Shown here: piece by piece, positions 1 through 64,000 of the stretch
Position numbering within the stretch: the first letter of the stretch is position 1
How the letters are laid out: every line of letters begins with the position of its first letter
Source of the DNA: Fibrobacterota bacterium
GTDB taxonomy: Bacteria > Fibrobacterota > Fibrobacteria > UBA11236
Direction of reading: 5' to 3'
DNA length: 64,000 nt
Assembly (NCBI GenBank): GCA_019509785.1
Contig: JAEKLQ010000039.1
Span: 62,001-126,000, forward strand
Notes under the pieces: generated by a model
What the model saw: the letters and a program-made list of their open reading frames with translations, nothing else
Told to the model about the DNA's origin: nothing
The model's database searches: none
Translations under genes and position numbers: made by a program

Positions 1-202
1 TGGCTTTCAGGGTTTCAGTCTTGAGGCCCGGGCACACGGCGGTCAGTTCCGCCGCCGAGGCCGCGAAAACCGCCTCTGCCGATCCGAAAGCGGCCATCAA
101 TCGATGAAAGGTGGCGGGACCGACGCCCGAAGCCATGCTCAAGGCCAGCATCGGCCGTAATTCCTCTGGGGGAAGGTCGCCCCCGTCCCAAAAGTTTTCC
201 AT
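1..202 (-). CDS. dprA: DNA-processing protein DprA, N-terminal part (runs off the window)
   Basis: Only the first 67 codons are present; the gene continues beyond position 1. The translation starts MENFWDGGDLPPEELRPM and continues into LALSMASGVGPATFHRLM and a segment rich in AEAVFAAS, which is the helix-hairpin-helix-like N-terminal region of DprA/Smf proteins. DprA binds incoming single-stranded DNA and loads RecA during natural transformation. The Rossmann-type DNA-binding domain lies outside the window, so the call rests on the N-terminus alone. It is transcribed away from mazG, with a palindromic repeat element (206-369) starting four bases upstream of its start codon. Confidence 0.75.
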   Translation of the reverse strand, partial: MENFWDGGDLPPEELRPMLALSMASGVGPATFHRLMAAFGSAEAVFAASAAELTAVCPGLKTETLKA

Positions 203-205
203 CTA

Positions 206-369
206 AAGAGCCCCTAACATAATGGTTGCTCGGCTGCGGCCGGCTACGCGGCCCGGGGCCTGCGTCGGACTCAGTCGCGATATTCTCCGAATATCGCTCC
301 TTCGTCCTCCTTGGCCGCGGGCCGCTCGCTCGGCCTCGCTCTTCGCCCCCATTATGTCAGGGGGCTCTT
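206..369. repeat. Palindromic repeat element, copy 1
   Basis: The outer arms 206-225 and 349-369 are inverted copies (AAGAGCCCC then TAACATAATGG, against AAGAGCCCC then CTGACATAATGG when reverse-complemented), differing by one inserted base and one substitution. Inside lies a core (about 231-338) shared with the copy at 1842-2002. The core has its own hairpin: GCGATATTC (277-285), loop TCC, GAATATCGC (289-297). The outer arms are unrelated in sequence to those of the other copy. The element fills the gap between divergent dprA and mazG and leaves little room for conventional promoters. No reading frame in it is credible. Confidence 0.85.
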
Positions 370-463
370 CCAAATATACTGCACATAAGTGCATTATTGC
401 AAGAGGGTTTATTCGCTCCCGGATCCGCCGAAATGTGCATTTTTGGAGGGAAGGGGGATTTTC

Positions 464-1285
464 ATGCCCAGTTATACTCTTTCCGACCTGTTGGCGATCA
501 TGGCCCGGTTACGGGCTCCCGACGGGTGTCCTTGGGACCGCAAGCAGACGCACGCCTCCTTGCTCAATTACCTGATCGAAGAGAGCTACGAGTTCATCGA
601 TGCCGTGGAGGCCGGGGACAAGGCCAATATGAGCGAGGAACTGGGGGACGTGCTTTTGCAAGTGGTCTTCCACGCGCAGTTGGCCCAGGAGGCGGGGGAT
701 TTCGATTTCGCCGCGGTGGTGCAGGGCATCGCGGACAAATTGGTGCGGCGCCATCCGCACGTGTTCGGCGAAATGAAGTTGGCCGATGCCGAAGCGGTGG
801 AAGTGAAATGGGCGGAGCTGAAGCGCGCGGAAAAGCAAACGGGAGAGGCCGCCGCCGCCGATGCGAAGCCCGAAGGCGGACTGGGCGAAGTCCCGAAGCA
901 TCTGCCCGCCTTGCTCAAAGCGGAGAAGCTGCAAAAGCGCGCCGCCGTCCACGGTTTCGATTGGCCCGATTGGAAAGGTCCTGCCGCCAAGATCCGCGAA
1001 GAGCTGATCGAGCTCGAGGCCGAAGCCAATGCGCTTGATCGTGATCCGGATCGCATTGAAGACGAGTTCGGCGATCTCCTGTTCGCAGCCGTGAACCTGG
1101 GCCGGTTTTTCAAACTCGATCCGGAGCGGGCCTTGGCCCGGGCGAACCGAAAATTCATTTCCCGGTACGGGAAAATGGAGGCGATGGCCAAGGGTGAAGG
1201 GAAAGATTTCGGGTCTTTGCCCCTGGATGAAAAAGAAGCCTATTGGGTACGGACGAAGGAGGAGGAAAGAAAGGGTACAGGGTGA
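464..1285 (+). CDS. mazG: Nucleoside triphosphate pyrophosphohydrolase MazG
   Basis: MazG hydrolyses NTPs and dNTPs to monophosphates and pyrophosphate; it is a housecleaning enzyme and can lower ppGpp signalling. This 273-residue protein has the usual two MazG domains. Domain 1 has the metal-binding motif EESYE at residues 39-43 and EELGD at 58-62; domain 2 has EELIELE near residue 179 and DEFGD near 200. The start at 464 is chosen because GGAGGG lies upstream and the family motif APDGCPWDRKQT follows at residues 18-29; an in-frame extension to 389 would overlap the repeat region. The last codons (KGTG and the stop) are encoded by the left arm of a GGGTACAGGG inverted repeat, so the C-terminus has been shaped by that element. 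Confidence 0.95.
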   Translation: MPSYTLSDLLAIMARLRAPDGCPWDRKQTHASLLNYLIEESYEFIDAVEAGDKANMSEELGDVLLQVVFHAQLAQEAGDFDFAAVVQGIADKLVRRHPHVFGEMKLADAEAVEVKWAELKRAEKQTGEAAAADAKPEGGLGEVPKHLPALLKAEKLQKRAAVHGFDWPDWKGPAAKIREELIELEAEANALDRDPDRIEDEFGDLLFAAVNLGRFFKLDPERALARANRKFISRYGKMEAMAKGEGKDFGSLPLDEKEAYWVRTKEEERKGTG

Positions 1286-1378
1286 AGGGTACAGGGTAGA
1301 GGGTTAGGATCGATAGGGGTCGAGCGACCCACCGGGCGCCTCGGCGCCGGTACCCTTAACCCTTCACCCTGTACCCTT
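1271..1378. repeat. GGGTACAGGG-type inverted repeat, copy A
   Basis: Arms 1271-1290 and 1359-1378 are perfect 20-bp inverted copies built from the unit GGGTACAGGGT. The left arm continues as further imperfect units to about 1306. The mazG stop codon (1283-1285) is inside the left arm and the stop of the converging small membrane gene (1384) lies just beyond the right arm. It is therefore placed as a bidirectional 3'-end structure for two convergent genes. There is no uridine tract typical of an intrinsic terminator. Confidence 0.85.
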
Positions 1379-1383
1379 CTTAA

Positions 1384-1605
1384 TCACTTAAAGACCAAAT
1401 TATTGACGATGAGCCCGCCGAAGAACACGATCAGGTATCCGAACCACAGGAACATCAGAGGATAGTTGAAAACCTTGTCTTCCCAGCGGTGCTGGTCCGG
1501 CTTTTTCGCGCGGATTTCGGCTAGGCTTTTGCGGAGCTGGCGGACCGAAAACCAGAGGCCCGAGAGGCCGACGGCGATGAGGAGAATCGCTTTAATCAAG
1601 AACAT
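1384..1605 (-). CDS. Small two-helix membrane protein, unknown function
   Basis: A 73-residue protein with a hydrophobic helix at residues 1-22 (MFLIKAILLIAVGLSGLWFS), a short basic/charged stretch (RKSLAEIRAKKPDQ) and a second hydrophobic helix near residues 48-70. GAGG lies four to five bases before the ATG. Nothing identifies a family. The reading frame is credible because the helix-loop-helix layout is regular, a ribosome site is present and no better frame exists on the other strand. It converges on mazG through the inverted repeat at 1271-1378. Confidence 0.6.
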   Translation of the reverse strand: MFLIKAILLIAVGLSGLWFSVRQLRKSLAEIRAKKPDQHRWEDKVFNYPLMFLWFGYLIVFFGGLIVNNLVFK

Positions 1606-1651
1606 CGGCCTCTAAGTACTCCCGAAACGGCGGAAAGGGTATGTTATTGGC

Positions 1652-1680
1652 TTGCCGCTTCCGCGACAATTTACTTAAAT
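1652..1680 (+). promoter_or_regulatory. Possible sigma-70 promoter of the rimP operon
   Basis: TTGCCG (1652-1657), a 17-base spacer, then TTAAAT (1675-1680). It lies in a locally AT-richer stretch of an otherwise GC-rich region and points at rimP. The -10 match is moderate; no other good pair was seen between here and rimP. Confidence 0.4.
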
Positions 1681-1841
1681 TTCATATTCTTAGTGGTTAC
1701 CCACTTCCCCCTTCTTTAAAATTCCGGTTTCATCGAGGGTGGGGACCCACCCGGAAGGTGTGTCGCCTCGGGTGAGGCAGGCGCTCCGAAGCGGAGTGGC
1801 GCTCCACAAGGGAGAGGGACCTTTAGTTATTTTGATTCAGA

Positions 1842-2002
1842 AGAGGTTGTGATGGTTGATTTTCGCTACTACGTCCGGCTGCGCGGGCCGGGGCTGTCGT
1901 CAGGCTCAGTCGCGATACTCTCCAAGTATCGCTCCTTCGCCTTCCTCGGCCGCGGCCCGCTCGCTCGGCCTCGCAACGCGAAAATCAACCATCACAACCT
2001 CT
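1842..2002. repeat. Palindromic repeat element, copy 2, in the rimP leader
   Basis: Outer arms 1842-1866 and 1978-2002 are a perfect 25-bp inverted repeat with a sequence unrelated to the arms of the copy at 206-369. The core (about 1876-1973) is strongly similar to the other copy, including the internal hairpin GCGATACT (1912-1919) / AGTATCGC (1925-1932). The right arm ends immediately before the AGGAG ribosome site of rimP (2003-2007), so the folded transcript would place a long stem against the translation start. Confidence 0.9.
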
Positions 2003-2013
2003 AGGAGATCCGG

Positions 2014-2481
2014 TTGGATTTGACGCAGGACATCTCGCACAGGGCGGCCAAGGTCGCCGAGTCGCATGGGTTGGAGCTCGTGGACGTGGAAATTTTCCGC
2101 GCCGGCAAGCGCCGCGTTCTGCGCATCTATATCGGCAAGCGGGAGGGCGTGACGGTTAGCGATTGCGCCCACGTGAGCCGCGAGCTGGGGACGCTGCTGG
2201 ACGCCGACAACGTGATGCAGGACGAGAACTACGTGCTGGAGGTTTCCTCCCCCGGCCTCGACCGGCCCTTCAAGAGCTTGCAGGATTACCGCCGGAATGT
2301 GGGCCGCTTCGTGCGGGCCACCTTGCGGGAGCCCATCGCGGGCCTGGGGAATAAAAAGCTGGTGGTCGGGAAGCTGGAAGACGTGGGCGAGGACAGCATC
2401 ATCTTGGACACGGACGGGACGGCCCGTACCATTCCCCTCGGACTGATCGTACAGGCTAAGGTGGATGTCAGGCTGGGCTGA
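2014..2481 (+). CDS. rimP: Ribosome maturation factor RimP
   Basis: RimP helps assemble the 30S subunit. The 155-residue length is typical. The N-terminal domain has the family pattern SHGLELVDVEIFRAGKRRVL followed by IYI, and ENYVLEVSSPGLDRPF at about residues 72-87 is the RimP signature. The start is TTG, supported by AGGAG six bases upstream and by alignment with the usual RimP N-terminus. It heads rimP-nusA-infB-rbfA-truB-ribF, a conserved bacterial order. A palindromic element abuts its ribosome site. Confidence 0.95.
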   Translation: MDLTQDISHRAAKVAESHGLELVDVEIFRAGKRRVLRIYIGKREGVTVSDCAHVSRELGTLLDADNVMQDENYVLEVSSPGLDRPFKSLQDYRRNVGRFVRATLREPIAGLGNKKLVVGKLEDVGEDSIILDTDGTARTIPLGLIVQAKVDVRLG

Positions 2482-2519
2482 AGCCCGGTCGAATCTTTAG
2501 AGAACCAATTGGAGTATCA

Positions 2520-3758
2520 ATGGCAGCGGAAATCTTCGAAAACTTGAACCTCATAGCCAAGTCCAAGAACCTGGGACCCGAGGTCGTGGTTACGACTTTG
2601 CAGCAAAGCCTTATCAACGCCGCCAAGAAGTACCTCAATCTGGCCAAGAATATCGAAGCCGAAATCGACAAGGACACCGGCGATATCCACGTCTATCTGC
2701 GCGTGAACGTGGTGGACGATTATCCCGACGTGGATCCCGCGCTCACCCCCGAAGAGGTGGCCGCTTTCGATGAGCGGTACATGCTGGTGGCCGAGGCCCG
2801 GGAATACAACGAGGACGCCGCCGCCGGCGATTATCTCGAAATGGAAATCCCCATCGAGAATTTCGGCCGCGCCGCCATCCAGTCGGCGAAGCAAATCCTG
2901 CTGCAGAAGGTGCGGGACGCCGAGCGCGACAAGATTTTCGAAGACTACCAGCATCGCATCGGCACCCTGGTTTCGGGCACGGTGCAGCAGGTGGATCGCG
3001 GCAACATCCTGGTGAACCTGGGGAAGACCGAAGGCATCATCCCGCTCAAGGAGCAGATCCGCAAGGAGCGCTATCGCCAGGGCGATACCATCCGCGCCTA
3101 CATCGCCAACGTTTCGACCAACACCAAGGGCCCGCAGATCCTGCTCTCGCGCACCCATCCCGAATTCCTGGCCGAGCTGTTCAAGCTCGAAGTGCCGGAA
3201 ATCTACGACGGCATCGTCCAGATCAAGAACGTGGCCCGCGACCCGGGCTTCCGCGCCAAGATCGCCGTGACCACCAAGGACGATCGCATCGACCCCGTGG
3301 GCGCCTGCGTGGGCATGAAGGGTAACCGCGTGCAAGCCATCGTGCGGGAGCTTTCCAACGAGCGCATCGACATCATCCATTGGGCGGACGATATGAACGC
3401 CTATATCCGCCGCGCGCTCTCGCCTGCCAACATCAAGCAGATCTCCGACATCGGGGACGGGCGCGCCGTGGTGATCGTGGGGGACGAGGATTTGTCCCAG
3501 GCCATCGGCCGCGGCGGGCAGAACGTCCGCTTGGCCTCCAAGCTCATCGGCAAGGAACTGGACATCTACGGGCAGACCGAATTCGGGAACATGCCGCCCG
3601 AGGATAAGGAAGCCCTCTTCAAGCCTCGCGAAGGCGTGAAGATCCCGGGCACCGGCGAGACGGCCGCACCGGTAACCGCGGCCGTGCCCAGCAAGTTCTC
3701 GGAATTGGAATCGCTGTTCAGCAAGAAGAAGCCGGAAGGGGAATCCGAGGCGCTGTGA
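2520..3758 (+). CDS. nusA: Transcription termination/antitermination factor NusA
   Basis: NusA binds RNA polymerase and nascent RNA and modulates pausing, termination and antitermination. At 412 residues it has the N-terminal polymerase-binding domain, an S1 domain from about residue 147 (GTLVSGTVQQVDRGNILVNL), KH1 with DPVGACVGMKGNRVQAI (about 258-275) and KH2 with AIGRGGQNVRLASKL (about 325-340). It lacks the C-terminal acidic repeats of enterobacterial NusA and ends in a short lysine-rich tail, as in many phyla. The start has GGAG seven bases upstream. It lies 38 bases after rimP. Confidence 0.97.
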   Translation: MAAEIFENLNLIAKSKNLGPEVVVTTLQQSLINAAKKYLNLAKNIEAEIDKDTGDIHVYLRVNVVDDYPDVDPALTPEEVAAFDERYMLVAEAREYNEDAAAGDYLEMEIPIENFGRAAIQSAKQILLQKVRDAERDKIFEDYQHRIGTLVSGTVQQVDRGNILVNLGKTEGIIPLKEQIRKERYRQGDTIRAYIANVSTNTKGPQILLSRTHPEFLAELFKLEVPEIYDGIVQIKNVARDPGFRAKIAVTTKDDRIDPVGACVGMKGNRVQAIVRELSNERIDIIHWADDMNAYIRRALSPANIKQISDIGDGRAVVIVGDEDLSQAIGRGGQNVRLASKLIGKELDIYGQTEFGNMPPEDKEALFKPREGVKIPGTGETAAPVTAAVPSKFSELESLFSKKKPEGESEAL

Positions 3759-3843
3759 TACGGGTGAATCAACCGGATCGACGCGCGCGGATGCAGATTT
3801 ACGAATACGCCGGGCGGAAGCCCAGAGTGGAAAAGAAGACAGT

Positions 3844-6800
3844 ATGACCGATGCCACCAAGAAAAGAGTCTCTTCGCTCGCGAAGTCCTACGAGATCTCC
3901 AGCGACCTGCTGGTGAAACTCCTGAAGGACGTGGGCGTGGACGTGAAATCCTCCGCCGCGATGATCGATCAGCCCAGCTTCCTCAAGGTGAAGCCCCTGA
4001 TCCTCGCCGAGAAGGATCGCCTGGAGAAGGACGCGCTGGTCAAGGCCGGGAAGAAGATCCCGATGAAGGCCGTGCTCAAGAAGACGCCTCCGGCGCCGCC
4101 TCCCCCGCCGCCGACCCCTAAGGTCGTGGCCGCCCCCGTGGCTCCGGCAGCGGCCATGCCGACCCCTCCCGTGATGGAGGCCAGAGCGATGGCGCCCGAA
4201 GCGCCAGCGCGCGTCGAATCGCATGCGGTCGAACGGCCCATGCCCAAGATCGAACCCGAGATCCGGCATGAAGCGCCGCACATCCCGGAAGCCCGCCCGG
4301 CCCCTATCGAGACTCCCGCTGCCGCCCAGGCCCAAACCGCGCGTCCCGTTCCTGCGGCCGAACCGGTTCAAGCTCCCACGGCCCCGGCCGCTCGCGTCGA
4401 AGCCCCTGCCGCGCCTCAGGCCGCAGCCGCTACTCCGGCAGCGCCCGCCGTTTCGGCTCCCGTGGCCGCGCCCACCGTCCAAGCTCCCGTGGCCCAGGCC
4501 GGTGCCGCACCTTCGGTTCCCGGCGCTTTAGCGCCTGCCGCTTCAACGCCCGCCGGCCAGCCCGGCTTCGCCCGGGCCGTCAATTCGCCTGCCGACGCGG
4601 AAGCCAAGGCGCGCAGCCTGCATCATGAACTGAAGGTCTCGGTCGAAAAACCGGACGCCAACCTCATGGCCCGCATCGCCAAGGCCAAGGCCGAAAGCCA
4701 GGCGCGCCAACGCGCCCGCGACGAGCGCCATCAAGGTTACTCCGGCAACCTCAACCGCCAGGCGGGCGGCTATCCGACCGGCGGCGGCGGCGGGGGATAC
4801 CAAGGCGGTTACAATCGCGGACCCGGTGGTCCTGGCGGCCCCGGCGGTCCCGGTGGCCCTGGCGGATACAATCGTGGTCCTGGCGGCCCCGGCGGACCCG
4901 GTGGCGGCGGAGGCTATCAAGGCGGATACAACCGTGGTCCCGGAGGCCCGGGTGGGCCTGGCGGTCCCGGTGGCCCTGGCGGATACAATCGCGGTCCTGG
5001 CGGCCCCGGCGGGCCCGGTGGCGGCGGAGGCTATCAAGGCGGGTACAACCGTGGACCCGGCGGACCCGGCGGTGGCGGAGGCTATCAAGGCGGATACAAC
5101 CGCGGCCCCGGTGGGCCTGGTGGCCCCGGCGGATACAATCGCGGACCCGGAGGCCCTGGCGGTCCCGGCGGCCCTGGAGCCCCCGGCGGATTCGGCCAGC
5201 CCCGCGACGTTTTCGCGCAGCGCGCCCAGGACGCCGGCATCATCGCCTTGTCCGGTCTCGTCGGCAAGGACGGCCGTCGCGGATTGGATCGCGACAAGGA
5301 CAAGGAAAAGGACAAGCACGGGGATCGCCCCGGACCGGCCTTCGCGCCCCAGAGCCGCTCGCGCGGCGGGCATAAGCGCAAGACCAAGGAGCAAATCGAA
5401 GCCGAACTTTTGGAAGCGCGCAACAACGTCACCAAGGTTATGGCGTCGCTCTCCAAGACCGGCAAGCCCAAGTCCAAGAAGGGCCGCGAAGACGAGCAGG
5501 AAGCCGGCGTGGAGAAGCGCATCCTGAACGTGGGCGAGTTCGTCACCATCGGCGAGTTGGCCGGGTTGATGAACCTGATGCCCGCGCAGGTGATCGCCAA
5601 GTGCATGGAAATGGGCATGATGGTGACCATCAACCAGCGCTTGGATCACGAGACCATCGCCCTCATCGCCGACGAATTCGGCTACGAGGCGCACTTGATG
5701 GACGAGTACGCGACCGATACCCTGTTGGAAGATCAAATCGCGGATACGGCCGAGAACCTGATCACGCGCGCGCCTATCATCACGGTGATGGGCCACGTCG
5801 ATCATGGTAAGACCTCCATCCTGGATTGGATCCGCAAGGAGAACGTGATCGCGGGCGAAGCCGGCGGCATCACCCAGCATATCGGCGCCTACCAGGTGGA
5901 AACCAGCCACGGCCCGGTCTGCTTCCTGGATACCCCCGGTCACGAGGCCTTCTCGGCCATGCGCGCCCGCGGCGCCGACATCACCGACGTGGTGCTGCTG
6001 GTGGTCGCCGCCGACAGCATGGTCATGCCGCAGACCAAGGAAGCCATCACCCTGGCGAAGAACGCCAATTGCCAGATCGTGGTGGCCATCAACAAGATCG
6101 ACTTGCCCACGGCCAACTCGGCCAAGATCAAGGCCCAGCTGGCGGAAGCGGGCGTGGCTGTCGAAGAATACGGCGGAGGCTATGCCTGCGTCGAAGTCTC
6201 GGCCCGTAACGGCACCGGCATGGACAAGCTCCTCGAGACCTTGGCCCTCGAAGCCGAAGTGCTCGAACTCAAGGCGAATCCGAACCGCCCGGCGGTGGGC
6301 GTCGTGATCGAATCGCGCTTGGACAAGGGCAAGGGCGCCGTCGCCACCATCCTGGTGGAGAACGGTACCTTGAACGTCGGCGACGTATTCGTGACCGGCA
6401 CCTTCGCGGGCAAGGTCCGCGCCTTGCTCGACGAACGCGGCAAGCCGAAGGATTTCGCGGGCCCCTCCACTCCGGTGCAGGTGCTCGGCCTTTCGGGCGC
6501 GCCCCAGGCCGGCGACTCCTTCGTGGTGGTCGGGGACGAGCGCGAAGCTCGCGAGATCGCGACCCGTCGCCGCGTGGCGGCCAAGGAACGCGAGATGCGG
6601 CAGAAGCGCCACATCACCTTGGATCAACTCTACGACCAAATCAAGTCGGGCGAGTTCCACGAACTCAAGGTCATCATCAAGGCGGATATGGACGGTTCCA
6701 TGGAGGCCATCGCTTCCGCCTTGGAGAAGCTGTCCACCAAGGAAGTGCGCGTGAACGTGATCAGCAAGGGCGTCGGCGCCGTCAAGGATGCCGATATCCA

Positions 6801-7284
6801 GCTGGCCGCGGCCTCCGAGGCGCTCATCATCGCCTTCCACGTGCTGCCCTCCGAGGCGGTGCGCAATCTCGCCGAACAAGAAGGCGTCACGATCAACAAC
6901 TACCGCATCATCTACGAAGTGGTGGACGAGATCAAGCTGGCCATGGAAGGCATGCTGACGCCGGAAGTGAAGGAAGAGGTCGCGGGCGAAGCGGAGATCC
7001 TCAAGATCTTCCGCATCCCCAAGGTCGGCACCATCGCCGGTTGCAAGGTCCAGAGCGGAAGCGTCGAGCGCGATCTCAAGGCCCGCGTGTACCGCAACGG
7101 CATCGAAGTCGGCGAAGCGAAGGTCACCTCGCTCAAGCGCGAGAAGGACGACGCCCGCACGGTCAAGGCCGGCTTCGAATGCGGCATCGGCCTGGAAGGC
7201 GTGAAGGACTTGCAGGAAGGCGATATCGTCGCATTCTTCAAGAAGGTGGAAATCGCCCGCAAGCTCACGCCGGCCAACGCGTAG
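3844..7284 (+). CDS. infB: Translation initiation factor IF-2 with a long Ala/Pro and Gly-rich N-terminus
   Basis: IF-2 is the GTPase that places initiator tRNA on the 30S subunit and drives subunit joining. At 1146 residues it is larger than most. Order: an IF2-N module (residues 1-55), an Ala/Pro-rich linker (about 75-250), a tandem Gly-rich tract (about 308-453), a lysine-rich stretch, a second IF2-N-like module (about 560-625), then the G domain with GHVDHGKTS near residue 650, DTPGHEAF, and NKID near 750, followed by domains II-IV. The core is normal; the extra length is all N-terminal disorder. A GGGTACAGGG-type inverted repeat lies directly downstream. Confidence 0.98.
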   Translation: MTDATKKRVSSLAKSYEISSDLLVKLLKDVGVDVKSSAAMIDQPSFLKVKPLILAEKDRLEKDALVKAGKKIPMKAVLKKTPPAPPPPPPTPKVVAAPVAPAAAMPTPPVMEARAMAPEAPARVESHAVERPMPKIEPEIRHEAPHIPEARPAPIETPAAAQAQTARPVPAAEPVQAPTAPAARVEAPAAPQAAAATPAAPAVSAPVAAPTVQAPVAQAGAAPSVPGALAPAASTPAGQPGFARAVNSPADAEAKARSLHHELKVSVEKPDANLMARIAKAKAESQARQRARDERHQGYSGNLNRQAGGYPTGGGGGGYQGGYNRGPGGPGGPGGPGGPGGYNRGPGGPGGPGGGGGYQGGYNRGPGGPGGPGGPGGPGGYNRGPGGPGGPGGGGGYQGGYNRGPGGPGGGGGYQGGYNRGPGGPGGPGGYNRGPGGPGGPGGPGAPGGFGQPRDVFAQRAQDAGIIALSGLVGKDGRRGLDRDKDKEKDKHGDRPGPAFAPQSRSRGGHKRKTKEQIEAELLEARNNVTKVMASLSKTGKPKSKKGREDEQEAGVEKRILNVGEFVTIGELAGLMNLMPAQVIAKCMEMGMMVTINQRLDHETIALIADEFGYEAHLMDEYATDTLLEDQIADTAENLITRAPIITVMGHVDHGKTSILDWIRKENVIAGEAGGITQHIGAYQVETSHGPVCFLDTPGHEAFSAMRARGADITDVVLLVVAADSMVMPQTKEAITLAKNANCQIVVAINKIDLPTANSAKIKAQLAEAGVAVEEYGGGYACVEVSARNGTGMDKLLETLALEAEVLELKANPNRPAVGVVIESRLDKGKGAVATILVENGTLNVGDVFVTGTFAGKVRALLDERGKPKDFAGPSTPVQVLGLSGAPQAGDSFVVVGDEREAREIATRRRVAAKEREMRQKRHITLDQLYDQIKSGEFHELKVIIKADMDGSMEAIASALEKLSTKEVRVNVISKGVGAVKDADIQLAAASEALIIAFHVLPSEAVRNLAEQEGVTINNYRIIYEVVDEIKLAMEGMLTPEVKEEVAGEAEILKIFRIPKVGTIAGCKVQSGSVERDLKARVYRNGIEVGEAKVTSLKREKDDARTVKAGFECGIGLEGVKDLQEGDIVAFFKKVEIARKLTPANA
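4770..5205 (+). repeat. Gly-rich tandem repeat tract inside infB
   Basis: About 145 codons built from GGYQGGYNRGPGG and runs of GPGGPGG, including two almost identical long units one after the other (about 4795-4914 and 4915-5034). The DNA is repetitive but third positions vary (GGT/GGC/GGA), so the repeats are not all recent. The composition (Gly, Tyr, Asn, Arg-Gly) resembles RNA-binding low-complexity regions. Confidence 0.85.
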
Positions 7285-7290
7285 AAGAAA

Positions 7291-7371
7291 GGGTACAGGG
7301 TTAAGGGTACAGGGTAAAGGGTCGAGATCGCGGCATTCCCGGTTTTCCCCTGTACCCTTAACCCTGTACCC
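7291..7371. repeat. GGGTACAGGG-type inverted repeat, copy B
   Basis: Arms 7291-7314 and 7348-7371 form a perfect 24-bp inverted repeat around a 33-base loop, with extra partial units on both sides. It lies six bases after the infB stop and ends 29 bases before rbfA, in the middle of an operon whose genes otherwise overlap or nearly touch. Confidence 0.85.
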
Positions 7372-7400
7372 TGTACCCTAACAATAGAAGACCCCGCATT

Positions 7401-7769
7401 ATGTCCAGAAGAACTGACCGCATCTCCCATCTGATCCAGCGAGAGATCGGCGAGGTCATCCTCAAGGAGTTGACCGACGTCCGCATCGGCTTCGTGACGG
7501 TATCCCGCGTGGAGGTGACCACGGATCTGGCCTGGGCCAAGGTCCACGTTTCCATCATGGGTACCGATAAGCAAAAGCGCGATTCCATGGCGGGCCTGGG
7601 GCATAGCGCTTCCTACCTGCGCACCCACTTGTCCAAGGTGCTTAAGATGCGCACCGTGCCGCGCCTCCAGTTCGTGGAGGATAAGAACCTGGACCACGGT
7701 TTCCGCATCAACGAGATCCTCAACCAGATCAAGAAGAATCCCGCCCCGCCGGCCGAAGACGATGCCTGA
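7401..7769 (+). CDS. rbfA: Ribosome-binding factor A
   Basis: RbfA assists 16S rRNA 5'-end processing and 30S maturation. The 122 residues fit the family. The start MSRRTDRISHLIQREIGEVI and the middle stretch RIGFVTVSRVEVTTDLAWAK (about residues 28-47) are characteristic of the KH-like RbfA fold. It follows infB after an inverted repeat and its last eight bases overlap truB, implying coupled translation. Confidence 0.95.
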   Translation: MSRRTDRISHLIQREIGEVILKELTDVRIGFVTVSRVEVTTDLAWAKVHVSIMGTDKQKRDSMAGLGHSASYLRTHLSKVLKMRTVPRLQFVEDKNLDHGFRINEILNQIKKNPAPPAEDDA

Positions 7770-8850
7770 ATCGATTCCCGCGGCCCCTTCCGCGGCGGAC
7801 CCGGGCCGTAACGTACGCGTTACACCCTATTCGGGGCCGGGCGGTCCCTATACGGGATCGGGCGGATTCCTGTTGCTCGACAAGCCCGTCGGGGTCTCTT
7901 CCTTCCAGGCCCTCCGCCCCGTCAAACGGACTTTCCCCAAAGCCAAGGTCGGCCATGCCGGCACCCTCGATCCGGCCGCCTCCGGCCTTTTGATCGCCGG
8001 AGTGGCATCGGGCACGCGCCTTTTGGAATACCTGGAAGGCATGCCGAAAACCTACGCCTTCACCGCCCTGTTCGGCTTCGTTTCGGATACTTGCGATCTC
8101 GAAGGCCGCGTAGAAGCCTATGCCGGGACGCGCCTCGCCGCTGCGCTGACCGCGGAGGAAGTCGAGCGCGCCATGGCCGCTTTCCGCGGGCGCATCCGCC
8201 AGGTACCTCCGGCGTATTCGGCGATCAAGATCGGGGGCGAGCGGGCATACGCCTTGGCGCGCGCCGGCGAAGTCGTGGAGCTGGAAGCGCGCGAAGTGGA
8301 GATTTTCGGACTAGAGCTGAAATCCTTCCGGCCCGGCAGCGCCGAATCCCCGGAGACGGCCCCCCAGGCGGACTTGGTCATGACCTGCTCCAAGGGAACC
8401 TATGTGCGTTCTCTCGTGGTGGACTTGGGCCGCGCGCTGGATCTCGGGGCGGTAACCGGGGCGTTACGGCGCCTCGCCATCGGGCCTTTCCGGGCGGAAG
8501 ATGCCGTCACTCCGGAATCCCTCACTCCCGCCTCTTCCCTGCTGCCTTTGGAAACCGCCGTGCTCGCATTGCCCCATGTGATTATCCCCGACCCAGAAGT
8601 GGCTCGGTTTCTCAACGGGCAATCCGTACGCGCGATGATTCCCGCGGCCGACCCCGGCCGGCCGAGTGCCGGCGCGGACTTGAACCCGCCCATCGCGACC
8701 TCCCTTCCGGACAGCGCCGAACCGGCCGCCCGGGAAGTCCGCGCCCATGCCGCCGACGGGACGCTCCTGGCAATCGCCGCCCTCTCTCCCGACGGACTCT
8801 GCGGGCCGCGCAAGGTGCTCCACAAGCCCCTTCAAGAGGGAGGGGCATGA
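7762..8850 (+). CDS. truB: tRNA pseudouridine(55) synthase TruB
   Basis: TruB makes pseudouridine 55 in the T-loop of tRNAs. The catalytic motif GHAGTLDPAASGLLI lies at about residues 53-67, with the nucleophilic Asp in TLDP, preceded by LLLDKPVGVSSFQAL. The KTYAF, PPAYSAIKIGGERAY and SKGTYVRSLVVDLG motifs follow. At 362 residues it is longer than E. coli TruB because of an N-terminal extension (about 35 residues) and a linker before the C-terminal PUA-like part. Its start overlaps rbfA by eight bases and its stop overlaps the ribF start (ATGA). Confidence 0.95.
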   Translation: MPESIPAAPSAADPGRNVRVTPYSGPGGPYTGSGGFLLLDKPVGVSSFQALRPVKRTFPKAKVGHAGTLDPAASGLLIAGVASGTRLLEYLEGMPKTYAFTALFGFVSDTCDLEGRVEAYAGTRLAAALTAEEVERAMAAFRGRIRQVPPAYSAIKIGGERAYALARAGEVVELEAREVEIFGLELKSFRPGSAESPETAPQADLVMTCSKGTYVRSLVVDLGRALDLGAVTGALRRLAIGPFRAEDAVTPESLTPASSLLPLETAVLALPHVIIPDPEVARFLNGQSVRAMIPAADPGRPSAGADLNPPIATSLPDSAEPAAREVRAHAADGTLLAIAALSPDGLCGPRKVLHKPLQEGGA

Positions 8851-9785
8851 ACCCGGTCGCATGGCGCAGCGTGCATCGCGAGGGACCGAGCGTGGTCGCG
8901 CTCGGGAACTTCGACGGGGTCCATCTGGGCCATCGCCGCTTGCTCCAATCCCTGGTCGCCGAAGGCGCGGCCTCGGGCCTCAAGCCCGTGTTGGTCACGT
9001 TCGAACCCCATCCCCGCTTTTTCTTCAAGCCGCAGGTGGCCCCCGCCCTGCTCACCACGCCCAGGGAAAAGATGGCCTTGCTTTCGGAATGGCCCATCGA
9101 GATCCTTCCCTTGGCCTTCGACGCCGATCTGGCCGGCCTGGAAGCGGCTGATTTCATCGACCTCTTCCTGAAGCAACGCCTGCAAGGCAAACGCTTCCTG
9201 TTGGGCCACGATCACCGTTTCGGCAAGGGGGCCAAAGGCGACGCGACCCTGGTGCAACGCCACGTTTCCGATCCCGCGCGCGACGTGCTCATCCTCGAGC
9301 CTTTCCGCCTCGACGGCGAGACCGTCTCAAGCTCGGCCATCCGCGCCCATCTCGAGGCGGGACGCATCGAGCAGGCCAACCGATTATTGGGGCGATGCTT
9401 CAGCTACTCGGGAAAGGTCGTGAAGGGCGAGGAGCGGGGCCGGCTGCTGGGATTCCCCACCGCCAACCTCGATATCGGCTACCCTTGGAAGGTGATGGTC
9501 GCCTTCGGCGTTTACGGGGGACGGGCCTTCGCGGAGGGCAAGCAATATGCCGCCATCGCCAATATCGGGCGGCACCCCACCTTCGGCGGCGACGCGGTGC
9601 ATATCGAAGTGCATGTCCTCGACTTCACCGGAAACCTTTACGACGCGGATTTCCGCTTTGACCTGGAGTTCTCCGTCCGGCCCGAAAAGCGATTCCCTTC
9701 GGTCGATGCGCTGAAGGCCCAAATCGGCGAGGATATCGCTCTGGTACGCGCCCGGATGGGAGCGAATCCACAAAATCGGCCCTAA
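8847..9785 (+). CDS. ribF: Bifunctional riboflavin kinase / FAD synthetase RibF
   Basis: RibF converts riboflavin to FMN and then FAD. Start 8847 overlaps the truB stop by four bases and is preceded by GAGGGAGGGG; the frame is open far upstream but that part is a shadow of truB. The 312-residue protein has the nucleotidyltransferase motif ALGNFDGVHLGHRRLL at about residues 18-33, the GHDHRFGKG loop near 119, SSSAIR near 152, and the kinase domain with GRLLGFPTANL (about 198-208). Location at the end of the rbfA-truB series is common in bacteria. Confidence 0.96.
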   Translation: MNPVAWRSVHREGPSVVALGNFDGVHLGHRRLLQSLVAEGAASGLKPVLVTFEPHPRFFFKPQVAPALLTTPREKMALLSEWPIEILPLAFDADLAGLEAADFIDLFLKQRLQGKRFLLGHDHRFGKGAKGDATLVQRHVSDPARDVLILEPFRLDGETVSSSAIRAHLEAGRIEQANRLLGRCFSYSGKVVKGEERGRLLGFPTANLDIGYPWKVMVAFGVYGGRAFAEGKQYAAIANIGRHPTFGGDAVHIEVHVLDFTGNLYDADFRFDLEFSVRPEKRFPSVDALKAQIGEDIALVRARMGANPQNRP

Positions 9786-9949
9786 ATTATGAAGTTTCGC
9801 AGGGGTTCTGGCCCTTTTGGCAGCCTGCAGGGACATTCGTTTTCCCCGCATTGACCTATATTTTGGATGCGCACCCGGAAAAACCCAGAGGGGCCGTCGC
9901 CTTAAAATCGGCAATGGCGGTTGGGATCCCCGGCGCGGGAAAGGAAATC

Positions 9950-10075
9950 ATGAACAACAGTTTATTGGATGACGAGAAAAGCTTCATCGTCCCATTGACG
10001 GTAATCGGCATCGTGGCGGTGGTGATCCTGCTTATTGCGGGTCTCTTCATCCCTTCGTCGATTTCGACGTGGTAA
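9950..10075 (+). CDS. 41-residue single-helix membrane peptide
   Basis: A short frame encodes an acidic N-terminus (MNNSLLDDEKSF) and one strongly hydrophobic helix (residues 13-34, IVPLTVIGIVAVVILLIAGL) ending SSISTW. AAGGAA lies five bases before the ATG. It sits alone between ribF and rpsO. No family is recognised. Support is the ribosome site plus the clean helix; a longer in-frame start at 9851 has no ribosome site and adds an unstructured leader. Confidence 0.5.
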   Translation: MNNSLLDDEKSFIVPLTVIGIVAVVILLIAGLFIPSSISTW

Positions 10076-10105
10076 TCATCCTGCCGAAACAGGCTGAGTA
10101 AGCGA

Positions 10106-10125
10106 GCCCCGCCTGCCGGCGGGGC
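10106..10125. terminator. GC-rich hairpin before rpsO
   Basis: GCCCCGCC, loop TGCC, GGCGGGGC: a perfect 8-bp stem downstream of the small membrane peptide and upstream of the rpsO promoter. No uridine tract follows, so termination here is uncertain. Confidence 0.4.
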
Positions 10126-10203
10126 ATCGGTTTCCCGACCCTTAAGCATCGGCCTGCCTCCCCGTTTCCAAGCCCCCCGACCCTACCGGAACCGGCCCGA
10201 AAA

Positions 10204-10232
10204 TTGACCGTTATACCGTGTAAAGCTATTAT
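10204..10232 (+). promoter_or_regulatory. Sigma-70-type promoter of rpsO-pnp
   Basis: TTGACC (10204-10209), exactly 17 bases, then TATTAT (10227-10232). This is the best promoter match in the window, in an AT-rich pocket 45 bases upstream of rpsO. Transcription would start near 10239. Confidence 0.75.
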
Positions 10233-10276
10233 TCTACCCCACTTAAACGGAACCAGACAGAGAAAGACGTAAGCGT

Positions 10277-10549
10277 ATGGCAACCATGACCAAGGAAATC
10301 GCGGCCAAAACCATCAGCGACTTCGGCAAGAACCCCAAGGACTCGGGCAACCCGAAGGTCCAGGTGGCTTTGCTGACCCATCGTATCGCCGAGATTACCG
10401 AGCATTTGAAGATCCATAAGAAGGACAAGCATTCCCGCCGTGGCCTCACCACCATGGTCGCCTATCGCCGCCGCCTGCTCAATTACATGATGAAGACGGA
10501 CCTGAATGGCTATCGCGGGCTGATCAAGCAACTCGACTTGCGCCGCTAA
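10277..10549 (+). CDS. rpsO: 30S ribosomal protein S15
   Basis: S15 binds the central domain of 16S rRNA early in 30S assembly. The 90 residues match the family length and show its hallmark stretches: DSGNPKVQVALLTHRIAEIT (about 22-41), HLKIHKKDKHSRRGL (44-58) and YRRRLLNYM. A strong promoter lies directly upstream. The pairing with pnp is the conserved rpsO-pnp order. Confidence 0.98.
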   Translation: MATMTKEIAAKTISDFGKNPKDSGNPKVQVALLTHRIAEITEHLKIHKKDKHSRRGLTTMVAYRRRLLNYMMKTDLNGYRGLIKQLDLRR

Positions 10550-10589
10550 GTCTCGCCTTTCTCCCAGTCCCTTCCTCAAGTCAACCCGC

Positions 10590-10610
10590 GCGGCGAGGGC
10601 CGCGCTCAAC
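10590..10610 (+). promoter_or_regulatory. Intercistronic hairpin between rpsO and pnp
   Basis: GCGCGG and CCGCGC flank a short loop around 10592-10609. In E. coli a stem between rpsO and pnp is cut by RNase III in pnp autoregulation. The position is equivalent; the function here is inferred. Confidence 0.35.
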
Positions 10611-10625
10611 CGGAGCAGAAATTAC

Positions 10626-12707
<2,082 letters not shown>

Positions 12708-12720
12708 GACCCGAAAAAAA

Positions 12721-12801
12721 GGGTACAGGGATCAGGGTAAAGGGTATAGGGTGAAGAAAATAAGGGCCTTTCCGGTACCCTTAACCCTGTACCCTGTACC
12801 C
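12721..12801. repeat. GGGTACAGGG-type inverted repeat, copy C
   Basis: Arms 12721-12746 and 12776-12801 are inverted copies with three differences in 26 positions. The same 10- to 11-base unit is used as in copies A and B, here 14 bases after the pnp stop. A run of seven adenines precedes the left arm. Confidence 0.8.
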
Positions 12802-12871
12802 CCCCGCTTCACTGCTGCAGGTCCGCACGTCGTCCCGCCCCGCTTCTCCCTCTCCCGGACGGATCCTCCAC

Positions 12872-14224
12872 ATGCCTAAACCCCGCTCGATGAACATGGA
12901 CGAAAAGATCACCACGCTCGAAAACGGCGTGGTGGTGGCTACCGAATCCCTTCCCAACATCCGCTCGGCCTCGCTGGGCGTTTACCTCGACATCGGTTCC
13001 AGGGACGAATCCCCGGCCACCAGCGGGCTGGCGCATTTCTTCGAACACATGGTCTTCAAAGGCACGCCCAAGCACGATGCCTTGCAGATCGTGAAGATCT
13101 TCGAGGCCACCGGCGGGCAGATCAACGCCTATACCTCCAAGGAACAGACCTGCTTCTACGCCAAGGTGGTGGACACCGAAGTGAGGCCGGGGCTGGAAAT
13201 GCTCCTGGAGATGGTCCTCGAATCCCATTTCGATCCCATCGAACTGGAAAAGGAAAAAGACGTCATCATCGAGGAGATCAAGGGCGGCAACGACAATCCC
13301 GAGGATTACGTCTACGACCTCTTCTCCCAAGCTTTCTTCGCCGACCATTCCCTGGGCTATCCCATCGCGGGATCGGCCAAGACGGTGAAGGGCCTGAGCC
13401 GGGAAATGCTCTTCGAGCACCAGCGCAAGGCCGCCGAAGCCGTCCCGGTATACGTGGTCGCCGTCGGCGCCGTGGACCATGCGGAGATCGTGGACATCGC
13501 CCGCAAGGCCTTCGGCCTGGGCCCCAAGGCCAAGTCCTTGGCTTCCCGTTCCCCCGGATCCCGCGCCTCCGCCCGGCGCGCCACCGTTTCCCTGGCCGAG
13601 CGCGCCGCCGCCGAGCGCCCGGGCCACGTCCACAAGCCCCGCCATCTGGTCGAAAAGCGGCCGCTCCATCAAGTGACCGCGCTTCTGGGCGGACCGAGCT
13701 ATGCTTGGGATCATCCCAACCGTTACGCCCTATTGCTCGTCAATACCGTGCTTGGCGACGGCATGAGCTCCAAGCTTTTCCAAAGCGTGCGCGAGGCCCT
13801 GGGGCTGGTCTACACCATCTACTCCAGCCCGGAATTCCTCATCAACGCGGGCGTATTCGCCATCGGTTTCGCGACCGAGCCCAAGGACATCGGTAAGGCG
13901 ACCAAGGAGATCAACAAGCAGTTGCAGGCCTTGCGGAAGACCGGGCTATCCAAATCCGAAATGGATTTCGCCAAGGCGAATCTGCGCGGCAGCATCTTGT
14001 TGGGACTGGAATCGAGCAACACCCGCATGGCCAGCCTGTCGCGGCGGCTGCTCTACGGGAAATCGGGCGAAAGCATCGATACGGTCCTGAAGCGCTTGGA
14101 CGCGGTGAAGCCCGCCGACATCCGGCTATGCATCCGCGACGTATTCCGCGCTAAGCATTGGGCCTCGGCGTGCATCGTGCCGAAGCGGGCCCACGTATCC
14201 ATGGGCCGATTGCTGGACTTTTAG
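12872..14224 (+). CDS. M16 family zinc metallopeptidase (processing-peptidase-like)
   Basis: The inverzincin motif HFFEH (about residues 54-58, in SGLAHFFEHMVFKGT) and the downstream acidic stretch FDPIELEKEKDVIIEEI supply the zinc ligands expected for an active M16 beta-type subunit. The 450-residue length fits the short single-chain group (PqqL/YmxG-like or mitochondrial-processing-peptidase-like). These genes are often found after pnp, as here. No signal peptide is visible, suggesting a cytoplasmic enzyme. The start may be 12872 or the Met at 12890 or 12896. Confidence 0.9.
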   Translation: MPKPRSMNMDEKITTLENGVVVATESLPNIRSASLGVYLDIGSRDESPATSGLAHFFEHMVFKGTPKHDALQIVKIFEATGGQINAYTSKEQTCFYAKVVDTEVRPGLEMLLEMVLESHFDPIELEKEKDVIIEEIKGGNDNPEDYVYDLFSQAFFADHSLGYPIAGSAKTVKGLSREMLFEHQRKAAEAVPVYVVAVGAVDHAEIVDIARKAFGLGPKAKSLASRSPGSRASARRATVSLAERAAAERPGHVHKPRHLVEKRPLHQVTALLGGPSYAWDHPNRYALLLVNTVLGDGMSSKLFQSVREALGLVYTIYSSPEFLINAGVFAIGFATEPKDIGKATKEINKQLQALRKTGLSKSEMDFAKANLRGSILLGLESSNTRMASLSRRLLYGKSGESIDTVLKRLDAVKPADIRLCIRDVFRAKHWASACIVPKRAHVSMGRLLDF

Positions 14225-14258
14225 CCCAAGGGCCGGCTCATCGCCGTCGCCCCTCGCT

Positions 14259-15248
14259 TCACTCCCATTCCACCGCCCTCCGCGCGCTTTCCATCAGCCG
14301 CGCTTGCGCGATCGCGTCCTCCCAGGTGAGATTCGGGCTTTGCCCCTTGAGAGCGTACTCCTCGACTTCGCGGGCTTCCCGGGCGAATGCGGCCAGGCCG
14401 TCGCCCGCCTGGTACACGCTTTCCCCATCGGCGTTGAAAACGCGGATCTCGGCCGCGGACGCGGGGGGATGCCAGGGCTGGGGAATCTCGATGCGTCCGC
14501 GTTCCCCATGGATCACCGCCAGGGCCGGGCGCGTTTCGCGCAGGGCGCAATAGATTTCCGCCCGCACGCCGCCCGGGAATTCCAGGGTCAGCTCGGTTCT
14601 TTCATCCACGCCTTCGGGGCCGCGAAGGGCGCGGGCGCGCAAGACGCGGGCTTGGGCGCCGGGCGTCTCGCCGGCGAAGGTCCGCGCGAAATGCACGCCG
14701 TAACAGCCCACATCGGCGAAGGCTCCGCCCCAGGCCTCCGGGCTCAAGCGGATGTTCCCCGGCTTCTGCCCCATATCGTAGCAGAAGGTGGCGGAAAGGG
14801 ATCGTACGGATCCGATGGCATCCTCTTCGATCAGGGCGCGCGTCAGCCCCCACTGGGGATGCAAGGCGTACATGAAGCCTTCCATGAAGAAAACCCGGGC
14901 CTTGCGCGCCGCGTCCGACAGGGCCGCGACTTCGGACTCGAGCAAGGAAGCCGGCTTTTCGCAGAGCACGTGCTTCCCGGACCGCGCCGCCCGGATGCCC
15001 CACTCCGCGTGCATATGATTCGGAAGCGCGACGTAGATCGCGTCCACGCCGGGATCCGCGAGCAGCTCCATGTACCCGCCGTACGCGCGCGGAATGCCGA
15101 GTCGCTCCGCGAATGCGGAGGCCCGTGAGGAATCCCGGCTGGCGACCGCGGCGACGGGTATTCCCTGGACGATCAAATCGGCCGCGAACTTGCCGGCGAT
15201 GTTGCCGCAACCGAGGATTCCCCAGTGCAAGCCTAAGCGGTCTTTCAA
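14259..15248 (-). CDS. Gfo/Idh/MocA family oxidoreductase
   Basis: A NAD(P)-dependent dehydrogenase of sugar or cyclitol type. LHWGILGCGNIAGKFAADLI at the N-terminus is the nucleotide-binding Rossmann loop; DAIYVALPNHMHAEWGI and GKHVLCEKPASLLESE carry the family EKP motif with its lysine. The C-terminal alpha/beta domain includes the GGAFADVGCYGVHFAR stretch. The start is given as the TTG at 15248, which puts the Rossmann loop at residues 8-20 as usual. The frame is open to an ATG at 15422 but the extra 58 residues do not look like this family. Substrate cannot be told. Confidence 0.85.
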   Translation of the reverse strand: MKDRLGLHWGILGCGNIAGKFAADLIVQGIPVAAVASRDSSRASAFAERLGIPRAYGGYMELLADPGVDAIYVALPNHMHAEWGIRAARSGKHVLCEKPASLLESEVAALSDAARKARVFFMEGFMYALHPQWGLTRALIEEDAIGSVRSLSATFCYDMGQKPGNIRLSPEAWGGAFADVGCYGVHFARTFAGETPGAQARVLRARALRGPEGVDERTELTLEFPGGVRAEIYCALRETRPALAVIHGERGRIEIPQPWHPPASAAEIRVFNADGESVYQAGDGLAAFAREAREVEEYALKGQSPNLTWEDAIAQARLMESARRAVEWE

Positions 15249-15436
15249 TTCCGCCCCCGCATTTCCGACGCGTCGAACACGCCCCGGAATCCCGGATAAA
15301 TGCGACAGCGTAGAATGGGAGGGGGACAGTTCATAGGTTAGGCCGATAAATCGGCTGAATAAACTTAATTCACCGGGTGGGACTTCCGGATCCGAACCCG
15401 GTTGCTCCCCTCCGGGGACCATGGTATCCTTCGGTC

Positions 15437-15742
15437 ATGCCTTTCCGGCTCCGTCTTCGCCCCCTTTTCGCCGCCGCCTTCCTGATCTCCGCATGCGCGG
15501 CGCCCCGGACCTTGGCCCCCGCTTCGGCCGGAATCATGGCGGCCCGCCTCGCCAACGATCGATGCCAGAAGCTTTATGGAGCGCGCCCCTTCGCGCCCGA
15601 GGACTTCGAAGCCGTATGGGAGCGCGATCGCTGGCATTGGGGCAGCGCCACTGCGGAAAGGATCGAGGGCTACGACGTGGATGTCTCGTTCAATACGCGG
15701 GGCGGGAGCCCGCATGTGGAGGTTTCGCTCCCACCCGAATGA
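15437..15742 (+). CDS. Small predicted lipoprotein, unknown function
   Basis: A 101-residue protein with a basic N-terminus (MPFRLRLRPLF), a hydrophobic core and the lipobox LISAC (Cys near residue 20), so it is probably lipid-anchored. The mature part has no recognised domain; it contains DRWHWGSATAERIEGYDVDV and ends in a beta-like stretch HVEVSLPPE. The start at 15437 gives the signal peptide the expected shape. Divergent from the dehydrogenase gene. Confidence 0.6.
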   Translation: MPFRLRLRPLFAAAFLISACAAPRTLAPASAGIMAARLANDRCQKLYGARPFAPEDFEAVWERDRWHWGSATAERIEGYDVDVSFNTRGGSPHVEVSLPPE

Positions 15743-15865
15743 AAGGCGCTCGCAAAGCGAGCGGCGCACGCCAGGCGAGCGGGCAGACCACGGAAACTGG
15801 CGTCACTCCGTTCCAGTAATTCTCCATCATCGTCCGCGCAAGCGGAAAATGCGGTTTCGCTCGTA

Positions 15866-15893
15866 TTGGCGTTGCCGGATTCGATGTTATATT
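15866..15893 (+). promoter_or_regulatory. Probable promoter of the OmpA/TSP3 gene
   Basis: TTGGCG (15866-15871), 16 bases, TATATT (15888-15893), about 67 bases before the ATG at 15961. It lies in an AT-richer pocket. The -35 match is fair. Confidence 0.5.
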
Positions 15894-15960
15894 TTGGGGC
15901 CCGGAACAGGAAGTCCGGGATCCACTTCCTTGTGAAAATTCACGCTCAGCAGAGGTCCCC

Positions 15961-17859
15961 ATGAAGCATCTGTCTCTCGTCATGGCCTTGGCTACGTCCG
16001 CATTCGCAACCGCCATCGATCGCGATGGCGTCGCCGGCATCGATAAGACTTTTTCGGCCCAGACCCTGGGCCACGGAAAGCTGGCCATCGGCCTGCATAG
16101 CCAGGTGGTCGATGACGAGGAGGTGCTCCAGAACACCCAAATCAACGTCAACGGCAACCCTTCCACTATCAACGATTACCTGACCTTGAGTTCGAGCATT
16201 TTCATCGGCTTAGGGTTGGGACCCTATACCGATATCGGTTTGGCGCTGCCCCTCTACTACGAGAAGCTCAACAGCGATAACCAAGCCGTGGACCTCGAGG
16301 AGCAATACCCCGGGGATTTGCGTTACCGCCTGAAGATCCGGTTCCCCTTCAAAGACGTTCAGGTGGTGGACGTTGCCCTTATGTTGGGAGGATCCGTTCC
16401 GACCCAGGCCGACAACCGCGGCGTGATCCCGCGCGAGCTGGAATACATGACCGACGATCCCTCGAAATTCACCGAGGGCAATTCGCCTTTCGGAGCCGGT
16501 AGGCCGACCTTCGAGGCCGGCTTGGGCCTCACCATGGATCTGGGACAAGTGTCGCAGAAGTTCCAATTCCTGTGGCATTTCAATTTAGGGGTACGCAAAA
16601 TCAACATCTCCAGCGAGCCCCCGTTCGAGGACGTCCTCTTCTGGTCCACGGCCGTGGAGTACGAACCGGGCACCTTCATCCGCTTCTTCGCCCAGTTCTA
16701 TCATGAATCCCGCTTCGATCATCTCGGCGACAACGAATTCAGCACCGAGCCGACCACGGCGACCTTCGGCGCGGTAGCGCAAACCCCTGTGGGCCTTGAC
16801 TTCTACGCGGGCCTGGTGTTGGGCCTCAACGACGGATTCATTCCCGTCAAATACAACTTCGAGAACAGCACCCCTGCCCGGATCCATGATTTCGGCATCA
16901 AGGGAAGCCCCGACCTTTCCATGATTTTCCAGGTCAGCTGGAATGGGTTCGTCCTGACGCAGGACCACGACCATGACGGTATTCCCGACAAGCTGGACAA
17001 ATGCCCGGATGATCCCGAGGACAAGGACGGCTTCCAGGACGAGGACGGCTGCCCCGATCCGGACAACGACAAGGACGGCATCCCCGACATCAAGGACAAA
17101 TGCCCCCTGGATCCCGAGGATAAGGATGGATTCCAGGATGAGGATGGATGCCCCGATCCCGACAATGACAAGGACGGCATCCCGGACAGCAAGGACAAGT
17201 GCCCCAACGATCCTCAAGGCGCCGACGGCAAGGACGGTTGCCCCAACCTCGATAAGGACGCCGACGGCATTCCCGACGCCATCGATAAGTGCCCGACCGA
17301 TCCCGAGGATCGCGACGGATTCGAGGACGAGGACGGATGCCCCGAGCCGGATAACGACAAGGACGGGATCTGCGATCCTTGGGTCTCGGAGAAGGGCCTG
17401 CTGGCCAAGTACGCCGGGGTCTGCAAAGGCGTCGACAAGTGCCCCGGCGCCGCCGAGACCATGAACGGGTTCGAGGACGAGGATGGATGCCCGGACAAGC
17501 TCGAGGTCCAGACGGTCGTTAAGACCATGGTCCTGAAGGGAGTGAACTTCAAGACCGGGTCGGCCGAGCTCACCAGCGAATCCTATCGCGTGCTGGACGA
17601 AGTGGTGACCCAGATCCAGACCAACAAGGACATCCAGTTCGAAGTGGCGGGCCATACCGATAGCCGGGGCAATGCCACCAAGAATCAGATGCTGTCGCAG
17701 GCGCGCGCCCAGACGGTGGCCAACTACTTCATCAGCAAGGGCGTGGAAGCCGCGCGGTTGAAGGTCATCGGCTACGGTTCTTCGCGGCCGCTGGCGCCTA
17801 ACACCAGCGCGGAAGGCCGCGCCCTCAACCGGCGCGTGGAGCTGAACCGGTTGAACTGA
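15961..17859 (+). CDS. OmpA-family outer-membrane protein with thrombospondin type 3 repeats
   Basis: Signal peptide at residues 1-19 (MKHLSLVMALATSAFATA), then an approximately 300-residue beta-rich region likely to form a barrel. Residues about 335-510 carry six or so Asp-rich units of the type DKDGIPDxxDKCPxDPEDKDGF, which bind calcium in thrombospondin type 3 repeats. The C-terminus (about 523-632) is an OmpA domain with VNFKTGSAELT, FEVAGHTDSRGN and LNRRVELNRLN, the peptidoglycan-binding pattern. The protein probably links the outer membrane to the cell wall with a calcium-stiffened rod. AGAGG precedes the ATG. A 12-bp perfect hairpin follows the gene. Confidence 0.92.
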   Translation: MKHLSLVMALATSAFATAIDRDGVAGIDKTFSAQTLGHGKLAIGLHSQVVDDEEVLQNTQINVNGNPSTINDYLTLSSSIFIGLGLGPYTDIGLALPLYYEKLNSDNQAVDLEEQYPGDLRYRLKIRFPFKDVQVVDVALMLGGSVPTQADNRGVIPRELEYMTDDPSKFTEGNSPFGAGRPTFEAGLGLTMDLGQVSQKFQFLWHFNLGVRKINISSEPPFEDVLFWSTAVEYEPGTFIRFFAQFYHESRFDHLGDNEFSTEPTTATFGAVAQTPVGLDFYAGLVLGLNDGFIPVKYNFENSTPARIHDFGIKGSPDLSMIFQVSWNGFVLTQDHDHDGIPDKLDKCPDDPEDKDGFQDEDGCPDPDNDKDGIPDIKDKCPLDPEDKDGFQDEDGCPDPDNDKDGIPDSKDKCPNDPQGADGKDGCPNLDKDADGIPDAIDKCPTDPEDRDGFEDEDGCPEPDNDKDGICDPWVSEKGLLAKYAGVCKGVDKCPGAAETMNGFEDEDGCPDKLEVQTVVKTMVLKGVNFKTGSAELTSESYRVLDEVVTQIQTNKDIQFEVAGHTDSRGNATKNQMLSQARAQTVANYFISKGVEAARLKVIGYGSSRPLAPNTSAEGRALNRRVELNRLN

Positions 17860-17875
17860 CCGCCGTATCGTAGAC

Positions 17876-17903
17876 CCGTGCGCATGCCGAAGCATGCGCA
17901 CGG
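17876..17903. terminator. Perfect 12-bp hairpin after the OmpA/TSP3 gene
   Basis: CCGTGCGCATGC, loop CGAA, GCATGCGCACGG (17876-17903). It starts 16 bases after the stop codon and ends 19 bases before the next start. No uridine run follows, so it may be a processing or stability stem, or a weak terminator. Confidence 0.6.
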
Positions 17904-17922
17904 AAAACATTTCGAGGATCGG

Positions 17923-18780
17923 ATGAAGCGGATTCGCCATTTCGAACCCAACCGGATTCCATCCCGGCTCTCCGGATTCGGGATCCTCGTTCTTCCATGC
18001 TTTTGCTTTTCCATGGCAGTCCCGGCACGCGCCGCAGGGGTCGATAGCTCGGCAGGAGTCGATACCTTGCCCCCGCCCTCCTTTTTCATATCCGTAAGCG
18101 TCGCGGATTCGCTCACCGGCCTACCCCTGCCAGGAGCCGCCGTCTATGCCCGCAGCCCGACCGCCAACTACTCCATAGCGGTTACGGACTCGGAGGGCGT
18201 CGCCTATTTCACCAAGAAAGATCTTTCGACCCCCGGGTTCTCCGATCTGCAATGGATAACGGCCGCTTATCCCGGATATGTTTCCCGTACCTACTCGGAT
18301 TCCTCTTTGCTAAGGTCGGGACCCCCTCCTTACGCGCTTCGGATCCCTCTGGTGCCCGCCACCCCGAAGAACAGCCAAACGTTCCAAGGCACCTTGGTCG
18401 ACTCCAGCCGGCATCCCATCCCCGATTTCCCCGTGGACTTGAGCATCGGCCAGGTCACCGGAGGGCAAGTGGGATATGGCGACGGTTACATGACCTTCAC
18501 CGCGAAAACGGATACGGCCGGCCGATTCGTATTTACCGGCATCCCCGCGAAGTATCAATCCGGCTTCATATTTACGCGGCATTCCCCGCGCGATCTCGTC
18601 GATATGATCTCGGTCTCCTTCAAGGATACGGCTCTGATAGTCGCTCCCAGGTGGAAGCAGACGACTTCGATCGCGGCCCCAGCCGCCCGGACGCGCATGT
18701 CCGCGCCAGCTGGACCGGCGTCGATAATGCTATTCGATGCCCGCGGCCGGGATGCCGCCGGACGCCGTAGGCTTCGCTAA
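17923..18780 (+). CDS. Secreted protein with carboxypeptidase-regulatory-like beta-sandwich segments
   Basis: The ATG at 17923 follows GAGG; an earlier in-frame ATG at 17878 lies inside the hairpin. A long n-region is followed by a hydrophobic signal (ILVLPCFCFSMAVPARA). The mature part has two stretches of the kind found in carboxypeptidase-regulatory-like domains: SVADSLTGLPLPGAAVYAR with SEGVAYFT (about 67-110), and GTLVDSSRHPIPDFPVDLSI with DTAGRFVFTGIP (about 165-225). The end, IMLFDARGRDAAGRRRLR, looks like the first strand of a type IX-like sorting domain cut short. Function unknown. Confidence 0.6.
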   Translation: MKRIRHFEPNRIPSRLSGFGILVLPCFCFSMAVPARAAGVDSSAGVDTLPPPSFFISVSVADSLTGLPLPGAAVYARSPTANYSIAVTDSEGVAYFTKKDLSTPGFSDLQWITAAYPGYVSRTYSDSSLLRSGPPPYALRIPLVPATPKNSQTFQGTLVDSSRHPIPDFPVDLSIGQVTGGQVGYGDGYMTFTAKTDTAGRFVFTGIPAKYQSGFIFTRHSPRDLVDMISVSFKDTALIVAPRWKQTTSIAAPAARTRMSAPAGPASIMLFDARGRDAAGRRRLR

Positions 18781-18830
18781 GACTCCCGGAAGAACGGGGC
18801 TCATACGGAGCCCTGTCCGAAGAACCTTCT

Positions 18831-19880
18831 CTAAGGCGCCACCGCAGCCATCGCCGCTACCCGGTTTCCCACCCTCAGTTCCGCCCAAAGGAAACCACCC
18901 GGTTCGCGCCGCAGGCTCAGCCCGGTCGCCCGCCGATCGACGGGCGCGCGCAGGACTTCGCGGCCGGAAGCATCGCGTAGGATCACGCTACGGTCCCCTT
19001 CCCAGGACTCCGTTCCCGTCCAATCCAGCCGCAAGCTTCCCGCTTCGGCCCAAGCCCGAATGGAAGGGCCCCGCGCGACCCGGGCCCGCGGGCGGACGGC
19101 GATCCCGCAACTCTGGCTGCTCTGCCAAGCGGGCTCCTTGGAATTGGCCCAGGCCGTCAGGGACGCATCCAAATCGCACAACCGGTTCGCGTCGAGAAGC
19201 ACCTTGGTGGAAGCCTTCAACTGGGTAATGGATTCCGGCAAGGACTCGATAACGTTACCCGAGACGTTCAGCGTGTCGAGGGTTTGCATCGCCGCCATTG
19301 TAAATGGCAGCGCGCGCAAAACGTTTCCGGAAACATCCAGGTATTTCAGGAAAGGCAGATTGGCGACGGCTTCCGGCAAGGTGTCCAGGAGATTACCGGT
19401 CAACAAAAGGGTTTCGAGTTGCGGCAAGGCGAATACTGAGTCGGGCAGCGATGCCAGGCCGTTGCCGCGCAAGCCCAGGAACAAAAGGGATTGCAGCCGG
19501 CCCACGCGCGCGTCCAAGGACGGGATGCGGTTCCCTCCCAGATCCAATTCCACCAGGCTCGTCAGGTCCCAAATCTCAGCGGGCAACGAGTCGAGCAGAT
19601 TATCCGAAAGCACGAGATACTTCAAGGCATCCATGGACCCGAGCTGCGACGGCAGGGCGCTGAGATTGCGCCCGCTCAGGCGCAATGCGGTTACGCGCGA
19701 CGCTGCGGGATCGATTTGGGCGACTTGCGATACCGGCGTGGTGGTAAGCCCGTTTTGATCAAGAAGAATGCGGACGGCCAAGGTGTCTTGCCTAAGATCT
19801 TGCGCGCGGGCGGAAGGCGCGAAAAAGGGGAGAACGGAGAGGGAAATAAGGAGTGTACGGAAGCGGATCGGGTTTTTCAT
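18831..19880 (-). CDS. Secreted leucine-rich-repeat protein with type IX-like C-terminal domain
   Basis: A signal peptide (residues 1-26, ending APSARA) precedes about eight leucine-rich repeats (residues 60-240) of the type LKYLVLSDNLLDSLPAEIWD, each about 23 residues. A Cys-bearing cap (NRLCDL, SSQSCGI) follows. The last 70 residues contain VILRDASGREVLRAP and PGGFLWAELRVGNRVAAMAAV, which have the strand pattern of Por/type IX sorting domains (Asp-x-x-Gly-Arg, then Pro-Gly-x-hydrophobic). The protein is probably surface-exposed and binds other proteins or polysaccharide. Genes on both sides are transcribed on the plus strand. Confidence 0.75.
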   Translation of the reverse strand: MKNPIRFRTLLISLSVLPFFAPSARAQDLRQDTLAVRILLDQNGLTTTPVSQVAQIDPAASRVTALRLSGRNLSALPSQLGSMDALKYLVLSDNLLDSLPAEIWDLTSLVELDLGGNRIPSLDARVGRLQSLLFLGLRGNGLASLPDSVFALPQLETLLLTGNLLDTLPEAVANLPFLKYLDVSGNVLRALPFTMAAMQTLDTLNVSGNVIESLPESITQLKASTKVLLDANRLCDLDASLTAWANSKEPAWQSSQSCGIAVRPRARVARGPSIRAWAEAGSLRLDWTGTESWEGDRSVILRDASGREVLRAPVDRRATGLSLRREPGGFLWAELRVGNRVAAMAAVAP

Positions 19881-20107
19881 GGACTTCCATTATAGTGGAA
19901 AGTCCGGCATTGATATATGAACCGTTTGGTACGACGCCGTCCGCGGAAGTCCGTCCCGATCGGTACATCCAGGCGCCAGGCCGTAGCAGCGACAGGGGAA
20001 TCCGCCGAAATGACGATTGCTCCACCGTTGAGCGGATTGGCATCTCGCTTGCTCAATGGGGTCTTGCCCCTCGGAACGGGCGTTGCACTAAAAACAGGAG
20101 TTCCCAC

Positions 20108-20809
20108 ATGACTATTAAGAAAATCATTCTAGGCGCGATCGCCGTCGGCTGCCTCTCCATCGGGGCTTCCTTCGCCGCCGGCACGACGCCCGATCCTACG
20201 ACCGGTCCCACCGCTCCCACCGATGCGCAAAAAGCCAAGCTGGAAGAGCTGAAGGCTAAGCTGGAAGCCCAGCGGGCCGCGATGAAGGCTAAGCACGATA
20301 GCCTCTTCGCCGCCAATAAGGACGAGATCGAAAAGCGCATGGCCGAACACAAGGCCGAGATGGAGAAGGCCAAGGCCGCGATGGATTCCGTCCGCGCGCA
20401 AGTCAAAGCCCTGATCGACTCCTACAAGGACAAGATCAAGGCCGCTTCCGATTCGGACAAGGCCGCGCTCGCCAAGGAGCTGGCCGCCAAGCTCAAGGCC
20501 CTGACCGCCGACCTCCAGAAGGAGATGAGGGCCAAGTTCGACGCCGCGCGCGCGGGCCATGATTCCGATATGGTCGCCCATAAGGCGGAGATCGAGAAGA
20601 AGATGCAGGAAGCCAAGGCCGCGTTCGAAGCGCACATGAAAGACATCGAGGCCGCGCGCGCCGATTGGATGAAGAACCATCCGGCCGACAGCTCCCACGT
20701 CGGCGGCGGCGCGCCCACTCCCGATCAGATCGCCGCTGCGAAAGCCAAGTTCGAAGAATGGCTGAAGACCCACCCGATGCCGGGTATGGACTCGACCAAA
20801 GCTCCCTAA
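20108..20809 (+). CDS. Secreted or periplasmic Lys/Ala-rich coiled-coil protein
   Basis: The 233-residue protein has a signal peptide (MTIKKIILGAIAVGCLSIGA, cleavage near SFAAG) and then an almost continuous charged helix from about residue 40 to 195, full of AKLEELKAKLEAQRAAMKAK-type heptads. It ends in a Pro-rich tail (HPMPGMDSTKAP). No enzyme motif is present; the fold suggests a fibrous spacer or chaperone-like helical protein. CAGGAG lies six bases upstream of the ATG. A strong intrinsic terminator follows at 20965-20990. Confidence 0.6.
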   Translation: MTIKKIILGAIAVGCLSIGASFAAGTTPDPTTGPTAPTDAQKAKLEELKAKLEAQRAAMKAKHDSLFAANKDEIEKRMAEHKAEMEKAKAAMDSVRAQVKALIDSYKDKIKAASDSDKAALAKELAAKLKALTADLQKEMRAKFDAARAGHDSDMVAHKAEIEKKMQEAKAAFEAHMKDIEAARADWMKNHPADSSHVGGGAPTPDQIAAAKAKFEEWLKTHPMPGMDSTKAP

Positions 20810-20825
20810 TAAGAATCCCGCCTTC

Positions 20826-20848
20826 GTCCCGGGGACATCTCCCGGGAC
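20826..20848. repeat. 8-bp hairpin in the 3' region of the coiled-coil gene
   Basis: GTCCCGGG, loop of seven bases, CCCGGGAC. It is the first of several CCCGGG-based stems between 20820 and 20990. Confidence 0.5.
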
Positions 20849-20964
20849 GGCCCGACCTTTGGTCGCCCGACCCGCCTGGGCCGCCGACCTTCGGGGTCGT
20901 GGCCCCTACCGGGGGAGGCGAGGTTTCGCTATCTTGGAAGCCCGGGCCTGGCCCGGGTTCCGGA

Positions 20965-20990
20965 AACCCGGGTCCTTGCCCGGGTTTTTC
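20965..20990 (+). terminator. Intrinsic terminator
   Basis: AACCCGGG (20965-20972), loop TCCTTG, CCCGGGTT (20979-20986), followed by TTTCTTTT. This is the clearest intrinsic terminator in the window and closes the coiled-coil gene just before the start at 21008. Confidence 0.8.
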
Positions 20991-21007
20991 TTTTCCCGGA
21001 AATCCGA

Positions 21008-22336
21008 ATGACCCATGCCCGCGCCGCGCTTGCGGCCATCGCGATCCTTGCCTTCGCCCATTCGGGCCATGCCAAGCGGTTGCCGTCCCCGAAACCGATC
21101 CTGCAGCCGCGCGCCGATTGCAAGACCCTTTCCGATTCCCTGGTCAAGCTCTATAACGCGGGGGATCCCACCTATCTGACCTGGGATTTCGCGGAGGCGG
21201 GATGCGACTCCGCGCAATTGTACACGGCCTACTATTACCAAGGCATCGGGTTCCTTTTCATCTCGGCCTGGAAAGAGGCCTTGTATTTCCTGAATGAGGC
21301 GCGGGCCATCGGCGGACCGAAGGACGAGGAGATCCTCTATCATCTGTGGACGGTGTACCGCAAGCTGGAACGCTATTCCGAGATGGAAGGCCTGACCCTG
21401 GAGCTGCACAAGCGGTACCCGAATTCGCTCTTCCTTTTCGAGATCCTCGATCAGTGGAAGTCGGTCAAATCGCCCTCGCACGTCGCCTGGAATTATTCCA
21501 CCCGCGCGGGCATTTCCAGCACCCCATACCTCGACGACCAGCTAAGCAACCGCATCCAAGGCGAAGTCCGCCAGCAGTCGGGACTGCACCGGTTCCGCGA
21601 GCATGGCTCGGTTTCCCTCTCATCCAAGCTGAACGATCGCCTGTTGCATGGCTTCCAGGCCAATCTGGGCGGCGAATACGCCTATAAAGGTTTCACGTCG
21701 GAAGCCGATTGGGGCGCCGGTTACGAGACGCCCACCAACCTCATCCTCAGCGACGGAGGACAATCTATCTTGGTCGATTCCAACTGGAACTTCGCCCAAG
21801 GGCACTTAGCCGCGGGGTATTCCTTCACCTCCCGCTCCGGATGGAACGTGGGAGCGAACGCCAGCGTTTTCCAACTCAACAAGGATTGGCGCGTGGTGGG
21901 CATCAGCCATACCCAATCCTACTTCTTCGATAACTTCATCCTGATGGGTTACCTCGATTTCCAAAAGCATTGGATCAAGTTGCGGGCGGATTCCCTTATA
22001 GACTCCAGCGGGGTGTACCATGGAAAGACTGGGTTGGACGGCATGTACACCTTTTCCGCCAGCCTCAACCCTTACTGGTCCTTGGGCCGCCATTCCTTCG
22101 GCGTCGGCCCCAATTACTACCTGGCCCGCTCCCATTATTCTGGCGCGCTTCCCGATAACTCGCCTCTCAGCAGTACGGATTGGGTGCACACCTTTTCCGG
22201 CACTGCCACCTACGACTACGATCTGCGACGCTGGGTTCGCTTTGCCTTCACGGGGTCCTTAGGGGCTGAGCTGGATCCGAAGTATCCCGCGAAATGCGTG
22301 TATAGCGCCGACGCCGGCGTCTCGTTCTCGTTCTAA
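21008..22336 (+). CDS. Predicted outer-membrane protein with a helical N-domain and beta-barrel
   Basis: A signal peptide (residues 1-22, ending GHAK) is followed by about 130 residues of helical repeats (ALYFLNEARAIGGPKDEEIL, then LWTVYRKLERYSEMEGLTLE) resembling TPR units. From about residue 160 the sequence alternates polar and aromatic residues in strands and ends VYSADAGVSFSF, the terminal Phe typical of barrels inserted by the Bam complex. No family name is recognised. A periplasmic TPR domain fused to a barrel suggests assembly or export of partners. Confidence 0.65.
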   Translation: MTHARAALAAIAILAFAHSGHAKRLPSPKPILQPRADCKTLSDSLVKLYNAGDPTYLTWDFAEAGCDSAQLYTAYYYQGIGFLFISAWKEALYFLNEARAIGGPKDEEILYHLWTVYRKLERYSEMEGLTLELHKRYPNSLFLFEILDQWKSVKSPSHVAWNYSTRAGISSTPYLDDQLSNRIQGEVRQQSGLHRFREHGSVSLSSKLNDRLLHGFQANLGGEYAYKGFTSEADWGAGYETPTNLILSDGGQSILVDSNWNFAQGHLAAGYSFTSRSGWNVGANASVFQLNKDWRVVGISHTQSYFFDNFILMGYLDFQKHWIKLRADSLIDSSGVYHGKTGLDGMYTFSASLNPYWSLGRHSFGVGPNYYLARSHYSGALPDNSPLSSTDWVHTFSGTATYDYDLRRWVRFAFTGSLGAELDPKYPAKCVYSADAGVSFSF

Positions 22337-22530
22337 GTCCCGCTCCCGGCCTTATTCCGCTTAGAGGAATTGGTGTACCGGATGGTACGTCTCAGTACCT
22401 GGGCGGACGCGCTGGCCTCTAATGGGCAGGGAAGCGCTTCAACAGCGCTGGAAACCGGCCAGATTCGCCCGCTTCCCCTGGTATGTTTTTCGCTCCTTCA
22501 AATCAAGACCTTTATTTATTTTAAGACCCC

Positions 22531-23724
22531 ATGCGCCCCATCCTTACCATCCTCCTGATTTCCGCGGCCCTGGGAAGGGCTTTCGCCGCGCATCTGGACG
22601 GAGGGCCCGGGCCCACCTCATTCGGCCCTCCCGGCGACCCGACGTCCGGCATGCGGAGCGAAGACGTGACGGATCGGCTCAATCGCGATTGGCAGCAACT
22701 CCAGGAAACGGAGAACAAGTACGGCTTGGCGACCATGCCCGAGGCCGCGCCCACGATATCATTGGCGCAATCGCTGATCGCGCAGGCAAGGCAATCCCTC
22801 TCTGCCGGGAACGTCTCCTTGGCGTTTAACCAATGCCTGATGTTGGAAAACCACATAACCGAATTGGATATGTTGGGTAGCCGCAAGAGCATGGACCGCT
22901 TCCGTTCCGGCGATATCGGCGGAATCGATACCTCGCGCCAACGGCAAGACCAGCAGAACGCGGCCGAATACAGTATCCAACGCGTGACGGATCGGCTGGC
23001 CTACCTCTCGCAACGTTTGGAATCCGGGAAGAACCCGGCAGCCGCTACCCTGATCAACAAGGTGAAGGCCCTGCTGGATGCGGCCCGTAGCGAAGCGGCG
23101 GCGGGACGGACCCTGAACGTATTCCCCCTCCTGGCCCAGGCCGATCCCCTGCTCAATGAGCTCCAGCGTTTGCAACAGGACTTGTCGGAGGCCGATTCGC
23201 ATGGCGCCAGCGGTCCCAGCGGGGACCCGGATAAGAATCAACAACAAGCCCCCATGACCCAGGCGACAGCGAACTATCAGCGGGTCTACAACGCGGCCCA
23301 GCGTCTGGGGGAACGCCCGGTCGACGGGGAAAATGCCAAGACGACGGCCCTGCGGACGCGCGTCTTCGACTTGCTCGAGAAGGCCAAGGACGCATTGGCC
23401 ACGGGGCAGCCCGAGGCGGCCAAGGGCTACTGCCTCAAGGCCGAGAGCCTGCTGACGGAATGGCATCGCTCCCTGGCCTCCGACGATAAGCTGTCTCCCG
23501 CCGCCCGCGATCGGGTCAAGGCAAAGCTGGACCTGGCGGGCGATATCGTGGCGTCCGCGGGCGACGAAAAGGCCTCCCGCATCCTGGAAAAGGCGCGCGA
23601 CCATTTCGACCGCGCCGAGCGCAGCCGGATCGACGGACGCGCCGGCTTGGCCGCCGTGGAGATGGATTTGGCCCTGAAGTTGGCGGCCAAGGCGGTCGAT
23701 ATCGCCCGCGCCCGGTCCCGCTAA
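22531..23724 (+). CDS. Secreted protein with four helical-hairpin repeats
   Basis: A signal peptide (MRPILTILLISAALGRAFAA) precedes a 377-residue helical protein. Four helix pairs of the same design are visible: SLIAQARQSLSAGNVSLAFN (about residue 80), LLDAARSEAAAGRTLNVFPL (about 180), LLEKAKDALATGQPEAAKGY (about 280) and ILEKARDHFDRAERSRIDGR (about 351). The pattern LLxxAKxALxxG-x(4)-A resembles TPR-like hairpins. It precedes the outer-membrane protein and two-component genes by short gaps, so it is probably the first gene of that operon. Function unknown. Confidence 0.6.
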   Translation: MRPILTILLISAALGRAFAAHLDGGPGPTSFGPPGDPTSGMRSEDVTDRLNRDWQQLQETENKYGLATMPEAAPTISLAQSLIAQARQSLSAGNVSLAFNQCLMLENHITELDMLGSRKSMDRFRSGDIGGIDTSRQRQDQQNAAEYSIQRVTDRLAYLSQRLESGKNPAAATLINKVKALLDAARSEAAAGRTLNVFPLLAQADPLLNELQRLQQDLSEADSHGASGPSGDPDKNQQQAPMTQATANYQRVYNAAQRLGERPVDGENAKTTALRTRVFDLLEKAKDALATGQPEAAKGYCLKAESLLTEWHRSLASDDKLSPAARDRVKAKLDLAGDIVASAGDEKASRILEKARDHFDRAERSRIDGRAGLAAVEMDLALKLAAKAVDIARARSR

Positions 23725-23783
23725 TCCCCTGAGCTTTCCCCAAGCCTTTTGCATCTCCCCATTCGTGAATAGTTTTTGGCACC

Positions 23784-25337
23784 TTGGTGGCCTTTCCCTC
23801 CGCTTCTATAGCCCTCTGCGCCGTGTCCCTCGCGTTAACCGTAGGAGCGCGGGCCGATGAACGCTCCGATTCCCTGGAATACGCGGCCAAGCGGCAACTT
23901 ATCCTGGAGCAAGGGGCCGATGAAAGGGAAGGAGCCATCCTGTCGGCGGCGGAGGATTTGGCCCGCGATGGATATTATCCGGAAGCCAGGGATTTGCTCT
24001 TCTCGATGCAAGACACCGCGCAGGCGGATTTCGAAGGCGAGTTCGACCGCACCCTGGATTCGGCCCGGGCCCAAATGGCCCTGGGCAAGGGGGCGGGAGC
24101 GAAGCCGGCGACGTCGAGCCGCGCTTCTGGCTACGTGCAATCCGGGATCGATTACGATCGCTGGGACGGAGTGGATACCATCCTCAGCGCCCACGTGCGC
24201 GGCAAACTGGAATGGATTCCCGCGGGGAAGACGTTCGAACGCGTGGCCGCGGTGGCGCAAGCCTCGGATCGGAATGCCTACTTCGACGCGACGGCGAAAG
24301 GGGCGACCGCCCACCGGTTGCTTCGCTTCGAGACCGAAGCCTTGGCCGAAAAGCTGCTTTGGCGGCCTTACGGGGATTCCCTCGATCGCTTCTACTTCCT
24401 GCTCAGGCTCGATCCCACGACGCGACCTTTGGGCAAACCCGTGGCGGCGGAGGCGCCGATTTTCCTGGAGAGCGAACAATACCGGCACGATCGCTTCGGC
24501 TCCCCTTCCCACTATGCCGCGGGAATCGCCCCGGGCGTGCAGGCCATGTCCGAGAACACCGCCAAGTCCCTCCTCCTTTCCTGGGACGCGCGCGGGTACG
24601 TCTATCCCGGCGAGCCGGACAATTCCTTTTTCCGCGACGGACCGGTCGCCTCGGGATGGTGGTACGGGGATCGCCTGGTGTTCGACGCCGAATCGCGCCT
24701 GGCCACCACCCGTTACAACCGCGATACGTCGCTTACGCGTGACCTCCGCCTGGAGACCGAGGCCGGGGGATCGGTTCGGATATGGCGCTGGATCAAGGCC
24801 GGCTTGCGCTTAACCGGGGAAAGCGAGATGGACGATTACAAGGACAGCGTGAGGAATTCGTTCGGCACCGTATCCGCCAACTACCGACTCACCGGCTCCG
24901 CGTGGACCATGCGGCCGCAACTCTCGGCGGATTGGAAAAGCACGTACACGGCTACCTTGGGAATGGCTTATACCCGTTCACGCTATCCGGTGCTTTCCGA
25001 GGCCGACGGCCTGAGCCTGCGCAATGTGCTTTTCCTCAACACGTCCAATGACGATTGGAAGGCCGAGGCCGGCTTCACCATGTTGACGAAAGCTATATTC
25101 CTCGTCTTATCCTTGGACTACGAGGAGAACTGGGTGCCGTACAACTCGATCTACTCCCTCGGCTCCAGCAAGGGCATCGGCCTGGGCGGCAACCTGTACT
25201 GGAAGCTGAGGCCCTGGTTCGAAATCGACGCCACCCTTGAGACCACCCGCCGCTTATCGCTGGCACCGGGCTTTTCGGGCGGCATGATCAGCGACAACCT
25301 GCAGCTCTCGGCCGGCTTCACTTCCAACTTCCCATGA
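23784..25337 (+). CDS. Predicted outer-membrane barrel protein
   Basis: A hydrophobic N-terminus ending VGARADERSD looks like a signal peptide, although it lacks the usual positive charge. The start is TTG (23784) or the next codon, GTG; no clear ribosome site is present. Residues about 30-110 are helical and charged. From about 110 there are repeated amphipathic strands (for example ASGYVQSGIDYDRWDGVD, LSWDARGYVYPGEPDN, NLYWKLRPWFEIDATLETT) ending LQLSAGFTSNFP, suggesting an outer-membrane barrel. The stop overlaps the histidine kinase start (ATGA), so the two are coupled; the barrel could report on or be controlled by that sensor. Confidence 0.6.
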   Translation: MVAFPSASIALCAVSLALTVGARADERSDSLEYAAKRQLILEQGADEREGAILSAAEDLARDGYYPEARDLLFSMQDTAQADFEGEFDRTLDSARAQMALGKGAGAKPATSSRASGYVQSGIDYDRWDGVDTILSAHVRGKLEWIPAGKTFERVAAVAQASDRNAYFDATAKGATAHRLLRFETEALAEKLLWRPYGDSLDRFYFLLRLDPTTRPLGKPVAAEAPIFLESEQYRHDRFGSPSHYAAGIAPGVQAMSENTAKSLLLSWDARGYVYPGEPDNSFFRDGPVASGWWYGDRLVFDAESRLATTRYNRDTSLTRDLRLETEAGGSVRIWRWIKAGLRLTGESEMDDYKDSVRNSFGTVSANYRLTGSAWTMRPQLSADWKSTYTATLGMAYTRSRYPVLSEADGLSLRNVLFLNTSNDDWKAEAGFTMLTKAIFLVLSLDYEENWVPYNSIYSLGSSKGIGLGGNLYWKLRPWFEIDATLETTRRLSLAPGFSGGMISDNLQLSAGFTSNFP

Positions 25338-26641
25338 AGCGACCCTTGCTGGGGGCCTTGGCCGGGGCCGCCGCCTTGATCCTCCTCTTCGGGTTCTCCG
25401 CCTGGATCCTTTCGCGCAACCTCGGCCAGGCCCGGCGGGCTTCCGAAGGCCGCATGACCGGCCTCGCGGAGTACATCGGCGATCATCTCGCCGAGGACAT
25501 CTTTTCCTATCCCTTCGAGTTCACGCCGTCCCTCTTCCCTGCCCCGTACGCCGAGCAGCAAAGCCGCTGGCTCAGCCGCCTCACGCATGCCACGGGCCTG
25601 GAACGCGCGGTGATCACCGACTCGGGCGGGCAGGTGTACGCCTCCAGCGAAAACTTCATCGCCAGCGGCGAGGATATCCGGCCTTATCTGGTGGACGCGA
25701 AACTGTTCGAAGCTTCGGCGCGCGAAGGCCGTCCGCGGTTCACGCCCCTCTCCGAAATCGATGGCGTGCCCTTCCAATCCCTCTACTACCCGTTCTCGCT
25801 GCGCGGCAAGCGGCAGATGCTGGCGCTCGAATCCGATCAAGCTTTCATCGCCAGCGTCGAGCAGTTCCGTACCTATCTGGTCGTCGCGTCCATTTTCGTG
25901 ATCATCCTTTTCGCGGTCCTGACCACGGTGCTCTACGCCTTGGAGCGGCGCTTCCAGGCGGCGCTGGCCGAGTCGCGCCGCAACGAGCGCCTGGCCTTCC
26001 TGGGGCGGACCAGCGCGGAGCTGGCCCACGAGCTCAAGAACCCGCTGGCCATCATCAAGTCCTCAGTGGACGTGCTGCGCAAGCAGGTGGATCCCGAGCG
26101 CAAGCTGCCCGCCTTCGGCTATCTCTCCGACGAAGTCATGCGGCTGTCCCGGTTGATCGGGAACATATTGGGCTTTTCCAATGAGAAGCCCTTGGAGGCC
26201 AAGGCCTTCCCGCCCCGGGCGGTCCTGGACGAAGCCGCCGCTGCGCTAGGACGGGAGTTCCCGGAGGTCGCCTGGACCGTTTCCGTCCCGGCGGGCCTTT
26301 CGCTTTTGGGCGACGCGGACGCCTTCCGGCAGATGGCGGAAAACTTGGCGCGCAACGCCGCCCATGCCATGGGCGGAAAAGGCGGCCTCACGGTATCATG
26401 GGAAGAGCGGGGGAAGGGCGGGGCGATGCGCTTCGCCGATACCGGGCCCGGATTCCCGAAGGCGGTCCGCAAACATATGTTCGAGCCCTTCGTGTCGGGC
26501 TCGAAGACGGGGACCGGCCTGGGCCTGTCCATCGTAAGGAGCCTGTGCGAGCGTTCGGGATGGAGCCTGTCGCTGGCTTCGGATCGGGCGCAGGGGGACG
26601 AACCCACTTGTTTCGAGATCGGTATTCCTAAAAAAGCGTGA
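25334..26641 (+). CDS. Membrane-bound sensor histidine kinase
   Basis: Two membrane helices (about residues 7-28 and 181-204) bracket a 150-residue periplasmic sensor region with no recognised motif. The cytoplasmic part has the HisKA box SAELAHELKNPLA, with phospho-accepting His232, followed by the ATPase domain: N box NLARNAAHAM, G1 DTGPGF, G2 GTGLGLSIV. All catalytic boxes are intact. The start overlaps the upstream outer-membrane gene by four bases and the sigma-54 response regulator follows after 19 bases, making an evident two-component pair of the NtrB/ZraS type. Confidence 0.93.
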   Translation: MKRPLLGALAGAAALILLFGFSAWILSRNLGQARRASEGRMTGLAEYIGDHLAEDIFSYPFEFTPSLFPAPYAEQQSRWLSRLTHATGLERAVITDSGGQVYASSENFIASGEDIRPYLVDAKLFEASAREGRPRFTPLSEIDGVPFQSLYYPFSLRGKRQMLALESDQAFIASVEQFRTYLVVASIFVIILFAVLTTVLYALERRFQAALAESRRNERLAFLGRTSAELAHELKNPLAIIKSSVDVLRKQVDPERKLPAFGYLSDEVMRLSRLIGNILGFSNEKPLEAKAFPPRAVLDEAAAALGREFPEVAWTVSVPAGLSLLGDADAFRQMAENLARNAAHAMGGKGGLTVSWEERGKGGAMRFADTGPGFPKAVRKHMFEPFVSGSKTGTGLGLSIVRSLCERSGWSLSLASDRAQGDEPTCFEIGIPKKA

Positions 26642-26660
26642 CGGAGATCATGGAGGGGTT

Positions 26661-28034
26661 ATGGCGAGGATACTCGTCGTCGACGATGAACCGAAGATGC
26701 GGGCCTTGCTGGCGATGGCCCTGTCGGGCGAGGGCCTGGAAGCGGTAGAAGCCGGGTCGGCCGAGGCCGCCCTGGACGCGCTGGGCCGCGGCGATCCGTT
26801 CGCGGTGATGATCACCGACGTGCGCATGCCCGGGATGTCGGGACTGGATCTGGTGAAGAAGGCCAAGGCGGAACGCCCCGGCCTGGAATGCATCGTGATG
26901 ACCGCCTACGCCGATTCGGGCACGGGGGTGGAGGCGATGCGCATCGGCGCCTTGGAATACGTCAGCAAGCCCTTCGAGATGGACGAGATGGTACTGTTGG
27001 TCCGCTCGGCCCTGGAGAAGGGGCGCTTGCGCGACGAGGTGGCCGAGTTGCGCGTGCGGGAATCGGGGCGCTACCGCTTGGACCGCATCATCGGGGAATC
27101 CAAGGCCATGCAGGACGTGATCCGGCAGGCGCGCATGGTGGCCAAACGCGATACCACGGTACTCGTGCGCGGCAAGAGCGGAACCGGGAAGGAACTGATC
27201 GCGCGGGGCATCCACGCCGAGAGCGGACGCGAATCCTTCGTGGCGGTGAATTGCGGGGCCATCCCCGAGAACCTGTTGGAAGCGGAATTGTTCGGCCACG
27301 AGAAGGGCTCATTCACGGGCGCCCACGCCCAAAAGATCGGCCTCTTCGAGCGGGCCGCCAACGGGACCGTTTTCCTCGACGAGATCGGTGACGTATCCCC
27401 GGGCATGCAGGTGAAGCTCCTGCGCGTGCTGCAAGAGCGCGAGTTCACCCGCGTGGGCGGCACGCGCGTGGTCCGCACCCAGGCGCGGGTGATCGCGGCC
27501 ACTCACCGCAATCTGGAAGAGGAAGTGAAGAAAGGCGGCTTCCGCGAGGATCTTTATTTCCGGCTCAACGTGTTCCCCATTTTCGTACCTTCCCTGGCGG
27601 AACGCATGGAGGACGTGCCCGCCTTGGCCGACGCCTTCCTGAAGCGCTTCGGGCACAACGCGGGAATTGCCGAGGGGGTGATGTCCAAACTGTTGGAGTA
27701 CTCCTGGCCGGGCAACGTGCGTGAGCTGGAGAATTGCCTGGAGCGCGCCGCCATCATCGCTTCGGGGGCTCTCCTCGAGGTCGCCCACTTACCGGAGCAT
27801 ATCCGCCAGAAACGCGTGCTCGAACGGCCCTCCGCGTTCCTGCTTCCCGAAACCGGCATCTCCCTCGATGAATTGGAGAAGAGCCTTTTGCTGCAAGCCC
27901 TGGAGAAGACCGGAGGCAACAAGACCCGCGCCGCCGGCCTGCTCGGCATCACCCGCCGCGCCCTGTATTCGAAGATGCATACCCACGGCGTCCGCGGATA
28001 CGGCGCCACCGAGGAAACCCCCGCGGAATCGTAA
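26661..28034 (+). CDS. NtrC-family sigma-54-dependent response regulator
   Basis: Residues 1-120 are a receiver with the acidic pair DDE near residue 8, phospho-acceptor Asp53 (ITDVRMPG) and Lys in VSKPF. The AAA+ domain has Walker A GKSGTGKE (from about 171), the sigma-54 contact loop GSFTGA (216-221, the Ser variant of GAFTGA) and VFLDEIGDVS as Walker B. The C-terminal Fis-type helix-turn-helix is GGNKTRAAGLLGITRRALYS. It should activate sigma-54 promoters when phosphorylated by the kinase just upstream. Two tandem 26-bp repeats and a GG-N10-GC element follow the gene. Confidence 0.95.
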   Translation: MARILVVDDEPKMRALLAMALSGEGLEAVEAGSAEAALDALGRGDPFAVMITDVRMPGMSGLDLVKKAKAERPGLECIVMTAYADSGTGVEAMRIGALEYVSKPFEMDEMVLLVRSALEKGRLRDEVAELRVRESGRYRLDRIIGESKAMQDVIRQARMVAKRDTTVLVRGKSGTGKELIARGIHAESGRESFVAVNCGAIPENLLEAELFGHEKGSFTGAHAQKIGLFERAANGTVFLDEIGDVSPGMQVKLLRVLQEREFTRVGGTRVVRTQARVIAATHRNLEEEVKKGGFREDLYFRLNVFPIFVPSLAERMEDVPALADAFLKRFGHNAGIAEGVMSKLLEYSWPGNVRELENCLERAAIIASGALLEVAHLPEHIRQKRVLERPSAFLLPETGISLDELEKSLLLQALEKTGGNKTRAAGLLGITRRALYSKMHTHGVRGYGATEETPAES

Positions 28035-28068
28035 CGCGCGCAATACCCCGCCCGCGATGGCGTAAAGC

Positions 28069-28120
28069 ATTTCGTCATGGCCTCCCCCGAGGCGATTTCG
28101 TCATTGCGTCCCCCGGGGCG
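28069..28120. repeat. Tandem 26-bp direct repeat, two copies
   Basis: Copies 28069-28094 and 28095-28120 are adjacent and differ at three of 26 positions; both begin ATTTCGTCAT and end in a CCCCC-centred imperfect palindrome. They lie between the sigma-54 activator gene and the gene at 28187, where activator-binding sites would be expected. Confidence 0.8.
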
Positions 28121-28121
28121 C

Positions 28122-28136
28122 GGGGTTTATCTTGCT
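28122..28136 (+). promoter_or_regulatory. Possible sigma-54 promoter core (weak)
   Basis: GG at 28122-28123 and TTGCT at 28132-28136 have the sigma-54 GG-N10-GC spacing. The -12 part matches the consensus well, the -24 part only in its two essential G residues. It lies directly after the tandem repeats and 51 bases before the next start. Confidence 0.3.
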
Positions 28137-28186
28137 TCTTACCCGGGCTCATCGGAGCCCAGTAATCCCCTGATAAGGAGACTCCC

Positions 28187-28870
28187 ATGAACTCATTCCC
28201 TCATAAGGCCGGCTCGCGCCTCCCTGGTTTGCTGCTTGGCGGAATGGTGGCGGGCGCGTTGGGCCTCGCCCTCGCCGCGGACGTCGACCCGTCCTCATCG
28301 TCCCGCGTGCCGTCCGATCCCGTGACGGGCAAAAGCGATACCTATACGCCGGGACTCGCGAATCCGGCCGCGGATACGGGCATGAGCTCGGCGACCGGAA
28401 CTTCCGGGACCGGCTCCCATGCTTCCACCGGCAAGTACGGTACGGGCGCGGAAGGCTCCGCTTCCCTCCCGCCCAACGTCACCCCCGGTTGGAAGATCCG
28501 CGTCTGCTCGGAAAAGACCAAGGCGGATCAGATCAACTTCAAATTCACCCCGGCGGGGAGCAAAACCTCGAAGGGAAGCGCGACGGGTGCGACCGGAAGC
28601 CCGTCTTCGACCGGCATGGGCGGTAGCGGCGCCGCTAACGACGCGTCCGATCAGACCGCCAGCTGGAGCCGGGGCGAGGCCTCGGAAATCAACCTGCCCT
28701 CGGCCGTGCGCGACGCGGATAAGATCCGCATCGAAGCCACGCCCTCGAAGAAGGACAAGAAAGCTTCGGTCTGCGTGATCTACGATGACCACGTGGCCAA
28801 GAAGATGAACTTCGACGATCGCGAGGTCAGTACGGTAAAGAGCTCCGATAACGGGGAGTGCGGCTGCTAA
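28187..28870 (+). CDS. Secreted Ser/Gly/Thr-rich protein, unknown function
   Basis: A signal peptide (about residues 1-31, with LLLGGMVAGALGLALA) is followed by low-complexity Ser/Thr/Gly sequence and two short ordered blocks: PGWKIRVCSEKTKADQINFK (about 101-120) and DKIRIEATPSKKDKKASVCV (about 182-201). Two cysteines in these blocks and the CGC at the C-terminus could form disulfides. AAGGAG lies seven bases before the ATG. The stop codon falls in a partial copy of the 18-base hairpin repeat that continues downstream. It may be the target of the neighbouring two-component system, judged from position only. Confidence 0.6.
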   Translation: MNSFPHKAGSRLPGLLLGGMVAGALGLALAADVDPSSSSRVPSDPVTGKSDTYTPGLANPAADTGMSSATGTSGTGSHASTGKYGTGAEGSASLPPNVTPGWKIRVCSEKTKADQINFKFTPAGSKTSKGSATGATGSPSSTGMGGSGAANDASDQTASWSRGEASEINLPSAVRDADKIRIEATPSKKDKKASVCVIYDDHVAKKMNFDDREVSTVKSSDNGECGC

Positions 28871-28960
28871 AGCAGCTTCGGCTGCTAAAGCAGCTTCGGC
28901 TGCTAAAGCAGCTTCGGCTGCTAAAGCAGCTTCGGCTGCTAAAGCAGCTTCGGCTGCTAA
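28858..28960 (+). repeat. Tandem array of cUUCGg hairpins
   Basis: Five perfect 18-base units AGCAGCTTCGGCTGCTAA occupy 28871-28960, preceded by a partial unit that encodes the end and stop codon of the upstream gene. Each unit folds as AGCAGC, loop TTCG, GCTGCT: a six-pair stem capped by the very stable C(UUCG)G tetraloop. Neighbouring units can also pair in the alternate register GCTGC-TAAA-GCAGC. Each unit has an in-frame TAA. Confidence 0.9.
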
Positions 28961-29066
28961 GGCCGGGCGGCTAGGAAAATTCGGGGGCGGGCGGTCCGGC
29001 CGGAAACGACCCGCCCCATTCTTAAGCCCGCTTGTCCCGGCCCGTCCGATAGCTACCTTTTCCCGC

Positions 29067-29909
29067 ATGTCTTGCATCGTCCTGCTTACCGATTTCGGAT
29101 CGGCCGACTGGTTCGTCGGCACCTTGAAAGGTGTCATCGCCTCCATCGCCCCCAAGGCCCAGGTGATCGATCTCTGCCATGACATCCCTCCCGGGGACGT
29201 CAAGGCCGGGGCCTTCGCCCTGCTCACCTCTTACCGGTACTTCCCGCGCGGCACCATCTTCGTGGCGGTGGTCGATCCGGGGGTGGGAGGACCGCGCGAC
29301 GCGATGTTGGCCGAAGCCCATGGCTACCAATTCCTAGGCCCGGACAACGGCGTCTTGGCCTACGCCCTCTCCGGCGGCCCGCCCGGAACCGGAGGGGCCC
29401 GCCATGCGCCTTTCCGGCCCGTTATCGCCGAGGCCCCGCCTTACCGGCTGCGCGCCATCGAGAATCCCGAATACCGCCTGCCCGATGCCTCGGCCACCTT
29501 CCACGGCCGCGATATCTTCGCTCCCGCGGCCGCCCACTTAAGCCTCGGCAAAACCCCGGGTTCCTTCGGCCGCAAGAAGGACACCTTCGTGGAATTGCCC
29601 TTCCCGGTACCCTATATGGCGAAAGGCGCCGTGGTCGGGGAAATCGTGCATATCGATCGCTTCGGGAACGCCATCACCAACGTGACCCCGCGCGATCTGG
29701 AGTCCCTCCCCGAGAAAAAGCGCAAGGGCGCCATCGCCTTGGTCTCCAAAGGAAAAGCCTTCCCGCTGTCGGCCTTCTACGCGCAGGCGGGCGCCGGGAA
29801 GAACGCGGCGGTGCCGGGGTCGAGCGGATTCCTGGAACTGGCGATCTCGAACGGGAACGCGGCCAAGAAATTCGGATTCAAGCGCGGCGATCCGGTCAAG
29901 GTATCCTAG
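29067..29909 (+). CDS. S-adenosyl-L-methionine hydrolase (DUF62 / SAM hydroxide adenosyltransferase family)
   Basis: This family uses water or halide to split S-adenosyl-L-methionine into adenosine (or 5'-halo-adenosine) and methionine. The 280 residues carry the full motif series: IVLLTDFGSADWFVGTLKGV at the N-terminus, FVAVVDPGVGG (about 69-79), FLGPDNGVLAYAL (about 89-101), FHGRDIFAPAAAHL (about 144-157) and IHIDRFGNAITNVT (about 195-208). The substrate-binding Asp residues are present. No signal peptide, so cytoplasmic. It stands alone; why this organism degrades SAM cannot be read from context. Confidence 0.92.
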   Translation: MSCIVLLTDFGSADWFVGTLKGVIASIAPKAQVIDLCHDIPPGDVKAGAFALLTSYRYFPRGTIFVAVVDPGVGGPRDAMLAEAHGYQFLGPDNGVLAYALSGGPPGTGGARHAPFRPVIAEAPPYRLRAIENPEYRLPDASATFHGRDIFAPAAAHLSLGKTPGSFGRKKDTFVELPFPVPYMAKGAVVGEIVHIDRFGNAITNVTPRDLESLPEKKRKGAIALVSKGKAFPLSAFYAQAGAGKNAAVPGSSGFLELAISNGNAAKKFGFKRGDPVKVS

Positions 29910-30214
29910 AGTAGCAAGGCCCGGCCGGGAGAGAACGACCCTGATCCGGGTTACGACGGCAACCGGGCCCAGGTAACCTGCGCGCTACCTAGCTCAAGAT
30001 CTTTCCGGAACCCGGGCTCGCATCGAAGCCGGGGAAGCCGCATGGCGGCACGGGTCGGGGCCGCCGCCGGCCTCGGAGCGCAAACTTCGGAAAGCGGATC
30101 CGGGCGCGGAATCGCAAGCTTCTAAGGAAGCTATGCCGCCCGGGCCGATGCCGGGTGGATCAAGCAGGGTGAAAAGTGATATCTTATGGTATCGGATCCG
30201 CTTCGCGAGGTGTC
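29910..30214. other. Gene-free 305-base region
   Basis: GC-rich sequence with several short stems, such as AGCTTC/GAAGCT at 30117-30132, but no uridine tract, recognisable RNA family or credible frame. It separates the SAM hydrolase from the phosphatase gene. Confidence 0.5.
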
Positions 30215-31018
30215 ATGCGGGATAAGTACGGCGAATACCTGGGCGCGGCCATCAAGGCCGCCGAAGAAGCGGGCGGCATCGCGCGCAGCATGCAGCACGC
30301 GCTCCGCGATATCCGCTACAAGGGCGAGAAGGACGTGGTGACCGAAGCCGATCTGGCCAGCGACGCCGCCATCCGCAGGAGCCTCTCGGCGGCCTACCCC
30401 AAGCACAACATCGTTACCGAAGAAGAGGCCGCCCTCGATCAGGGGAGCGAGTTCACCTGGTTCGTGGATCCCATCGACGGAACGGTGAATTATTCCCGGG
30501 GATTCCCGCTTTGGGGCGTGTCCATCGGCCTCCGCCGCAAGGATGCCGTCGTGGCCGGTTGCATCTGGCTACCGGCCCTGGAAGAGATGTACACCGCCAC
30601 GCTGGGCGGCGGGGCTTACCTCAACGGCAAGAAAATCCAGGTGAGCGGGGTGTCCGAGCTCCGCAAAGCCATCATTTCCCACGGCGATTTCAACGTGGGC
30701 GCGGACGACGCTATCCGCATGGAGCTCAACGCCAAGAATCTGGAGTCCCGCGGGCGGGCGGCCGCGGCCTTGCAACGGGTCAAATGCCTGGGTTCCGCGG
30801 TGGTGGAAAGCGCATTCGTCGCCGCAGGCCGCATGGAAGCCTACTGCATGCTCGCCATGCATCCCTGGGACGTGGCCACGGGTTGCCTGCTGGTGACCGA
30901 AGCCGGAGGCAAGGTATCCCACCTCGACGGCGCCGCATTCGATATCGAAGGGAAGGATGCCCTGTTCTCCAACGGCATCCTGCATGAGCAGATGCTGAAC
31001 GTGCTGAAACTGGGTTGA
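30215..31018 (+). CDS. Inositol monophosphatase family protein
   Basis: Magnesium-dependent sugar- or inositol-phosphate phosphatase. Motifs: DVVTEADLASD (about residues 40-50), TEEE (about 68-71), WFVDPIDGTVNYSRGFP (about 82-98) with the metal-binding DPIDGT, and HPWDVATGCLLVTEAGG (about 216-232), where WDVATG corresponds to the WDxAAG box. The start at 30215 follows GCGAGGTG; an in-frame extension to 30176 has no ribosome site. At 267 residues it fits the family. The substrate may be inositol-1-phosphate, fructose-1,6-bisphosphate or another phosphate ester. Confidence 0.93.
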   Translation: MRDKYGEYLGAAIKAAEEAGGIARSMQHALRDIRYKGEKDVVTEADLASDAAIRRSLSAAYPKHNIVTEEEAALDQGSEFTWFVDPIDGTVNYSRGFPLWGVSIGLRRKDAVVAGCIWLPALEEMYTATLGGGAYLNGKKIQVSGVSELRKAIISHGDFNVGADDAIRMELNAKNLESRGRAAAALQRVKCLGSAVVESAFVAAGRMEAYCMLAMHPWDVATGCLLVTEAGGKVSHLDGAAFDIEGKDALFSNGILHEQMLNVLKLG

Positions 31019-31022
31019 GACC

Positions 31023-31424
31023 CTATTTATCCTTGTCCGACATGGACGGGTCCAGCAAATCGCACACCTTCTGGAGCAGCCCGTTCGGGCTGAAAGGCTT
31101 GGGCAGGAAATCGGCTTCGGCGTCCCAGACTTCGATCTGCACGTTCACGTCCGCATTGTAACCGGAGATGTAGAGGACCTTCATCTCCGGTCGTTTGGGC
31201 CGCAGGAAACGGGCCAATTCCATGCCGTTGACGCGGGGCATTACCAAATCGGCGATCAGCAGATTGATGGGACCTTGATGGGTTTCGGCCACGGACTTGG
31301 CCTCATCGCTGTCCTTCGCTTCCAGAACGTGGTAATCGTTGATTTTCAGGATTTCCTTGACCAGGGTGCGATTGGACGCGATGTCGTCAACCACCAGGAT
31401 CGTCGGCTGCTTTTCCGTTCCCAT
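31023..31424 (-). CDS. Stand-alone receiver (CheY-like) protein
   Basis: The 133-residue protein is a single receiver domain: TILVVDDIASNRTLV at the N-terminus, phospho-acceptor Asp in LLIADLVMPRVNGMEL, the Thr/Ser switch replaced by VLYISGYNAD, and the conserved Lys in FLPKPFSPNG. There is no output domain. The start at 31424 follows GAGAGGT; an earlier frame start at 31451 lacks one. It converges on the phosphatase gene. Its relative at 34122 has the same layout. Confidence 0.9.
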   Translation of the reverse strand: MGTEKQPTILVVDDIASNRTLVKEILKINDYHVLEAKDSDEAKSVAETHQGPINLLIADLVMPRVNGMELARFLRPKRPEMKVLYISGYNADVNVQIEVWDAEADFLPKPFSPNGLLQKVCDLLDPSMSDKDK

Positions 31425-31627
31425 TGGACCTCTCTTGTGCCGCGCTTCCACGCGTCACCCGCGTTCTACCCGGGGCGTTCAGGTATGAAAACTAACTTAT
31501 TCCCCAGGCCCACACACCAAATAGAGCGCGTTCTTGCGTCCTAGGGTTCCCATTAATTGATGGATGTATAAGCCGCCAGCGTTCCCTATTCGGAGCTGGC
31601 GGCACGGGACCTATTCACGGGCCCGCC

Positions 31628-32503
31628 TTATGTCTTGAAGCAGGACAAGCGGTTCGAGCGCGTGGAGTGCTTCAGTCTTTTGAGGGCCTTCTCTTTGATC
31701 TGGCGCACCCGCTCCCGGGTGAGGTTGAAGCGCTGGCCTATCTCCTCGAGAGTATATCCGGTGTCCACGCCGATTCCGTAGTAGAGCCGGACCACCGCCT
31801 CTTCGCGGTCCTCGAGGGTGCCGAGAACCCCCTGCACCTCCCGCTTCAGGCTTCCCGCCAGCACCGGTTCCTCGGGGCTTTCGGCGTTGTCGTCCTTCAG
31901 CAAGTCGCCCACCTTGCCTTCTTCATCGGCCTGCAAAGGCGATTCGAGGGAGATGGGATTGGCCGAAAGCTGCAAGCACTCGCGGATTTCGTTCTCATCC
32001 AGGTTGAGATGATAGGACAACTCCGAATGCGAAACCGAGCGGCCCAACTTCTGTTCCAGGCGCGCGCCGGATTTGCCCAGGCGGTGGATGGCGCTCACCC
32101 GGTTCAGCGGCACGTTCAAGATGCGCGATTGCTCGGCCAGGCATTGCAGGATCGCCTGGCGGATCCACCAGACCGCGTAGCTGATGAACTTGAAATGCTT
32201 GGTCTCGTCGAAGCGCTTGGCGGCCCGGATCAATCCGAGGTTGCCTTCGTTGATGAGATCCGTCATCGGCAATCCCTGGTTCTGGTAATTGCGGCAGACG
32301 GAGACCACGAATTTCAGGTTGGCGCTGATGAGCTTGTTCAACGCGCGGCGATCGCCCTGGCGGATGCGCATGGCGAGGTCCGCTTCCTCGCTCAGGGACA
32401 AGTTCTGATTCTTGCTGATTTCCCGGAGATAGAGGGAGAGGCCCGAATCATCCGCTACGAACTTGAGGGAACGCTCGGAACTCGAGGATTTTGGGTCGGC
32501 CAA
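31628..32503 (-). CDS. RNA polymerase sigma factor, RpoD-like, without region 1.1
   Basis: Region 1.2 (DSGLSLYLREISKNQNLSLS), region 2 (NLKFVVSVCRNYQNQGLPMT through FISYAVWWIRQAILQCLAEQ), region 3 and region 4 with helix-turn-helix TLEEIGQRFNLTRERVRQIK are all present. From the chosen TTG at 32503 it is 291 residues, close to the short primary sigma factors of Bacteroidota-type bacteria. That TTG has AAAGGAG six bases upstream; the frame extends to a TTG at 32545 with no such site. It could be the primary sigma factor or a group 2 paralogue. Confidence 0.92.
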   Translation of the reverse strand: MADPKSSSSERSLKFVADDSGLSLYLREISKNQNLSLSEEADLAMRIRQGDRRALNKLISANLKFVVSVCRNYQNQGLPMTDLINEGNLGLIRAAKRFDETKHFKFISYAVWWIRQAILQCLAEQSRILNVPLNRVSAIHRLGKSGARLEQKLGRSVSHSELSYHLNLDENEIRECLQLSANPISLESPLQADEEGKVGDLLKDDNAESPEEPVLAGSLKREVQGVLGTLEDREEAVVRLYYGIGVDTGYTLEEIGQRFNLTRERVRQIKEKALKRLKHSTRSNRLSCFKT

Positions 32504-32771
32504 GGTTGGCTCCTTTCCGAAACCCTCCCAATCAAATTTTCTCAACCCCGTGGCGCAAGGGAATTTGAGGAACTCGGCGATCCTGCGTTTTTTGGCCTCG
32601 GAAGCGCCCCTTTTCGCGGAAAAAGCCGGATCGGAAGGGAGATTAGCAGGGATGGTTTTCCCGGCAGCCTCGCAGGGTATACTCTCCGTTTGTTCGAAGC
32701 AGCCGCCCTCGTGAGCGAAATAGTCCGCCCGGCCACGTAACCGATTCGCCCGCGCATGCGTCTAAGGCATC

Positions 32772-33056
32772 ATGCCCGAAAACCCGCATTCATCCACGCC
32801 CCGCGCCATCGGCATCCTCTTCGCCAGCGGGATCCTGATCGTCTTCGCCGGGTTGGCGGGCTTAGGGGCTACCGCGATTTCGGTCGCTTCCGATTCCGGC
32901 GAGGGCGCGCCTGCGCCCGCGGTCCTGCATGCGAACCGCAATACCGATCGAGTCAATGACAAGAACGGAGTCGCCGATGCTTCCGGCCGGATCGCGAAGC
33001 TTAAGCGGGTAGCCGCAGGCGATACGACCCTGCGCAAAGGGCGCATAGCCCCCTAA
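32772..33056 (+). CDS. Small single-helix membrane protein, unknown function
   Basis: A 94-residue frame with a polar N-terminus (MPENPHSSTPR), one strong hydrophobic helix (residues 12-38, AIGILFASGILIVFAGLAGL) and a charged tail (NRNTDRVNDKNGVADASGRI). Only a weak AAGG lies upstream. It is divergent from the sigma factor gene. The helix supports a real gene, but there is no family match. Confidence 0.4.
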   Translation: MPENPHSSTPRAIGILFASGILIVFAGLAGLGATAISVASDSGEGAPAPAVLHANRNTDRVNDKNGVADASGRIAKLKRVAAGDTTLRKGRIAP

Positions 33057-33142
33057 AGCCCCGGATCTGCCCCAGCAATGGCGAATTCCGCGCGAAATCG
33101 TATCCGCTTTTGGGATGGGATGGAAAAGCGTTTATTGAACTC

Positions 33143-34060
33143 ATGTCTCGATCGCTGGTCTATGCGGCTTTGCTCCTTCTCGTTGGCTGCGCCAATGATA
33201 GGATGATGTTCCGCGCCAAGCCGGCCAATGCGGCGTCGCCGTCGGCGGCGCTGGATGTGCAAGGCGCCTCCGGGCCCATGCGCTTGGCCGTAGGCGACGA
33301 GTCCCGCCAGGTGGAAATGCGCGGAAACGACAGCCTGGTCCTCACGGGCACCGCCAAGGATAGCCGAGGGATCAAAGACATCGCCTTGCAGGGTAACGCC
33401 GTGGTGACGTGCAGCGATCCCGCCACGGGCGCGACCTTCACGCGCTCGACGGGTTTCCTGCGCCGGCACGTGCCGGGGACGCTCCTGAGCGGCAGCGTTC
33501 CTTCGCAAAGGGATTCCCGCTTCGTGCTGCGAGTCGGCGATATCGCGCGCTTGTGCCCGGGCGAACGCCTCGAAAGCGCCGTCGGCCAGGCCCGGCTGCA
33601 GGCTTCCAATTATCACGGAGATGCGGCCTCCACGCCTCATCTGGAATTCCGCATCGCGGTCGGCGAAGCGGCGGCCCAGGCTATTCCCATGCCCGGGGCC
33701 CTGCCTGGCCCTCTGGCCGGCCGGGCCTCCACCGCCACAGGATTCGCCCCTGAGGGCGGCGTAGGAGGCTCGGGGTCCCAACCCCATTCCGGCCCCGCTG
33801 TTTCAACGCCCGCGGCGGCCCCGATGGCCCCGCGCATGTGCCCGCGTTCCGCCGGGCCCGGGCGCGCGGCGGAAAAGCGCGCCACGGGGGAAACGCCGGG
33901 CGGCGAGTGCCTGGATACCCCCGTACCTTCCATGTCACCCCCCGCCTCTCCCCCCACCTCGCGGGTCTCTTCGCCCCGCGGCGGCTCGCGGTCTGGCGTT
34001 TCGTCGCGCGGCGTTTCGACGGTATTTGACCCGGCGCGCGCTATGCCCTACAATGGGTAA
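33143..34060 (+). CDS. Predicted lipoprotein with a Pro/Ser/Gly-rich tail
   Basis: MSRSLVYAALLLLVGCANDR gives a clean lipobox (LVGC, Cys at residue 16). Residues about 30-180 look ordered and beta-rich (MRLAVGDESRQVEMRGNDSL, HLEFRIAV), with two cysteines that may pair. From about residue 185 the sequence is Pro/Ser/Gly/Arg-rich and probably disordered. The start at 33143 is chosen for the signal peptide; the frame opens at 33110. Function unknown. Confidence 0.55.
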   Translation: MSRSLVYAALLLLVGCANDRMMFRAKPANAASPSAALDVQGASGPMRLAVGDESRQVEMRGNDSLVLTGTAKDSRGIKDIALQGNAVVTCSDPATGATFTRSTGFLRRHVPGTLLSGSVPSQRDSRFVLRVGDIARLCPGERLESAVGQARLQASNYHGDAASTPHLEFRIAVGEAAAQAIPMPGALPGPLAGRASTATGFAPEGGVGGSGSQPHSGPAVSTPAAAPMAPRMCPRSAGPGRAAEKRATGETPGGECLDTPVPSMSPPASPPTSRVSSPRGGSRSGVSSRGVSTVFDPARAMPYNG

Positions 34061-34121
34061 ACCGGAAGGCACTACCGCGAAACCGCATGCGGCCGGGCCC
34101 TACGGCGTATCCGAAGGATTT

Positions 34122-34499
34122 ATGCATTTCGAAACGATTTTGTTGGTCGAAGACGACGGTTCCCTCCGTAGCGTGATGAAGCTGTTCCTGGAGCATTCGG
34201 GCTTCGGGGTATTGGAGGCGGACAACGGCGTCGATGCTTTGTTCATGAGCGGCCAGCATCCTGGCCCCATCCACCTGCTTTTGACGGACGTGGAGATGTC
34301 GCCCATGAGCGGTCCCGAACTGGCGGAGCAGGTTCTGCTCCACCGGCCCGAGACCCAGGTGCTTTTCATGTCCGGGAACAGGCAGCCCGAGGATTTGTTC
34401 AACGACATGTGCCTCTTGAACGCCCGCTTTCTGGGCAAGCCGTTCAATCCGAGTACGCTGCACCATACGGTGCGGCAGGTGCTGGGGGCCCCCGGCTGA
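34122..34499 (+). CDS. Stand-alone receiver (CheY-like) protein
   Basis: A 125-residue single receiver domain: TILLVEDDGSLRSVM, phospho-acceptor Asp in LLLTDVEMSPMSGPEL, and Lys in FLGKPFNPST. The stretch GPIHLLLTDVEM is of the kind found in receivers attached to hybrid kinases. GAAGGA lies upstream of the ATG at 34122. The next large frame (SelO-like) begins before or just after its stop, so the two may be co-transcribed and functionally linked. Confidence 0.9.
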   Translation: MHFETILLVEDDGSLRSVMKLFLEHSGFGVLEADNGVDALFMSGQHPGPIHLLLTDVEMSPMSGPELAEQVLLHRPETQVLFMSGNRQPEDLFNDMCLLNARFLGKPFNPSTLHHTVRQVLGAPG

Positions 34500-36457
34500 G
34501 CGGGGTCGCGCGACAGCCCGGACGCCGCGGCGCCCGGGCGTCCTCCGAGGCCCGGCGGGGACCGTCGTCCCGCTCCTTCGCTTGGAAATCCCCGGCGTCC
34601 AGGCCCGGCGCGCGGCCGCCGTCCGAACGGGAAGGTTCCGGCGCGGATCCTTACGCGCGTTTCCATCGCCTCGACGGATCGCATCCTTGGCGCGAAGCCG
34701 CCCCGGACGGTTTCGTGGATTACCCCGCGCGTTACCGTCCCGGCGGACGCGTGGCCTATTTCAATTTCCCTTTGGCGCGCGAACTGGAACTGGTCCCTTC
34801 CGGCCATCCCGCCCGCCTGAACGCGCGGCTGGAGACGCGCATCTTGGAAACCTTCTCCCTGCAGATCATCAACGAATACGATCTGGCCCATCCGGAACGC
34901 GTGAAGGGCGCGCGCGTCAAGCCGAACCCCTTTATGGCGACACGCTACCTGCAATTGCAGCATAAGGACAAGCGCGGGCGCACCTCCGGCGACGGGCGCA
35001 GCATCTGGAACGGCAGCCTGGAAGCCAACGGGATGAGCTTCGACGTCAGCAGCCGCGGCACCGGCGCCACCATCCTTTCCCCCGGCGCCTCCGAGGCCGG
35101 CAAACCCCTGCCGACGGGGGACGAGGTCCATGGCTACGCATCGGGTACCGCCGACTTGGACGAGATGCTGGGCTCGGCGCTGATGTCGGAAATATTCTAC
35201 CGCCAAGGGATCCCCACCGAGCGCTGCCTGGCGGTGATCGATTACGGGGACGGAACCTCCATCGGCGTGCGCACCGCGCCTAACCTCATCCGCCCCGCGC
35301 ATATCTTCCGTTACCTCAAGCTGGGCCTGCGGGACGGGCTGGAGCGCTCGCTGGCGCATTTTTTCGATCGGCAGGAAGCCAACGGCATTTGGAAGCTGCC
35401 CGCGGGACGCGAAGCCCGCATGGCCGCCGGCCTCGATCGCATCGCCCGATCCTACGGCAAGCTGGCCGCGGTGATGGAAGAGGATTACATCTTCAATTGG
35501 CTTTCCTGGGACGGCGATAACGTGCTCGCCGACGGATCCATCCTCGATTACGGATCCATCCGCCAGTTCGCGGCCAAGTCGGACAAGTACCGGTACGAGG
35601 ACGTAGATCGCTTTTCCACCTGCCTCACCGAGCAGCGTTATTGGGCACGCCTGATGACGCAGGCCTTCGCCCAGGCCGCCGATTTCATCCTCACCGGGAC
35701 CAAGAAGCCGCTCAAGGGTTTTCGCGAGGCGGCTTGCCTCCGGGCTTTCGACGCCGCCTTCGGCGAAGAGCGGGATCGACGCCTACTGTGGCGCCTGGGC
35801 TTCGACTCGTCCAGTTGCGAACGCCTGCTGGCGACGGCTCGCGGCTCGATCGCCGAATTCCGCCGCGCCCTCGCCTATTTCGAGGACCTCAAGGTCGCCA
35901 AAGGCCCCGAGCGCCTTCCCGACGGCATCACCCATCGGCCCGTGTTCCTTATCCGCAGCCTTTTGCGCGAGCTTCCCCGCTTCTGGTCGCGCGCGGGCCT
36001 TTCCGCCGATCTGGATCCGGATCGCTTCTGCCGCATCATGGCCGCCTCCTACGCGGCCAAACGCGACTTGGAAGTGTCTCCCGCCCGGGCCGCGCATACG
36101 CGCGAATTCCAGGAGGGCTACCGCAAGCTGATGCGCCTGGCCGCCGAAGGATGCAAGGAGGCCGTATCCCCGGAGCAAATCTTGTCGGTGCTGGCCGAGC
36201 GCTCATCGGTGATCAACCATCCCCACCGCCTCACGGGGGACGGATTGGTTTGGATCATCAACCAGGTGATATCCCTGAAGGACAAGCTGGGGTGGGCGGA
36301 ATTGCAACAGGCCATGGACACCTTCATCGATTCGCAAGTGCTCATTCCCGGCCAATGGCGGCCGCTTCCCGACGCGGACCTCCGCTCCTCCCGCCCCAAG
36401 GGCCGGCTGCTGCGCAAGATCCGGCAGGACCTGAAGAATTACCGCGAGACCGTTTGA
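34409..36457 (+). CDS. Divergent SelO/YdiU-like pseudokinase (putative protein AMPylase)
   Basis: SelO enzymes have an atypical kinase fold and transfer AMP to Ser/Thr/Tyr of target proteins. Matches to that family, in order: FNFPLARELEL (34760-34792), SGDGRSIWNGSLE (34988-35026), a FDVSSRGTGAT segment, ALMSEIFYRQGIPTERCLAV (35177-35236) like the SelO LGIPTTRAL block, APNLIRPAHIFRYL, and NVLADGSILDYGSIRQF (35520-35570) with the Asn and Asp-Tyr-Gly that hold metal. Similarity is clear in order but distant in sequence. Start uncertain: GTG at 34409 overlaps the receiver gene by 91 bases and its first 70 codons look non-native; GTG at 34715 is another option. C-terminal 200 residues are helical. 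Confidence 0.6.
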   Translation: MPLERPLSGQAVQSEYAAPYGAAGAGGPRLSGVARQPGRRGARASSEARRGPSSRSFAWKSPASRPGARPPSEREGSGADPYARFHRLDGSHPWREAAPDGFVDYPARYRPGGRVAYFNFPLARELELVPSGHPARLNARLETRILETFSLQIINEYDLAHPERVKGARVKPNPFMATRYLQLQHKDKRGRTSGDGRSIWNGSLEANGMSFDVSSRGTGATILSPGASEAGKPLPTGDEVHGYASGTADLDEMLGSALMSEIFYRQGIPTERCLAVIDYGDGTSIGVRTAPNLIRPAHIFRYLKLGLRDGLERSLAHFFDRQEANGIWKLPAGREARMAAGLDRIARSYGKLAAVMEEDYIFNWLSWDGDNVLADGSILDYGSIRQFAAKSDKYRYEDVDRFSTCLTEQRYWARLMTQAFAQAADFILTGTKKPLKGFREAACLRAFDAAFGEERDRRLLWRLGFDSSSCERLLATARGSIAEFRRALAYFEDLKVAKGPERLPDGITHRPVFLIRSLLRELPRFWSRAGLSADLDPDRFCRIMAASYAAKRDLEVSPARAAHTREFQEGYRKLMRLAAEGCKEAVSPEQILSVLAERSSVINHPHRLTGDGLVWIINQVISLKDKLGWAELQQAMDTFIDSQVLIPGQWRPLPDADLRSSRPKGRLLRKIRQDLKNYRETV

Positions 36458-36550
36458 CGCGCTAGGCGCCCCGATCGGTCGCGAATCCCGCGCGAAAAGC
36501 TTCCCCTGCGGCCCCTTAAACGATTAAGTTTACCCGCGACAGGAGGGCCC

Positions 36551-36994
36551 ATGAAGAATTGCCTTATCTGCCAGACCGGGCAGGACCAAGTCGCGTTGAA
36601 CCGTATCCCCGTGGCCATGGAAGGCTCCCATTGGGGGGACATGCTGGTTTGCGCAAGCTGCCTGGAAGTGCTGGGCGCCGAAGAGGTGAAGGGTTTGATC
36701 AGCGCCGCCGTGCGCGAGAAGTCCTTCGAGCCCAGCAACGTGATCCTGGCGGATGAGAAAACGGCGGCGGCCGAGGTGGAGCCCGGCCTGGTGGAGCTTC
36801 CCGTGAGCGCCGCCCTCCTGCGCGACCCGCAAGCCTTCGCCCGCACCGTCGGCGAAAAAATGGGCGCCAAGCTTTGGGACCTGCATCGCCAAGGCGTATC
36901 GGACGCGGTGTGGACCACCTCCCTCACGCCCGACGGCGAAGGAGGCTACGTCTTCGCCGCCGCCTTCGCTCAGTCACCAGCGGGTCAGACTTAG
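36551..36994 (+). CDS. Small zinc-ribbon-like protein, unknown function
   Basis: A 147-residue protein with CLIC at residues 4-7 and CASC at about 35-38, two CxxC knuckles that could bind one zinc ion. The remainder is mixed alpha/beta without a recognised domain (for example VSDAVWTTSLTPDGEGGYVF). AGGAGGG lies seven bases before the ATG, the best ribosome site in the region. It precedes the Rof-like gene by 61 bases. Confidence 0.65.
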   Translation: MKNCLICQTGQDQVALNRIPVAMEGSHWGDMLVCASCLEVLGAEEVKGLISAAVREKSFEPSNVILADEKTAAAEVEPGLVELPVSAALLRDPQAFARTVGEKMGAKLWDLHRQGVSDAVWTTSLTPDGEGGYVFAAAFAQSPAGQT

Positions 36995-37055
36995 GAAGGC
37001 GCGCTTCGCCCAGAACGCTACGGAGCGAGCTGAGGAAGAGCGCCTTCGCGCGGAT

Positions 37056-37301
37056 ATGGAACGTAACGACGACTACCGACCCATCGCTTGCGACTTGTAT
37101 GATCGCTTGGAATCCATCGCCACTTTACGAAGCCTGGTTCGCTTGACGCTTAAGGACGAAGACGCCGGGCCCGGCGGCGCGTCCGCTGAAGGCCGGATCG
37201 CGGACATCTATACGCGCGAAGACAAGCAGGAGTTTCTGCGGCTGGACGGCGGACAGGAGATCCGCCTGGATCGGATCATCGGCATTTTACCGATTGGATA
37301 G
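37056..37301 (+). CDS. rof: Rof/YaeO-like inhibitor of Rho termination
   Basis: Rof (YaeO) binds the Rho hexamer and blocks its RNA-binding site, reducing Rho-dependent termination. The 81-residue protein has the family pattern: YRPIACDLYDRLES (residues 7-20, as in the YxPIxCDxYDxLE start), a central basic/hydrophobic strand LVRLTL, and a C-terminal EFLRLDGGQEIRLDRI (about 60-75, as in LRLDKI). Length matches. It follows the zinc-ribbon gene. In phyla other than Proteobacteria Rof is seldom described, so an experimental link to Rho is not assured. Confidence 0.75.
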   Translation: MERNDDYRPIACDLYDRLESIATLRSLVRLTLKDEDAGPGGASAEGRIADIYTREDKQEFLRLDGGQEIRLDRIIGILPIG

Positions 37302-37337
37302 GGCCTAGGCCCCCAGCTTGTGTCGAATTCCTTTCCG

Positions 37338-37361
37338 GCCCGGCCCTTCCCCGGGCCGGGC
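37338..37361. terminator. 9-bp GC hairpin after the Rof-like gene
   Basis: GCCCGGCCC (37338-37346), loop TTCCCC, GGGCCGGGC (37353-37361). A second small stem ATCCC/GGGAT at 37387-37399 is followed by five T residues. The pair probably ends transcription of the Rof-like gene. Confidence 0.5.
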
Positions 37362-37478
37362 AGTACGATTCCGGTAAAGTCGCGCGATCCCCTGGGGATT
37401 TTTCCTTCCCCGATTGGTAATATAGGGAATGCTTTTTCAGCGACCGGCCCCAACTTCCCCAACCCCGAATCCAGGCTT

Positions 37479-38054
37479 ATGAATCTTCGCTACGTATTCG
37501 ATATCACGATTGGTTTGTTCGGCACCCTTTTCGCCGCCCTGATGTTCTTCTACTTCCCCGGCCTGCAGGCCTGGACCTTCTCGGCCCTGCACCCCATCGC
37601 GGCCTTGAAGCCGAGCGGACTCGGCGCCGGCATCTGGATCCATCTCTTGCTCGTCTTCGCCGTGGTCCTGCCCGGCGTTTTCGGCCCGCTCTTCCTGGTC
37701 ACGCGCGCCCGCCGCTTCGTCACCTTGAAGCTGGGCGGCGGATGCCTGGCCCTATCTTCGCTTTTCCTGTTCGCGGCCATGCACGCGCCTCTGCTCTACG
37801 GCCGGGTGGCCCTGATGGCGCTCCTCTCGGGCCAATTGCTCGCCTTGGGGATCAAGGCGGAGAAATCGGTGCCGTGGAATTGGATGGCGTACCTGGGCTT
37901 CGCGCTCGCCAACTTCACCTTCCCGGATTCGGGGATCCTTAGCGGCGCCAATATCCTGACGGGGGTTTATCTCCTCGCCTCCGGCGCCCTTCTGCTCCGG
38001 GGCGAGAAGCCGAAGGGCCCCAAGCAATCGCGCTTCCGCGTGATGATTGGGTAG
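37479..38054 (+). CDS. Multi-pass membrane protein, unknown function
   Basis: From the ATG at 37479 the 191-residue protein has five to six hydrophobic helices (for example FDITIGLFGTLFAALMFFYF, IHLLLVFAVVLPGVFGPLFL, GGCLALSSLFLFAAMHAPLL). No catalytic motif or family is recognised. An earlier in-frame start at 37320 would add about 50 low-complexity residues and overlap a hairpin and a TAATAT promoter-like box at 37418-37423, so the later start is preferred. Confidence 0.65.
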   Translation: MNLRYVFDITIGLFGTLFAALMFFYFPGLQAWTFSALHPIAALKPSGLGAGIWIHLLLVFAVVLPGVFGPLFLVTRARRFVTLKLGGGCLALSSLFLFAAMHAPLLYGRVALMALLSGQLLALGIKAEKSVPWNWMAYLGFALANFTFPDSGILSGANILTGVYLLASGALLLRGEKPKGPKQSRFRVMIG

Positions 38055-38063
38055 CTGCCCGCT

Positions 38064-40028
38064 TTGCCTCTACATCGCTTTCGCCTGCTCCTACTAACGA
38101 CCGCTTTTTTCCTCTCCGCCTGCCTTTCTCAAGAGGACATGTACGGTGGTGCAAATGATGGAGAAGCGATTTATGGAGTCAAGAAGGAGCCTACTCCGGA
38201 GACGACCCCATTCCCATATCCCTACCCCGAGGTCGGAGACGCTTGGACCTTACGAAACGGTTCGCTTTTAGGATCATCGGAAATCCGATCCCTGGTATGG
38301 GCAAAAACGAAACTCGTGGGAGTGTTGGGAAGCACAGGCGCCAACGCCATGGTCGTGACGTCCACCGACGGGACGGCCTGGGCATCTCATCCGACTGGGA
38401 TTCCCGGAGGCTTTCTTAGTTCCTTGGTCTGGACCGACCGGCAGCTCGTCGCGGTCGGAAAGGACAGCAGCGGCGCCGCGATCGCGACCTCGCCGGACGG
38501 CATCACTTGGTCGCGTCGTTCCGCCGGTATAAAGGGCGCGCTAACTTCCGTAACCTGGACCGGATCCCAACTCGTGGCGGTGGGAAGGGAAGGAGACAGC
38601 GTAGGTATTCTTACCTCACCCGACGGAATCGCCTGGACGCCCCGCTCCTCGGGGATTAAAGGCGGGGCTATCTCCGTAACCTGGACTGGAAGCCTACTAG
38701 TGCTGGTAGCTAAGGATGAGGCGATTTCCCCGAGCGCGATCTGGACCTCGCCCGACGGCATCATATGGACTTATCGGCCCGTAGACGGCCTTCGCGAGCT
38801 GAACGCGATGATATGGACCGGGAGCCAGCTCGTTGCCGTAGGCGCCGGTACGTATTCCATGGCGCACATTCCGGAAATACGAACCTCACCGGATGGCATC
38901 GCTTGGACCGCTCGTGATGCCGGCATTTCCGGGGATCTTTTTTCGGTAACCTGGACCGGCAGCCGCTTGGTGGCCGTGGGAGCCGGATATGGCACGGCCG
39001 CCTCCTTGATACTATCGTCACCTGACGGTATCAATTGGACTCTTATCTCTTCCAACATCCACGGCGAGCTTTCCTCTGTGACCTGGACCGGAGATTGGCT
39101 CGTAGCGGCCGGAAGGCATGGCAACGGGAACGCCCAGTCCCTGACCTCTATCGATGGCAATGACTGGATATCCGCGAACGATGATTGCCAATGCGAACTA
39201 TCCTCGGTTACCTGGACGGGCAAACTCTTCGTGGCGGTCGGAAAGGATTATGAAAGAGTAACGATCATGACTTCGGTTGACGGGACATCCTGGATCACCC
39301 GCTCTCCCGGGATCGCTGGAAGGCTTTCCTCCGTAATCTGGGCCAACGGCCTATTGCTGGCTGTCGGATGGGATAGCAATGCCCCCTTTATCCTGACTTC
39401 GCTAAACGGGATCGATTGGATCCCCCAGTACCCCGGACTCGCAAATGGCACTCTTCGCGCGGCGACATGGACCGGCAAGCAATTCGTAGCCGTCGGAGGG
39501 GATACCAACAAGACGGCGACGATCACTACCTCTCCCGATGGCATCAACTGGTGGCCCCGTCCCTCCGGGACCAGCGGCGAATTTTATTCGATAACCTGGA
39601 CCGGCGGCGAATTGGTTGCCGTGGGATTGGATCCACGGGACGGCGGCATCAGCGCGACTTCGCCCGACGGCATCACCTGGACGGCCGGGGAGCCCGTTAC
39701 CCGAAGCGGGCTTTCCTCGGTTACCTGGACCGGCAATCAGCTCGTGGCCTTGGGAGCGGATAGTAGCGGGGCCCTGATCCGAACCTCACCGGATGGCAGC
39801 GCTTGGACTGATTATTCTTCGGGAATCCCTTATGGGCTTCGCTCACTAGCCTGGACCGGAAAACAACTCGTAGGCCTAGGTCCCGGATTCCTGCTTACTT
39901 CCCCCGACGCAATCTCTTGGTCCCCTCACGCAACCGGAATCGTCGAGGGCGGGCTCTTATCCCTGACCAGCGATGGGAAGCAACTCGTGGCGGTCGGAAG
40001 CAATGGCGTCATCTTGACCTCGCCATAG
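38064..40028 (+). CDS. Lipoprotein made of about 13 tandem propeller-like repeats
   Basis: TTG start, then a lipoprotein signal with FLSAC (Cys near residue 19) and a short Pro-rich linker. From about residue 60 to the end there are about 13 units of roughly 45 residues with the pattern SVTWTG-QLVAVG-x(8)-TSPDGI-W. Aromatic/Gly-rich four-strand units with a conserved SPDG turn suggest BNR/PSII-assembly-type beta-propeller blades; 13 units could make one or two rings. The protein is probably surface-displayed and binds ligands. Its codon usage and GC look lower than the neighbours, hinting at transfer or fast evolution. Starts nine bases after the preceding membrane-protein gene. Confidence 0.75.
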   Translation: MPLHRFRLLLLTTAFFLSACLSQEDMYGGANDGEAIYGVKKEPTPETTPFPYPYPEVGDAWTLRNGSLLGSSEIRSLVWAKTKLVGVLGSTGANAMVVTSTDGTAWASHPTGIPGGFLSSLVWTDRQLVAVGKDSSGAAIATSPDGITWSRRSAGIKGALTSVTWTGSQLVAVGREGDSVGILTSPDGIAWTPRSSGIKGGAISVTWTGSLLVLVAKDEAISPSAIWTSPDGIIWTYRPVDGLRELNAMIWTGSQLVAVGAGTYSMAHIPEIRTSPDGIAWTARDAGISGDLFSVTWTGSRLVAVGAGYGTAASLILSSPDGINWTLISSNIHGELSSVTWTGDWLVAAGRHGNGNAQSLTSIDGNDWISANDDCQCELSSVTWTGKLFVAVGKDYERVTIMTSVDGTSWITRSPGIAGRLSSVIWANGLLLAVGWDSNAPFILTSLNGIDWIPQYPGLANGTLRAATWTGKQFVAVGGDTNKTATITTSPDGINWWPRPSGTSGEFYSITWTGGELVAVGLDPRDGGISATSPDGITWTAGEPVTRSGLSSVTWTGNQLVALGADSSGALIRTSPDGSAWTDYSSGIPYGLRSLAWTGKQLVGLGPGFLLTSPDAISWSPHATGIVEGGLLSLTSDGKQLVAVGSNGVILTSP

Positions 40029-40054
40029 CCAACTGGATTCGGCGGCCTTCCGGC

Positions 40055-42061
40055 TCAGAACGCCTGCGCCAAATCCAACCAAAAATAGTGGCTTCCCGAT
40101 CCCTTCAGCACGAAATCCATGCGCAGGTTGAAGATGCCCAGCAGGGGGTAGCGGACGCCCAGGCCCGAAGCGTAGCCTTCCCCGGAAGGCGGCTTACTCC
40201 CTTTCCAGGTGAAATGGGTCGCATGGCGGACGTCCCAGACCTTTCCGAAATCGAGGAAGGGGACGATTTGCAGAGGCGAAAGGGAATGCCAGTGGCCGCG
40301 CGGATTTAAGAACCAGAAAGGTTCGACGCGCAATTCGGCGCCGGTCTGGACATAGGCGAGGATCGAATCCTGGGCCACGCACACCTTTTCGTCGGGGCCC
40401 ATGGGGCATAGGTTCTGGAAACCATAGCTGCGCACGCTACGGGATCCTCCCAGGAAGAAACGGTCGGAGTTGGGGCCGCCTTGGCCGAAAAAGCGGCCCG
40501 CGTCGAGGCGCGTCGCGGGCTTGAGCATGCGCAGGCCGGGCAAGGGATAGTAGTGCGAGGTCTTGGCCTCGATCCAATTATGCCGGTACTGCGCGAAGCG
40601 GAAGACGTCGTTCCTCTGGAGGGCGCCGCCATTGCCCCAGGTGAAGGCGAGGCGCACGCCGCGGGTCGGGTCCATGGGCTGATCGACGAAGGTGGCGAAA
40701 GCGGTCTGGATGAAATTGAGGCTCAGGTCCCGCTCGCGACCCACGGTGATCATCCGGCTCTTGGCCTCCAACTCCGCATCGGTTACCAGGCGCAGCCAAT
40801 AGGAATAGGGCCAGGTGAGCCGCGAGGAATTGGTCCAGTCGAAATCGCCTCCGAAGGGCCCTTGGTTGACATGTACCGAGTCTTGACCCTGGTACCAATT
40901 CAGATCCACGTCCTCGTCGAAGCGGACCAGGGTCCCCATGATCAACGGGGCGCCGAAGCCGGCATAGAGGGTCTGGCGCTCGTAGGCGAAGGATAACCCG
41001 GAACGCAATTCGTTCAAGGTGCCGGCGATGTTGCTATGGCGCCCGTCCACGGAGAATCCGGGCCCGTACTGGGTCTCGTAGAACACCGATGAACGCAGGC
41101 TGCCCGGTACGTGCTCTTCGGCGTAGAGGTACATGGTGCTGCGGCCCTCGGCCCCGGACCGGAGGGAATCCTTGACGCGCACGAAATTGAAGCCCCCCGT
41201 GTATTGCAGCTTCTCGACCAGCTTATCGTTGCTGGACATGCGCATGGTATCGCCCCGGGCATACGGCACCAGGCCGCGGATCAGCGCCTCCCGCGTCAAG
41301 CCCTGTAAGGTGTCCTGGGGCGGCGCCCGCATATCCCGTATCTCCAGGGTATCGAAGATGACGGGCTCGCCGGGATCGATCAGGTAGTCCACCTTCACGC
41401 TCTTCGTGGCCTTGCGGATATCGATGCGATCGTCCGCTTCGACGCGCACGAAGCCCGCGTCGCCGTAGCGTCGCAGCAGATAGCGGCGATCGGTCAAGAG
41501 GGCGTCCTGCCGGAAAGGCTTGCCGGGGCGGGCTTCCAGTTGCGAGGTATCGATGGCGGGGCCGATAAGCGGAACGGTCCCGGTATCCGGCGTCGGCGGG
41601 CGGGGATTGAGCGGTACGGGCGCAGGACCGGAATCGGTCGCGGATCGGGTCAACGTCGCCGTGGGCCCGGCTGCGGAGTCCCGTGTCGAAGGGAGGCGCG
41701 GCTCCCCGCTCTGGCGCAGGCGCGCGCCCAGGACGGACACCGTATCGTAAACGTAGCGCGGCCCTTCCTGGATGGCGAATACGGCGTCCCAATCCTTGGG
41801 ATCCTTGCCCCGGGGCGACAGATCGGTCCGCACCGCGGCATCGAAGTAGCCGTAGGATCGGTACAAGTCGAGCAGATAGAATTCGGCGTCCTCGCGCCAC
41901 GACTGCAAGCCCTCTTTGTCGTATTCCGCGGGTTCGGGATTGATCACCTCCGTCAGCTTGCGCTTGCCTAGGCCCGAGTTCCCCTGGAAGCTGATCTTGA
42001 CGTCCGCGTGGACGGCGGCGGCCCCTAATGCCAGGGCTATCGAAAAGGCGAAGGCTTTCAT
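40055..42061 (-). CDS. Omp85-family outer-membrane assembly protein (TamA/BamA-like)
   Basis: A signal peptide (MKAFAFSIALALGAAAVHA) leads into POTRA-like segments (for example VKISFQGNSGLGKRKLTEVI and LLDLYRSYGYFDAAVRTDLS with LRRYGDAGFVRVEADDRIDI). Residues about 330-668 form the barrel, with GGFNFVRVKDSL, RFFLGGSRSVRSYGF (the Omp85 lid-lock type motif) and a C-terminal strand ending YFWLDLAQAF. The last residue is Phe. It overlaps the TamB-like gene by four bases, consistent with the TamA-TamB pairing that moves outer-membrane proteins or lipids. The 668-residue size is between TamA and BamA. Confidence 0.85.
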   Translation of the reverse strand: MKAFAFSIALALGAAAVHADVKISFQGNSGLGKRKLTEVINPEPAEYDKEGLQSWREDAEFYLLDLYRSYGYFDAAVRTDLSPRGKDPKDWDAVFAIQEGPRYVYDTVSVLGARLRQSGEPRLPSTRDSAAGPTATLTRSATDSGPAPVPLNPRPPTPDTGTVPLIGPAIDTSQLEARPGKPFRQDALLTDRRYLLRRYGDAGFVRVEADDRIDIRKATKSVKVDYLIDPGEPVIFDTLEIRDMRAPPQDTLQGLTREALIRGLVPYARGDTMRMSSNDKLVEKLQYTGGFNFVRVKDSLRSGAEGRSTMYLYAEEHVPGSLRSSVFYETQYGPGFSVDGRHSNIAGTLNELRSGLSFAYERQTLYAGFGAPLIMGTLVRFDEDVDLNWYQGQDSVHVNQGPFGGDFDWTNSSRLTWPYSYWLRLVTDAELEAKSRMITVGRERDLSLNFIQTAFATFVDQPMDPTRGVRLAFTWGNGGALQRNDVFRFAQYRHNWIEAKTSHYYPLPGLRMLKPATRLDAGRFFGQGGPNSDRFFLGGSRSVRSYGFQNLCPMGPDEKVCVAQDSILAYVQTGAELRVEPFWFLNPRGHWHSLSPLQIVPFLDFGKVWDVRHATHFTWKGSKPPSGEGYASGLGVRYPLLGIFNLRMDFVLKGSGSHYFWLDLAQAF

Positions 42062-45000
42062 CGGGCGGCGTCCGGAACGGCGGAAGCCTTGCGCGCAGCG
42101 GAGGTATCGGAGGCGGGGCGCGGCGCGGGGCCCGCATCGGAAGGTTTGGCGACGATGGGAGGGCGGCGCTTGGCCCACCAAAAGCCCCACCAATTGTAAT
42201 CGTAGTTGAGGCCCAGCCGCTGGCGCAGGTTATCTTGATTGTCCGCCTGTACGCTGTGGGAGGGATCAGTGAAGACCGAGGCGTCCACGGTAATGTGGTT
42301 CTTGAGGCGCGCGCGCCAGACGGGATCCTGCACCAGGCGGAAGGCGGGCGCGCGCCATTCCACGCCCACGCGGTAGCTCCAGGGATTGAATTGATCGGCG
42401 TTTTGCAGGTTATAGGCCGACTTGGCGCGAAAGCGCAAGCGCCAGAATTCCTTGCTCAGGAGCTCGACGCCCAAATTCGCGCTGGAGGTGTCGGTAGGCG
42501 TGCTGCTGCGGGAATGCGCCAGCGAGGCCATGCCGGAAACCTGCGCGCTTTGGATCCAATTCCCCGATAGCCAGCCTAAGCCTTCGGACAACTTACCGCT
42601 CGAGTAAATATCCAGCAATCCCAAGGCTTGTTCCTGGTAGGTGAGGCCGCCCGCGCTGGTCGACGCGGAGGGCGAATAGCACCCGCGCTGGATCGAGAAG
42701 AGCATGGCCCCTACGTCCGCGCCGCCGCTCCCGAAGCCTCCGCGGCAATCGCTATCATAGGCGAATTTGATCTCGGAAAGCGGCCCGGTGAGGTTTAAGC
42801 GGATGGCGCAGGAATCGGTTGTGACGGTGTCGCAAACGCGGGCCAGGCGCTTCTCGGCATTCAGGTTCAGCTCGCCTTCCTCCAGGGGGGCGTTGAGCCA
42901 TTTGATCTCCATGTTCTTGATGTCGTAGGCCTGGCTCTTGGTGCCGATGCCGCCCGATATCGAAGTCACCCGGCCGCGCATGAGAGCGTATGGATAAGTG
43001 CCGACCATGCTGAGGTTCCCCACATAGGAAACCCGCAGTACATCGGTCACGATGGTATTGCCGCGCCCCGAGGTTTCCACGTTGATATCCACCTGCATCG
43101 GCTTGGCCCGCCGCGCCACCGTCCGGCGCTGCCCCTGCTTGCGGAAGATGTTCAGCAGCCCTTCCATGGTGGTGTGGATGCGATACCGCACGTCGGATGA
43201 ATCCAGCGTGGCCGATAAGCGCAGGAGCGGGATGGCCCCGCCGGTCTGTTTGGCCTTGGATCCCAGCGGGGCGCGGTAATAGGCGGTGAGGCGGGAAACG
43301 TCGCCGGCGGCGCGCAGGGCCGACTTCGCGTGCTCGAAGGATCCCGACCCGACCGCGATCTGCGCGATCATCTGGGTGGAGTCCATTTGCAAGTGGGCGG
43401 CCAGCTCCCGAAGTTGCACCTTGTCGCCGCCGAATTGCGCCGAGAGCCGGCTGCCGGACAGGTCCGCGCCGAGGCGGCGGCCGTTGGGATCGAATTCCAA
43501 TCCGCCCTGCAATTGCGCCCCGTCGCGTCCGGTAAGGGTGAGATGCGGAACATCCACCTTGCCGGCGCGCATGCGCACGGAAGCCGAAATGACCTGGGTA
43601 TCCAAACCCGGCACCGCGTAGGTGGCGAGCAAGGTGTCGGCGGTGAGTTGCAGGCCCTTGAGGCCGTCCTTCAAGGGCAAGATGACGTCCGCTTGCAAAC
43701 GCACGTTGCTCAAGTTCCCGGAACCGCCGGGCAGGGTCGCGCCGCCCCGCAGGGACAGGCGGCCCTTGAGATCGCGGAAGTCGGTGAGCCCGCCATCGAA
43801 AGCGAGGGTGATGTCCTGTCCGGCCCGGTCCCGCACCCTGATCGATTGCTCCTTTCCCAGCACGCCCGACAAGGCCACGGCCAGCGAGTCCCGGAACAAA
43901 GGTTCCGCATCCGAAACGGAAACGCCGCGGATGATCAGGGTATCCCCGCGTCCCGTCACGGACGCTTCCTTGATGGCGAAGGATCGTTCCTCGCCTGCCA
44001 AAGCCAGGCCCGTCGCCCGCCAGGTCCCGTGGAAGCCTTTTCCCGAGGCGAAGCCGAGAGCGCCGTCCAATTGCCCCGAGCGTAAAGGCGGCGTAGGCAG
44101 GAAGGCGGCCAGGGCCTTGGCCAGATCGAAGCGCTCGGCCCTCAGGGAAGCCTCCTCCACGTCGGCCGGGCCCACGCCTTTCAGCTCGTAGAATTGCCGC
44201 CCATGCAGGCGCACGCGGCCCGAAGCGGAAAGGGCATTGCCCCCCAAGGATGCGTTCGCCTCCCGCAAGTCCATCCGCTCCGCGTCCCAGGCCGCGCGCA
44301 AGGATGCGGCCACCGCGTCCTTGCGGTAACGCCCCTCCGCGGCCAAGGCGAGGGAACCCGCGCGCGCTTTCCGATCCCAAACGAAATCGGTCGTGAGGCG
44401 CGGGCCGTAGGCGGCCAGGGAATCCAGTCCGCGATAAGGCAAGTGATCCGGAGCCAAGTTACGCGCATGGACCTCCACCTTCCCCGGTCCCGGCTGTGAC
44501 GCTTGCAACGATCCGAATTCCGGATTCGCGAGGCGGACCGTGGCCGGGGGCCCCGCCTTACCCGTCTCCGCCCGTCCCGACAGATCCCACGCCGCGCCTC
44601 TCCGCCATAAACGAGCGGGCCCGAGCACGATATCGTTCCGGGCGTAGCGGAAAACCGCCCGCAGGGAATCGGCCAGCACCCCGTAGGCCCTTACGCCGCG
44701 CGCCTCCAGGGTCGCGTCGACCGCGCCCTGGCGGACATCGCCGGCGATGCGCGCTTGAGCGAAAACCACGTTGGTATCCGTGAAAGCCAGCATCCAGGCT
44801 TCGTGCGGGGCCGCGTCCAGCGAGAAGGCGCCTTCCCAGGGCGGCAAGGGGGATACCGTAACGCGTGTACGCCGCAAATCGACCTCCACGCGGGAACCGT
44901 CCCCGGTCACCAGCGACGCCTTGACGGCCTCCGGCGAGACATGCGCATCTTCCACGTCCAGATCGGCCGGCAGGGTCTTCCCGCCCACCGCGGCCCGGAA

Positions 45001-46098
45001 GCCGCGCAGGCGGCCGCGAAGGGTAACCTGGGCGTGACGGGCCAGGAAGGCGGGAAAGGCGAGGGAATCGGTTGGATGGCCCGCCTTGGCCCCGGCCGCG
45101 ACCGCCAGGCCGCCTTGCAATTCCGTTTGGGTCCCGCCCCCGCTGGCGCGCAGGGACCATTGGCCGGCGCGCCCGCCGAAATCGAAACGCAGGGACACCG
45201 CCTGGTCCGGAAGGCTTAAAGGGAGTGTCCGCGGTAGACCGGCGACGCGCAGCCCCAACTTCACCCGGGCCGTCAGCTCCCGGGAGCGGCCCAACTCCGC
45301 GTCGAGGGCGATAGCTTCCCCTCGCGGCAGGGTCGCGGGAAGCCCCAAGGCTTGCGCGTAGGGACGCGTGGAAGCGACGCGCGCGCGCAGCGTTCCGTTA
45401 AGACGCAACAGATCGGCTTTGGACAGGCGGGCTTCGAGGGAAGCGCTGTCCTGGCCGCGTCCCCAAGCGATGGAAGCGGCCAGGCTATCCCGGCCGGCCC
45501 AATCGGCCGACGCCCGCAAGCGATGGACCAGGCCTCCCGTGGCCCGGGCCTTGATCGACGCTATCTGCAGAGAGACGTAATACCCTCCGCGGGTCCGCGC
45601 CTTGAGCCCTTCCACATCCGCCAGCGGGGCCAGGGAATCGGAGGCGGTATCGCGCACCACCAGGCGCTTGATGCGAAAGTATGCGTTACCGGGAATCTTA
45701 AATACGGGAAAAGGGATGGAGTCGCGATGCGCCTTGGCCGTATCCGATTTCGATCGCGCGATCGTATCCGGGCCCGGCCGCACGCGGATGAAAACGCTGT
45801 CCAACCGCACGCGGGCCCATGGCTGGAAATGGAAAAGGCTGCCGAACAGATCCGCGGAGAGCCGAATCCCCTTCGCCCTCACGTCCACGGTAGGGCTCTC
45901 GTACACGGCCGAATCCGCATCCAGATCGAGGCTCCAGCGGAAGCGAGGGGAATAAAACCGGAAGGCGCCCGGCCCCGCTTTCGATTCCTTCGCCAAGTAG
46001 TGTTGAACCGACCAACGTCCGCCGAACCATACCGCAAGGAACAGGCAAAGCCCGAAGGCGGCCACTCCTATCGCGATCCGTTTCAACCATCTGCCCAT
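42058..46098 (-). CDS. TamB-like (DUF490/AsmA-type) translocation and assembly protein
   Basis: An N-terminal anchor (IAIGVAAFGLCLFLAVWF) is followed by about 1,250 residues of repeating beta strands of the AsmA/TamB kind (RLDSVFIRVRPGPD, GNLSNVRLQADVILPL, LTGPLSEIKFAYDSD near the C-terminal TamB domain). These proteins form long hydrophobic grooves that bridge the inner and outer membranes. Start uncertain: an ATG at 46098 places the anchor at the N-terminus; the frame also opens at 46140. It is translationally coupled to the Omp85 gene. A TamB C-terminal block near LYTYQEQALGLLDIYS-like sequence (about 42610-42660) supports the call. Confidence 0.8.
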   Translation of the reverse strand: MGRWLKRIAIGVAAFGLCLFLAVWFGGRWSVQHYLAKESKAGPGAFRFYSPRFRWSLDLDADSAVYESPTVDVRAKGIRLSADLFGSLFHFQPWARVRLDSVFIRVRPGPDTIARSKSDTAKAHRDSIPFPVFKIPGNAYFRIKRLVVRDTASDSLAPLADVEGLKARTRGGYYVSLQIASIKARATGGLVHRLRASADWAGRDSLAASIAWGRGQDSASLEARLSKADLLRLNGTLRARVASTRPYAQALGLPATLPRGEAIALDAELGRSRELTARVKLGLRVAGLPRTLPLSLPDQAVSLRFDFGGRAGQWSLRASGGGTQTELQGGLAVAAGAKAGHPTDSLAFPAFLARHAQVTLRGRLRGFRAAVGGKTLPADLDVEDAHVSPEAVKASLVTGDGSRVEVDLRRTRVTVSPLPPWEGAFSLDAAPHEAWMLAFTDTNVVFAQARIAGDVRQGAVDATLEARGVRAYGVLADSLRAVFRYARNDIVLGPARLWRRGAAWDLSGRAETGKAGPPATVRLANPEFGSLQASQPGPGKVEVHARNLAPDHLPYRGLDSLAAYGPRLTTDFVWDRKARAGSLALAAEGRYRKDAVAASLRAAWDAERMDLREANASLGGNALSASGRVRLHGRQFYELKGVGPADVEEASLRAERFDLAKALAAFLPTPPLRSGQLDGALGFASGKGFHGTWRATGLALAGEERSFAIKEASVTGRGDTLIIRGVSVSDAEPLFRDSLAVALSGVLGKEQSIRVRDRAGQDITLAFDGGLTDFRDLKGRLSLRGGATLPGGSGNLSNVRLQADVILPLKDGLKGLQLTADTLLATYAVPGLDTQVISASVRMRAGKVDVPHLTLTGRDGAQLQGGLEFDPNGRRLGADLSGSRLSAQFGGDKVQLRELAAHLQMDSTQMIAQIAVGSGSFEHAKSALRAAGDVSRLTAYYRAPLGSKAKQTGGAIPLLRLSATLDSSDVRYRIHTTMEGLLNIFRKQGQRRTVARRAKPMQVDINVETSGRGNTIVTDVLRVSYVGNLSMVGTYPYALMRGRVTSISGGIGTKSQAYDIKNMEIKWLNAPLEEGELNLNAEKRLARVCDTVTTDSCAIRLNLTGPLSEIKFAYDSDCRGGFGSGGADVGAMLFSIQRGCYSPSASTSAGGLTYQEQALGLLDIYSSGKLSEGLGWLSGNWIQSAQVSGMASLAHSRSSTPTDTSSANLGVELLSKEFWRLRFRAKSAYNLQNADQFNPWSYRVGVEWRAPAFRLVQDPVWRARLKNHITVDASVFTDPSHSVQADNQDNLRQRLGLNYDYNWWGFWWAKRRPPIVAKPSDAGPAPRPASDTSAARKASAVPDAAR

Positions 46099-46348
46099 GA
46101 ATTGCCCGCTAGAAGATAAATGGCGAATCGGATCGGCCATCCGAAATCGGGGCCTTTGCGCCCTTTCCGTGTCGAATATATTTACAACCGGATCCCCTCG
46201 TCCTCCCCGAACCTCAGATTTAGCAAGGAGTTATGACCTTTCCCCTAACGCGAAACTGTCGGCTGTTATTACCTTTTTTTGGGTCGGTCTGCTTTTCGGA
46301 CGTCACCCTTCGCGATCGCGAAGGCTCTAATCAGAGAACCAAGGAACC
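46099..46348. other. Divergent intergenic region between the TamB-like gene and the Ig-repeat gene
   Basis: It contains a TTGCGC-15-TATATT pair (46156-46182) pointing toward the Ig-repeat gene and a perfect AAGGAG at 46218-46223 that is only two bases from an ATG, too close for normal use. The ATG of the Ig-repeat gene has its own AAGGA at 46338-46342. Confidence 0.4.
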
Positions 46349-49300
46349 ATGCCCATCAATACGCGTTCACGCAATCGGGCCGTCATGCTGGCCGCCGCCG
46401 GACTGGGTTGGATCCTTTTCTCCTGCAACCAGGCGGACAAGGATTTGGGGGAAGGCCCCATCGGCCCCGGCTCCGGATCCGGATTGGACACCAGCACTTG
46501 GGTCAGGGATTCCGTTTCCGGGAACATGCGCATTTTCGCCACGCCGCAAACCTTGAAAGCCGGCAATAAGGCGCGCGCCACCATTAATGTCCAGGTCTTC
46601 GACGCCAGCCACAATCCCCTTCGCAACCGCCTGGTCAAGTTCGCCGCTTCCATCGGCACCATTTCCGCCAGCGACACCACCGATGCGGACGGCATGGCCA
46701 CCGCCACCTATGCGGGCATCCCGCGCAATGCGGAAGCGCATATCCTCGCCTCCGCCGACGTGGGCGATTCCGTGGCCACGGTTGGCACCTCGGTGCAATT
46801 GCAAGGCCTTACCATCACGGTAACCCCCCGTTCGCTGGATACCCTCATCGGGGAAGCCGTGCCGGTGACCGTTACCGTTCGGGATGGCGAGGGCGAAGCG
46901 GTGGCGGCGGCGGCGGTCAAGCTCCAAGGGGCCTCGGACAATAGCGGAGTCACCGACGGCGCGGGCCAAATCGGAACCACCGTGAACAGCGCGGATGAAA
47001 AGCAAGCCAAGGTGACCGCCCAAGCCTTGGGCGCCGAAGGCTCGGCCACCGTCGGCTTCTGGAAATCCCCCTTCTTCGCCCGCTCCCGCACCTTGCTCCT
47101 CTTCGCCGATCCGCCCCGCATCCCTGCTACCGATGGCCAGACCTCCAGCATCAAGGCCGTCCTCTACGACGAGAACCACAATCCGGTGGCCGGCAAGCGG
47201 GTCACCTTCGCCGCCAGCCAGGGCCTCATCACCCCCTCGGCGACCACCGATTCCTCCGGGGCCGCCCGCGCCACTTTCCAGGGCTTCGCCCAGAATGCCG
47301 ACGCCGTCATCACCGCGAGCTACACCCAAGGCGATTCGGTCCGCACCGCGACCACCACGGTCACCCTGGCCGGCCTGCAAATCGAGGTGAAGCCGAGCGT
47401 GGAGGAGGCCGTGATCGGCGATACCGTGCCCGTCTCCATCCACATGCGCGACGCCGCGGGCCAGGCCCTTCCCAACGTGCAAATCACCCTGAAGGGCGCC
47501 CTGCAATCGTCCCTGCGCACCAACCCTTCCGGCACCGCCACCGCGACCGTAACCAGCGCCTCCCTCGCGACCCAGGCGGTATCGGCCACGGCCCTGGGCG
47601 CCTCCGACAGCGCCAAGATCACCTTCTTGAGCGAGCTTCCCACCGGCAACGTGGTTTCCAAACCCGCCGTCGGCAACCTGCGCATCTTCGTGGATCGCTC
47701 CAAGCTCAAGGCCAGCAACACCGACGAGACCCCGGTGCGCGTCATCGCCTTCGACAAGTTCAACAACCCGCTGGCGGGCCGGCTGGTGCGCTTCACGGCC
47801 AATTTCGGCATCATCAGCGCCAGCGACTCCACCAACGACCGCGGCGAGGCGACGGCCACCTATCGCGCCGTACCCTACAACACCGACGTACGCATCACCG
47901 CCTCGGTGACGGTGGACGATTCCACCCTGTCGGTGGCGACCACGGTGACCTTGACGGGCCTGGAAGTGGAAGTGCGGCCGCAGGTGAGTGACGCCCTGCT
48001 CAACGCCACCGTGCCCGTGACCATCCGCGTCCTGGACGGTTCCGGCAATCCGGTTCCGGACGTGACCGTGAAGTTCAAAGGCAACCCCGGCATCGGCACC
48101 ACCGACGGCGACGGCGTCTTCGTCACGGCCGTAACCAGCGGAACGCAGAATCGCGTTCTCATCGACGCCGAGGCGCTGGGCGCCCAGGATACCGGCTTCG
48201 TGGATTTCTGGGCCAAGCTCCCGGGCAACACCACCACCGGCACGCAGGAAATCCGCAAGCTGCGCATCTTCTCATCGCGCTCGCAATTGCGCGCGGACAA
48301 TTCCGATTTCGCGGTGATCTCCGTCATCCTCACCAACGAAAACAACAACCCCGCCCAAGGGGAGACGGTGAAATTCACCAGCGACCTGGGCATCATCACG
48401 CAAACGGCGACGGTGGACAGCACGGGCCGCGCCACCGCCATCTTGCATAGCGCGCCGGTGAACGGCACCTGCAACGTGGAAGCGACGGCGGTGGGCCGGA
48501 ACCTTTCCGCGAGCACCCAGGTGGTCTTCAGCGGGGTCACCTTGCAATTGGCCGCCAACCAGACCGATTTGAAGGTGGGCGAATTGGCGAGCCTGACGGC
48601 GACCCTGCGGGATGCCTCGGGCAATGCCATCGGCGGGGACGCGGTCGCCTTCACCCTTTCGGGCTCGGGGACCTTCGACAACGGCGGCGCGGCCTATAAT
48701 ACCGTACTCCGTCCCGACGGGACGGCCCTGGTTCGCGTGAGCGGCAGCCAGTCGGGGACCATAGTGGCGAAGGCCTCCGCGTTGAACACGGTGGACTCCC
48801 TCACCTTGAGGTTCTCGAACAACACCCTGAGCCTCAACGCCTCCAAAGCCACGCTGTCCGTAGGCGGGAACGATTCGACCTTCATCACCGCCACCTACGT
48901 GAACGGCTCCAACACGCCCGTCAGCGGCGTCACCATCGCCTTCGCGGCCAATGCCGGCACCATCGTCACCGCTTCCGCCACCACCGACGGAAACGGCAGG
49001 GCTTCGACCTGGTTCAGGAGCGCCACCTTCGCGGGCACCGCCACCGTACAGGCCACCGGGCCGGCGGGTTCGGCGCAAATTCCCATTGCCTTCCAAGCGG
49101 GGGCCGTGAAGGCCATCAAGCTTTCGGTCACCGCGGACAACATCGCCGTGAACGGCGGGATCGCGAACCTGACGGCCAAGGTCTCGGACGCGCAAGGCAA
49201 CCTGGTCTCGGGCCAAGCGGTGAATTTCCGGATCATCCAGGGACCGGGCGGCGGGGAAGCCATCCTGAAGCCGGTGGCGACCAGCCAGGCCGGCATCGCC

Positions 49301-50227
49301 CAAAGCCAATTGGCGGCGGGAAGCGTTCCCAGCGGGTACCGTGGCGTTTTGGTGGTCGCCTCGGCGGGGGGCTTCTCGGATACGTCTAAGCTGACCATCT
49401 CCGGGCCGGCCAGCATCGTAACGGTGTCCCGGCCGCAGGACGATACGGTTCCGGTGCCGAATGGCGGCATTCTGGACGAGACTACCTTCGAATTCTTCGT
49501 GGGCGCGGTCGTGCAGGACGTGAACGGCAATATGGTCGCCGATGGCACCGAGGTCCATTTCAGCGCCACCGTGAGCGGGGCGATCTACGCCACGCGCATC
49601 CTCGACCATTGGGCCGGATTGGGCGGCTCGGTCGATGACGTCAAGCCCGTATACAAGACCATCTACCATGACGTGCCGTTCGAAGACATCAACAACAACT
49701 TCAAGTTCGACGCCGGCATCGATCTGGACTTGGACAACGACCCGGCCACCCTGCGGCGCGGTGAGGACGTGAACGGGGACGGAAGCTTCGACTGGAAAGC
49801 AAGCACGCACGATTTCTGGTTCGACTTCAACGGGGACGGCGTTTGCGAACCCAACGTGGGCGAGGACGACACCGTGGTGGTGGGCGGCAAAACGCTCTAC
49901 GCGGATCTGAACGGCAACGGCTTCCGGGATCGCAGCGAGATCGTGGGGAGCGCGCCCCGCGCCGGCATATGCAATGAGCCCGCCAGCGGCGATTTCCCCT
50001 ACCTGCTGCGGGACATCCGCGATTTCCTGCCCGACCTGCCTTTCACGACCAACGACTTCGCGGTGGCCATCGAGGTTTCCGCCGTCACCAAGGACGGCGT
50101 GGCCCACGCCCGCCTGCGCTACCCAAGGCAATTCGCCCGCAGGCTGGTCGTAAGCGTAAATGCGGAAGCCAACGGCGTACGGGATCGGGACGGGGAGCGA
50201 TTCACCCTTCCCGTGGTGGGGAAATAA
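46349..50227 (+). CDS. Giant Ig-repeat (invasin/Big_1-like) lipoprotein, probable pilus-associated adhesin
   Basis: The 1292-residue protein has a lipobox (WILFSC, Cys near residue 26). Beta-sandwich domains follow, in long-period repeats: GNMRIFATPQTLKAGNKARA / VFDASHNPLRNRLVKFAA / GLTITVTP recur as GNLRIFVDRSKLKASNTDET / AFDKFNNPLAGRLVRFTA / GLEVEVRP and two further times. This is the Big_1/invasin pattern with a conserved NNP turn. Near residues 1105-1190 are Asp-rich loops (DLDLDNDPATL, DFNGDGVCEPN, DLNGNGFRDR) like dockerin/EF-type calcium sites. The next gene begins three bases after its stop and pilC three bases after that one, so all are likely co-transcribed. Confidence 0.88.
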   Translation: MPINTRSRNRAVMLAAAGLGWILFSCNQADKDLGEGPIGPGSGSGLDTSTWVRDSVSGNMRIFATPQTLKAGNKARATINVQVFDASHNPLRNRLVKFAASIGTISASDTTDADGMATATYAGIPRNAEAHILASADVGDSVATVGTSVQLQGLTITVTPRSLDTLIGEAVPVTVTVRDGEGEAVAAAAVKLQGASDNSGVTDGAGQIGTTVNSADEKQAKVTAQALGAEGSATVGFWKSPFFARSRTLLLFADPPRIPATDGQTSSIKAVLYDENHNPVAGKRVTFAASQGLITPSATTDSSGAARATFQGFAQNADAVITASYTQGDSVRTATTTVTLAGLQIEVKPSVEEAVIGDTVPVSIHMRDAAGQALPNVQITLKGALQSSLRTNPSGTATATVTSASLATQAVSATALGASDSAKITFLSELPTGNVVSKPAVGNLRIFVDRSKLKASNTDETPVRVIAFDKFNNPLAGRLVRFTANFGIISASDSTNDRGEATATYRAVPYNTDVRITASVTVDDSTLSVATTVTLTGLEVEVRPQVSDALLNATVPVTIRVLDGSGNPVPDVTVKFKGNPGIGTTDGDGVFVTAVTSGTQNRVLIDAEALGAQDTGFVDFWAKLPGNTTTGTQEIRKLRIFSSRSQLRADNSDFAVISVILTNENNNPAQGETVKFTSDLGIITQTATVDSTGRATAILHSAPVNGTCNVEATAVGRNLSASTQVVFSGVTLQLAANQTDLKVGELASLTATLRDASGNAIGGDAVAFTLSGSGTFDNGGAAYNTVLRPDGTALVRVSGSQSGTIVAKASALNTVDSLTLRFSNNTLSLNASKATLSVGGNDSTFITATYVNGSNTPVSGVTIAFAANAGTIVTASATTDGNGRASTWFRSATFAGTATVQATGPAGSAQIPIAFQAGAVKAIKLSVTADNIAVNGGIANLTAKVSDAQGNLVSGQAVNFRIIQGPGGGEAILKPVATSQAGIAQSQLAAGSVPSGYRGVLVVASAGGFSDTSKLTISGPASIVTVSRPQDDTVPVPNGGILDETTFEFFVGAVVQDVNGNMVADGTEVHFSATVSGAIYATRILDHWAGLGGSVDDVKPVYKTIYHDVPFEDINNNFKFDAGIDLDLDNDPATLRRGEDVNGDGSFDWKASTHDFWFDFNGDGVCEPNVGEDDTVVVGGKTLYADLNGNGFRDRSEIVGSAPRAGICNEPASGDFPYLLRDIRDFLPDLPFTTNDFAVAIEVSAVTKDGVAHARLRYPRQFARRLVVSVNAEANGVRDRDGERFTLPVVGK

Positions 50228-50230
50228 GCC

Positions 50231-51034
50231 ATGAAACGTACCGTAACCCGTTCGTTACCCATCCTCCTCGGGCTGCTCGCGGCGGCGCGCGCCGAATTCC
50301 CCCTGGAGTCCATGGGGCCCAATCGCCTCGGCCTCCAATATGGCTTCGCCCTCCGGGGCCAGGATATAACCAGCCAGGACGTGCCTTCCCACGAAACCCT
50401 CCATACCCTGAACCTGGGGTATTCGCCGCTCCCCTATCTCGGGCTCGAGGCCGGCATCGGCGCGGACGAATTTTCCGTGGATCGCCATAACGGCGCCCGC
50501 TTCAGCGGAGGGTACGGACTCACGCCCGTGTTCGGCGCCACGCTGGCGACCCCCTCCCTCCTCGACCTGCTCCGCGTCGCCGGAGGCGCGCGCTTCCTGT
50601 ACCTCGACAGCGAGGACAATCGCGGCTATGCCTATTCCGGCTGGGTGTCATCCCCCTTCCTGTCCGTCATCCTTTCCCCGTCGGCCTACTTCGACTTGGA
50701 AGCGGGCGCCCGCGGGCATCTGATTAGTGGCGATATGCAGGGTCCGAACGGGGTTACGCAAACCTTTTCGAACCGGGAGACCGTGCGCGGATTCGTTTCC
50801 TTCACCCTCAAGTCGCCCTCCGACTTCGCATTCCTCACCTTCGACGCCGATTTCTCCACGGCGGCCGATCCGGATTGGTCCAACGGGCCGCGGGAAGCCT
50901 CCATCGGGATCTCGTTCGGCACCCTGCTCGGTTGGAAAGCGAAATCGCAAGAGCCCAAGACCGCGCCCACCTACTTCCCCGCCTATCCGGAAATGAAGGA
51001 AAAGCAAAAGAAGATGGAAGAGGAGCTGGAGTAG
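50231..51034 (+). CDS. Predicted outer-membrane barrel, operon partner of the Ig-repeat lipoprotein
   Basis: A signal peptide (MKRTVTRSLPILLGLLAAAR, then AEF) is followed by repeated amphipathic strands (LGLQYGFALRGQD, GYGLTPVFGATLAT, ASIGISFGTLLGW), suggesting a small barrel of about 200 residues. A charged helical tail (MKEKQKKMEEELE) ends the protein. It is separated by three bases from the genes on both sides. It may anchor or export the Ig-repeat lipoprotein; no family is recognised. Confidence 0.65.
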   Translation: MKRTVTRSLPILLGLLAAARAEFPLESMGPNRLGLQYGFALRGQDITSQDVPSHETLHTLNLGYSPLPYLGLEAGIGADEFSVDRHNGARFSGGYGLTPVFGATLATPSLLDLLRVAGGARFLYLDSEDNRGYAYSGWVSSPFLSVILSPSAYFDLEAGARGHLISGDMQGPNGVTQTFSNRETVRGFVSFTLKSPSDFAFLTFDADFSTAADPDWSNGPREASIGISFGTLLGWKAKSQEPKTAPTYFPAYPEMKEKQKKMEEELE

Positions 51035-51037
51035 CCT

Positions 51038-52276
51038 ATGGGCAAATTCAGCTATAAGGTGCGGGACCGGGAGGACCGGGTGCTGTTGGGCACCATGGAA
51101 GCGGTCACGGCCGATGAAGTTCTGGAGAAGCTGAACCAGAAGTCTCTGCTGCCGATCGTGGTGAAGGAGCTGACGGAAGGAGAGGCCCGGCCCGGCAAAT
51201 CCTTCGGCGATACGGTGCGCGAAAGCTTCCGCAATAGCCGGAACCGCGTGCCTTATAAGGATGTCGTGTTCTTCACGCGCCAATTGGCGACCATGGTCGG
51301 CCAAGGAGTGCCGCTTTCCCGGGCGCTTGATCAACTCACCAAGGGCGAAAGGCCGGTATTCCAGAAGATCATCCAACAGGTAGCGGACGACATTTCCACC
51401 GGCCTCACCCTTTCGGACGCTGTGGCCCGCCATCCGGGCGCGTTCAACACGATGTACGTGGCCATATGCCACTCCGGCGAAGTAGCCGGGGCGCTGGACA
51501 AGGTCCTGGACGGCATGGCGACCTATATGGAGAGCGTGGAGATCATGCGCGGCAAGGTGAAGACCGCCATGCGCTATCCCATCTTCATCGCCGGCTTCGT
51601 ATCCCTGATGTTGTTCGGCATCATGTGGAAGCTGGTCCCCACTTTCGAGAATATCTACTCCAGCATGGGCGCGGTACTGCCTGTACCTACCCAGATCCTC
51701 ATTGCCGTTTCCCATGTGGTGCGGCATAATTCCGTTCTCGTCTTCGCAGCCGTCATCTCCATCATCGTCCTATACAAATTCCTCATGACAAAGGACGATT
51801 TCCGCGTACGGTTCCAGAAATCCACCCTCAAGGTCCCCGTCTTCGGGGGCATCCTTCAGAAAAACATCTGGGCCACCTATTGCCGGACCATGGCGCTGCT
51901 GATGGAAGCCGGAACGCCCATCCTAAAGGCCACGGAAATCGCCGGGGCCACGGTCAGCAATAGCTATTTCACCCGCAAGCTCGATGGCATCTACGGAAGC
52001 TTGCGCAAGGGTGAGCTGCTCAGCGAAGCTTTGTCTGCCAGCGGCGTTTTCCCGGTGCTGGTGATCCAATTGGTGTCCACCGGGGAAACCAGCGGCCGCG
52101 TGGACGAGCTACTCCGCAAGGCGGCCGAGTTCTACGAACGGGAGACGCGGAACGTGGTCGATTCCCTTTCCCAAATCATCGAGCCCTTCCTCATCGTCGT
52201 GTTGGGCGGGGTGGTGGGCTCGGTACTGCTCGCCCTGTACATGCCGATTTTCAGCGTGGGCAAATACATCCATTGA
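51038..52276 (+). CDS. pilC: Type IV pilus / type II secretion inner-membrane platform protein
   Basis: PilC/GspF organises pilin assembly in the inner membrane. The N-terminus (MGKFSYKVRDREDRVLLGTM) and the two T2SSF domains are intact: FFTRQLATMVGQGVPLSRAL (about residues 77-96) and its repeat YCRTMALLMEAGTPILKATE (about 280-299). Motifs GEVAGALDKVL and GETSGRVDELL follow at the same distance in each half. Three hydrophobic helices are visible, the last (IVVLGGVVGSVLLALYMPIF) at the C-terminus. 412 residues is usual. Confidence 0.95.
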   Translation: MGKFSYKVRDREDRVLLGTMEAVTADEVLEKLNQKSLLPIVVKELTEGEARPGKSFGDTVRESFRNSRNRVPYKDVVFFTRQLATMVGQGVPLSRALDQLTKGERPVFQKIIQQVADDISTGLTLSDAVARHPGAFNTMYVAICHSGEVAGALDKVLDGMATYMESVEIMRGKVKTAMRYPIFIAGFVSLMLFGIMWKLVPTFENIYSSMGAVLPVPTQILIAVSHVVRHNSVLVFAAVISIIVLYKFLMTKDDFRVRFQKSTLKVPVFGGILQKNIWATYCRTMALLMEAGTPILKATEIAGATVSNSYFTRKLDGIYGSLRKGELLSEALSASGVFPVLVIQLVSTGETSGRVDELLRKAAEFYERETRNVVDSLSQIIEPFLIVVLGGVVGSVLLALYMPIFSVGKYIH

Positions 52277-52405
52277 GGAACAATGCGAAATCTACGCTTA
52301 GAAACACCACGAATTATTCCCGGTCGCGGAATATGTTCCCGCCGGGATCCGGATCCTTCGAGTGCCAACCCTAATTGGAATCCTTCATCATCAGGAGATT
52401 GTGAT

Positions 52406-52813
52406 ATGATTAACGGTTTTAACTTTCGCAACCGCGTCCAAGGCCAGAAGGGGTTCACCCTGGTGGAAGTGATCGTGGTAGCGATCATCGTAGCGGCATT
52501 GGCAGCCGTGGCCATTCCTCTTTATACCAGTTATGTGTCCAGCTCCAGGAAAAATGCCGCCGCCAATAGCGCGGGTTCGATCGCTTCCTTCTGCGGCGCC
52601 TGCCGGAATACTGGTGGAGCTGGCGCGATTATAGATTCCAGCCTGACCACCGGAGGGGGTGCCATTATCTGCAATGCGAAAAGCGATACTACGCGGATCC
52701 AAATCCCGACGGACATCAAGATCGGTTATACCGCGCCCACTGCAACCAGGCCCGGCAACATTCGCGCCGAACATACCGCCGATCAGGCAGATACAGCCAA
52801 CTTTAATTTCTGA
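52406..52813 (+). CDS. Type IV pilin (major pilin candidate)
   Basis: The prepilin site QKG|FTLVEVIVVAII puts the cleavage after Gly16, with Phe1 and Glu5 of the mature pilin, then a hydrophobic helix ending AIPLYTSYVSS. The mature protein is about 119 residues and has a Cys pair (FCGACRN and IICNAK). AGGAG lies upstream of the ATG. It is the first pilin gene after pilC and its upstream gap (129 bases) is the longest in the series, so it could have its own promoter. Confidence 0.92.
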   Translation: MINGFNFRNRVQGQKGFTLVEVIVVAIIVAALAAVAIPLYTSYVSSSRKNAAANSAGSIASFCGACRNTGGAGAIIDSSLTTGGGAIICNAKSDTTRIQIPTDIKIGYTAPTATRPGNIRAEHTADQADTANFNF

Positions 52814-52955
52814 GGAATTGGGCGGATGATTTCCGATTCGCCATTGACTCGCGTTGCTGCTTCAGGTGGCAGCACGTCTCGAACCTACAACTCGTGAGTT
52901 GGAATCCTTGCCATCAAACATCCAGCATCCGGCGGAGGGCGGGAGGATTTTAAGG

Positions 52956-53321
52956 GTGCCCTTGCGTATTCTCCGATCCAACCGATCCCGCGCGGCCGGC
53001 TTCACCTTCATAGAAGCGATTGTGACAGCCGTGATCATGGGCATCCTGGCCGCAACCACGATTCCCATCTATACGGGATACGTCAACTCGCAACGCATAG
53101 ATACGCTCAAGAGCATCGCGCAAATGACCGCCGCTTCGGCGAATATCTATTCGCGTCGCACCAATACCACGCCGACTTGCGCGTCTACCTCGGCCTGCGT
53201 TACCGCGCTCGGGATTTTCGTGTCCGATCCGGCGCAGTTCGATATCCAAATATCCGGTAGAACGGTTATCGTCAAAGATCTCTACCACACCGATGTCGCG
53301 CAGCAAACAGCGAGCTTCTGA
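52956..53321 (+). CDS. Type IV pilin-like protein
   Basis: From the GTG at 52956, which follows GGAGG, the protein is 121 residues. The prepilin site AAG|FTFIEAIVTAVIMG gives Phe1 and Glu5, followed by IPIYTGYVNSQRIDTL. The C-terminal part has a Cys pair (TPTCASTSACV). It resembles the preceding pilin in size and in the IPxYTxYV helix end, so the two are probably paralogues. A longer frame from 52854 starts without a ribosome site. Confidence 0.85.
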   Translation: MPLRILRSNRSRAAGFTFIEAIVTAVIMGILAATTIPIYTGYVNSQRIDTLKSIAQMTAASANIYSRRTNTTPTCASTSACVTALGIFVSDPAQFDIQISGRTVIVKDLYHTDVAQQTASF

Positions 53322-53333
53322 GCATTCCCGATT

Positions 53334-53795
53334 ATGCCTCAATTTATCCGTTCAAAATCATTCCGGGGATGCGGCGGCTTTACCCTAATCGAAGTCATGG
53401 TGGCGGCGCTTTTGCTGGGTCTCGTCATTACGGGAGCGACTTCGATGATAGGCACCGGGCGCACCCTCGAGGGAGCCGGCGATTTGCGTTCCCAAGCCCT
53501 GCGATTGGCGGCGAACTCCATGGAACGGACCACGCATCACTACTCCGCCTATCGAATCGCGCCAGGAGAGTTTACTTCGAAGCCCAAGCTGAATACCCCA
53601 TCGGGAGCGACCTGTACCGCCGACCAAACCGACTCGATTTACGACACGACATCGATAGGCGCCCACTGGACCGACGCGGATGGCGGCGTCGCAGTGAACG
53701 TACCGTACCAAGCGATTTGCGTCAGACTCACCTGGTCGTGCGGAGGCCTGGCCGACAGCGTCGTGCTCAGGAAAAGGATCGCGAACATCCAATGA
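53334..53795 (+). CDS. Minor pilin, PilV/GspI-like
   Basis: Prepilin site CGG|FTLIEVMVAALLLGLVI at residues 13-31, Glu5 present. The 153-residue protein continues with a helix carrying RSQALRLAANSMERT, the arrangement of PilV/GspI minor pilins, and four Cys residues. The start is 13 bases after the previous stop and the end overlaps the next gene by four bases. Confidence 0.8.
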   Translation: MPQFIRSKSFRGCGGFTLIEVMVAALLLGLVITGATSMIGTGRTLEGAGDLRSQALRLAANSMERTTHHYSAYRIAPGEFTSKPKLNTPSGATCTADQTDSIYDTTSIGAHWTDADGGVAVNVPYQAICVRLTWSCGGLADSVVLRKRIANIQ

Positions 53796-54319
53796 GGACG
53801 GAAGCGGGATTCACCCTGATCGAAGCCCTGGCGGGAGGAATTATCTCAACCGTACTGGCTGGCGCCATGCTCTCCCTTTTTTACCTGGTTACAGGCAATA
53901 TCAAGGATAGCGCGGCTAACACCCGGCTACTACGTATCCAGACCGTGGCGGGAGACCAGATCCGACGGATCGTGCGGCGAGCGTATGGGCCCATGCTCAC
54001 GACTGATGCCGGGAGCATTTCCACCATTGTCGATCCGAACCCGCATCCCGGCCTTCAGGAAGTTTGGCTCTATGAAGATCCGGATGCCGAAATCGGCGCG
54101 TACAAGATTTCCGGGGACAATTTGCTGGAGCGGGTGAATGGGGTTTACACCCCGATGCGGATAGGCTCCGATACGGTGTGGCTGGACGGGCCCAACAGTT
54201 CCTTCACCGTACTCCCCAATCGGTTGGGCGTCGCTTTTGATCTGCGGTACCGGATCCAAAAGAACGGGGAGACTGCCCCGATATTCATCGATACGGTCCT
54301 GTGCCGGGGAAAAATATGA
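53792..54319 (+). CDS. Minor pilin, PilW/GspJ-like
   Basis: The short leader MRTEAG precedes FTLIEALAGGIISTVLAGAM, so the prepilin site is Gly6 and Glu5 is kept. The 175-residue protein has the larger C-terminal domain of PilW/GspJ-type minor pilins (LRIQTVAGDQIRRIVRRAYG). It starts inside the stop of the previous gene (ATGA) and ends the same way in the next, so these four genes are translationally coupled. Confidence 0.8.
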   Translation: MRTEAGFTLIEALAGGIISTVLAGAMLSLFYLVTGNIKDSAANTRLLRIQTVAGDQIRRIVRRAYGPMLTTDAGSISTIVDPNPHPGLQEVWLYEDPDAEIGAYKISGDNLLERVNGVYTPMRIGSDTVWLDGPNSSFTVLPNRLGVAFDLRYRIQKNGETAPIFIDTVLCRGKI

Positions 54320-54846
54320 AAGGGCAGCGAGGCTCCATTCTGGCCGGGGTCGTGGGCCTTACCGTCGGCATTACGGCCGCCATCGCCGGCTTTCTGGTTG
54401 TAGCAGGCAACACCACCCGGCTCGAAGCCGATTCCGAATCGGATATACAACTCCACTACGCCGCGCAGTCGGCGATGGTCATGGGGCTTCGTTGGCTGCG
54501 AAGCTACCCGGATCCGTCTATTCCTCCGAATGGCCATTTGGGGGATGATAACTGGCCCGCGCAGCCAATCGTCCTTAATTCGCCGGGAAACAATGACACC
54601 GCGATTACGGCCAACAATTACAGCGCAATGGACGGGGCCCAGGTGAAAGTCGTATTTTCCGCCACCCCCACCGAATTCGAACATCACAAACTCCGTTGCC
54701 TTGCGACGATGGGCAGCGGTAAGGACACTCTCGAAATCAATTACTATGTGAAATCGGCGGGTGCGACTACGGAAAACGAAAACGGCGCTACGCTCTATTC
54801 TCTGGCCACGGCCCAGTGGCGGGAAACCATCCACCCGGGACATTGA
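54316..54846 (+). CDS. PilX/GspK-like minor pilin component
   Basis: MKGQRGSILAGVVGLTVGIT begins with a short basic leader and Gly-Ser before a hydrophobic helix, as in PilX/GspK, where position +5 is not Glu. The 176-residue mature part has SDIQLHYAAQSAMVMGLRWL, the helix typical of these proteins. It overlaps the preceding stop by four bases. Assignment relies on position and N-terminus. Confidence 0.7.
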   Translation: MKGQRGSILAGVVGLTVGITAAIAGFLVVAGNTTRLEADSESDIQLHYAAQSAMVMGLRWLRSYPDPSIPPNGHLGDDNWPAQPIVLNSPGNNDTAITANNYSAMDGAQVKVVFSATPTEFEHHKLRCLATMGSGKDTLEINYYVKSAGATTENENGATLYSLATAQWRETIHPGH

Positions 54847-54853
54847 AGGAACC

Positions 54854-55804
54854 ATGACGAAAAGGACCATACAGGCCGCCAAGCCGGGCAAGATCCTGGG
54901 CATCGAGCATGACCACCTGGGCATCCGGTGCGCGCGGCTCTCCAGCGACGGCCGGGGCAGCTTCACGGTCGACAGGCTGGAGGAAATCAAGGGCGACTTC
55001 GCCGAGGATGCCGCCTTGCTGGAAGGTCTGCGCCAAGTCCGATCGATTTTCGGCGTCTCCTCCCGGGATGCGGTGGTGACCTGCCTGGCGGGCAAGCAGA
55101 TATTCGCATCCCAAATCGAATTCCGCCGCCTGAGCCCGGAGGAAATGGATCAGGCCTTGAGGTTGGAACTGCGCAAGACCGTGCACTTCGAAGTGGCCAC
55201 ATCCACGCTCGATTACCAAATCCTGCCGGGCGAGGATGAATCCAGCGGCGGTCCGGTCCAGGTGATGGTGGCCCTGGCCGCCAATACCCTGCTCAATCGA
55301 AGCCTGCAATTGCTGGAGAGAGCCGGCTTGCAACCTTCGGCGGTGGACGTGCTGCCGGTGGCAATCGCCAACGCCTTGTGGTCCTTAGCCGATGGCACGG
55401 CCGATCACCCCCTGATCGGGCTGCACGTAGGCGCGCAGATCTCCACCATCGTCATCGTCAGCGAGCATTCCCCCTTCTTCAACCGGACTATCTACTTCGC
55501 CGCCGAAGACATGTTCCGCAAGGAAGCCAATCCCGCCGACCGCGACAAACGCTTGCAATCGCTGTCCGACGAGGTTTCCCGATCCCTCCTGTTTTATGAG
55601 AAGAACTACGGGCTTTCCGGATACCAGGGCATCTTCTTGTTGGGGGATTACCTCGACGGGAATGGACTCATCGCCTCCCTGAACCGACAGACTTCCCTGC
55701 CTATCCACAAAATGGATCTGCCGGCCAAGCTGGGCTATCAGAAGGGGCAGAACCCGGGCCATTTCGACCTGGCGGTTTCCTTGGCCCTCAGGGGGGACAC
55801 ATGA
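54854..55804 (+). CDS. pilM: Type IV pilus assembly protein PilM
   Basis: PilM is the cytoplasmic actin-like ring protein that binds PilN. The 316 residues include an N-terminal ILGIEHDHLGIRCARLSSDG phosphate loop-like strand, LRLELRKTVHFEVATSTLDY (about 97-116) and GLHVGAQISTIVIVSEHSPF (about 193-212), where nucleotide contacts are expected. The C-terminal portion has GIFLLGDYLDGNGLIASL. The stop overlaps the pilN start. Slightly short relative to the 350-residue norm. Confidence 0.85.
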   Translation: MTKRTIQAAKPGKILGIEHDHLGIRCARLSSDGRGSFTVDRLEEIKGDFAEDAALLEGLRQVRSIFGVSSRDAVVTCLAGKQIFASQIEFRRLSPEEMDQALRLELRKTVHFEVATSTLDYQILPGEDESSGGPVQVMVALAANTLLNRSLQLLERAGLQPSAVDVLPVAIANALWSLADGTADHPLIGLHVGAQISTIVIVSEHSPFFNRTIYFAAEDMFRKEANPADRDKRLQSLSDEVSRSLLFYEKNYGLSGYQGIFLLGDYLDGNGLIASLNRQTSLPIHKMDLPAKLGYQKGQNPGHFDLAVSLALRGDT

Positions 55805-56400
55805 TCGCCATCAAGACGGGCGGTATGTACCGTATCAATCTCATCCGGGATTTGCGCGAAAAGGAATTCCGCCAGGAACGGAAGCGGCGCATGGCCCTGA
55901 TAGTGGGACTAGGCTGTTTCGGTTTTTTCTTCATCTCCGTCCTCTATTCCGCGCTTACCATCTGGCAGATGGAGGAAGTTCTGAAAAGGGAACGGGTAAA
56001 AGTCGATCACCTGAAGCAGGAATACCAGAAATACACGGCCACGCGTTTGATCGTGGACAAAACCGACCTGGAATTGCTCAACAGCCTGCAAGGCAAGGGG
56101 GTTTTCTGGACCAAGAAGCTCGCGGCGGTGGCCAAATACCTGCCCGAGAATTATTGGATCACCCAGTTCAGCTTTGGCGCCGAGCACTTCCGGGTTTCAG
56201 GATACGGCTTCGTAGGGCCGCAGCAGAACCAGTTGATCGTTTTGAACGCCTATCTCGATAAGCTGCGGGCGGACACCACCTTCACGGATGTTTTCAAGTT
56301 TGTCCAATTGGTCTCCGCGGATCGCAGTAACGATGCCGGGCAGGGGCGCTGCGCGTTCGAATTCACGGCCGATACCGATGCCAGGAAGGCGGCCCAATGA
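55801..56400 (+). CDS. pilN: Type IV pilus assembly protein PilN
   Basis: The N-terminus (GGMYRINLIRDLREKEF) carries the NLIRD motif that docks into PilM. A membrane helix follows (IVGLGCFGFFFISVLYSALT, about residues 35-54), then a coiled coil and a periplasmic ferredoxin-like domain with LPENYWITQFSFGAEHFRVSG. 199 residues, typical. It overlaps pilM and pilO by four bases each. Confidence 0.88.
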   Translation: MIAIKTGGMYRINLIRDLREKEFRQERKRRMALIVGLGCFGFFFISVLYSALTIWQMEEVLKRERVKVDHLKQEYQKYTATRLIVDKTDLELLNSLQGKGVFWTKKLAAVAKYLPENYWITQFSFGAEHFRVSGYGFVGPQQNQLIVLNAYLDKLRADTTFTDVFKFVQLVSADRSNDAGQGRCAFEFTADTDARKAAQ

Positions 56401-56984
56401 AGTCCAGCGAAGGCATGTTGATCGCCATGGCGGTGGCTGGCGTAGCCATGGTCCCGCTAGATATGCTCTACACCTCCCGGTTCGTACCCCGTTTCCAGGA
56501 GATCGAAAAGCAAAGGATCATCACCTCCAACCAAATAGCCACCGCCAAGATCGTCTCGGAAAACCTCAACCACGTCCGGGACCTTGTCTTTCGCAACATG
56601 TCCTTCGCCGGCCAGAAAGACTCTGTTTCGCACGAGGCCATCCTATTCGAATTCCTGACTACGTGCGTGAACGATCTCAAGATGAAGCTGGTGTCGGTCC
56701 GACCCTCCACGCCTTCGGTGCAAGGCAGAGTCAACATTAACGGGTACGATATCGTTATGGAAGGGGATTTCTTCCGCTTCGGGGAGTTCTGCTCCAAGCT
56801 GGAAAACAGCCAACGTTTGCTCGCGGTTACCGCATTCGAAGTTTCCCAACACGGCAAAGAGGCGGAGCCATCCGCGCCGGCCAAAGGAGGGAAAACCGCT
56901 GCCACGCACGATTCGGCGCCGGAAGTCCGCGGCACCGTCATCAAACTCCATCTTGACACCTTCGTCGTCAGGAAGGGGGGCTGA
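56397..56984 (+). CDS. pilO: Type IV pilus assembly protein PilO
   Basis: One membrane helix near the N-terminus (MLIAMAVAGVAMVPLDMLYT), a coiled-coil segment and a periplasmic domain with VSVRPSTPSVQGRVNINGYD and FFRFGEFCSKLENSQRLLAV, the beta-alpha pattern of PilO. 195 residues. It pairs with PilN in the alignment complex. Pro/Ala-rich linker near residues 158-172. Confidence 0.82.
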   Translation: MKSSEGMLIAMAVAGVAMVPLDMLYTSRFVPRFQEIEKQRIITSNQIATAKIVSENLNHVRDLVFRNMSFAGQKDSVSHEAILFEFLTTCVNDLKMKLVSVRPSTPSVQGRVNINGYDIVMEGDFFRFGEFCSKLENSQRLLAVTAFEVSQHGKEAEPSAPAKGGKTAATHDSAPEVRGTVIKLHLDTFVVRKGG

Positions 56985-56987
56985 GGC

Positions 56988-57475
56988 ATGCGCGTTTCCT
57001 CCTTTTCCATAGCGGCCGTTCTCGCCATGATCCTGGCCCTGGGGCTGGCCCTGCGCATCTATTCCCAAAGCAACGGCTTCCATGCCATGGTCAATCAATC
57101 CTTGGCCACTACCGAAGGCTATGACCAGAAATTCATCCCGGCGCGGTCGCGCCCAGCCGAACCGTCGCCGCCGCCCCGAGGCCCATGCAGGCAGGCAAGA
57201 CCAAGTCTGCCGGGAAAGCCAAGCCCGATAGTTCCTTCCAGCTTCCCGCCGCCCCGCCGCCGGACAAGGTCAAACTCACCGCCATCATCGCCGACGATTA
57301 CGGACAACACACCGCCATCGTCATGGACGGGGAGCGCTCCTTGTCCGTAGACGTTGGCGACATGGTCGGGGCCCGTAAGGTCACCAAGGTCACGAGCAAA
57401 GACATCACCATGGAAGACGATTCCGCGATCTACGTGTACGATCTCGCCGGCAATCGCAGCTATCAGAAGAAATGA
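56988..57475 (+). pseudogene. pilP: PilP-like gene split by a one-base frameshift
   Basis: Frame 1 from 56988 encodes a membrane helix (FSIAAVLAMILALGLALRIY) and a linker to about 57160. The PilP-like periplasmic domain (KVKLTAIIADDYGQHTAIVM, then VDVGDMVGARKVTKVTSKDI) is in another frame, ending at 57475. Frame 1 runs on to a stop at 57348-57350 with a non-native tail. The switch must fall between about 57140 and 57180, in CCGCCGCCCCGAGG-rich sequence, and is repaired by adding one base. Possible reasons are a sequencing or assembly error, a real mutation, programmed -1 frameshifting or independent translation from the internal ATG at 57185. PilP links PilNO to the secretin. Confidence 0.65.
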
Positions 57476-58836
57476 GGCCGTACCGCATGCTGAATAACCC
57501 TTTACCGCGTACCGCCTGCATGCCCCTATTGGCCTTGCTGTACGCCCTATCCGCTGCTGCCGCGCCGCTTGGCTCCTCCATTTCTTCGGGACCCGTGGCG
57601 CCGGCCGCCGAGGCCAAATCGGAATCCCCCATCATCACCAAGGATCCGAATCCCCAGCTTCGCGTTCCCATTTCCCTCAACGCGCAGGACGCCAACCTTT
57701 CGGAGATCCTGAAGGTTCTGGCCGATCGCTCGAGCATGAACTTCGTGGCGGGCGAGGGCGTTCAGAAGGCCAAGATCACCATCATCCTCAACAAGACCCC
57801 GGTCGCGGAGGCAATCGATCTCATCGTGCGCGCCGCCGGCCTGTCCTACGAGATCATCGGCAATTCGGTACTCATCGGCGAAGTGGGCAAACTCAAGGAC
57901 GAGGTGGGCCAGTCCGGTTACGTCATCGCCCTCAACTACGCCGACGCCGAAGAGGTGGCCGGGATGTTGGCCGACTTCTCCAAGAACGTGAAGGTGGACA
58001 AGGGCGGCAACCGGCTCATCGCCTACGCCAGCCCGCGCGTCATCAACGAGATCGAGCGCATCGTGAGGTCCATCGATCATCCGCATACCCAGGTGCTGCT
58101 GGAGACCCGTCTCATCGAGGTTACCCTGGACAACAACGAGAAGTACGGCATCGACTGGGGCAATCTGTCCCCCATCACCACCGGCCTGTCGTTCCCCCAG
58201 GTCAAATCCACGGAGGCTTACCTCCTGAAGAACGGCGTGCGCGGGCCCATCAATTTCAATCTATTGCTGGACATGCTCATCCAGAGCGGGGACGCGCGCG
58301 TGCTGATGAACTCCAAGCTGACCACCACCAACAACCGCGAAGCCAGCCTCCTGATAGGGCAGAAGATCCCGTACGTGATCCAATCCTTCAATACCGCCGC
58401 CACGGCCAGCACCGGGGCCAACCTCCAGATCGAGAAGGAAGAGGTGGGCGTGAAGATGAAGATGCTGCCGCACGTCAACGAGGATTCGGAGATCACCTTG
58501 GTGCTGGAACCCGAAGTCAGCTCCATCACCGGGTTCAAGGGACCAAACCAGGAGTTGCCCCTGGTGAAAGTGCGGACCGCGAAGACGACCGTACGCGTGG
58601 CCGATGGGCAAACCGTTTTCCTGGCCGGCCTGCTTTCGGAAGAGGAAACCGAAGAGCTCAGCAAGCTGCCGGTATTGGGGCAGATTCCGTTGATCGGAGC
58701 GCTGTTCACCCATCGCCTGAAGGCCAAGACCAAGACCAACCTCATCATCGAGGTGAAGCCGCGTATCATCCGTAAGTCCTCGGACCTGGCCTTCGAGGGC
58801 GCGGCGGCCAAGCCGGATTCGGCGGCGGCGAAGTAG
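57472..58836 (+). CDS. pilQ: Type IV pilus secretin PilQ (short form)
   Basis: The outer-membrane pore of the pilus. A signal peptide (MPLLALLYALSAAAA region) is followed by a secretin-TonB-like short N-domain (SMNFVAGEGVQKAKITIILN, residues 88-107), one N1-type domain (VIALNYADAEEVAGMLADFS), and the secretin core with the VLLETRLIEVTLDNNEKYGI strand and the C-terminal VADGQTVFLAGLLSEEETEE / LPVLGQIPLIGALF motif. No AMIN domains, so at 454 residues it is shorter than enterobacterial or Pseudomonas PilQ. It overlaps the previous stop by four bases and ends directly against the converging DUF4143 gene. Confidence 0.92.
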   Translation: MRPYRMLNNPLPRTACMPLLALLYALSAAAAPLGSSISSGPVAPAAEAKSESPIITKDPNPQLRVPISLNAQDANLSEILKVLADRSSMNFVAGEGVQKAKITIILNKTPVAEAIDLIVRAAGLSYEIIGNSVLIGEVGKLKDEVGQSGYVIALNYADAEEVAGMLADFSKNVKVDKGGNRLIAYASPRVINEIERIVRSIDHPHTQVLLETRLIEVTLDNNEKYGIDWGNLSPITTGLSFPQVKSTEAYLLKNGVRGPINFNLLLDMLIQSGDARVLMNSKLTTTNNREASLLIGQKIPYVIQSFNTAATASTGANLQIEKEEVGVKMKMLPHVNEDSEITLVLEPEVSSITGFKGPNQELPLVKVRTAKTTVRVADGQTVFLAGLLSEEETEELSKLPVLGQIPLIGALFTHRLKAKTKTNLIIEVKPRIIRKSSDLAFEGAAAKPDSAAAK

Positions 58837-60072
58837 CTACAGGGCCGCTACGGGGATCGAAAAAATCTTCGGCCCTAGTGGCATCGCCCGGTCGGCGAGA
58901 CAGATCAAGCCCCCCGGCCCGATCGGCATCCCTAGCTTTTCCAGAACCTGGAAATGCCTCGTGTCGTCCCTGCGAGGCGAGGCGGTTTTCTTGAACTCCA
59001 AGGGATATACGGTGCCATCCTGGATGATAAGCAAGTCGATTTCCTTCTGATCCTTATCGCGATAGAAATAGAAGGGCGCGGATTTACCGGTATGCCAGTA
59101 TCCCTTCAGGAGTTCGGAGAGGATCCACGTTTCCAAAATGGCTCCCGACATCGCCCCCGATTCCAAAGTGCCCGGATCGGACCATTTGGTGAGATAGGCG
59201 CATAAGCCCGTATCCAGGAAATACAGCTTGGGGGTCTTAATCATCCGTTTGGTAACGTTGTTGAACCAGGGCTCAAGCAAGTAGACGATTCCCGATGCCA
59301 CCAGGATGGAAAGCCAGCTTTTCGCGGAGTGCGGAGTAACTCCCGTATCCTTGGCGAGATCGGAAAGGTTCAATAATTGCCCGGTCCTCGCCGCCGCAGC
59401 GCGCATAAATCTCAGGAAGGCGACTTCATCCCCGACACGCGCCAAGTCCCGAACATCGCGTTGTAGATAGGTCTGCACATAAGAGGAATAGAACAGGTTC
59501 CAATCGGCGTCAGGATTCACCGCCAGGGTGGGGAAGCTACCGCGCCAGATCTGTTGGAATAACTCCCGCAAAGGCAGGGAGCCGCCAGTGCGTAGACGGG
59601 CTGCGATGATATCGGATTCGGGGAGGAAGGGGCGGCTCTCTTCCGGTTGACCTAGAAGCTCCCTGCGCGATAGCCCGAGCAATTGGACGACAGCCACTCG
59701 GCCCGCCAAGGACTCTGACACTCCTTTCATAAGGTGGAATTGTTGGGGCCCCGTAAGCCAAAACGCTCCCTCTTCATGACGTTCGTCCACCGCCATCTTG
59801 ATATAAGGAAGCAAGCCGGGCGCGTATTGGATTTCATCGATGAGTATTGGTGGGCGATATGTTTGGAAAAAGAGGGCGGGATCCTCATTGGCCAAGCTGA
59901 GGGAAGCCGGATCGTCCAGGGTCACGTAGGTCCGGCCGGCTTTACTTTGGTGCCGGAGAAAGGTCGTCTTTCCGACCTGTCGTGGCCCCGTAATCATAAG
60001 GGCAGGGAAGTGCCTTCCGATTTTTTCGAGGGAGACTTCCAAGGTTCTGGCGAAATACTTGGCTTTAAGCAT
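58837..60072 (-). CDS. AAA+ ATPase with DUF4143 domain
   Basis: Walker A is GPRQVGKTT (about residues 29-37) and the Walker B-like acidic segment is ILIDEIQYAP (about 75-84). RDVRDLARV and a C-terminal DUF4143 module (YLQRDVRDLARVGDEVAFLR, then a winged-helix-like LLNLSDLAKDTGVTPHSAKS and a nuclease-like end EIDLLIIQDGTVYPLEFKKT, with the D-x(n)-E-x-K signature of restriction-like endonuclease folds) follow. Family members are widespread, often next to toxin-antitoxin genes and in variable loci; biochemical role is unclear. It is oriented against the pilus operon and its stop adjoins the pilQ stop. The promoter is at 60096-60124. Confidence 0.9.
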   Translation of the reverse strand: MLKAKYFARTLEVSLEKIGRHFPALMITGPRQVGKTTFLRHQSKAGRTYVTLDDPASLSLANEDPALFFQTYRPPILIDEIQYAPGLLPYIKMAVDERHEEGAFWLTGPQQFHLMKGVSESLAGRVAVVQLLGLSRRELLGQPEESRPFLPESDIIAARLRTGGSLPLRELFQQIWRGSFPTLAVNPDADWNLFYSSYVQTYLQRDVRDLARVGDEVAFLRFMRAAAARTGQLLNLSDLAKDTGVTPHSAKSWLSILVASGIVYLLEPWFNNVTKRMIKTPKLYFLDTGLCAYLTKWSDPGTLESGAMSGAILETWILSELLKGYWHTGKSAPFYFYRDKDQKEIDLLIIQDGTVYPLEFKKTASPRRDDTRHFQVLEKLGMPIGPGGLICLADRAMPLGPKIFSIPVAAL

Positions 60073-60105
60073 CGTCTATAATGTACTCCAACTACATAAT
60101 AGACG
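60073..60105. promoter_or_regulatory. Inverted repeat overlapping the DUF4143 promoter (probable operator)
   Basis: Arms 60073-60085 (CGTCTATAATGTA) and 60093-60105 (TACATAATAGACG) match at 12 of 13 positions around a 7-base spacer, directly before the ATG. The upstream arm contains the -10 box. Confidence 0.75.
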
Positions 60106-60124
60106 AAAGTATTGGCTTTTTCAA
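60096..60124 (-). promoter_or_regulatory. Sigma-70 promoter of the DUF4143 gene
   Basis: On the minus strand: TTGAAA (60119-60124), 17 bases, TATTAT (60096-60101). Both boxes fit consensus closely. Transcription would start about 17 bases before the ATG, inside the inverted repeat at 60073-60105. Confidence 0.7.
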
Positions 60125-60367
60125 GCTATAAAGGCCAATTATCCGGAGGGGGGGTGCTACTCCAAACTGGATCGAAAGACTTCCTGCTCGTGGGTAAAAT
60201 TACGGCATATTTACCCACATGTACGAAAGACTCATTGCCCCGATCCTAGCCAAGAGCAAGAAAAGCCTGCTTTTCTAAAAGACCTTCCCACCGGCTGAAC
60301 GCGGGATTTTCGAAACGGAAACCCCAAGAGATGGCAGATCCGATAGACCACAAATACGGGTCGTTAA
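60106..60367. other. Intergenic region between HigA and the DUF4143 gene
   Basis: About 260 bases with lower GC than the neighbouring pilus genes. It contains the 8-bp inverted repeat TGGGTAAA (60191-60198) / TTTACCCA (60210-60217) and a small AGAAAA/TTTTCT stem near 60257-60277. No frame or RNA family recognised. Confidence 0.45.
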
Positions 60368-60751
60368 TTAAGCGGCCCGAGGCTTCCTTATAGGTTCACT
60401 CTCAGCTAGAAGCGAAGCCGCCGGAATCTTCAGTTTATTATGCAGCGCCCGCATCATTCGAACAGAGAGGGATCTTTTCCTATTCAATATTTCAGTGGAG
60501 CGATTTCTTCCCCCCAAATATCGCGCCAAATCCGTTTTCTTAAGTCCACTTTGGTCCATTCTGAATTTGATTGCCTCGATCGGGTCTGGGGAAAGGATCT
60601 TGTATTTTTCGCTTTCGTAGTTCTCAACCAGGATTGCCAGAACAGAAAGCTCATCCCCTTTTTTTGTGTTTGGCTCCGCGTCCCACAGTTCTTCAATACG
60701 GGCCAGCGTTTGCTTGTAATCCATTTCGGTTTTGATAGGCTTGATATTCAT
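60368..60751 (-). CDS. higA: HigA-type antitoxin
   Basis: A helix-turn-helix antitoxin of 127 residues. N-terminal portion MNIKPIKTEMDYKQTLARIE and the DNA-binding part IKFRMDQSGLKKTDLARYLG followed by RNRSTEILNRKRSLSVRMMR are typical of HigA/XRE-type antitoxins, with the recognition helix near residues 78-90. It starts by overlapping the toxin stop, so toxin comes first, as in higBA operons. It probably binds the palindrome at 61069-61085 and represses the pair. Confidence 0.9.
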   Translation of the reverse strand: MNIKPIKTEMDYKQTLARIEELWDAEPNTKKGDELSVLAILVENYESEKYKILSPDPIEAIKFRMDQSGLKKTDLARYLGGRNRSTEILNRKRSLSVRMMRALHNKLKIPAASLLAESEPIRKPRAA

Positions 60752-61050
60752 TAGATGGTCCTCGCATCAATGGCGTCATACTCCTTGTGGCCGCCCACAA
60801 ATCGTATGTAGGCGATCTTAAAGTCATACTTGATGGCTACGATAAGCCGATATTTGTTTCCCTTAATGTTGAATACGACCCGACTGCTCCCTACAATGCT
60901 TGCCGAGAGGTATTTGGCCTTGATGTCGTTTGGCCCTGTCCATTCGGCTTCCTTGGCTTCCGCGTACCAAGCGCGAAGCGCCTGTTCAGCATCCTGATTT
61001 CCGGGCTTTTGCCAGAACTCTTTGAGCGTTCTGATGGCAATGACCCTCAT
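60751..61050 (-). CDS. higB: HigB-type mRNA interferase toxin
   Basis: MRVIAIRTLKEFWQKPGNQD opens the protein and AEKEAEWTGPNDIKAKY-type and SRVVFNIKGNKYRLIVAIKY segments follow; these match HigB toxins of the RelE superfamily, which cut mRNA on the ribosome. From the ATG at 61050 the protein is 99 residues; the frame extends to 61068 (MLSSEG) but the family starts at MRVIA. If the promoter at 61059-61087 is right the transcript would begin at or next to this ATG, so the mRNA would be leaderless. Confidence 0.92.
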   Translation of the reverse strand: MRVIAIRTLKEFWQKPGNQDAEQALRAWYAEAKEAEWTGPNDIKAKYLSASIVGSSRVVFNIKGNKYRLIVAIKYDFKIAYIRFVGGHKEYDAIDARTI

Positions 61051-61058
61051 CCCTTCAG

Positions 61059-61087
61059 AAGATAGCATGTTCCCATTTTGGGAACAA
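61059..61087 (-). promoter_or_regulatory. higBA promoter with operator in its spacer
   Basis: Minus strand: TTGTTC (61082-61087), 17 bases, TATCTT (61059-61064). The palindrome GTTCCC-N5-GGGAAC (61069-61085) overlaps the -35 box and fills most of the spacer. A second related half-site, GTTCCAAAATCCC, lies further upstream (about 61109-61121). Confidence 0.55.
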
Positions 61088-61381
61088 GGCCTACTTCAGC
61101 TCTTATTTTGGGATTTTGGAACGACTTGGAGAGACTCCCCTACTGGAAAATGCCCCCTTAAACAGGAGGCCCGAACCTTCGGCTCCGGGTTACCCCCCGG
61201 CCCCCAATACGGTCGATACTTCCGAGGTAGAAGGCGAAATCCCGGGGGGCCCGGCCTCCAAGTCCGCAACCGGCCCAAACGCCCTTTGGTCGACGGGGAC
61301 TGCGGCCCTTGGGGGAATAGTGCTACCTTTAGGGTTTGCTCGCCGCCGGATCGGTTCCGTCGGCCGCCTTCGGTAACATTT
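61088..61381. other. Intergenic region between higB and pilB
   Basis: The first 40 bases are AT-rich like the toxin region; the rest is GC-rich with many short G and C runs (for example CCCGGGGGGCCCGG near 61243). No promoter, terminator or RNA family can be named. A Pro/Gly-rich frame at 61116-61376 was considered and rejected. It should contain the pilB promoter, since the operon upstream is broken by the island. Confidence 0.4.
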
Positions 61382-63559
61382 ATGACTCCGATTATGACCC
61401 AAACCGTTCCCCAAGCAGGAAGCGCAGTGGAGAATCATTCGCCTCTCAAAACCACCTTGCTGGCCTATCGAAAGGACTCGCTGCAGCAATTCGCGCAGCT
61501 CCTGAAGAGCGCCGAGGTGGCCCCCTTCCTGCAGCTTTTCGCCGGCAACTTCTCCCATGCCGACAAGCTCCAATGCGAAATGGCCCTGGCCATCTTCGGC
61601 CCGGGCGATTCGCTGGAAAGTTTTATCCATGACATGGCGACCCTGAAGCTGATCGCCAAGGTTCCTTGCCTTTTGGCGGTGGTCAACGAAGGGGCGATGG
61701 CCCAGGTGGCCGAAGCCAAGGCCGAGCTGGCGGCGGACGACATCCTCTATCTGCCCTTGCCGCCGCAGGAGTTGGGCAAGATCCTGAAGACCTACGTCGC
61801 TAGCCTACGCATCGAGCATAAGAAGAAAGCGCTGCGGGCCGATTTCTCGCGTAAGGCCCAGGCCCTGGGCGCCATCTTGGTCGAGAACGGCATCATCACG
61901 GCCGTGCAGCTCAAGAAGGCGCTCGACTTCCAGAAGGAGACCACCAACCTGCGCCTGGGCGACGCCTTGGTGTCGTTGGGGTTCATCGACGAGTTCCAGA
62001 AGACCCACTTCCTGGCCAGCCAATTGGGCGTGGCGGTGGCGACGCCGAAGCAATTCGCCAGCGCGGACCTGAACGTGGTGGCGTTGATCCCGGAGCGCGT
62101 GGCGCGCGAATACCATTGCATCGCGCTGGAGAAGAACGAGGACGAGCTGGTTGTGGCGATGCTGGACACCAGCAACCTGCGCCTGCTCGACAACCTGCGC
62201 GACCAGACCGATCTGCGCATCGCCCCCATCTTGGGCACGCTGGAGGACATCACCGTCTCCATAGAGCGCTATTACCGGGACATCGCTTCGCACCGTAGCG
62301 CCAGCGACCTTATGGCCGATCTCGCCACCGAGGTCCAGTACATCAAGAAGGTCGAAGAGGAGATGGGCGTCGAGGAGGCGGCCACCGCCGGCGCCGAACT
62401 CGGCATCATCAAGCTGGTGAACATGCTCATCGCCAACGCGGTGCGCGACCGGGCCAGCGATATCCACATCGAGCCCATGGAAAAGGAACTGTTGGTGCGC
62501 TACCGCATCGACGGCGAACTGCGCCGCGTGATGTCGCCGCCGCGCCATTCCCATCAGGCCATCATCACCCGTATCAAGATCCTTTCCGACCTGAACATCG
62601 CCGAACGCCGCCTGCCCCAGGACGGCCGCATGGTGGTGAAGATCGGCCTGAAGGAAGTGGACGTGCGCGTGTCCATCCTGCCCACCATCTTCGGCGAGAA
62701 GTGCGTGCTGCGTATCTTGGACAAGGAAGCCTACGAGAAGTCGATGTTCAATCTCGGCTTCACCGAGCATGAGCTCTCCATCTTCAAGGACAACATCGCC
62801 AAGCCGCACGGGATGATCGTGGTGACCGGCCCCACGGGCTCGGGCAAATCGACCACGCTGTATTCGGCCCTGCAGCAGATCAAGGACGTGACTTCCAACA
62901 TCATCACGGTGGAAGACCCGGTCGAGTACCACATGGACGGCATCACCCAGGTGCCGGTGAACTCCGCCATCGGGATGTCCTTCGCCAGCGCCCTGCGCTC
63001 CATCCTGCGGCAGGATCCGGACACCATCCTCATCGGCGAAATCCGCGATCACGAAACCGCCGACATCGCGGTGAAGATGGCCCTCACGGGCCACATGGTT
63101 TTTTCCTCGCTGCACACCAACGATGCGGCCAGCGCCATCGCCCGCTTCATCGATATCGGCATCCCGCCGTTGCTATTGGCTTCCTCGCTCAACCTGGTGG
63201 TGGCGCAGCGCCTGATCCGCAAGATCTGCCCCCGCTGCAAGGTGGCCTATACGCCCCCGCAGGAGATGGTCGAGCAGTTGGGGCTCCCCGGCGTGGACGC
63301 CCAGGACGTGAAGTTCCACATGGGCGAGGGCTGCGTGACCTGTAACGGAGTCGGGTATAGCGGCCGTATCGGCATCTTCGAGATGCTGAATTGCACCCGC
63401 GAGGTGAAGAAGCTGATCCTCAAGAGCGCGCCCACCATGGATATCCAGGAAAAGGCCGAGCGCGAAGGCATGAAGACTTTGCGGCGCGCCGGCATCGAAT
63501 TGGTGCTTAAGGGCGACACCACCATCGAGCAGGTGCTCGCTGCGACCACGGATCTCTGA
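61382..63559 (+). CDS. pilB: Type IV pilus extension ATPase PilB with pseudo-receiver and MshEN N-terminus
   Basis: PilB drives pilus polymerisation. From the ATG at 61382 the 725-residue protein has a CheY-like segment without clear phospho-Asp (about residues 25-140). An MshEN pair follows: ALGAILVENGIIT at 161 and RLGDALVSLGFID at 191, each with the LGxxL-x(3)-G pattern that binds c-di-GMP in MshE. The ATPase has Walker A GPTGSGKST (about 483-491), Asp box, Walker B TILIGEIRD and SSLHTNDA, and the zinc site CPRC (616-619) / CVTC (651-654). All ATPase motifs look intact. The frame opens at 61022 but that part is non-native. Confidence 0.93.
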   Translation: MTPIMTQTVPQAGSAVENHSPLKTTLLAYRKDSLQQFAQLLKSAEVAPFLQLFAGNFSHADKLQCEMALAIFGPGDSLESFIHDMATLKLIAKVPCLLAVVNEGAMAQVAEAKAELAADDILYLPLPPQELGKILKTYVASLRIEHKKKALRADFSRKAQALGAILVENGIITAVQLKKALDFQKETTNLRLGDALVSLGFIDEFQKTHFLASQLGVAVATPKQFASADLNVVALIPERVAREYHCIALEKNEDELVVAMLDTSNLRLLDNLRDQTDLRIAPILGTLEDITVSIERYYRDIASHRSASDLMADLATEVQYIKKVEEEMGVEEAATAGAELGIIKLVNMLIANAVRDRASDIHIEPMEKELLVRYRIDGELRRVMSPPRHSHQAIITRIKILSDLNIAERRLPQDGRMVVKIGLKEVDVRVSILPTIFGEKCVLRILDKEAYEKSMFNLGFTEHELSIFKDNIAKPHGMIVVTGPTGSGKSTTLYSALQQIKDVTSNIITVEDPVEYHMDGITQVPVNSAIGMSFASALRSILRQDPDTILIGEIRDHETADIAVKMALTGHMVFSSLHTNDAASAIARFIDIGIPPLLLASSLNLVVAQRLIRKICPRCKVAYTPPQEMVEQLGLPGVDAQDVKFHMGEGCVTCNGVGYSGRIGIFEMLNCTREVKKLILKSAPTMDIQEKAEREGMKTLRRAGIELVLKGDTTIEQVLAATTDL

Positions 63560-63566
63560 GGGCGGC

Positions 63567-64000
63567 ATGTCGGATACTCGTTTCGGGGAACAAGAAAGCC
63601 AGCTCGACTGGGAGAACCTATCGGGGCCCGTTCCGATGGATCTCATCGATCCCGAGTTCCCGGCCCATCCCCCCGTGAACGTACCCGCCGCCGCTTCCCA
63701 GGCGCTGCCACGCGAAGAGTCCGAGGCCCTGGCCCGAGAGGCCGGAGCCGGGCCGAGCGACGGTTCCGACGACGCTCCCGCCAGCTACGGTCCGGGATCG
63801 GACGAGACGGTTCTCGCGCCGCCGCATGCGTCGTTCGTCGATCCCCGCGCCACCATCGCCGGCGGGACCCTGTTCGGCGGAACCGACGCCTTGCAGGACG
63901 ACTTCGCCCGCATCCGGGCCGAAATGGAAGCCGAGGCCGCCGCCGAGAAGCTCCGTAAGCAAGAGGCCGAGAAGGAAGAGGACGCGCAACGCGCCCGCCT
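63567..64000 (+). CDS. Acidic protein, unknown function (runs off the window)
   Basis: A frame opens at 63567, eight bases after the pilB stop, with GAGGG upstream, and stays open to the end (144 complete codons). The product begins MSDTRFGEQESQLDWENLSG and is acidic and Pro/Ala-rich, then turns into a charged helix (EMEAEAAAEKLRKQEAEKEE), perhaps a coiled coil. It could be a FimV-like or regulatory component of the pilus system. No family is recognised and the C-terminus is missing. Confidence 0.6.
   Translation, partial: MSDTRFGEQESQLDWENLSGPVPMDLIDPEFPAHPPVNVPAAASQALPREESEALAREAGAGPSDGSDDAPASYGPGSDETVLAPPHASFVDPRATIAGGTLFGGTDALQDDFARIRAEMEAEAAAEKLRKQEAEKEEDAQRAR

Follow-up and report, generated by a model that had tools for sequence, protein, structure and literature searches.

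Results

Two Copies of a Self-pairing Element

The window, a stretch of 64,000 nucleotides of a Fibrobacterota draft genome (G000), contains two copies of a palindromic repeat, copy A and copy B. Copy A lies between divergent genes. The following features were used.

207..368, plus strand: complete copy A of the element, 162 nt; a single imperfect hairpin, RNA folding energy about -94 kcal/mol
207..225, plus strand: left arm of copy A, AGAGCCCCTAACATAATGG; the arm family has 32 matches in the genome versus 3 for a reversed control pattern
234..339, plus strand: conserved core of copy A; 85% identical to 1869-1974, with 7 full copies in the genome
270..307, plus strand: central hairpin, its conserved flanks being CTCAGTCGCGATATTCTCCGAATATCGCTCCTTC; sister-genus copies have a similar sequence
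349..368, plus strand: right arm of copy A, CCATTATGTCAGGGGGCTCT; paired with the left arm
464..1282, plus strand: mazG, adjoining copy A; PF03819, E = 4.6e-37; used in the empty-site comparison
1842..2002, plus strand: complete copy B of the element, a 161-nt hairpin; RNA folding energy -100.5 kcal/mol; immediately upstream of rimP
1842..1866, plus strand: left arm of copy B, AGAGGTTGTGATGGTTGATTTTCGC; absent elsewhere in six congeneric genomes
1869..1974, plus strand: conserved core of copy B; from the genome copy search and alignment with the core of copy A
1978..2002, plus strand: right arm of copy B; complementary to the left arm at every position
2014..2481, plus strand: rimP, directly downstream of copy B; PF02576, E = 2.9e-23; used in the empty-site comparison

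Both copies were as described in the earlier note, which had reported palindromic repeats that share a core and have arms complementary within each copy. The two cores, each of 106 nt, were 85% identical. The arms of copy B were complementary at 25 of 25 positions, and those of copy A (19-20 bp) paired with one mismatch and one indel. An intact copy folds into one hairpin of ~160 nt that consists of the outer arms, a GC-rich inner stem, a short stem, and the central hairpin.

A further hairpin at 1271-1379 of the window has short tandem repeats as arms (AAGGGTACAGGGT) and belongs to a repeat class separate from the core family. Dozens of tandem-repeat-armed hairpins (GAAATGAGAAATGAG, GTAGGTAGACGGTAG), with ~50-150 nt between the arms, were seen in G122, a genome of the sister genus.

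Size and Spread of the Family

The search of the genome and its relatives with the core, which the earlier note had proposed, yielded ~31 copies, distributed over two genera that belong to a single family of the Fibrobacterota. The 5.4-Mb draft of G000 (106 contigs) contained 7 full copies, two of them in the window. Nine copies were spread over three of the five congeners (three in G001, one in G002, and five in G003; none in the other two), and 15 were present in two genomes of the sister genus, G121 (five) and G122 (10). With 7 full copies in the genome, chance is excluded as the explanation that the earlier note had reserved for the case of only two copies.

In the sister genus, a covariance model of the core served as the search tool. 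At first pass it returned five copies each in G121 and G122; searching G122 in stretches (2.19 Mb) led to 10 copies, the weakest two with E values of 0.07 and 0.3. With a palindromic core, the wrong strand scores with the model as well (35-47 bits), and homology was therefore checked by sequence alignment. Three sister-genus copies gave same-strand scores of 19-28 versus shuffle maxima of 14-17, and opposite-strand scores of 8-13. The best of them scored 28 on the same strand, compared with a maximum of 17 in 300 shuffles. One core copy of G122 (C1:237905-238005) is located just upstream of rimP, like window 1842-2002, and the five congeners of G000 are empty there; this may reflect coincidence, an insertion hotspot, or loss.

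The copies are short, non-coding, dispersed, and intergenic. A scan of genome contigs with the central hairpin gave matches in Fibrobacteria MAGs only. The whole element had no match among plasmids, the core pattern had none among viral contigs, and no Rfam family scored above its gathering score by covariance-model match. Every genome compared is a draft, and insertion-sequence interiors are often absent from such assemblies. Soil Fibrobacteria carry a self-pairing DNA element of ~160 bases with a constant middle and varying, usually matching ends.

The Core Is Folded and Covaries

A compensating change from T-A to C-G in the central hairpin of the window copies (GATATTCTCCGAATATC versus GATACTCTCCAAGTATC) had been pointed out before. 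It proved to be real, and 10 more pairs were doubly changed when 13 cores of the window's genus were compared, giving double changes in 11 of 33 pairs. As evident from column shuffles, the 26 doubly changed cells exceeded expectation (7.4 +/- 2.0), and none of 500 shuffles reached this number. One-sided G-U changes accounted for only 2 cells. Unpaired core positions were more conserved than paired ones (94.7% versus 90.8%). Mismatches in the modelled strand were A-C in 10 cases and G-U in 3. With A-C mismatches no rarer than G-U, selection acting on an RNA of this strand is not favoured.

Arms Fall into Several Groups and Usually Match within a Copy

Self-complementary outer arms of ~20-25 bp were found in 19 of the 31 copies, a match being counted at an alignment score of at least 13. 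Long matching arms in so many copies led us to reject matching by chance. The other 12 copies did not have matching arms, implying that matching decays.

The arms compared fall into about seven sequence groups, some of which consist of one copy each. The group GAGCCCCnAAC comprises four of the seven G000 copies, which share the arm pair AGAGCCCCnAACnnAATGG, and one arm of a fifth copy (L029), in which this arm is one-sided; ~20 further solo, short, or core-less occurrences were seen, at places adjoining TNA. The group CAGGGTGTTGAAAAAGTCC occurs in G001 and G003, with 62 and 34 matches, respectively, at up to three mismatches. The group GGGyACCTCTAAT unites L005 of G000 and C3 of G122 with L201 of G121; the likeness of the L005 arms to the sister-genus arms of C3 was not equalled in any of 400 shuffles. 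CATCTCAAxACTCC is found in L196 and C8, and L190, C1, and copy B have singleton arms.

Copy B and L005 are the only G000 copies with arms other than the AGAGCCCCnAACnnAATGG type, and no further occurrence of their arms was found in six congeneric genomes. When set against 13 other arms, the copy B arm was not significantly similar to any. Judged by sequence, only the copy B arms appear to stay unmatched in the window's genus. The idea that the L001 arm is a divergent GAGCCCC arm was rejected because the similarity was not significant.

The earlier note had regarded the arms as unrelated between copies. For the family as a whole this holds in so far as several arm groups exist, but not for the four G000 copies with one arm pair. 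Identical arms in other copies had been named as the observation that would speak for a normal inverted-repeat element; they were found in most G000 copies, in three G001 copies, and in two G003 copies, but not across the family. Terminal repeats are thus conserved within subfamilies only, with about seven arm groups round one core.

Empty Sites, Target Sites, and Deletion Derivatives

Orthologous empty sites were compared at five loci (rimP, mazG, lptB-rpoN, parA-parB, and the L201 junction), and neither arm was present at any of them. At the rimP site, occupied by copy B in the window, the element is absent from five congeners; G002 reads gattccaggag there, compared with gattcaga-[element]-aggag in the window. 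At the mazG site (copy A), both arms are absent from four congeners. Five congeners have gaps of roughly 6-25 nt without an element at the lptB-rpoN site (L005). The parA-parB (L196) and L201 sites, both occupied in G121, are represented by overlapping genes in G122. Neighbouring genes abut or overlap at three of the five empty sites, leaving no room for a native arm of 20 nt. The other three G121 sites carry no element in G122, and sites were empty in relatives at all eight loci compared. The family therefore shows insertion polymorphism with clean empty sites, and since these have neither arm, both arms arrive with the element. This result does not support the idea, raised in the earlier note, that the arms are target DNA copied in inverted orientation, for which an empty-site orthologue would have one arm.

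Target preferences were seen for two arm types. YTAR precedes 47 of 58 CAGGG-type arms (CAGGGTGTTGAAAAAG) against a background of 0.3%, and TNA precedes 18 of 43 GAGCCCC arms against a background of 3.2%, the two arms of one copy being counted separately and a few occurrences perhaps twice. Target-site duplications were present at L022 (TTA/TTA), L034 (TAA/TAA), L028 (TTAA/TTAA), L086 (CTAA/CTAA), and L098 (TTAG), as well as at the mini copies L047 (TAA) and L056 (TTA). No recognisable, clean duplication was found at copy A, copy B, or L005. In the internal deletion derivatives L086, L098, and L153, most of the core is gone and both arms are kept.

Core-less palindromes of 24-26 bp were observed as well (L047, L056, L061, L073, L133, and L137), e.g. 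TAA-GAGCCCCTAACTTTATGGGCTC-TAA. Two of them have perfect 3-bp duplications; they may be minimal derivatives or independent mini-elements.

Candidate Transposases

The arms of the G001 and G003 copies correspond to a multi-copy IS5-like inverted repeat that adjoins YTAR, so that this subfamily combines YTAR duplication with an IS5-like terminal repeat. Other elements of G001 likewise end in the CAGGG repeat, and two of these stop at contig breaks after encoding MRGIENNQESMFSYVSTE, which is 55-60% identical to the starts of annotated IS5-family transposases (tblastn, weak E-values of 0.7-10). These two contig ends (L181 and L182) probably represent the autonomous partner of the CAGGG-armed copies, a multi-copy element of IS5-like type that was collapsed where the assembly breaks. 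From these elements cut at contig ends, it is likely that the terminal repeats in G001 match those of a resident autonomous element. A Methylomonas element of the IS5 family, a tblastn match cited solely to illustrate the ends and the target duplication of that family, has similar ends (CAGGCTGGTGAAAAA) and is located between two CTAG. Elements of ~120 bp with CAGGG ends and an unrelated interior (L165, L174, and L080 in G001 and G003) were observed and represent a second MITE with the same ends.

Profiles PF01609 and PF05598, which cover part of IS5-type diversity, had no match in the 106-contig draft of G000, and no transposase gene linked to the family was found in that genome. Whether the facing arms at C31:43069 and 46396 of G000 enclose an autonomous transposon was considered; this was rejected, the region consisting of ordinary genes. 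PF01609 matches in congeners were rejected as partners; the relevant terminal repeats were absent from the four regions scanned. A crude scan for RAYT-type (Y1) HUH motifs, conducted without a positive control, found none in 2.19 Mb of G122.

Comparison with Known Systems

The G001/G003 copies resemble MITEs of the IS5 family. Their terminal repeat CAGGGTGTTGAAAAAGTCC is common to other elements in these genomes, 47 of 58 ends adjoin YTAR, derivatives with internal deletions occur, and coding capacity is lacking. Unlike in such MITEs, the interior is common to copies in other genomes that have entirely different terminal repeats. Like the Correia (CREE), ERIC, and QMITE-type MITEs, the element is intergenic, falls within the range of roughly 130-400 bp, and forms one long hairpin. 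QMITE2 has terminal repeats of 23-29 bp round a core of 113-145 bp, and the terminal repeats of QMITE1 are described as more conserved than the remainder (PMC10969869), whereas here the core is conserved and the terminal repeats fall into about seven groups.

REP/REPIN sequences moved by TnpA-REP share intergenic palindromes and conserved unpaired positions with the family. They differ in length (20-40 bp per REP versus 160 bp here), and the family has target duplications; no HUH motif was found in the scanned part of G122.

In integron attC sites, as here, self-complementary outer arms differ between copies, and the arm AGAGCCCCTAAC...GTTAGGGGCTCT recalls R''/R' boxes, the consensus of which is RYYYAAC for R'' and GTTRRRY for R'. 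Unlike attC sites, the family has a conserved core sequence, and its copies are dispersed singly between core genes. Assignment as attC was rejected because most copies lack the boxes, which are missing from the arms of L001, L005, L023, L028, and L190.

Discussion

The family is mobile, prefers particular targets, and joins a constrained core to modular arms. It is probably best explained as a MITE-like, non-autonomous mobile family of gene-free palindromes of ~160 bp between genes, the arms being terminal inverted repeats moved in trans by resident transposases. The arms would be brought with the element and would be recognised by cut-and-paste DDE transposases of resident insertion sequences, presumably an IS5-like enzyme for the G001/G003 copies and a TNA-targeting one for the G000 copies. 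Arms would match because source elements have matching arms at insertion, and old copies would lose the matching. The core may persist because its folded form matters for movement or for host tolerance. Arms may diverge or be replaced by the ends of other insertion sequences and would need only to match each other.

In a standard MITE, the terminal repeats are constant and define the family, and the interior varies. The plain MITE model does not predict a constant middle with varying terminal repeats. We tentatively raise the possibility, more doubtful than the MITE-like reading itself, that what defines the element is its folded core together with the complementarity, and not the sequence, of its ends. 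Template switching, or capture of another insertion sequence's ends, could then rewrite the terminal repeats as a matched pair and allow one core to move from one transposition system to another, unrelated one.

Replication template switching between the arms (quasi-palindrome correction), by which arms would drift yet stay complementary after insertion, is a rather unlikely account of the matching arms. Template switching is documented as a process that generates and preserves hairpins (PMC8794818). The rarity of G-U intermediates is compatible with such correction: double Watson-Crick cells far outnumber one-sided G-U cells, and G-U does not exceed A-C or other mismatches in frequency. The perfectly matching arms of copy B, which lack a recognisable target duplication, also fit. 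However, the loss of matching in 12 copies suggests that matching is mostly a property of the inserting unit and not of continuous in-place repair. Efficient correction would, moreover, have paired the internal loops of the core, which are unpaired and more conserved than the stems, and it cannot alone place a multi-copy IS5-like repeat on the G001/G003 core.

Single-strand transposition of the folded hairpin by a Y1/HUH enzyme (TnpA-REP or IS200/IS605-like) that reads the core structure is improbable. Target duplications are not expected of this mechanism, but they are present at several copies, and the crude HUH motif scan of 2.19 Mb of G122 gave no candidate. The conserved unpaired bases and covarying stems, together with the variable end sequences, would fit recognition of a folded strand, for which REP hairpins are a precedent (PMC8266576).

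Very improbable is an inverted target duplication, in which insertion copies ~20 bp of flank in inverted orientation and one arm is native. The right arm does overlap the start codon of the next gene in L196 (parB) and L201, and the left arm of L201 overlaps the stop codon of the upstream gene. Against this stand the five empty loci without either arm, the overlap of the G122 genes at the L196 and L201 sites, and the recurrence of arms between unrelated sites.

A non-mobile cis-regulatory RNA hairpin kept by selection in operon gaps is hardly credible: the hairpin is very stable and several copies lie between same-strand neighbours (parA-parB, lptB-rpoN, and nuoA-nuoB, named by sequence resemblance), but the eight compared loci are empty in relatives, copy A separates divergent genes, and neither a G-U preference in the modelled strand nor an Rfam match was found.

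Small mobile elements known so far keep their ends constant because a transposase has to read them, and their middle can vary freely. The MITE-like family described here shows the reverse pattern, one folded middle persisting over two genera with several sets of arms. If confirmed, it would make it possible to test how non-autonomous elements switch to another transposase, and whether long DNA hairpins stay self-complementary through replication template switching and not through selection alone.

Follow-up and report, generated by a model that had tools for sequence, protein, structure and literature searches.

What does a SelO-like protein do directly behind a single-domain receiver, and how are the two made? 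The question comes from an open reading frame (ORF) at positions 34409-36457 on the forward strand of a 64,000-nt stretch of Fibrobacterota DNA (the window), whose presence we confirm. A preliminary description had taken it for a distant relative of the SelO AMPylases. The explanation we consider best combines coupled synthesis of the two proteins with a receiver-controlled nucleotidyl transferase; taken whole, we give it an even chance of being right.

The motifs GDGR, IPTERC and NVL-x(6)-DYGS follow one another in the ORF in the order first described. In the profile search against SelO that had been proposed, the ORF matches the NCBIfam YdiU model with E=2e-6 and the Pfam family PF02696 with E=0.0036 (16.6-16.9 bits), the latter under the gathering score of 22.8 bits. 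Three of its five same-genus relatives exceed that score. PF02696 is matched at E<=0.1 by 21 of 29 subfamily members (best 4.8e-10), and NCBIfam YdiU weakly by all 29 rows of our first alignment. Profile-profile comparison with five standard SelO, namely E. coli YdiU and four SelO of Fibrobacterota, gives a probability of 99.4%, and in the reverse search the subfamily profile matches a standard SelO at E=4.5e-5. Searched against the PDB, the ORF itself retrieves designed proteins only (E 0.2-0.98) and the subfamily profile finds YdiU at a weak E of 0.26. The similarity to SelO is real and not a matter of chance.

An AlphaFold2 model of the protein was built from 29 rows and has a mean pLDDT of 74.4 and a pTM of 0.77. 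Foldseek matches it to nine YdiU/SelO chains with E values from 1.6e-8 to 8.4e-7; these are the only matches with E<=0.001, the next one standing at 0.099. VIA-align superposes 411-439 of its residues on seven SelO/YdiU entries at an rmsd of 4.4-4.8, with Z from 25.4 to 20.8 against 7.1 for the next entry. The two comparisons settle that the predicted structure is the SelO variant of the protein-kinase-like fold, so that the proposed structure prediction did return a kinase-like protein. Fold, profile-profile score and the metal ligands kept in 40 of 40 members (below) all bear out the distant kinship, and the window protein is almost certainly a member of a distant SelO subfamily. The model is weak at the catalytic loop, with residues 280-325 under pLDDT 50; we therefore read the pocket from the alignment only.

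The subfamily is patchily distributed. Six of the 41 genomes searched carry the protein, all of one Fibrobacterota genus, and it is absent from the other 35. Among 167 genomes of the phylum there are seven with a match, these six and one more whose hit is a standard SelO (E=4.5e-5); a PF02696 search of the window's own genome found no standard SelO. A scan of genome contigs gave 28 loci, five of them in Fibrobacterota (on contigs already counted) and the others in further phyla, the hosts being Fibrobacterota, Acidobacteriota, Omnitrophota, Nitrospirota and Phycisphaerae. When the search was extended to the phyla of the members from Omnitrophota and Acidobacteriota, 8 genomes out of 384 matched for the former and 11 out of 396 for the latter; from these we took one new member from Omnitrophota (L054) and ten from Acidobacteriota (L058-L067). 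A full-scoring standard SelO co-occurs in only 3 of the 22 host genomes outside Fibrobacterota. No relative was found in 104 candidate stretches of viral contigs, and the plasmid search gave no match. In a tree of 44 rows, whose rooting and joins are uncertain owing to long branches, a long branch supported at 100/100 sets the 39 members apart from the five standard SelO; by this measure the subfamily is separate from standard SelO. The literature covered, which included few subscription papers, holds no report of it.

Which parts of the SelO active site are retained? We followed residue conservation over 40 members (29 of the first alignment and 11 further ones), numbering residues by the SelO-like core and mapping them by profile-profile alignment onto standard SelO, with residue roles taken from PMC8097203. 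All features located here lie on the forward strand. The GDGR motif (core residues 113-116; 34988-34999) keeps its Asp and Arg in every member. Equally strict are Arg207 and Arg214 (35270-35293), the counterparts of the gamma-phosphate residues R176 and R183 of SelO. The metal-binding Asn and the DFG-type Asp, whose retention in relatives the preliminary description had regarded as decisive, lie in the stretch D289-N290...D299-Y-G-S (35516-35548): N290 (codon at 35519) and D299 (codon at 35546) correspond to N253 and D262 of P. syringae and are present in 40 of 40 members, as is D289.

Other features of SelO proper are gone. The beta-3 Lys (P. syringae K113), a gamma-phosphate contact (PMC8097203), is replaced in the window by Arg135 (35054-35056), and none of the 40 members has Lys there (R 25, C 12, G 2, S 1). 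In the alpha-C stretch (35162-35176), Ser175 stands at the place of its Glu partner (P. syringae E136), a position at which no member has Glu. A passage of PMC3281104 calls this Lys "almost invariant" and this Glu "invariant" in SelO; both are present in all five standard SelO compared, and none of the 40 subfamily members has the pair. AMPylation, which the preliminary description had put forward, can therefore not be assumed. The C-terminal Cys that SelO needs for NADase activity, according to a passage of PMC13391479, is likewise missing: no Cxx tail ends any of the 29 first-alignment members (one tail, that of L038, is cut by a contig end), the two with any Cys in their last 12 residues do not have it third from the end, and the 11 further members have no Cys tail. 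Since the plan of SelO is kept but the features that define SelO proper fail, we file these proteins as a separate SelO-like subfamily. As a detail within it, Cys predominates in the second Acidobacteriota branch (L058-L067) both at the Lys place and at the position, before the catalytic loop, that is Asn282 in other members.

The loss of the Lys/Glu pair may mean that there is no catalysis. A catalytically dead SelO-fold protein, there to sense nucleotides or to scaffold the receiver, would agree with the pair missing throughout and with the absent Cys tail. We judge it rather unlikely, given that the metal ligands, both phosphate Arg and D289 have been kept in all 40 members; a strict DFG-type Asp would be unexpected in a protein that binds without catalysis. 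Two further invariant residues (40 of 40), R98 and E171, the latter in the alpha-C stretch one helical turn before position 175, are candidates to replace the lost Lys and Glu in a putatively rebuilt pocket. We lean slightly towards an enzyme that would transfer a nucleotide.

The adjacent receiver of the preliminary description is confirmed. It is encoded at 34122-34499, starts with ATG and comprises 125 residues of a single receiver domain with no output domain (PF00072, E=1.1e-17; 64.6 bits against a gathering score of 30.2). Its orthologs, at 79-85% identity, are confined to the other five genomes of the genus; in the 15 genomes searched, the receiver that ranks next by score is 47% identical. 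The six genomes with the receiver ortholog are thus precisely those with the SelO-like one. Synteny within the genus extends over much of the neighbourhood, so adjacency by itself is weak evidence. Outside the genus, a receiver lies directly upstream on the same strand in 1 of 34 relatives, a count that leaves aside same-contig repeats (L049-L053, L057) and a fragment (L055), covers flanks of different lengths and includes three loci with less than 310 nt upstream, which are not judgeable (L019, L027, L039). The single case, L037 from Omnitrophota, has its receiver 7 nt before the SelO-like start (PF00072, E=1.4e-18), and this receiver is not kin to that of the window. Opposite-strand receivers occur in the flanks of L059, L060 and L066, at about chance level by an uncomputed estimate. 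Pairing with a receiver is specific to the genus, plus one independent case in Omnitrophota, and we reject the receiver as a general partner of the subfamily. Beyond a few loci, no other conserved neighbours were found outside the genus.

The association had been called unusual. Response_reg domains are present in 34% of SelO neighbourhoods according to a passage of PMC10364804, so a two-component link is not unusual for SelO-type genes. The same limited literature, few subscription papers among it, holds no receiver-coupled SelO and no AMPylation tied to a receiver. The receiver could also be a mere neighbour in a compact operon, with the SelO-like protein acting alone as it does elsewhere. 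We take this seriously, at somewhat less than an even chance: the receiver is usually missing in relatives from other phyla and the whole neighbourhood is syntenic, but there is the second receiver pair in L037, and in all six genomes of the genus the SelO-like gene has lost its own start codon, its synthesis being tied to the receiver gene. It is this link in reading frame that says more about the pairing than adjacency does.

Downstream of the SelO-like gene, in all six genomes of the genus, lies that of a 147-residue protein with two CxxC pairs and no Pfam family above cut-off (36551-36994). Next comes a small ORF at 37056-37301 matching ROF, a modulator of Rho-dependent termination (PF07073, E=2.1e-10), and at 38064-40028 a 654-residue protein with many 'WTG..LVAVG..SPDG..W' repeats and no Pfam match, perhaps a beta-propeller. 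On the other side are a SAM hydroxide adenosyltransferase (29067-29909; PF01887/PF20257) and, on the reverse strand, another single-domain receiver (31023-31451) adjoining an RpoD-like sigma factor with regions 1.2 to 4 (31628-32545). In two Omnitrophota-branch genomes, a DUF4019 protein (PF13211) is encoded directly upstream of the SelO-like gene (L034:5499-5954, L035:5533-5988).

Where does synthesis of the SelO-like protein begin? Motifs, profile-profile comparison, fold and selection on its first codons delimit a conserved part of 601 residues at 34652-36457. The start first proposed, the GTG at 34409, falls within the receiver gene and is not conserved in the genus; we reject it. An internal GTG at core residue 34 is discarded as well, being no GTG in L004 and dropping 33 codons under purifying selection. 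Over these first 33 conserved codons, counted from 34652, pN is 0.09-0.23 against a pS of 0.39-0.95, in 15 of 15 pairs; judging from this signature, they are clearly translated. Among 23 relatives outside Fibrobacterota, 22 start at -3 from a conserved Tyr (21 with ATG, one with GTG), and the remaining one has an ATG at -15, five codons before it. In all six genomes of the genus the -3 codon encodes Pro or Ala and is no start codon: the ancestral ATG is gone, and a frame link to the receiver stop has been kept across changing linker lengths. In four of the six, the interval from the receiver stop to the Tyr contains no ATG, GTG or TTG, and in two of the genus (L003, L004) these codons are absent from the whole open frame that precedes the Tyr.

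All six genomes carry the overlap CTGA (34496-34499 in the window), in which the receiver's TGA is preceded one base earlier by a CTG in the SelO-like frame. This CTG is the sole in-frame start or near-cognate codon common to all six from the receiver stop to the Tyr, in receivers where C is a common third base (280 of 744 codons). From it runs a variable linker or N-terminal extension, probably translated, which covers 52 codons in the window (34496-34651) and 7-65 codons in the relatives of the genus. It is in frame and free of stops in 6 of 6 genomes; we dropped the lack of stops as evidence, a third frame being equally stop-free. The distances from CTG to Tyr (156, 153, 195, 117, 180 and 21 nt) are all multiples of 3. 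Chance would give six such linkers with a probability of 0.004 if they were independent, and the counts for frame, CTG and SD-like sequence are not, coming from six genomes of one genus. The SD-like pentamer GGGGG stands 7 nt before the CTG in four genomes and was not found in two. The linker itself evolves nearly freely, pS only modestly exceeding pN, as expected of a tether or tail. A sequencing error behind the -1 relation of the two frames is rejected, as six separate assemblies have the same relation. CUG is a poor start codon. The conserved SelO-like protein begins at 34652, with the CTG of 34496 as the most likely point of translation initiation.

Two other routes to the protein have to be weighed. 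A programmed -1 frameshift near the receiver stop would yield a receiver-linker-SelO-like fusion besides free receiver, with the linker as a hinge. It would account for the absence of a kept good start codon, and the in-frame linkers do vary like a hinge; in every one of the six genomes the -1 frame stays open over 48 nt or more ahead of the receiver stop, and four of the six have a GGG codon preceded by G near the receiver end. However, X_XXY_YYZ heptamers occur in two of the six only, at differing places, and the stop region shows no exceptional RNA stability (z between -2.0 and +0.9 for pseudoknot-free folding of six sequences), which makes a frameshift improbable in our eyes. Initiation at lineage-specific weak codons in the linker or receiver gene could draw on existing candidates, such as GTG 34409 here, an ATG in L005 and a TTG in L002. 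It appears quite improbable, for the open frames of L003 and L004 offer no such codon before the Tyr, and a linker in multiples of 3 would be unnecessary.

We now propose how re-initiation could connect the two proteins. Ribosomes would finish the receiver and then restart at the CTG overlapping its TGA to make the SelO-like protein, so that both would be produced together at a fixed ratio. A histidine kinase encoded elsewhere would phosphorylate the receiver, which would then bind the SelO-like enzyme and switch a Mg/Mn-dependent nucleotidyl transfer, most likely of AMP, onto a protein target. We regard the two proteins as coupled because re-initiation at the CTG is probably how the enzyme comes to be translated. 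Coupled translation of either kind seems to us probable, and given coupling we favour, with reasonable confidence, CUG re-initiation over a frameshift. Control of the enzyme by the receiver is a proposition for which we see the case as evenly balanced. Receiver-controlled nucleotidyl transfer is, as far as sequence can suggest, a likely function. One may go further and suppose that the subfamily rebuilt its pocket without the Lys/Glu pair, which would imply a different donor or chemistry from SelO, and that in one lineage it became the obligate translational partner of a receiver; this fuller reading we hold to be doubtful. If the proposal is true, nucleotidyl transfer to proteins would be the output of a two-component system, and a SelO-like enzyme would depend for its synthesis on prior translation of its receiver, by way of a frameshift or of a stop/start overlap that lacks AUG.

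Compared with SelO/YdiU (PF02696; E. coli YdiU, P. syringae SelO 6EAC), the subfamily shares the fold over the whole length, the order GDGR...GIPT..R...RxxxxxxR...DN...DYG, the metal ligands Asn and Asp and the two Arg of the gamma-phosphate site. Unlike SelO/YdiU, it lacks the beta-3 Lys, the alpha-C Glu and the C-terminal Cys tail and has invariant R98, H104, E171 and D287; the window protein is also larger (about 600 residues against about 480), stays under the Pfam gathering score and belongs to a branch of its own with 100/100 support. With the Lys and Glu gone and the metal site and phosphate Arg kept, these proteins provide a natural test of the residues that SelO chemistry needs. Another far branch of the SelO superfamily is formed by the microcin-maturation proteins MchC/MceJ, a distant SelO subfamily according to a passage of PMC3281104; we liken them by that description and not by sequence, and inspection by eye of the listed neighbours of the SelO-like genes turned up no microcin cluster.

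The locus would also tie a SelO-fold enzyme to a phosphorelay, through a coupling that is open to simple reporters. As in the termination-reinitiation pairs established at ATGA and TGATG overlaps in the consulted part of PMC6728339, the stop shares bases with the proposed start, and the same ribosome is proposed to serve both genes. Unlike those pairs, the overlap here is CTGA and is followed by a long, variable, probably translated extension. The CTG is a non-standard start for such a pair, though the CTGA is conserved in 6 of 6 genomes, and the locus offers a candidate conserved CUG start or frameshift of the kind that automated gene calling would miss.
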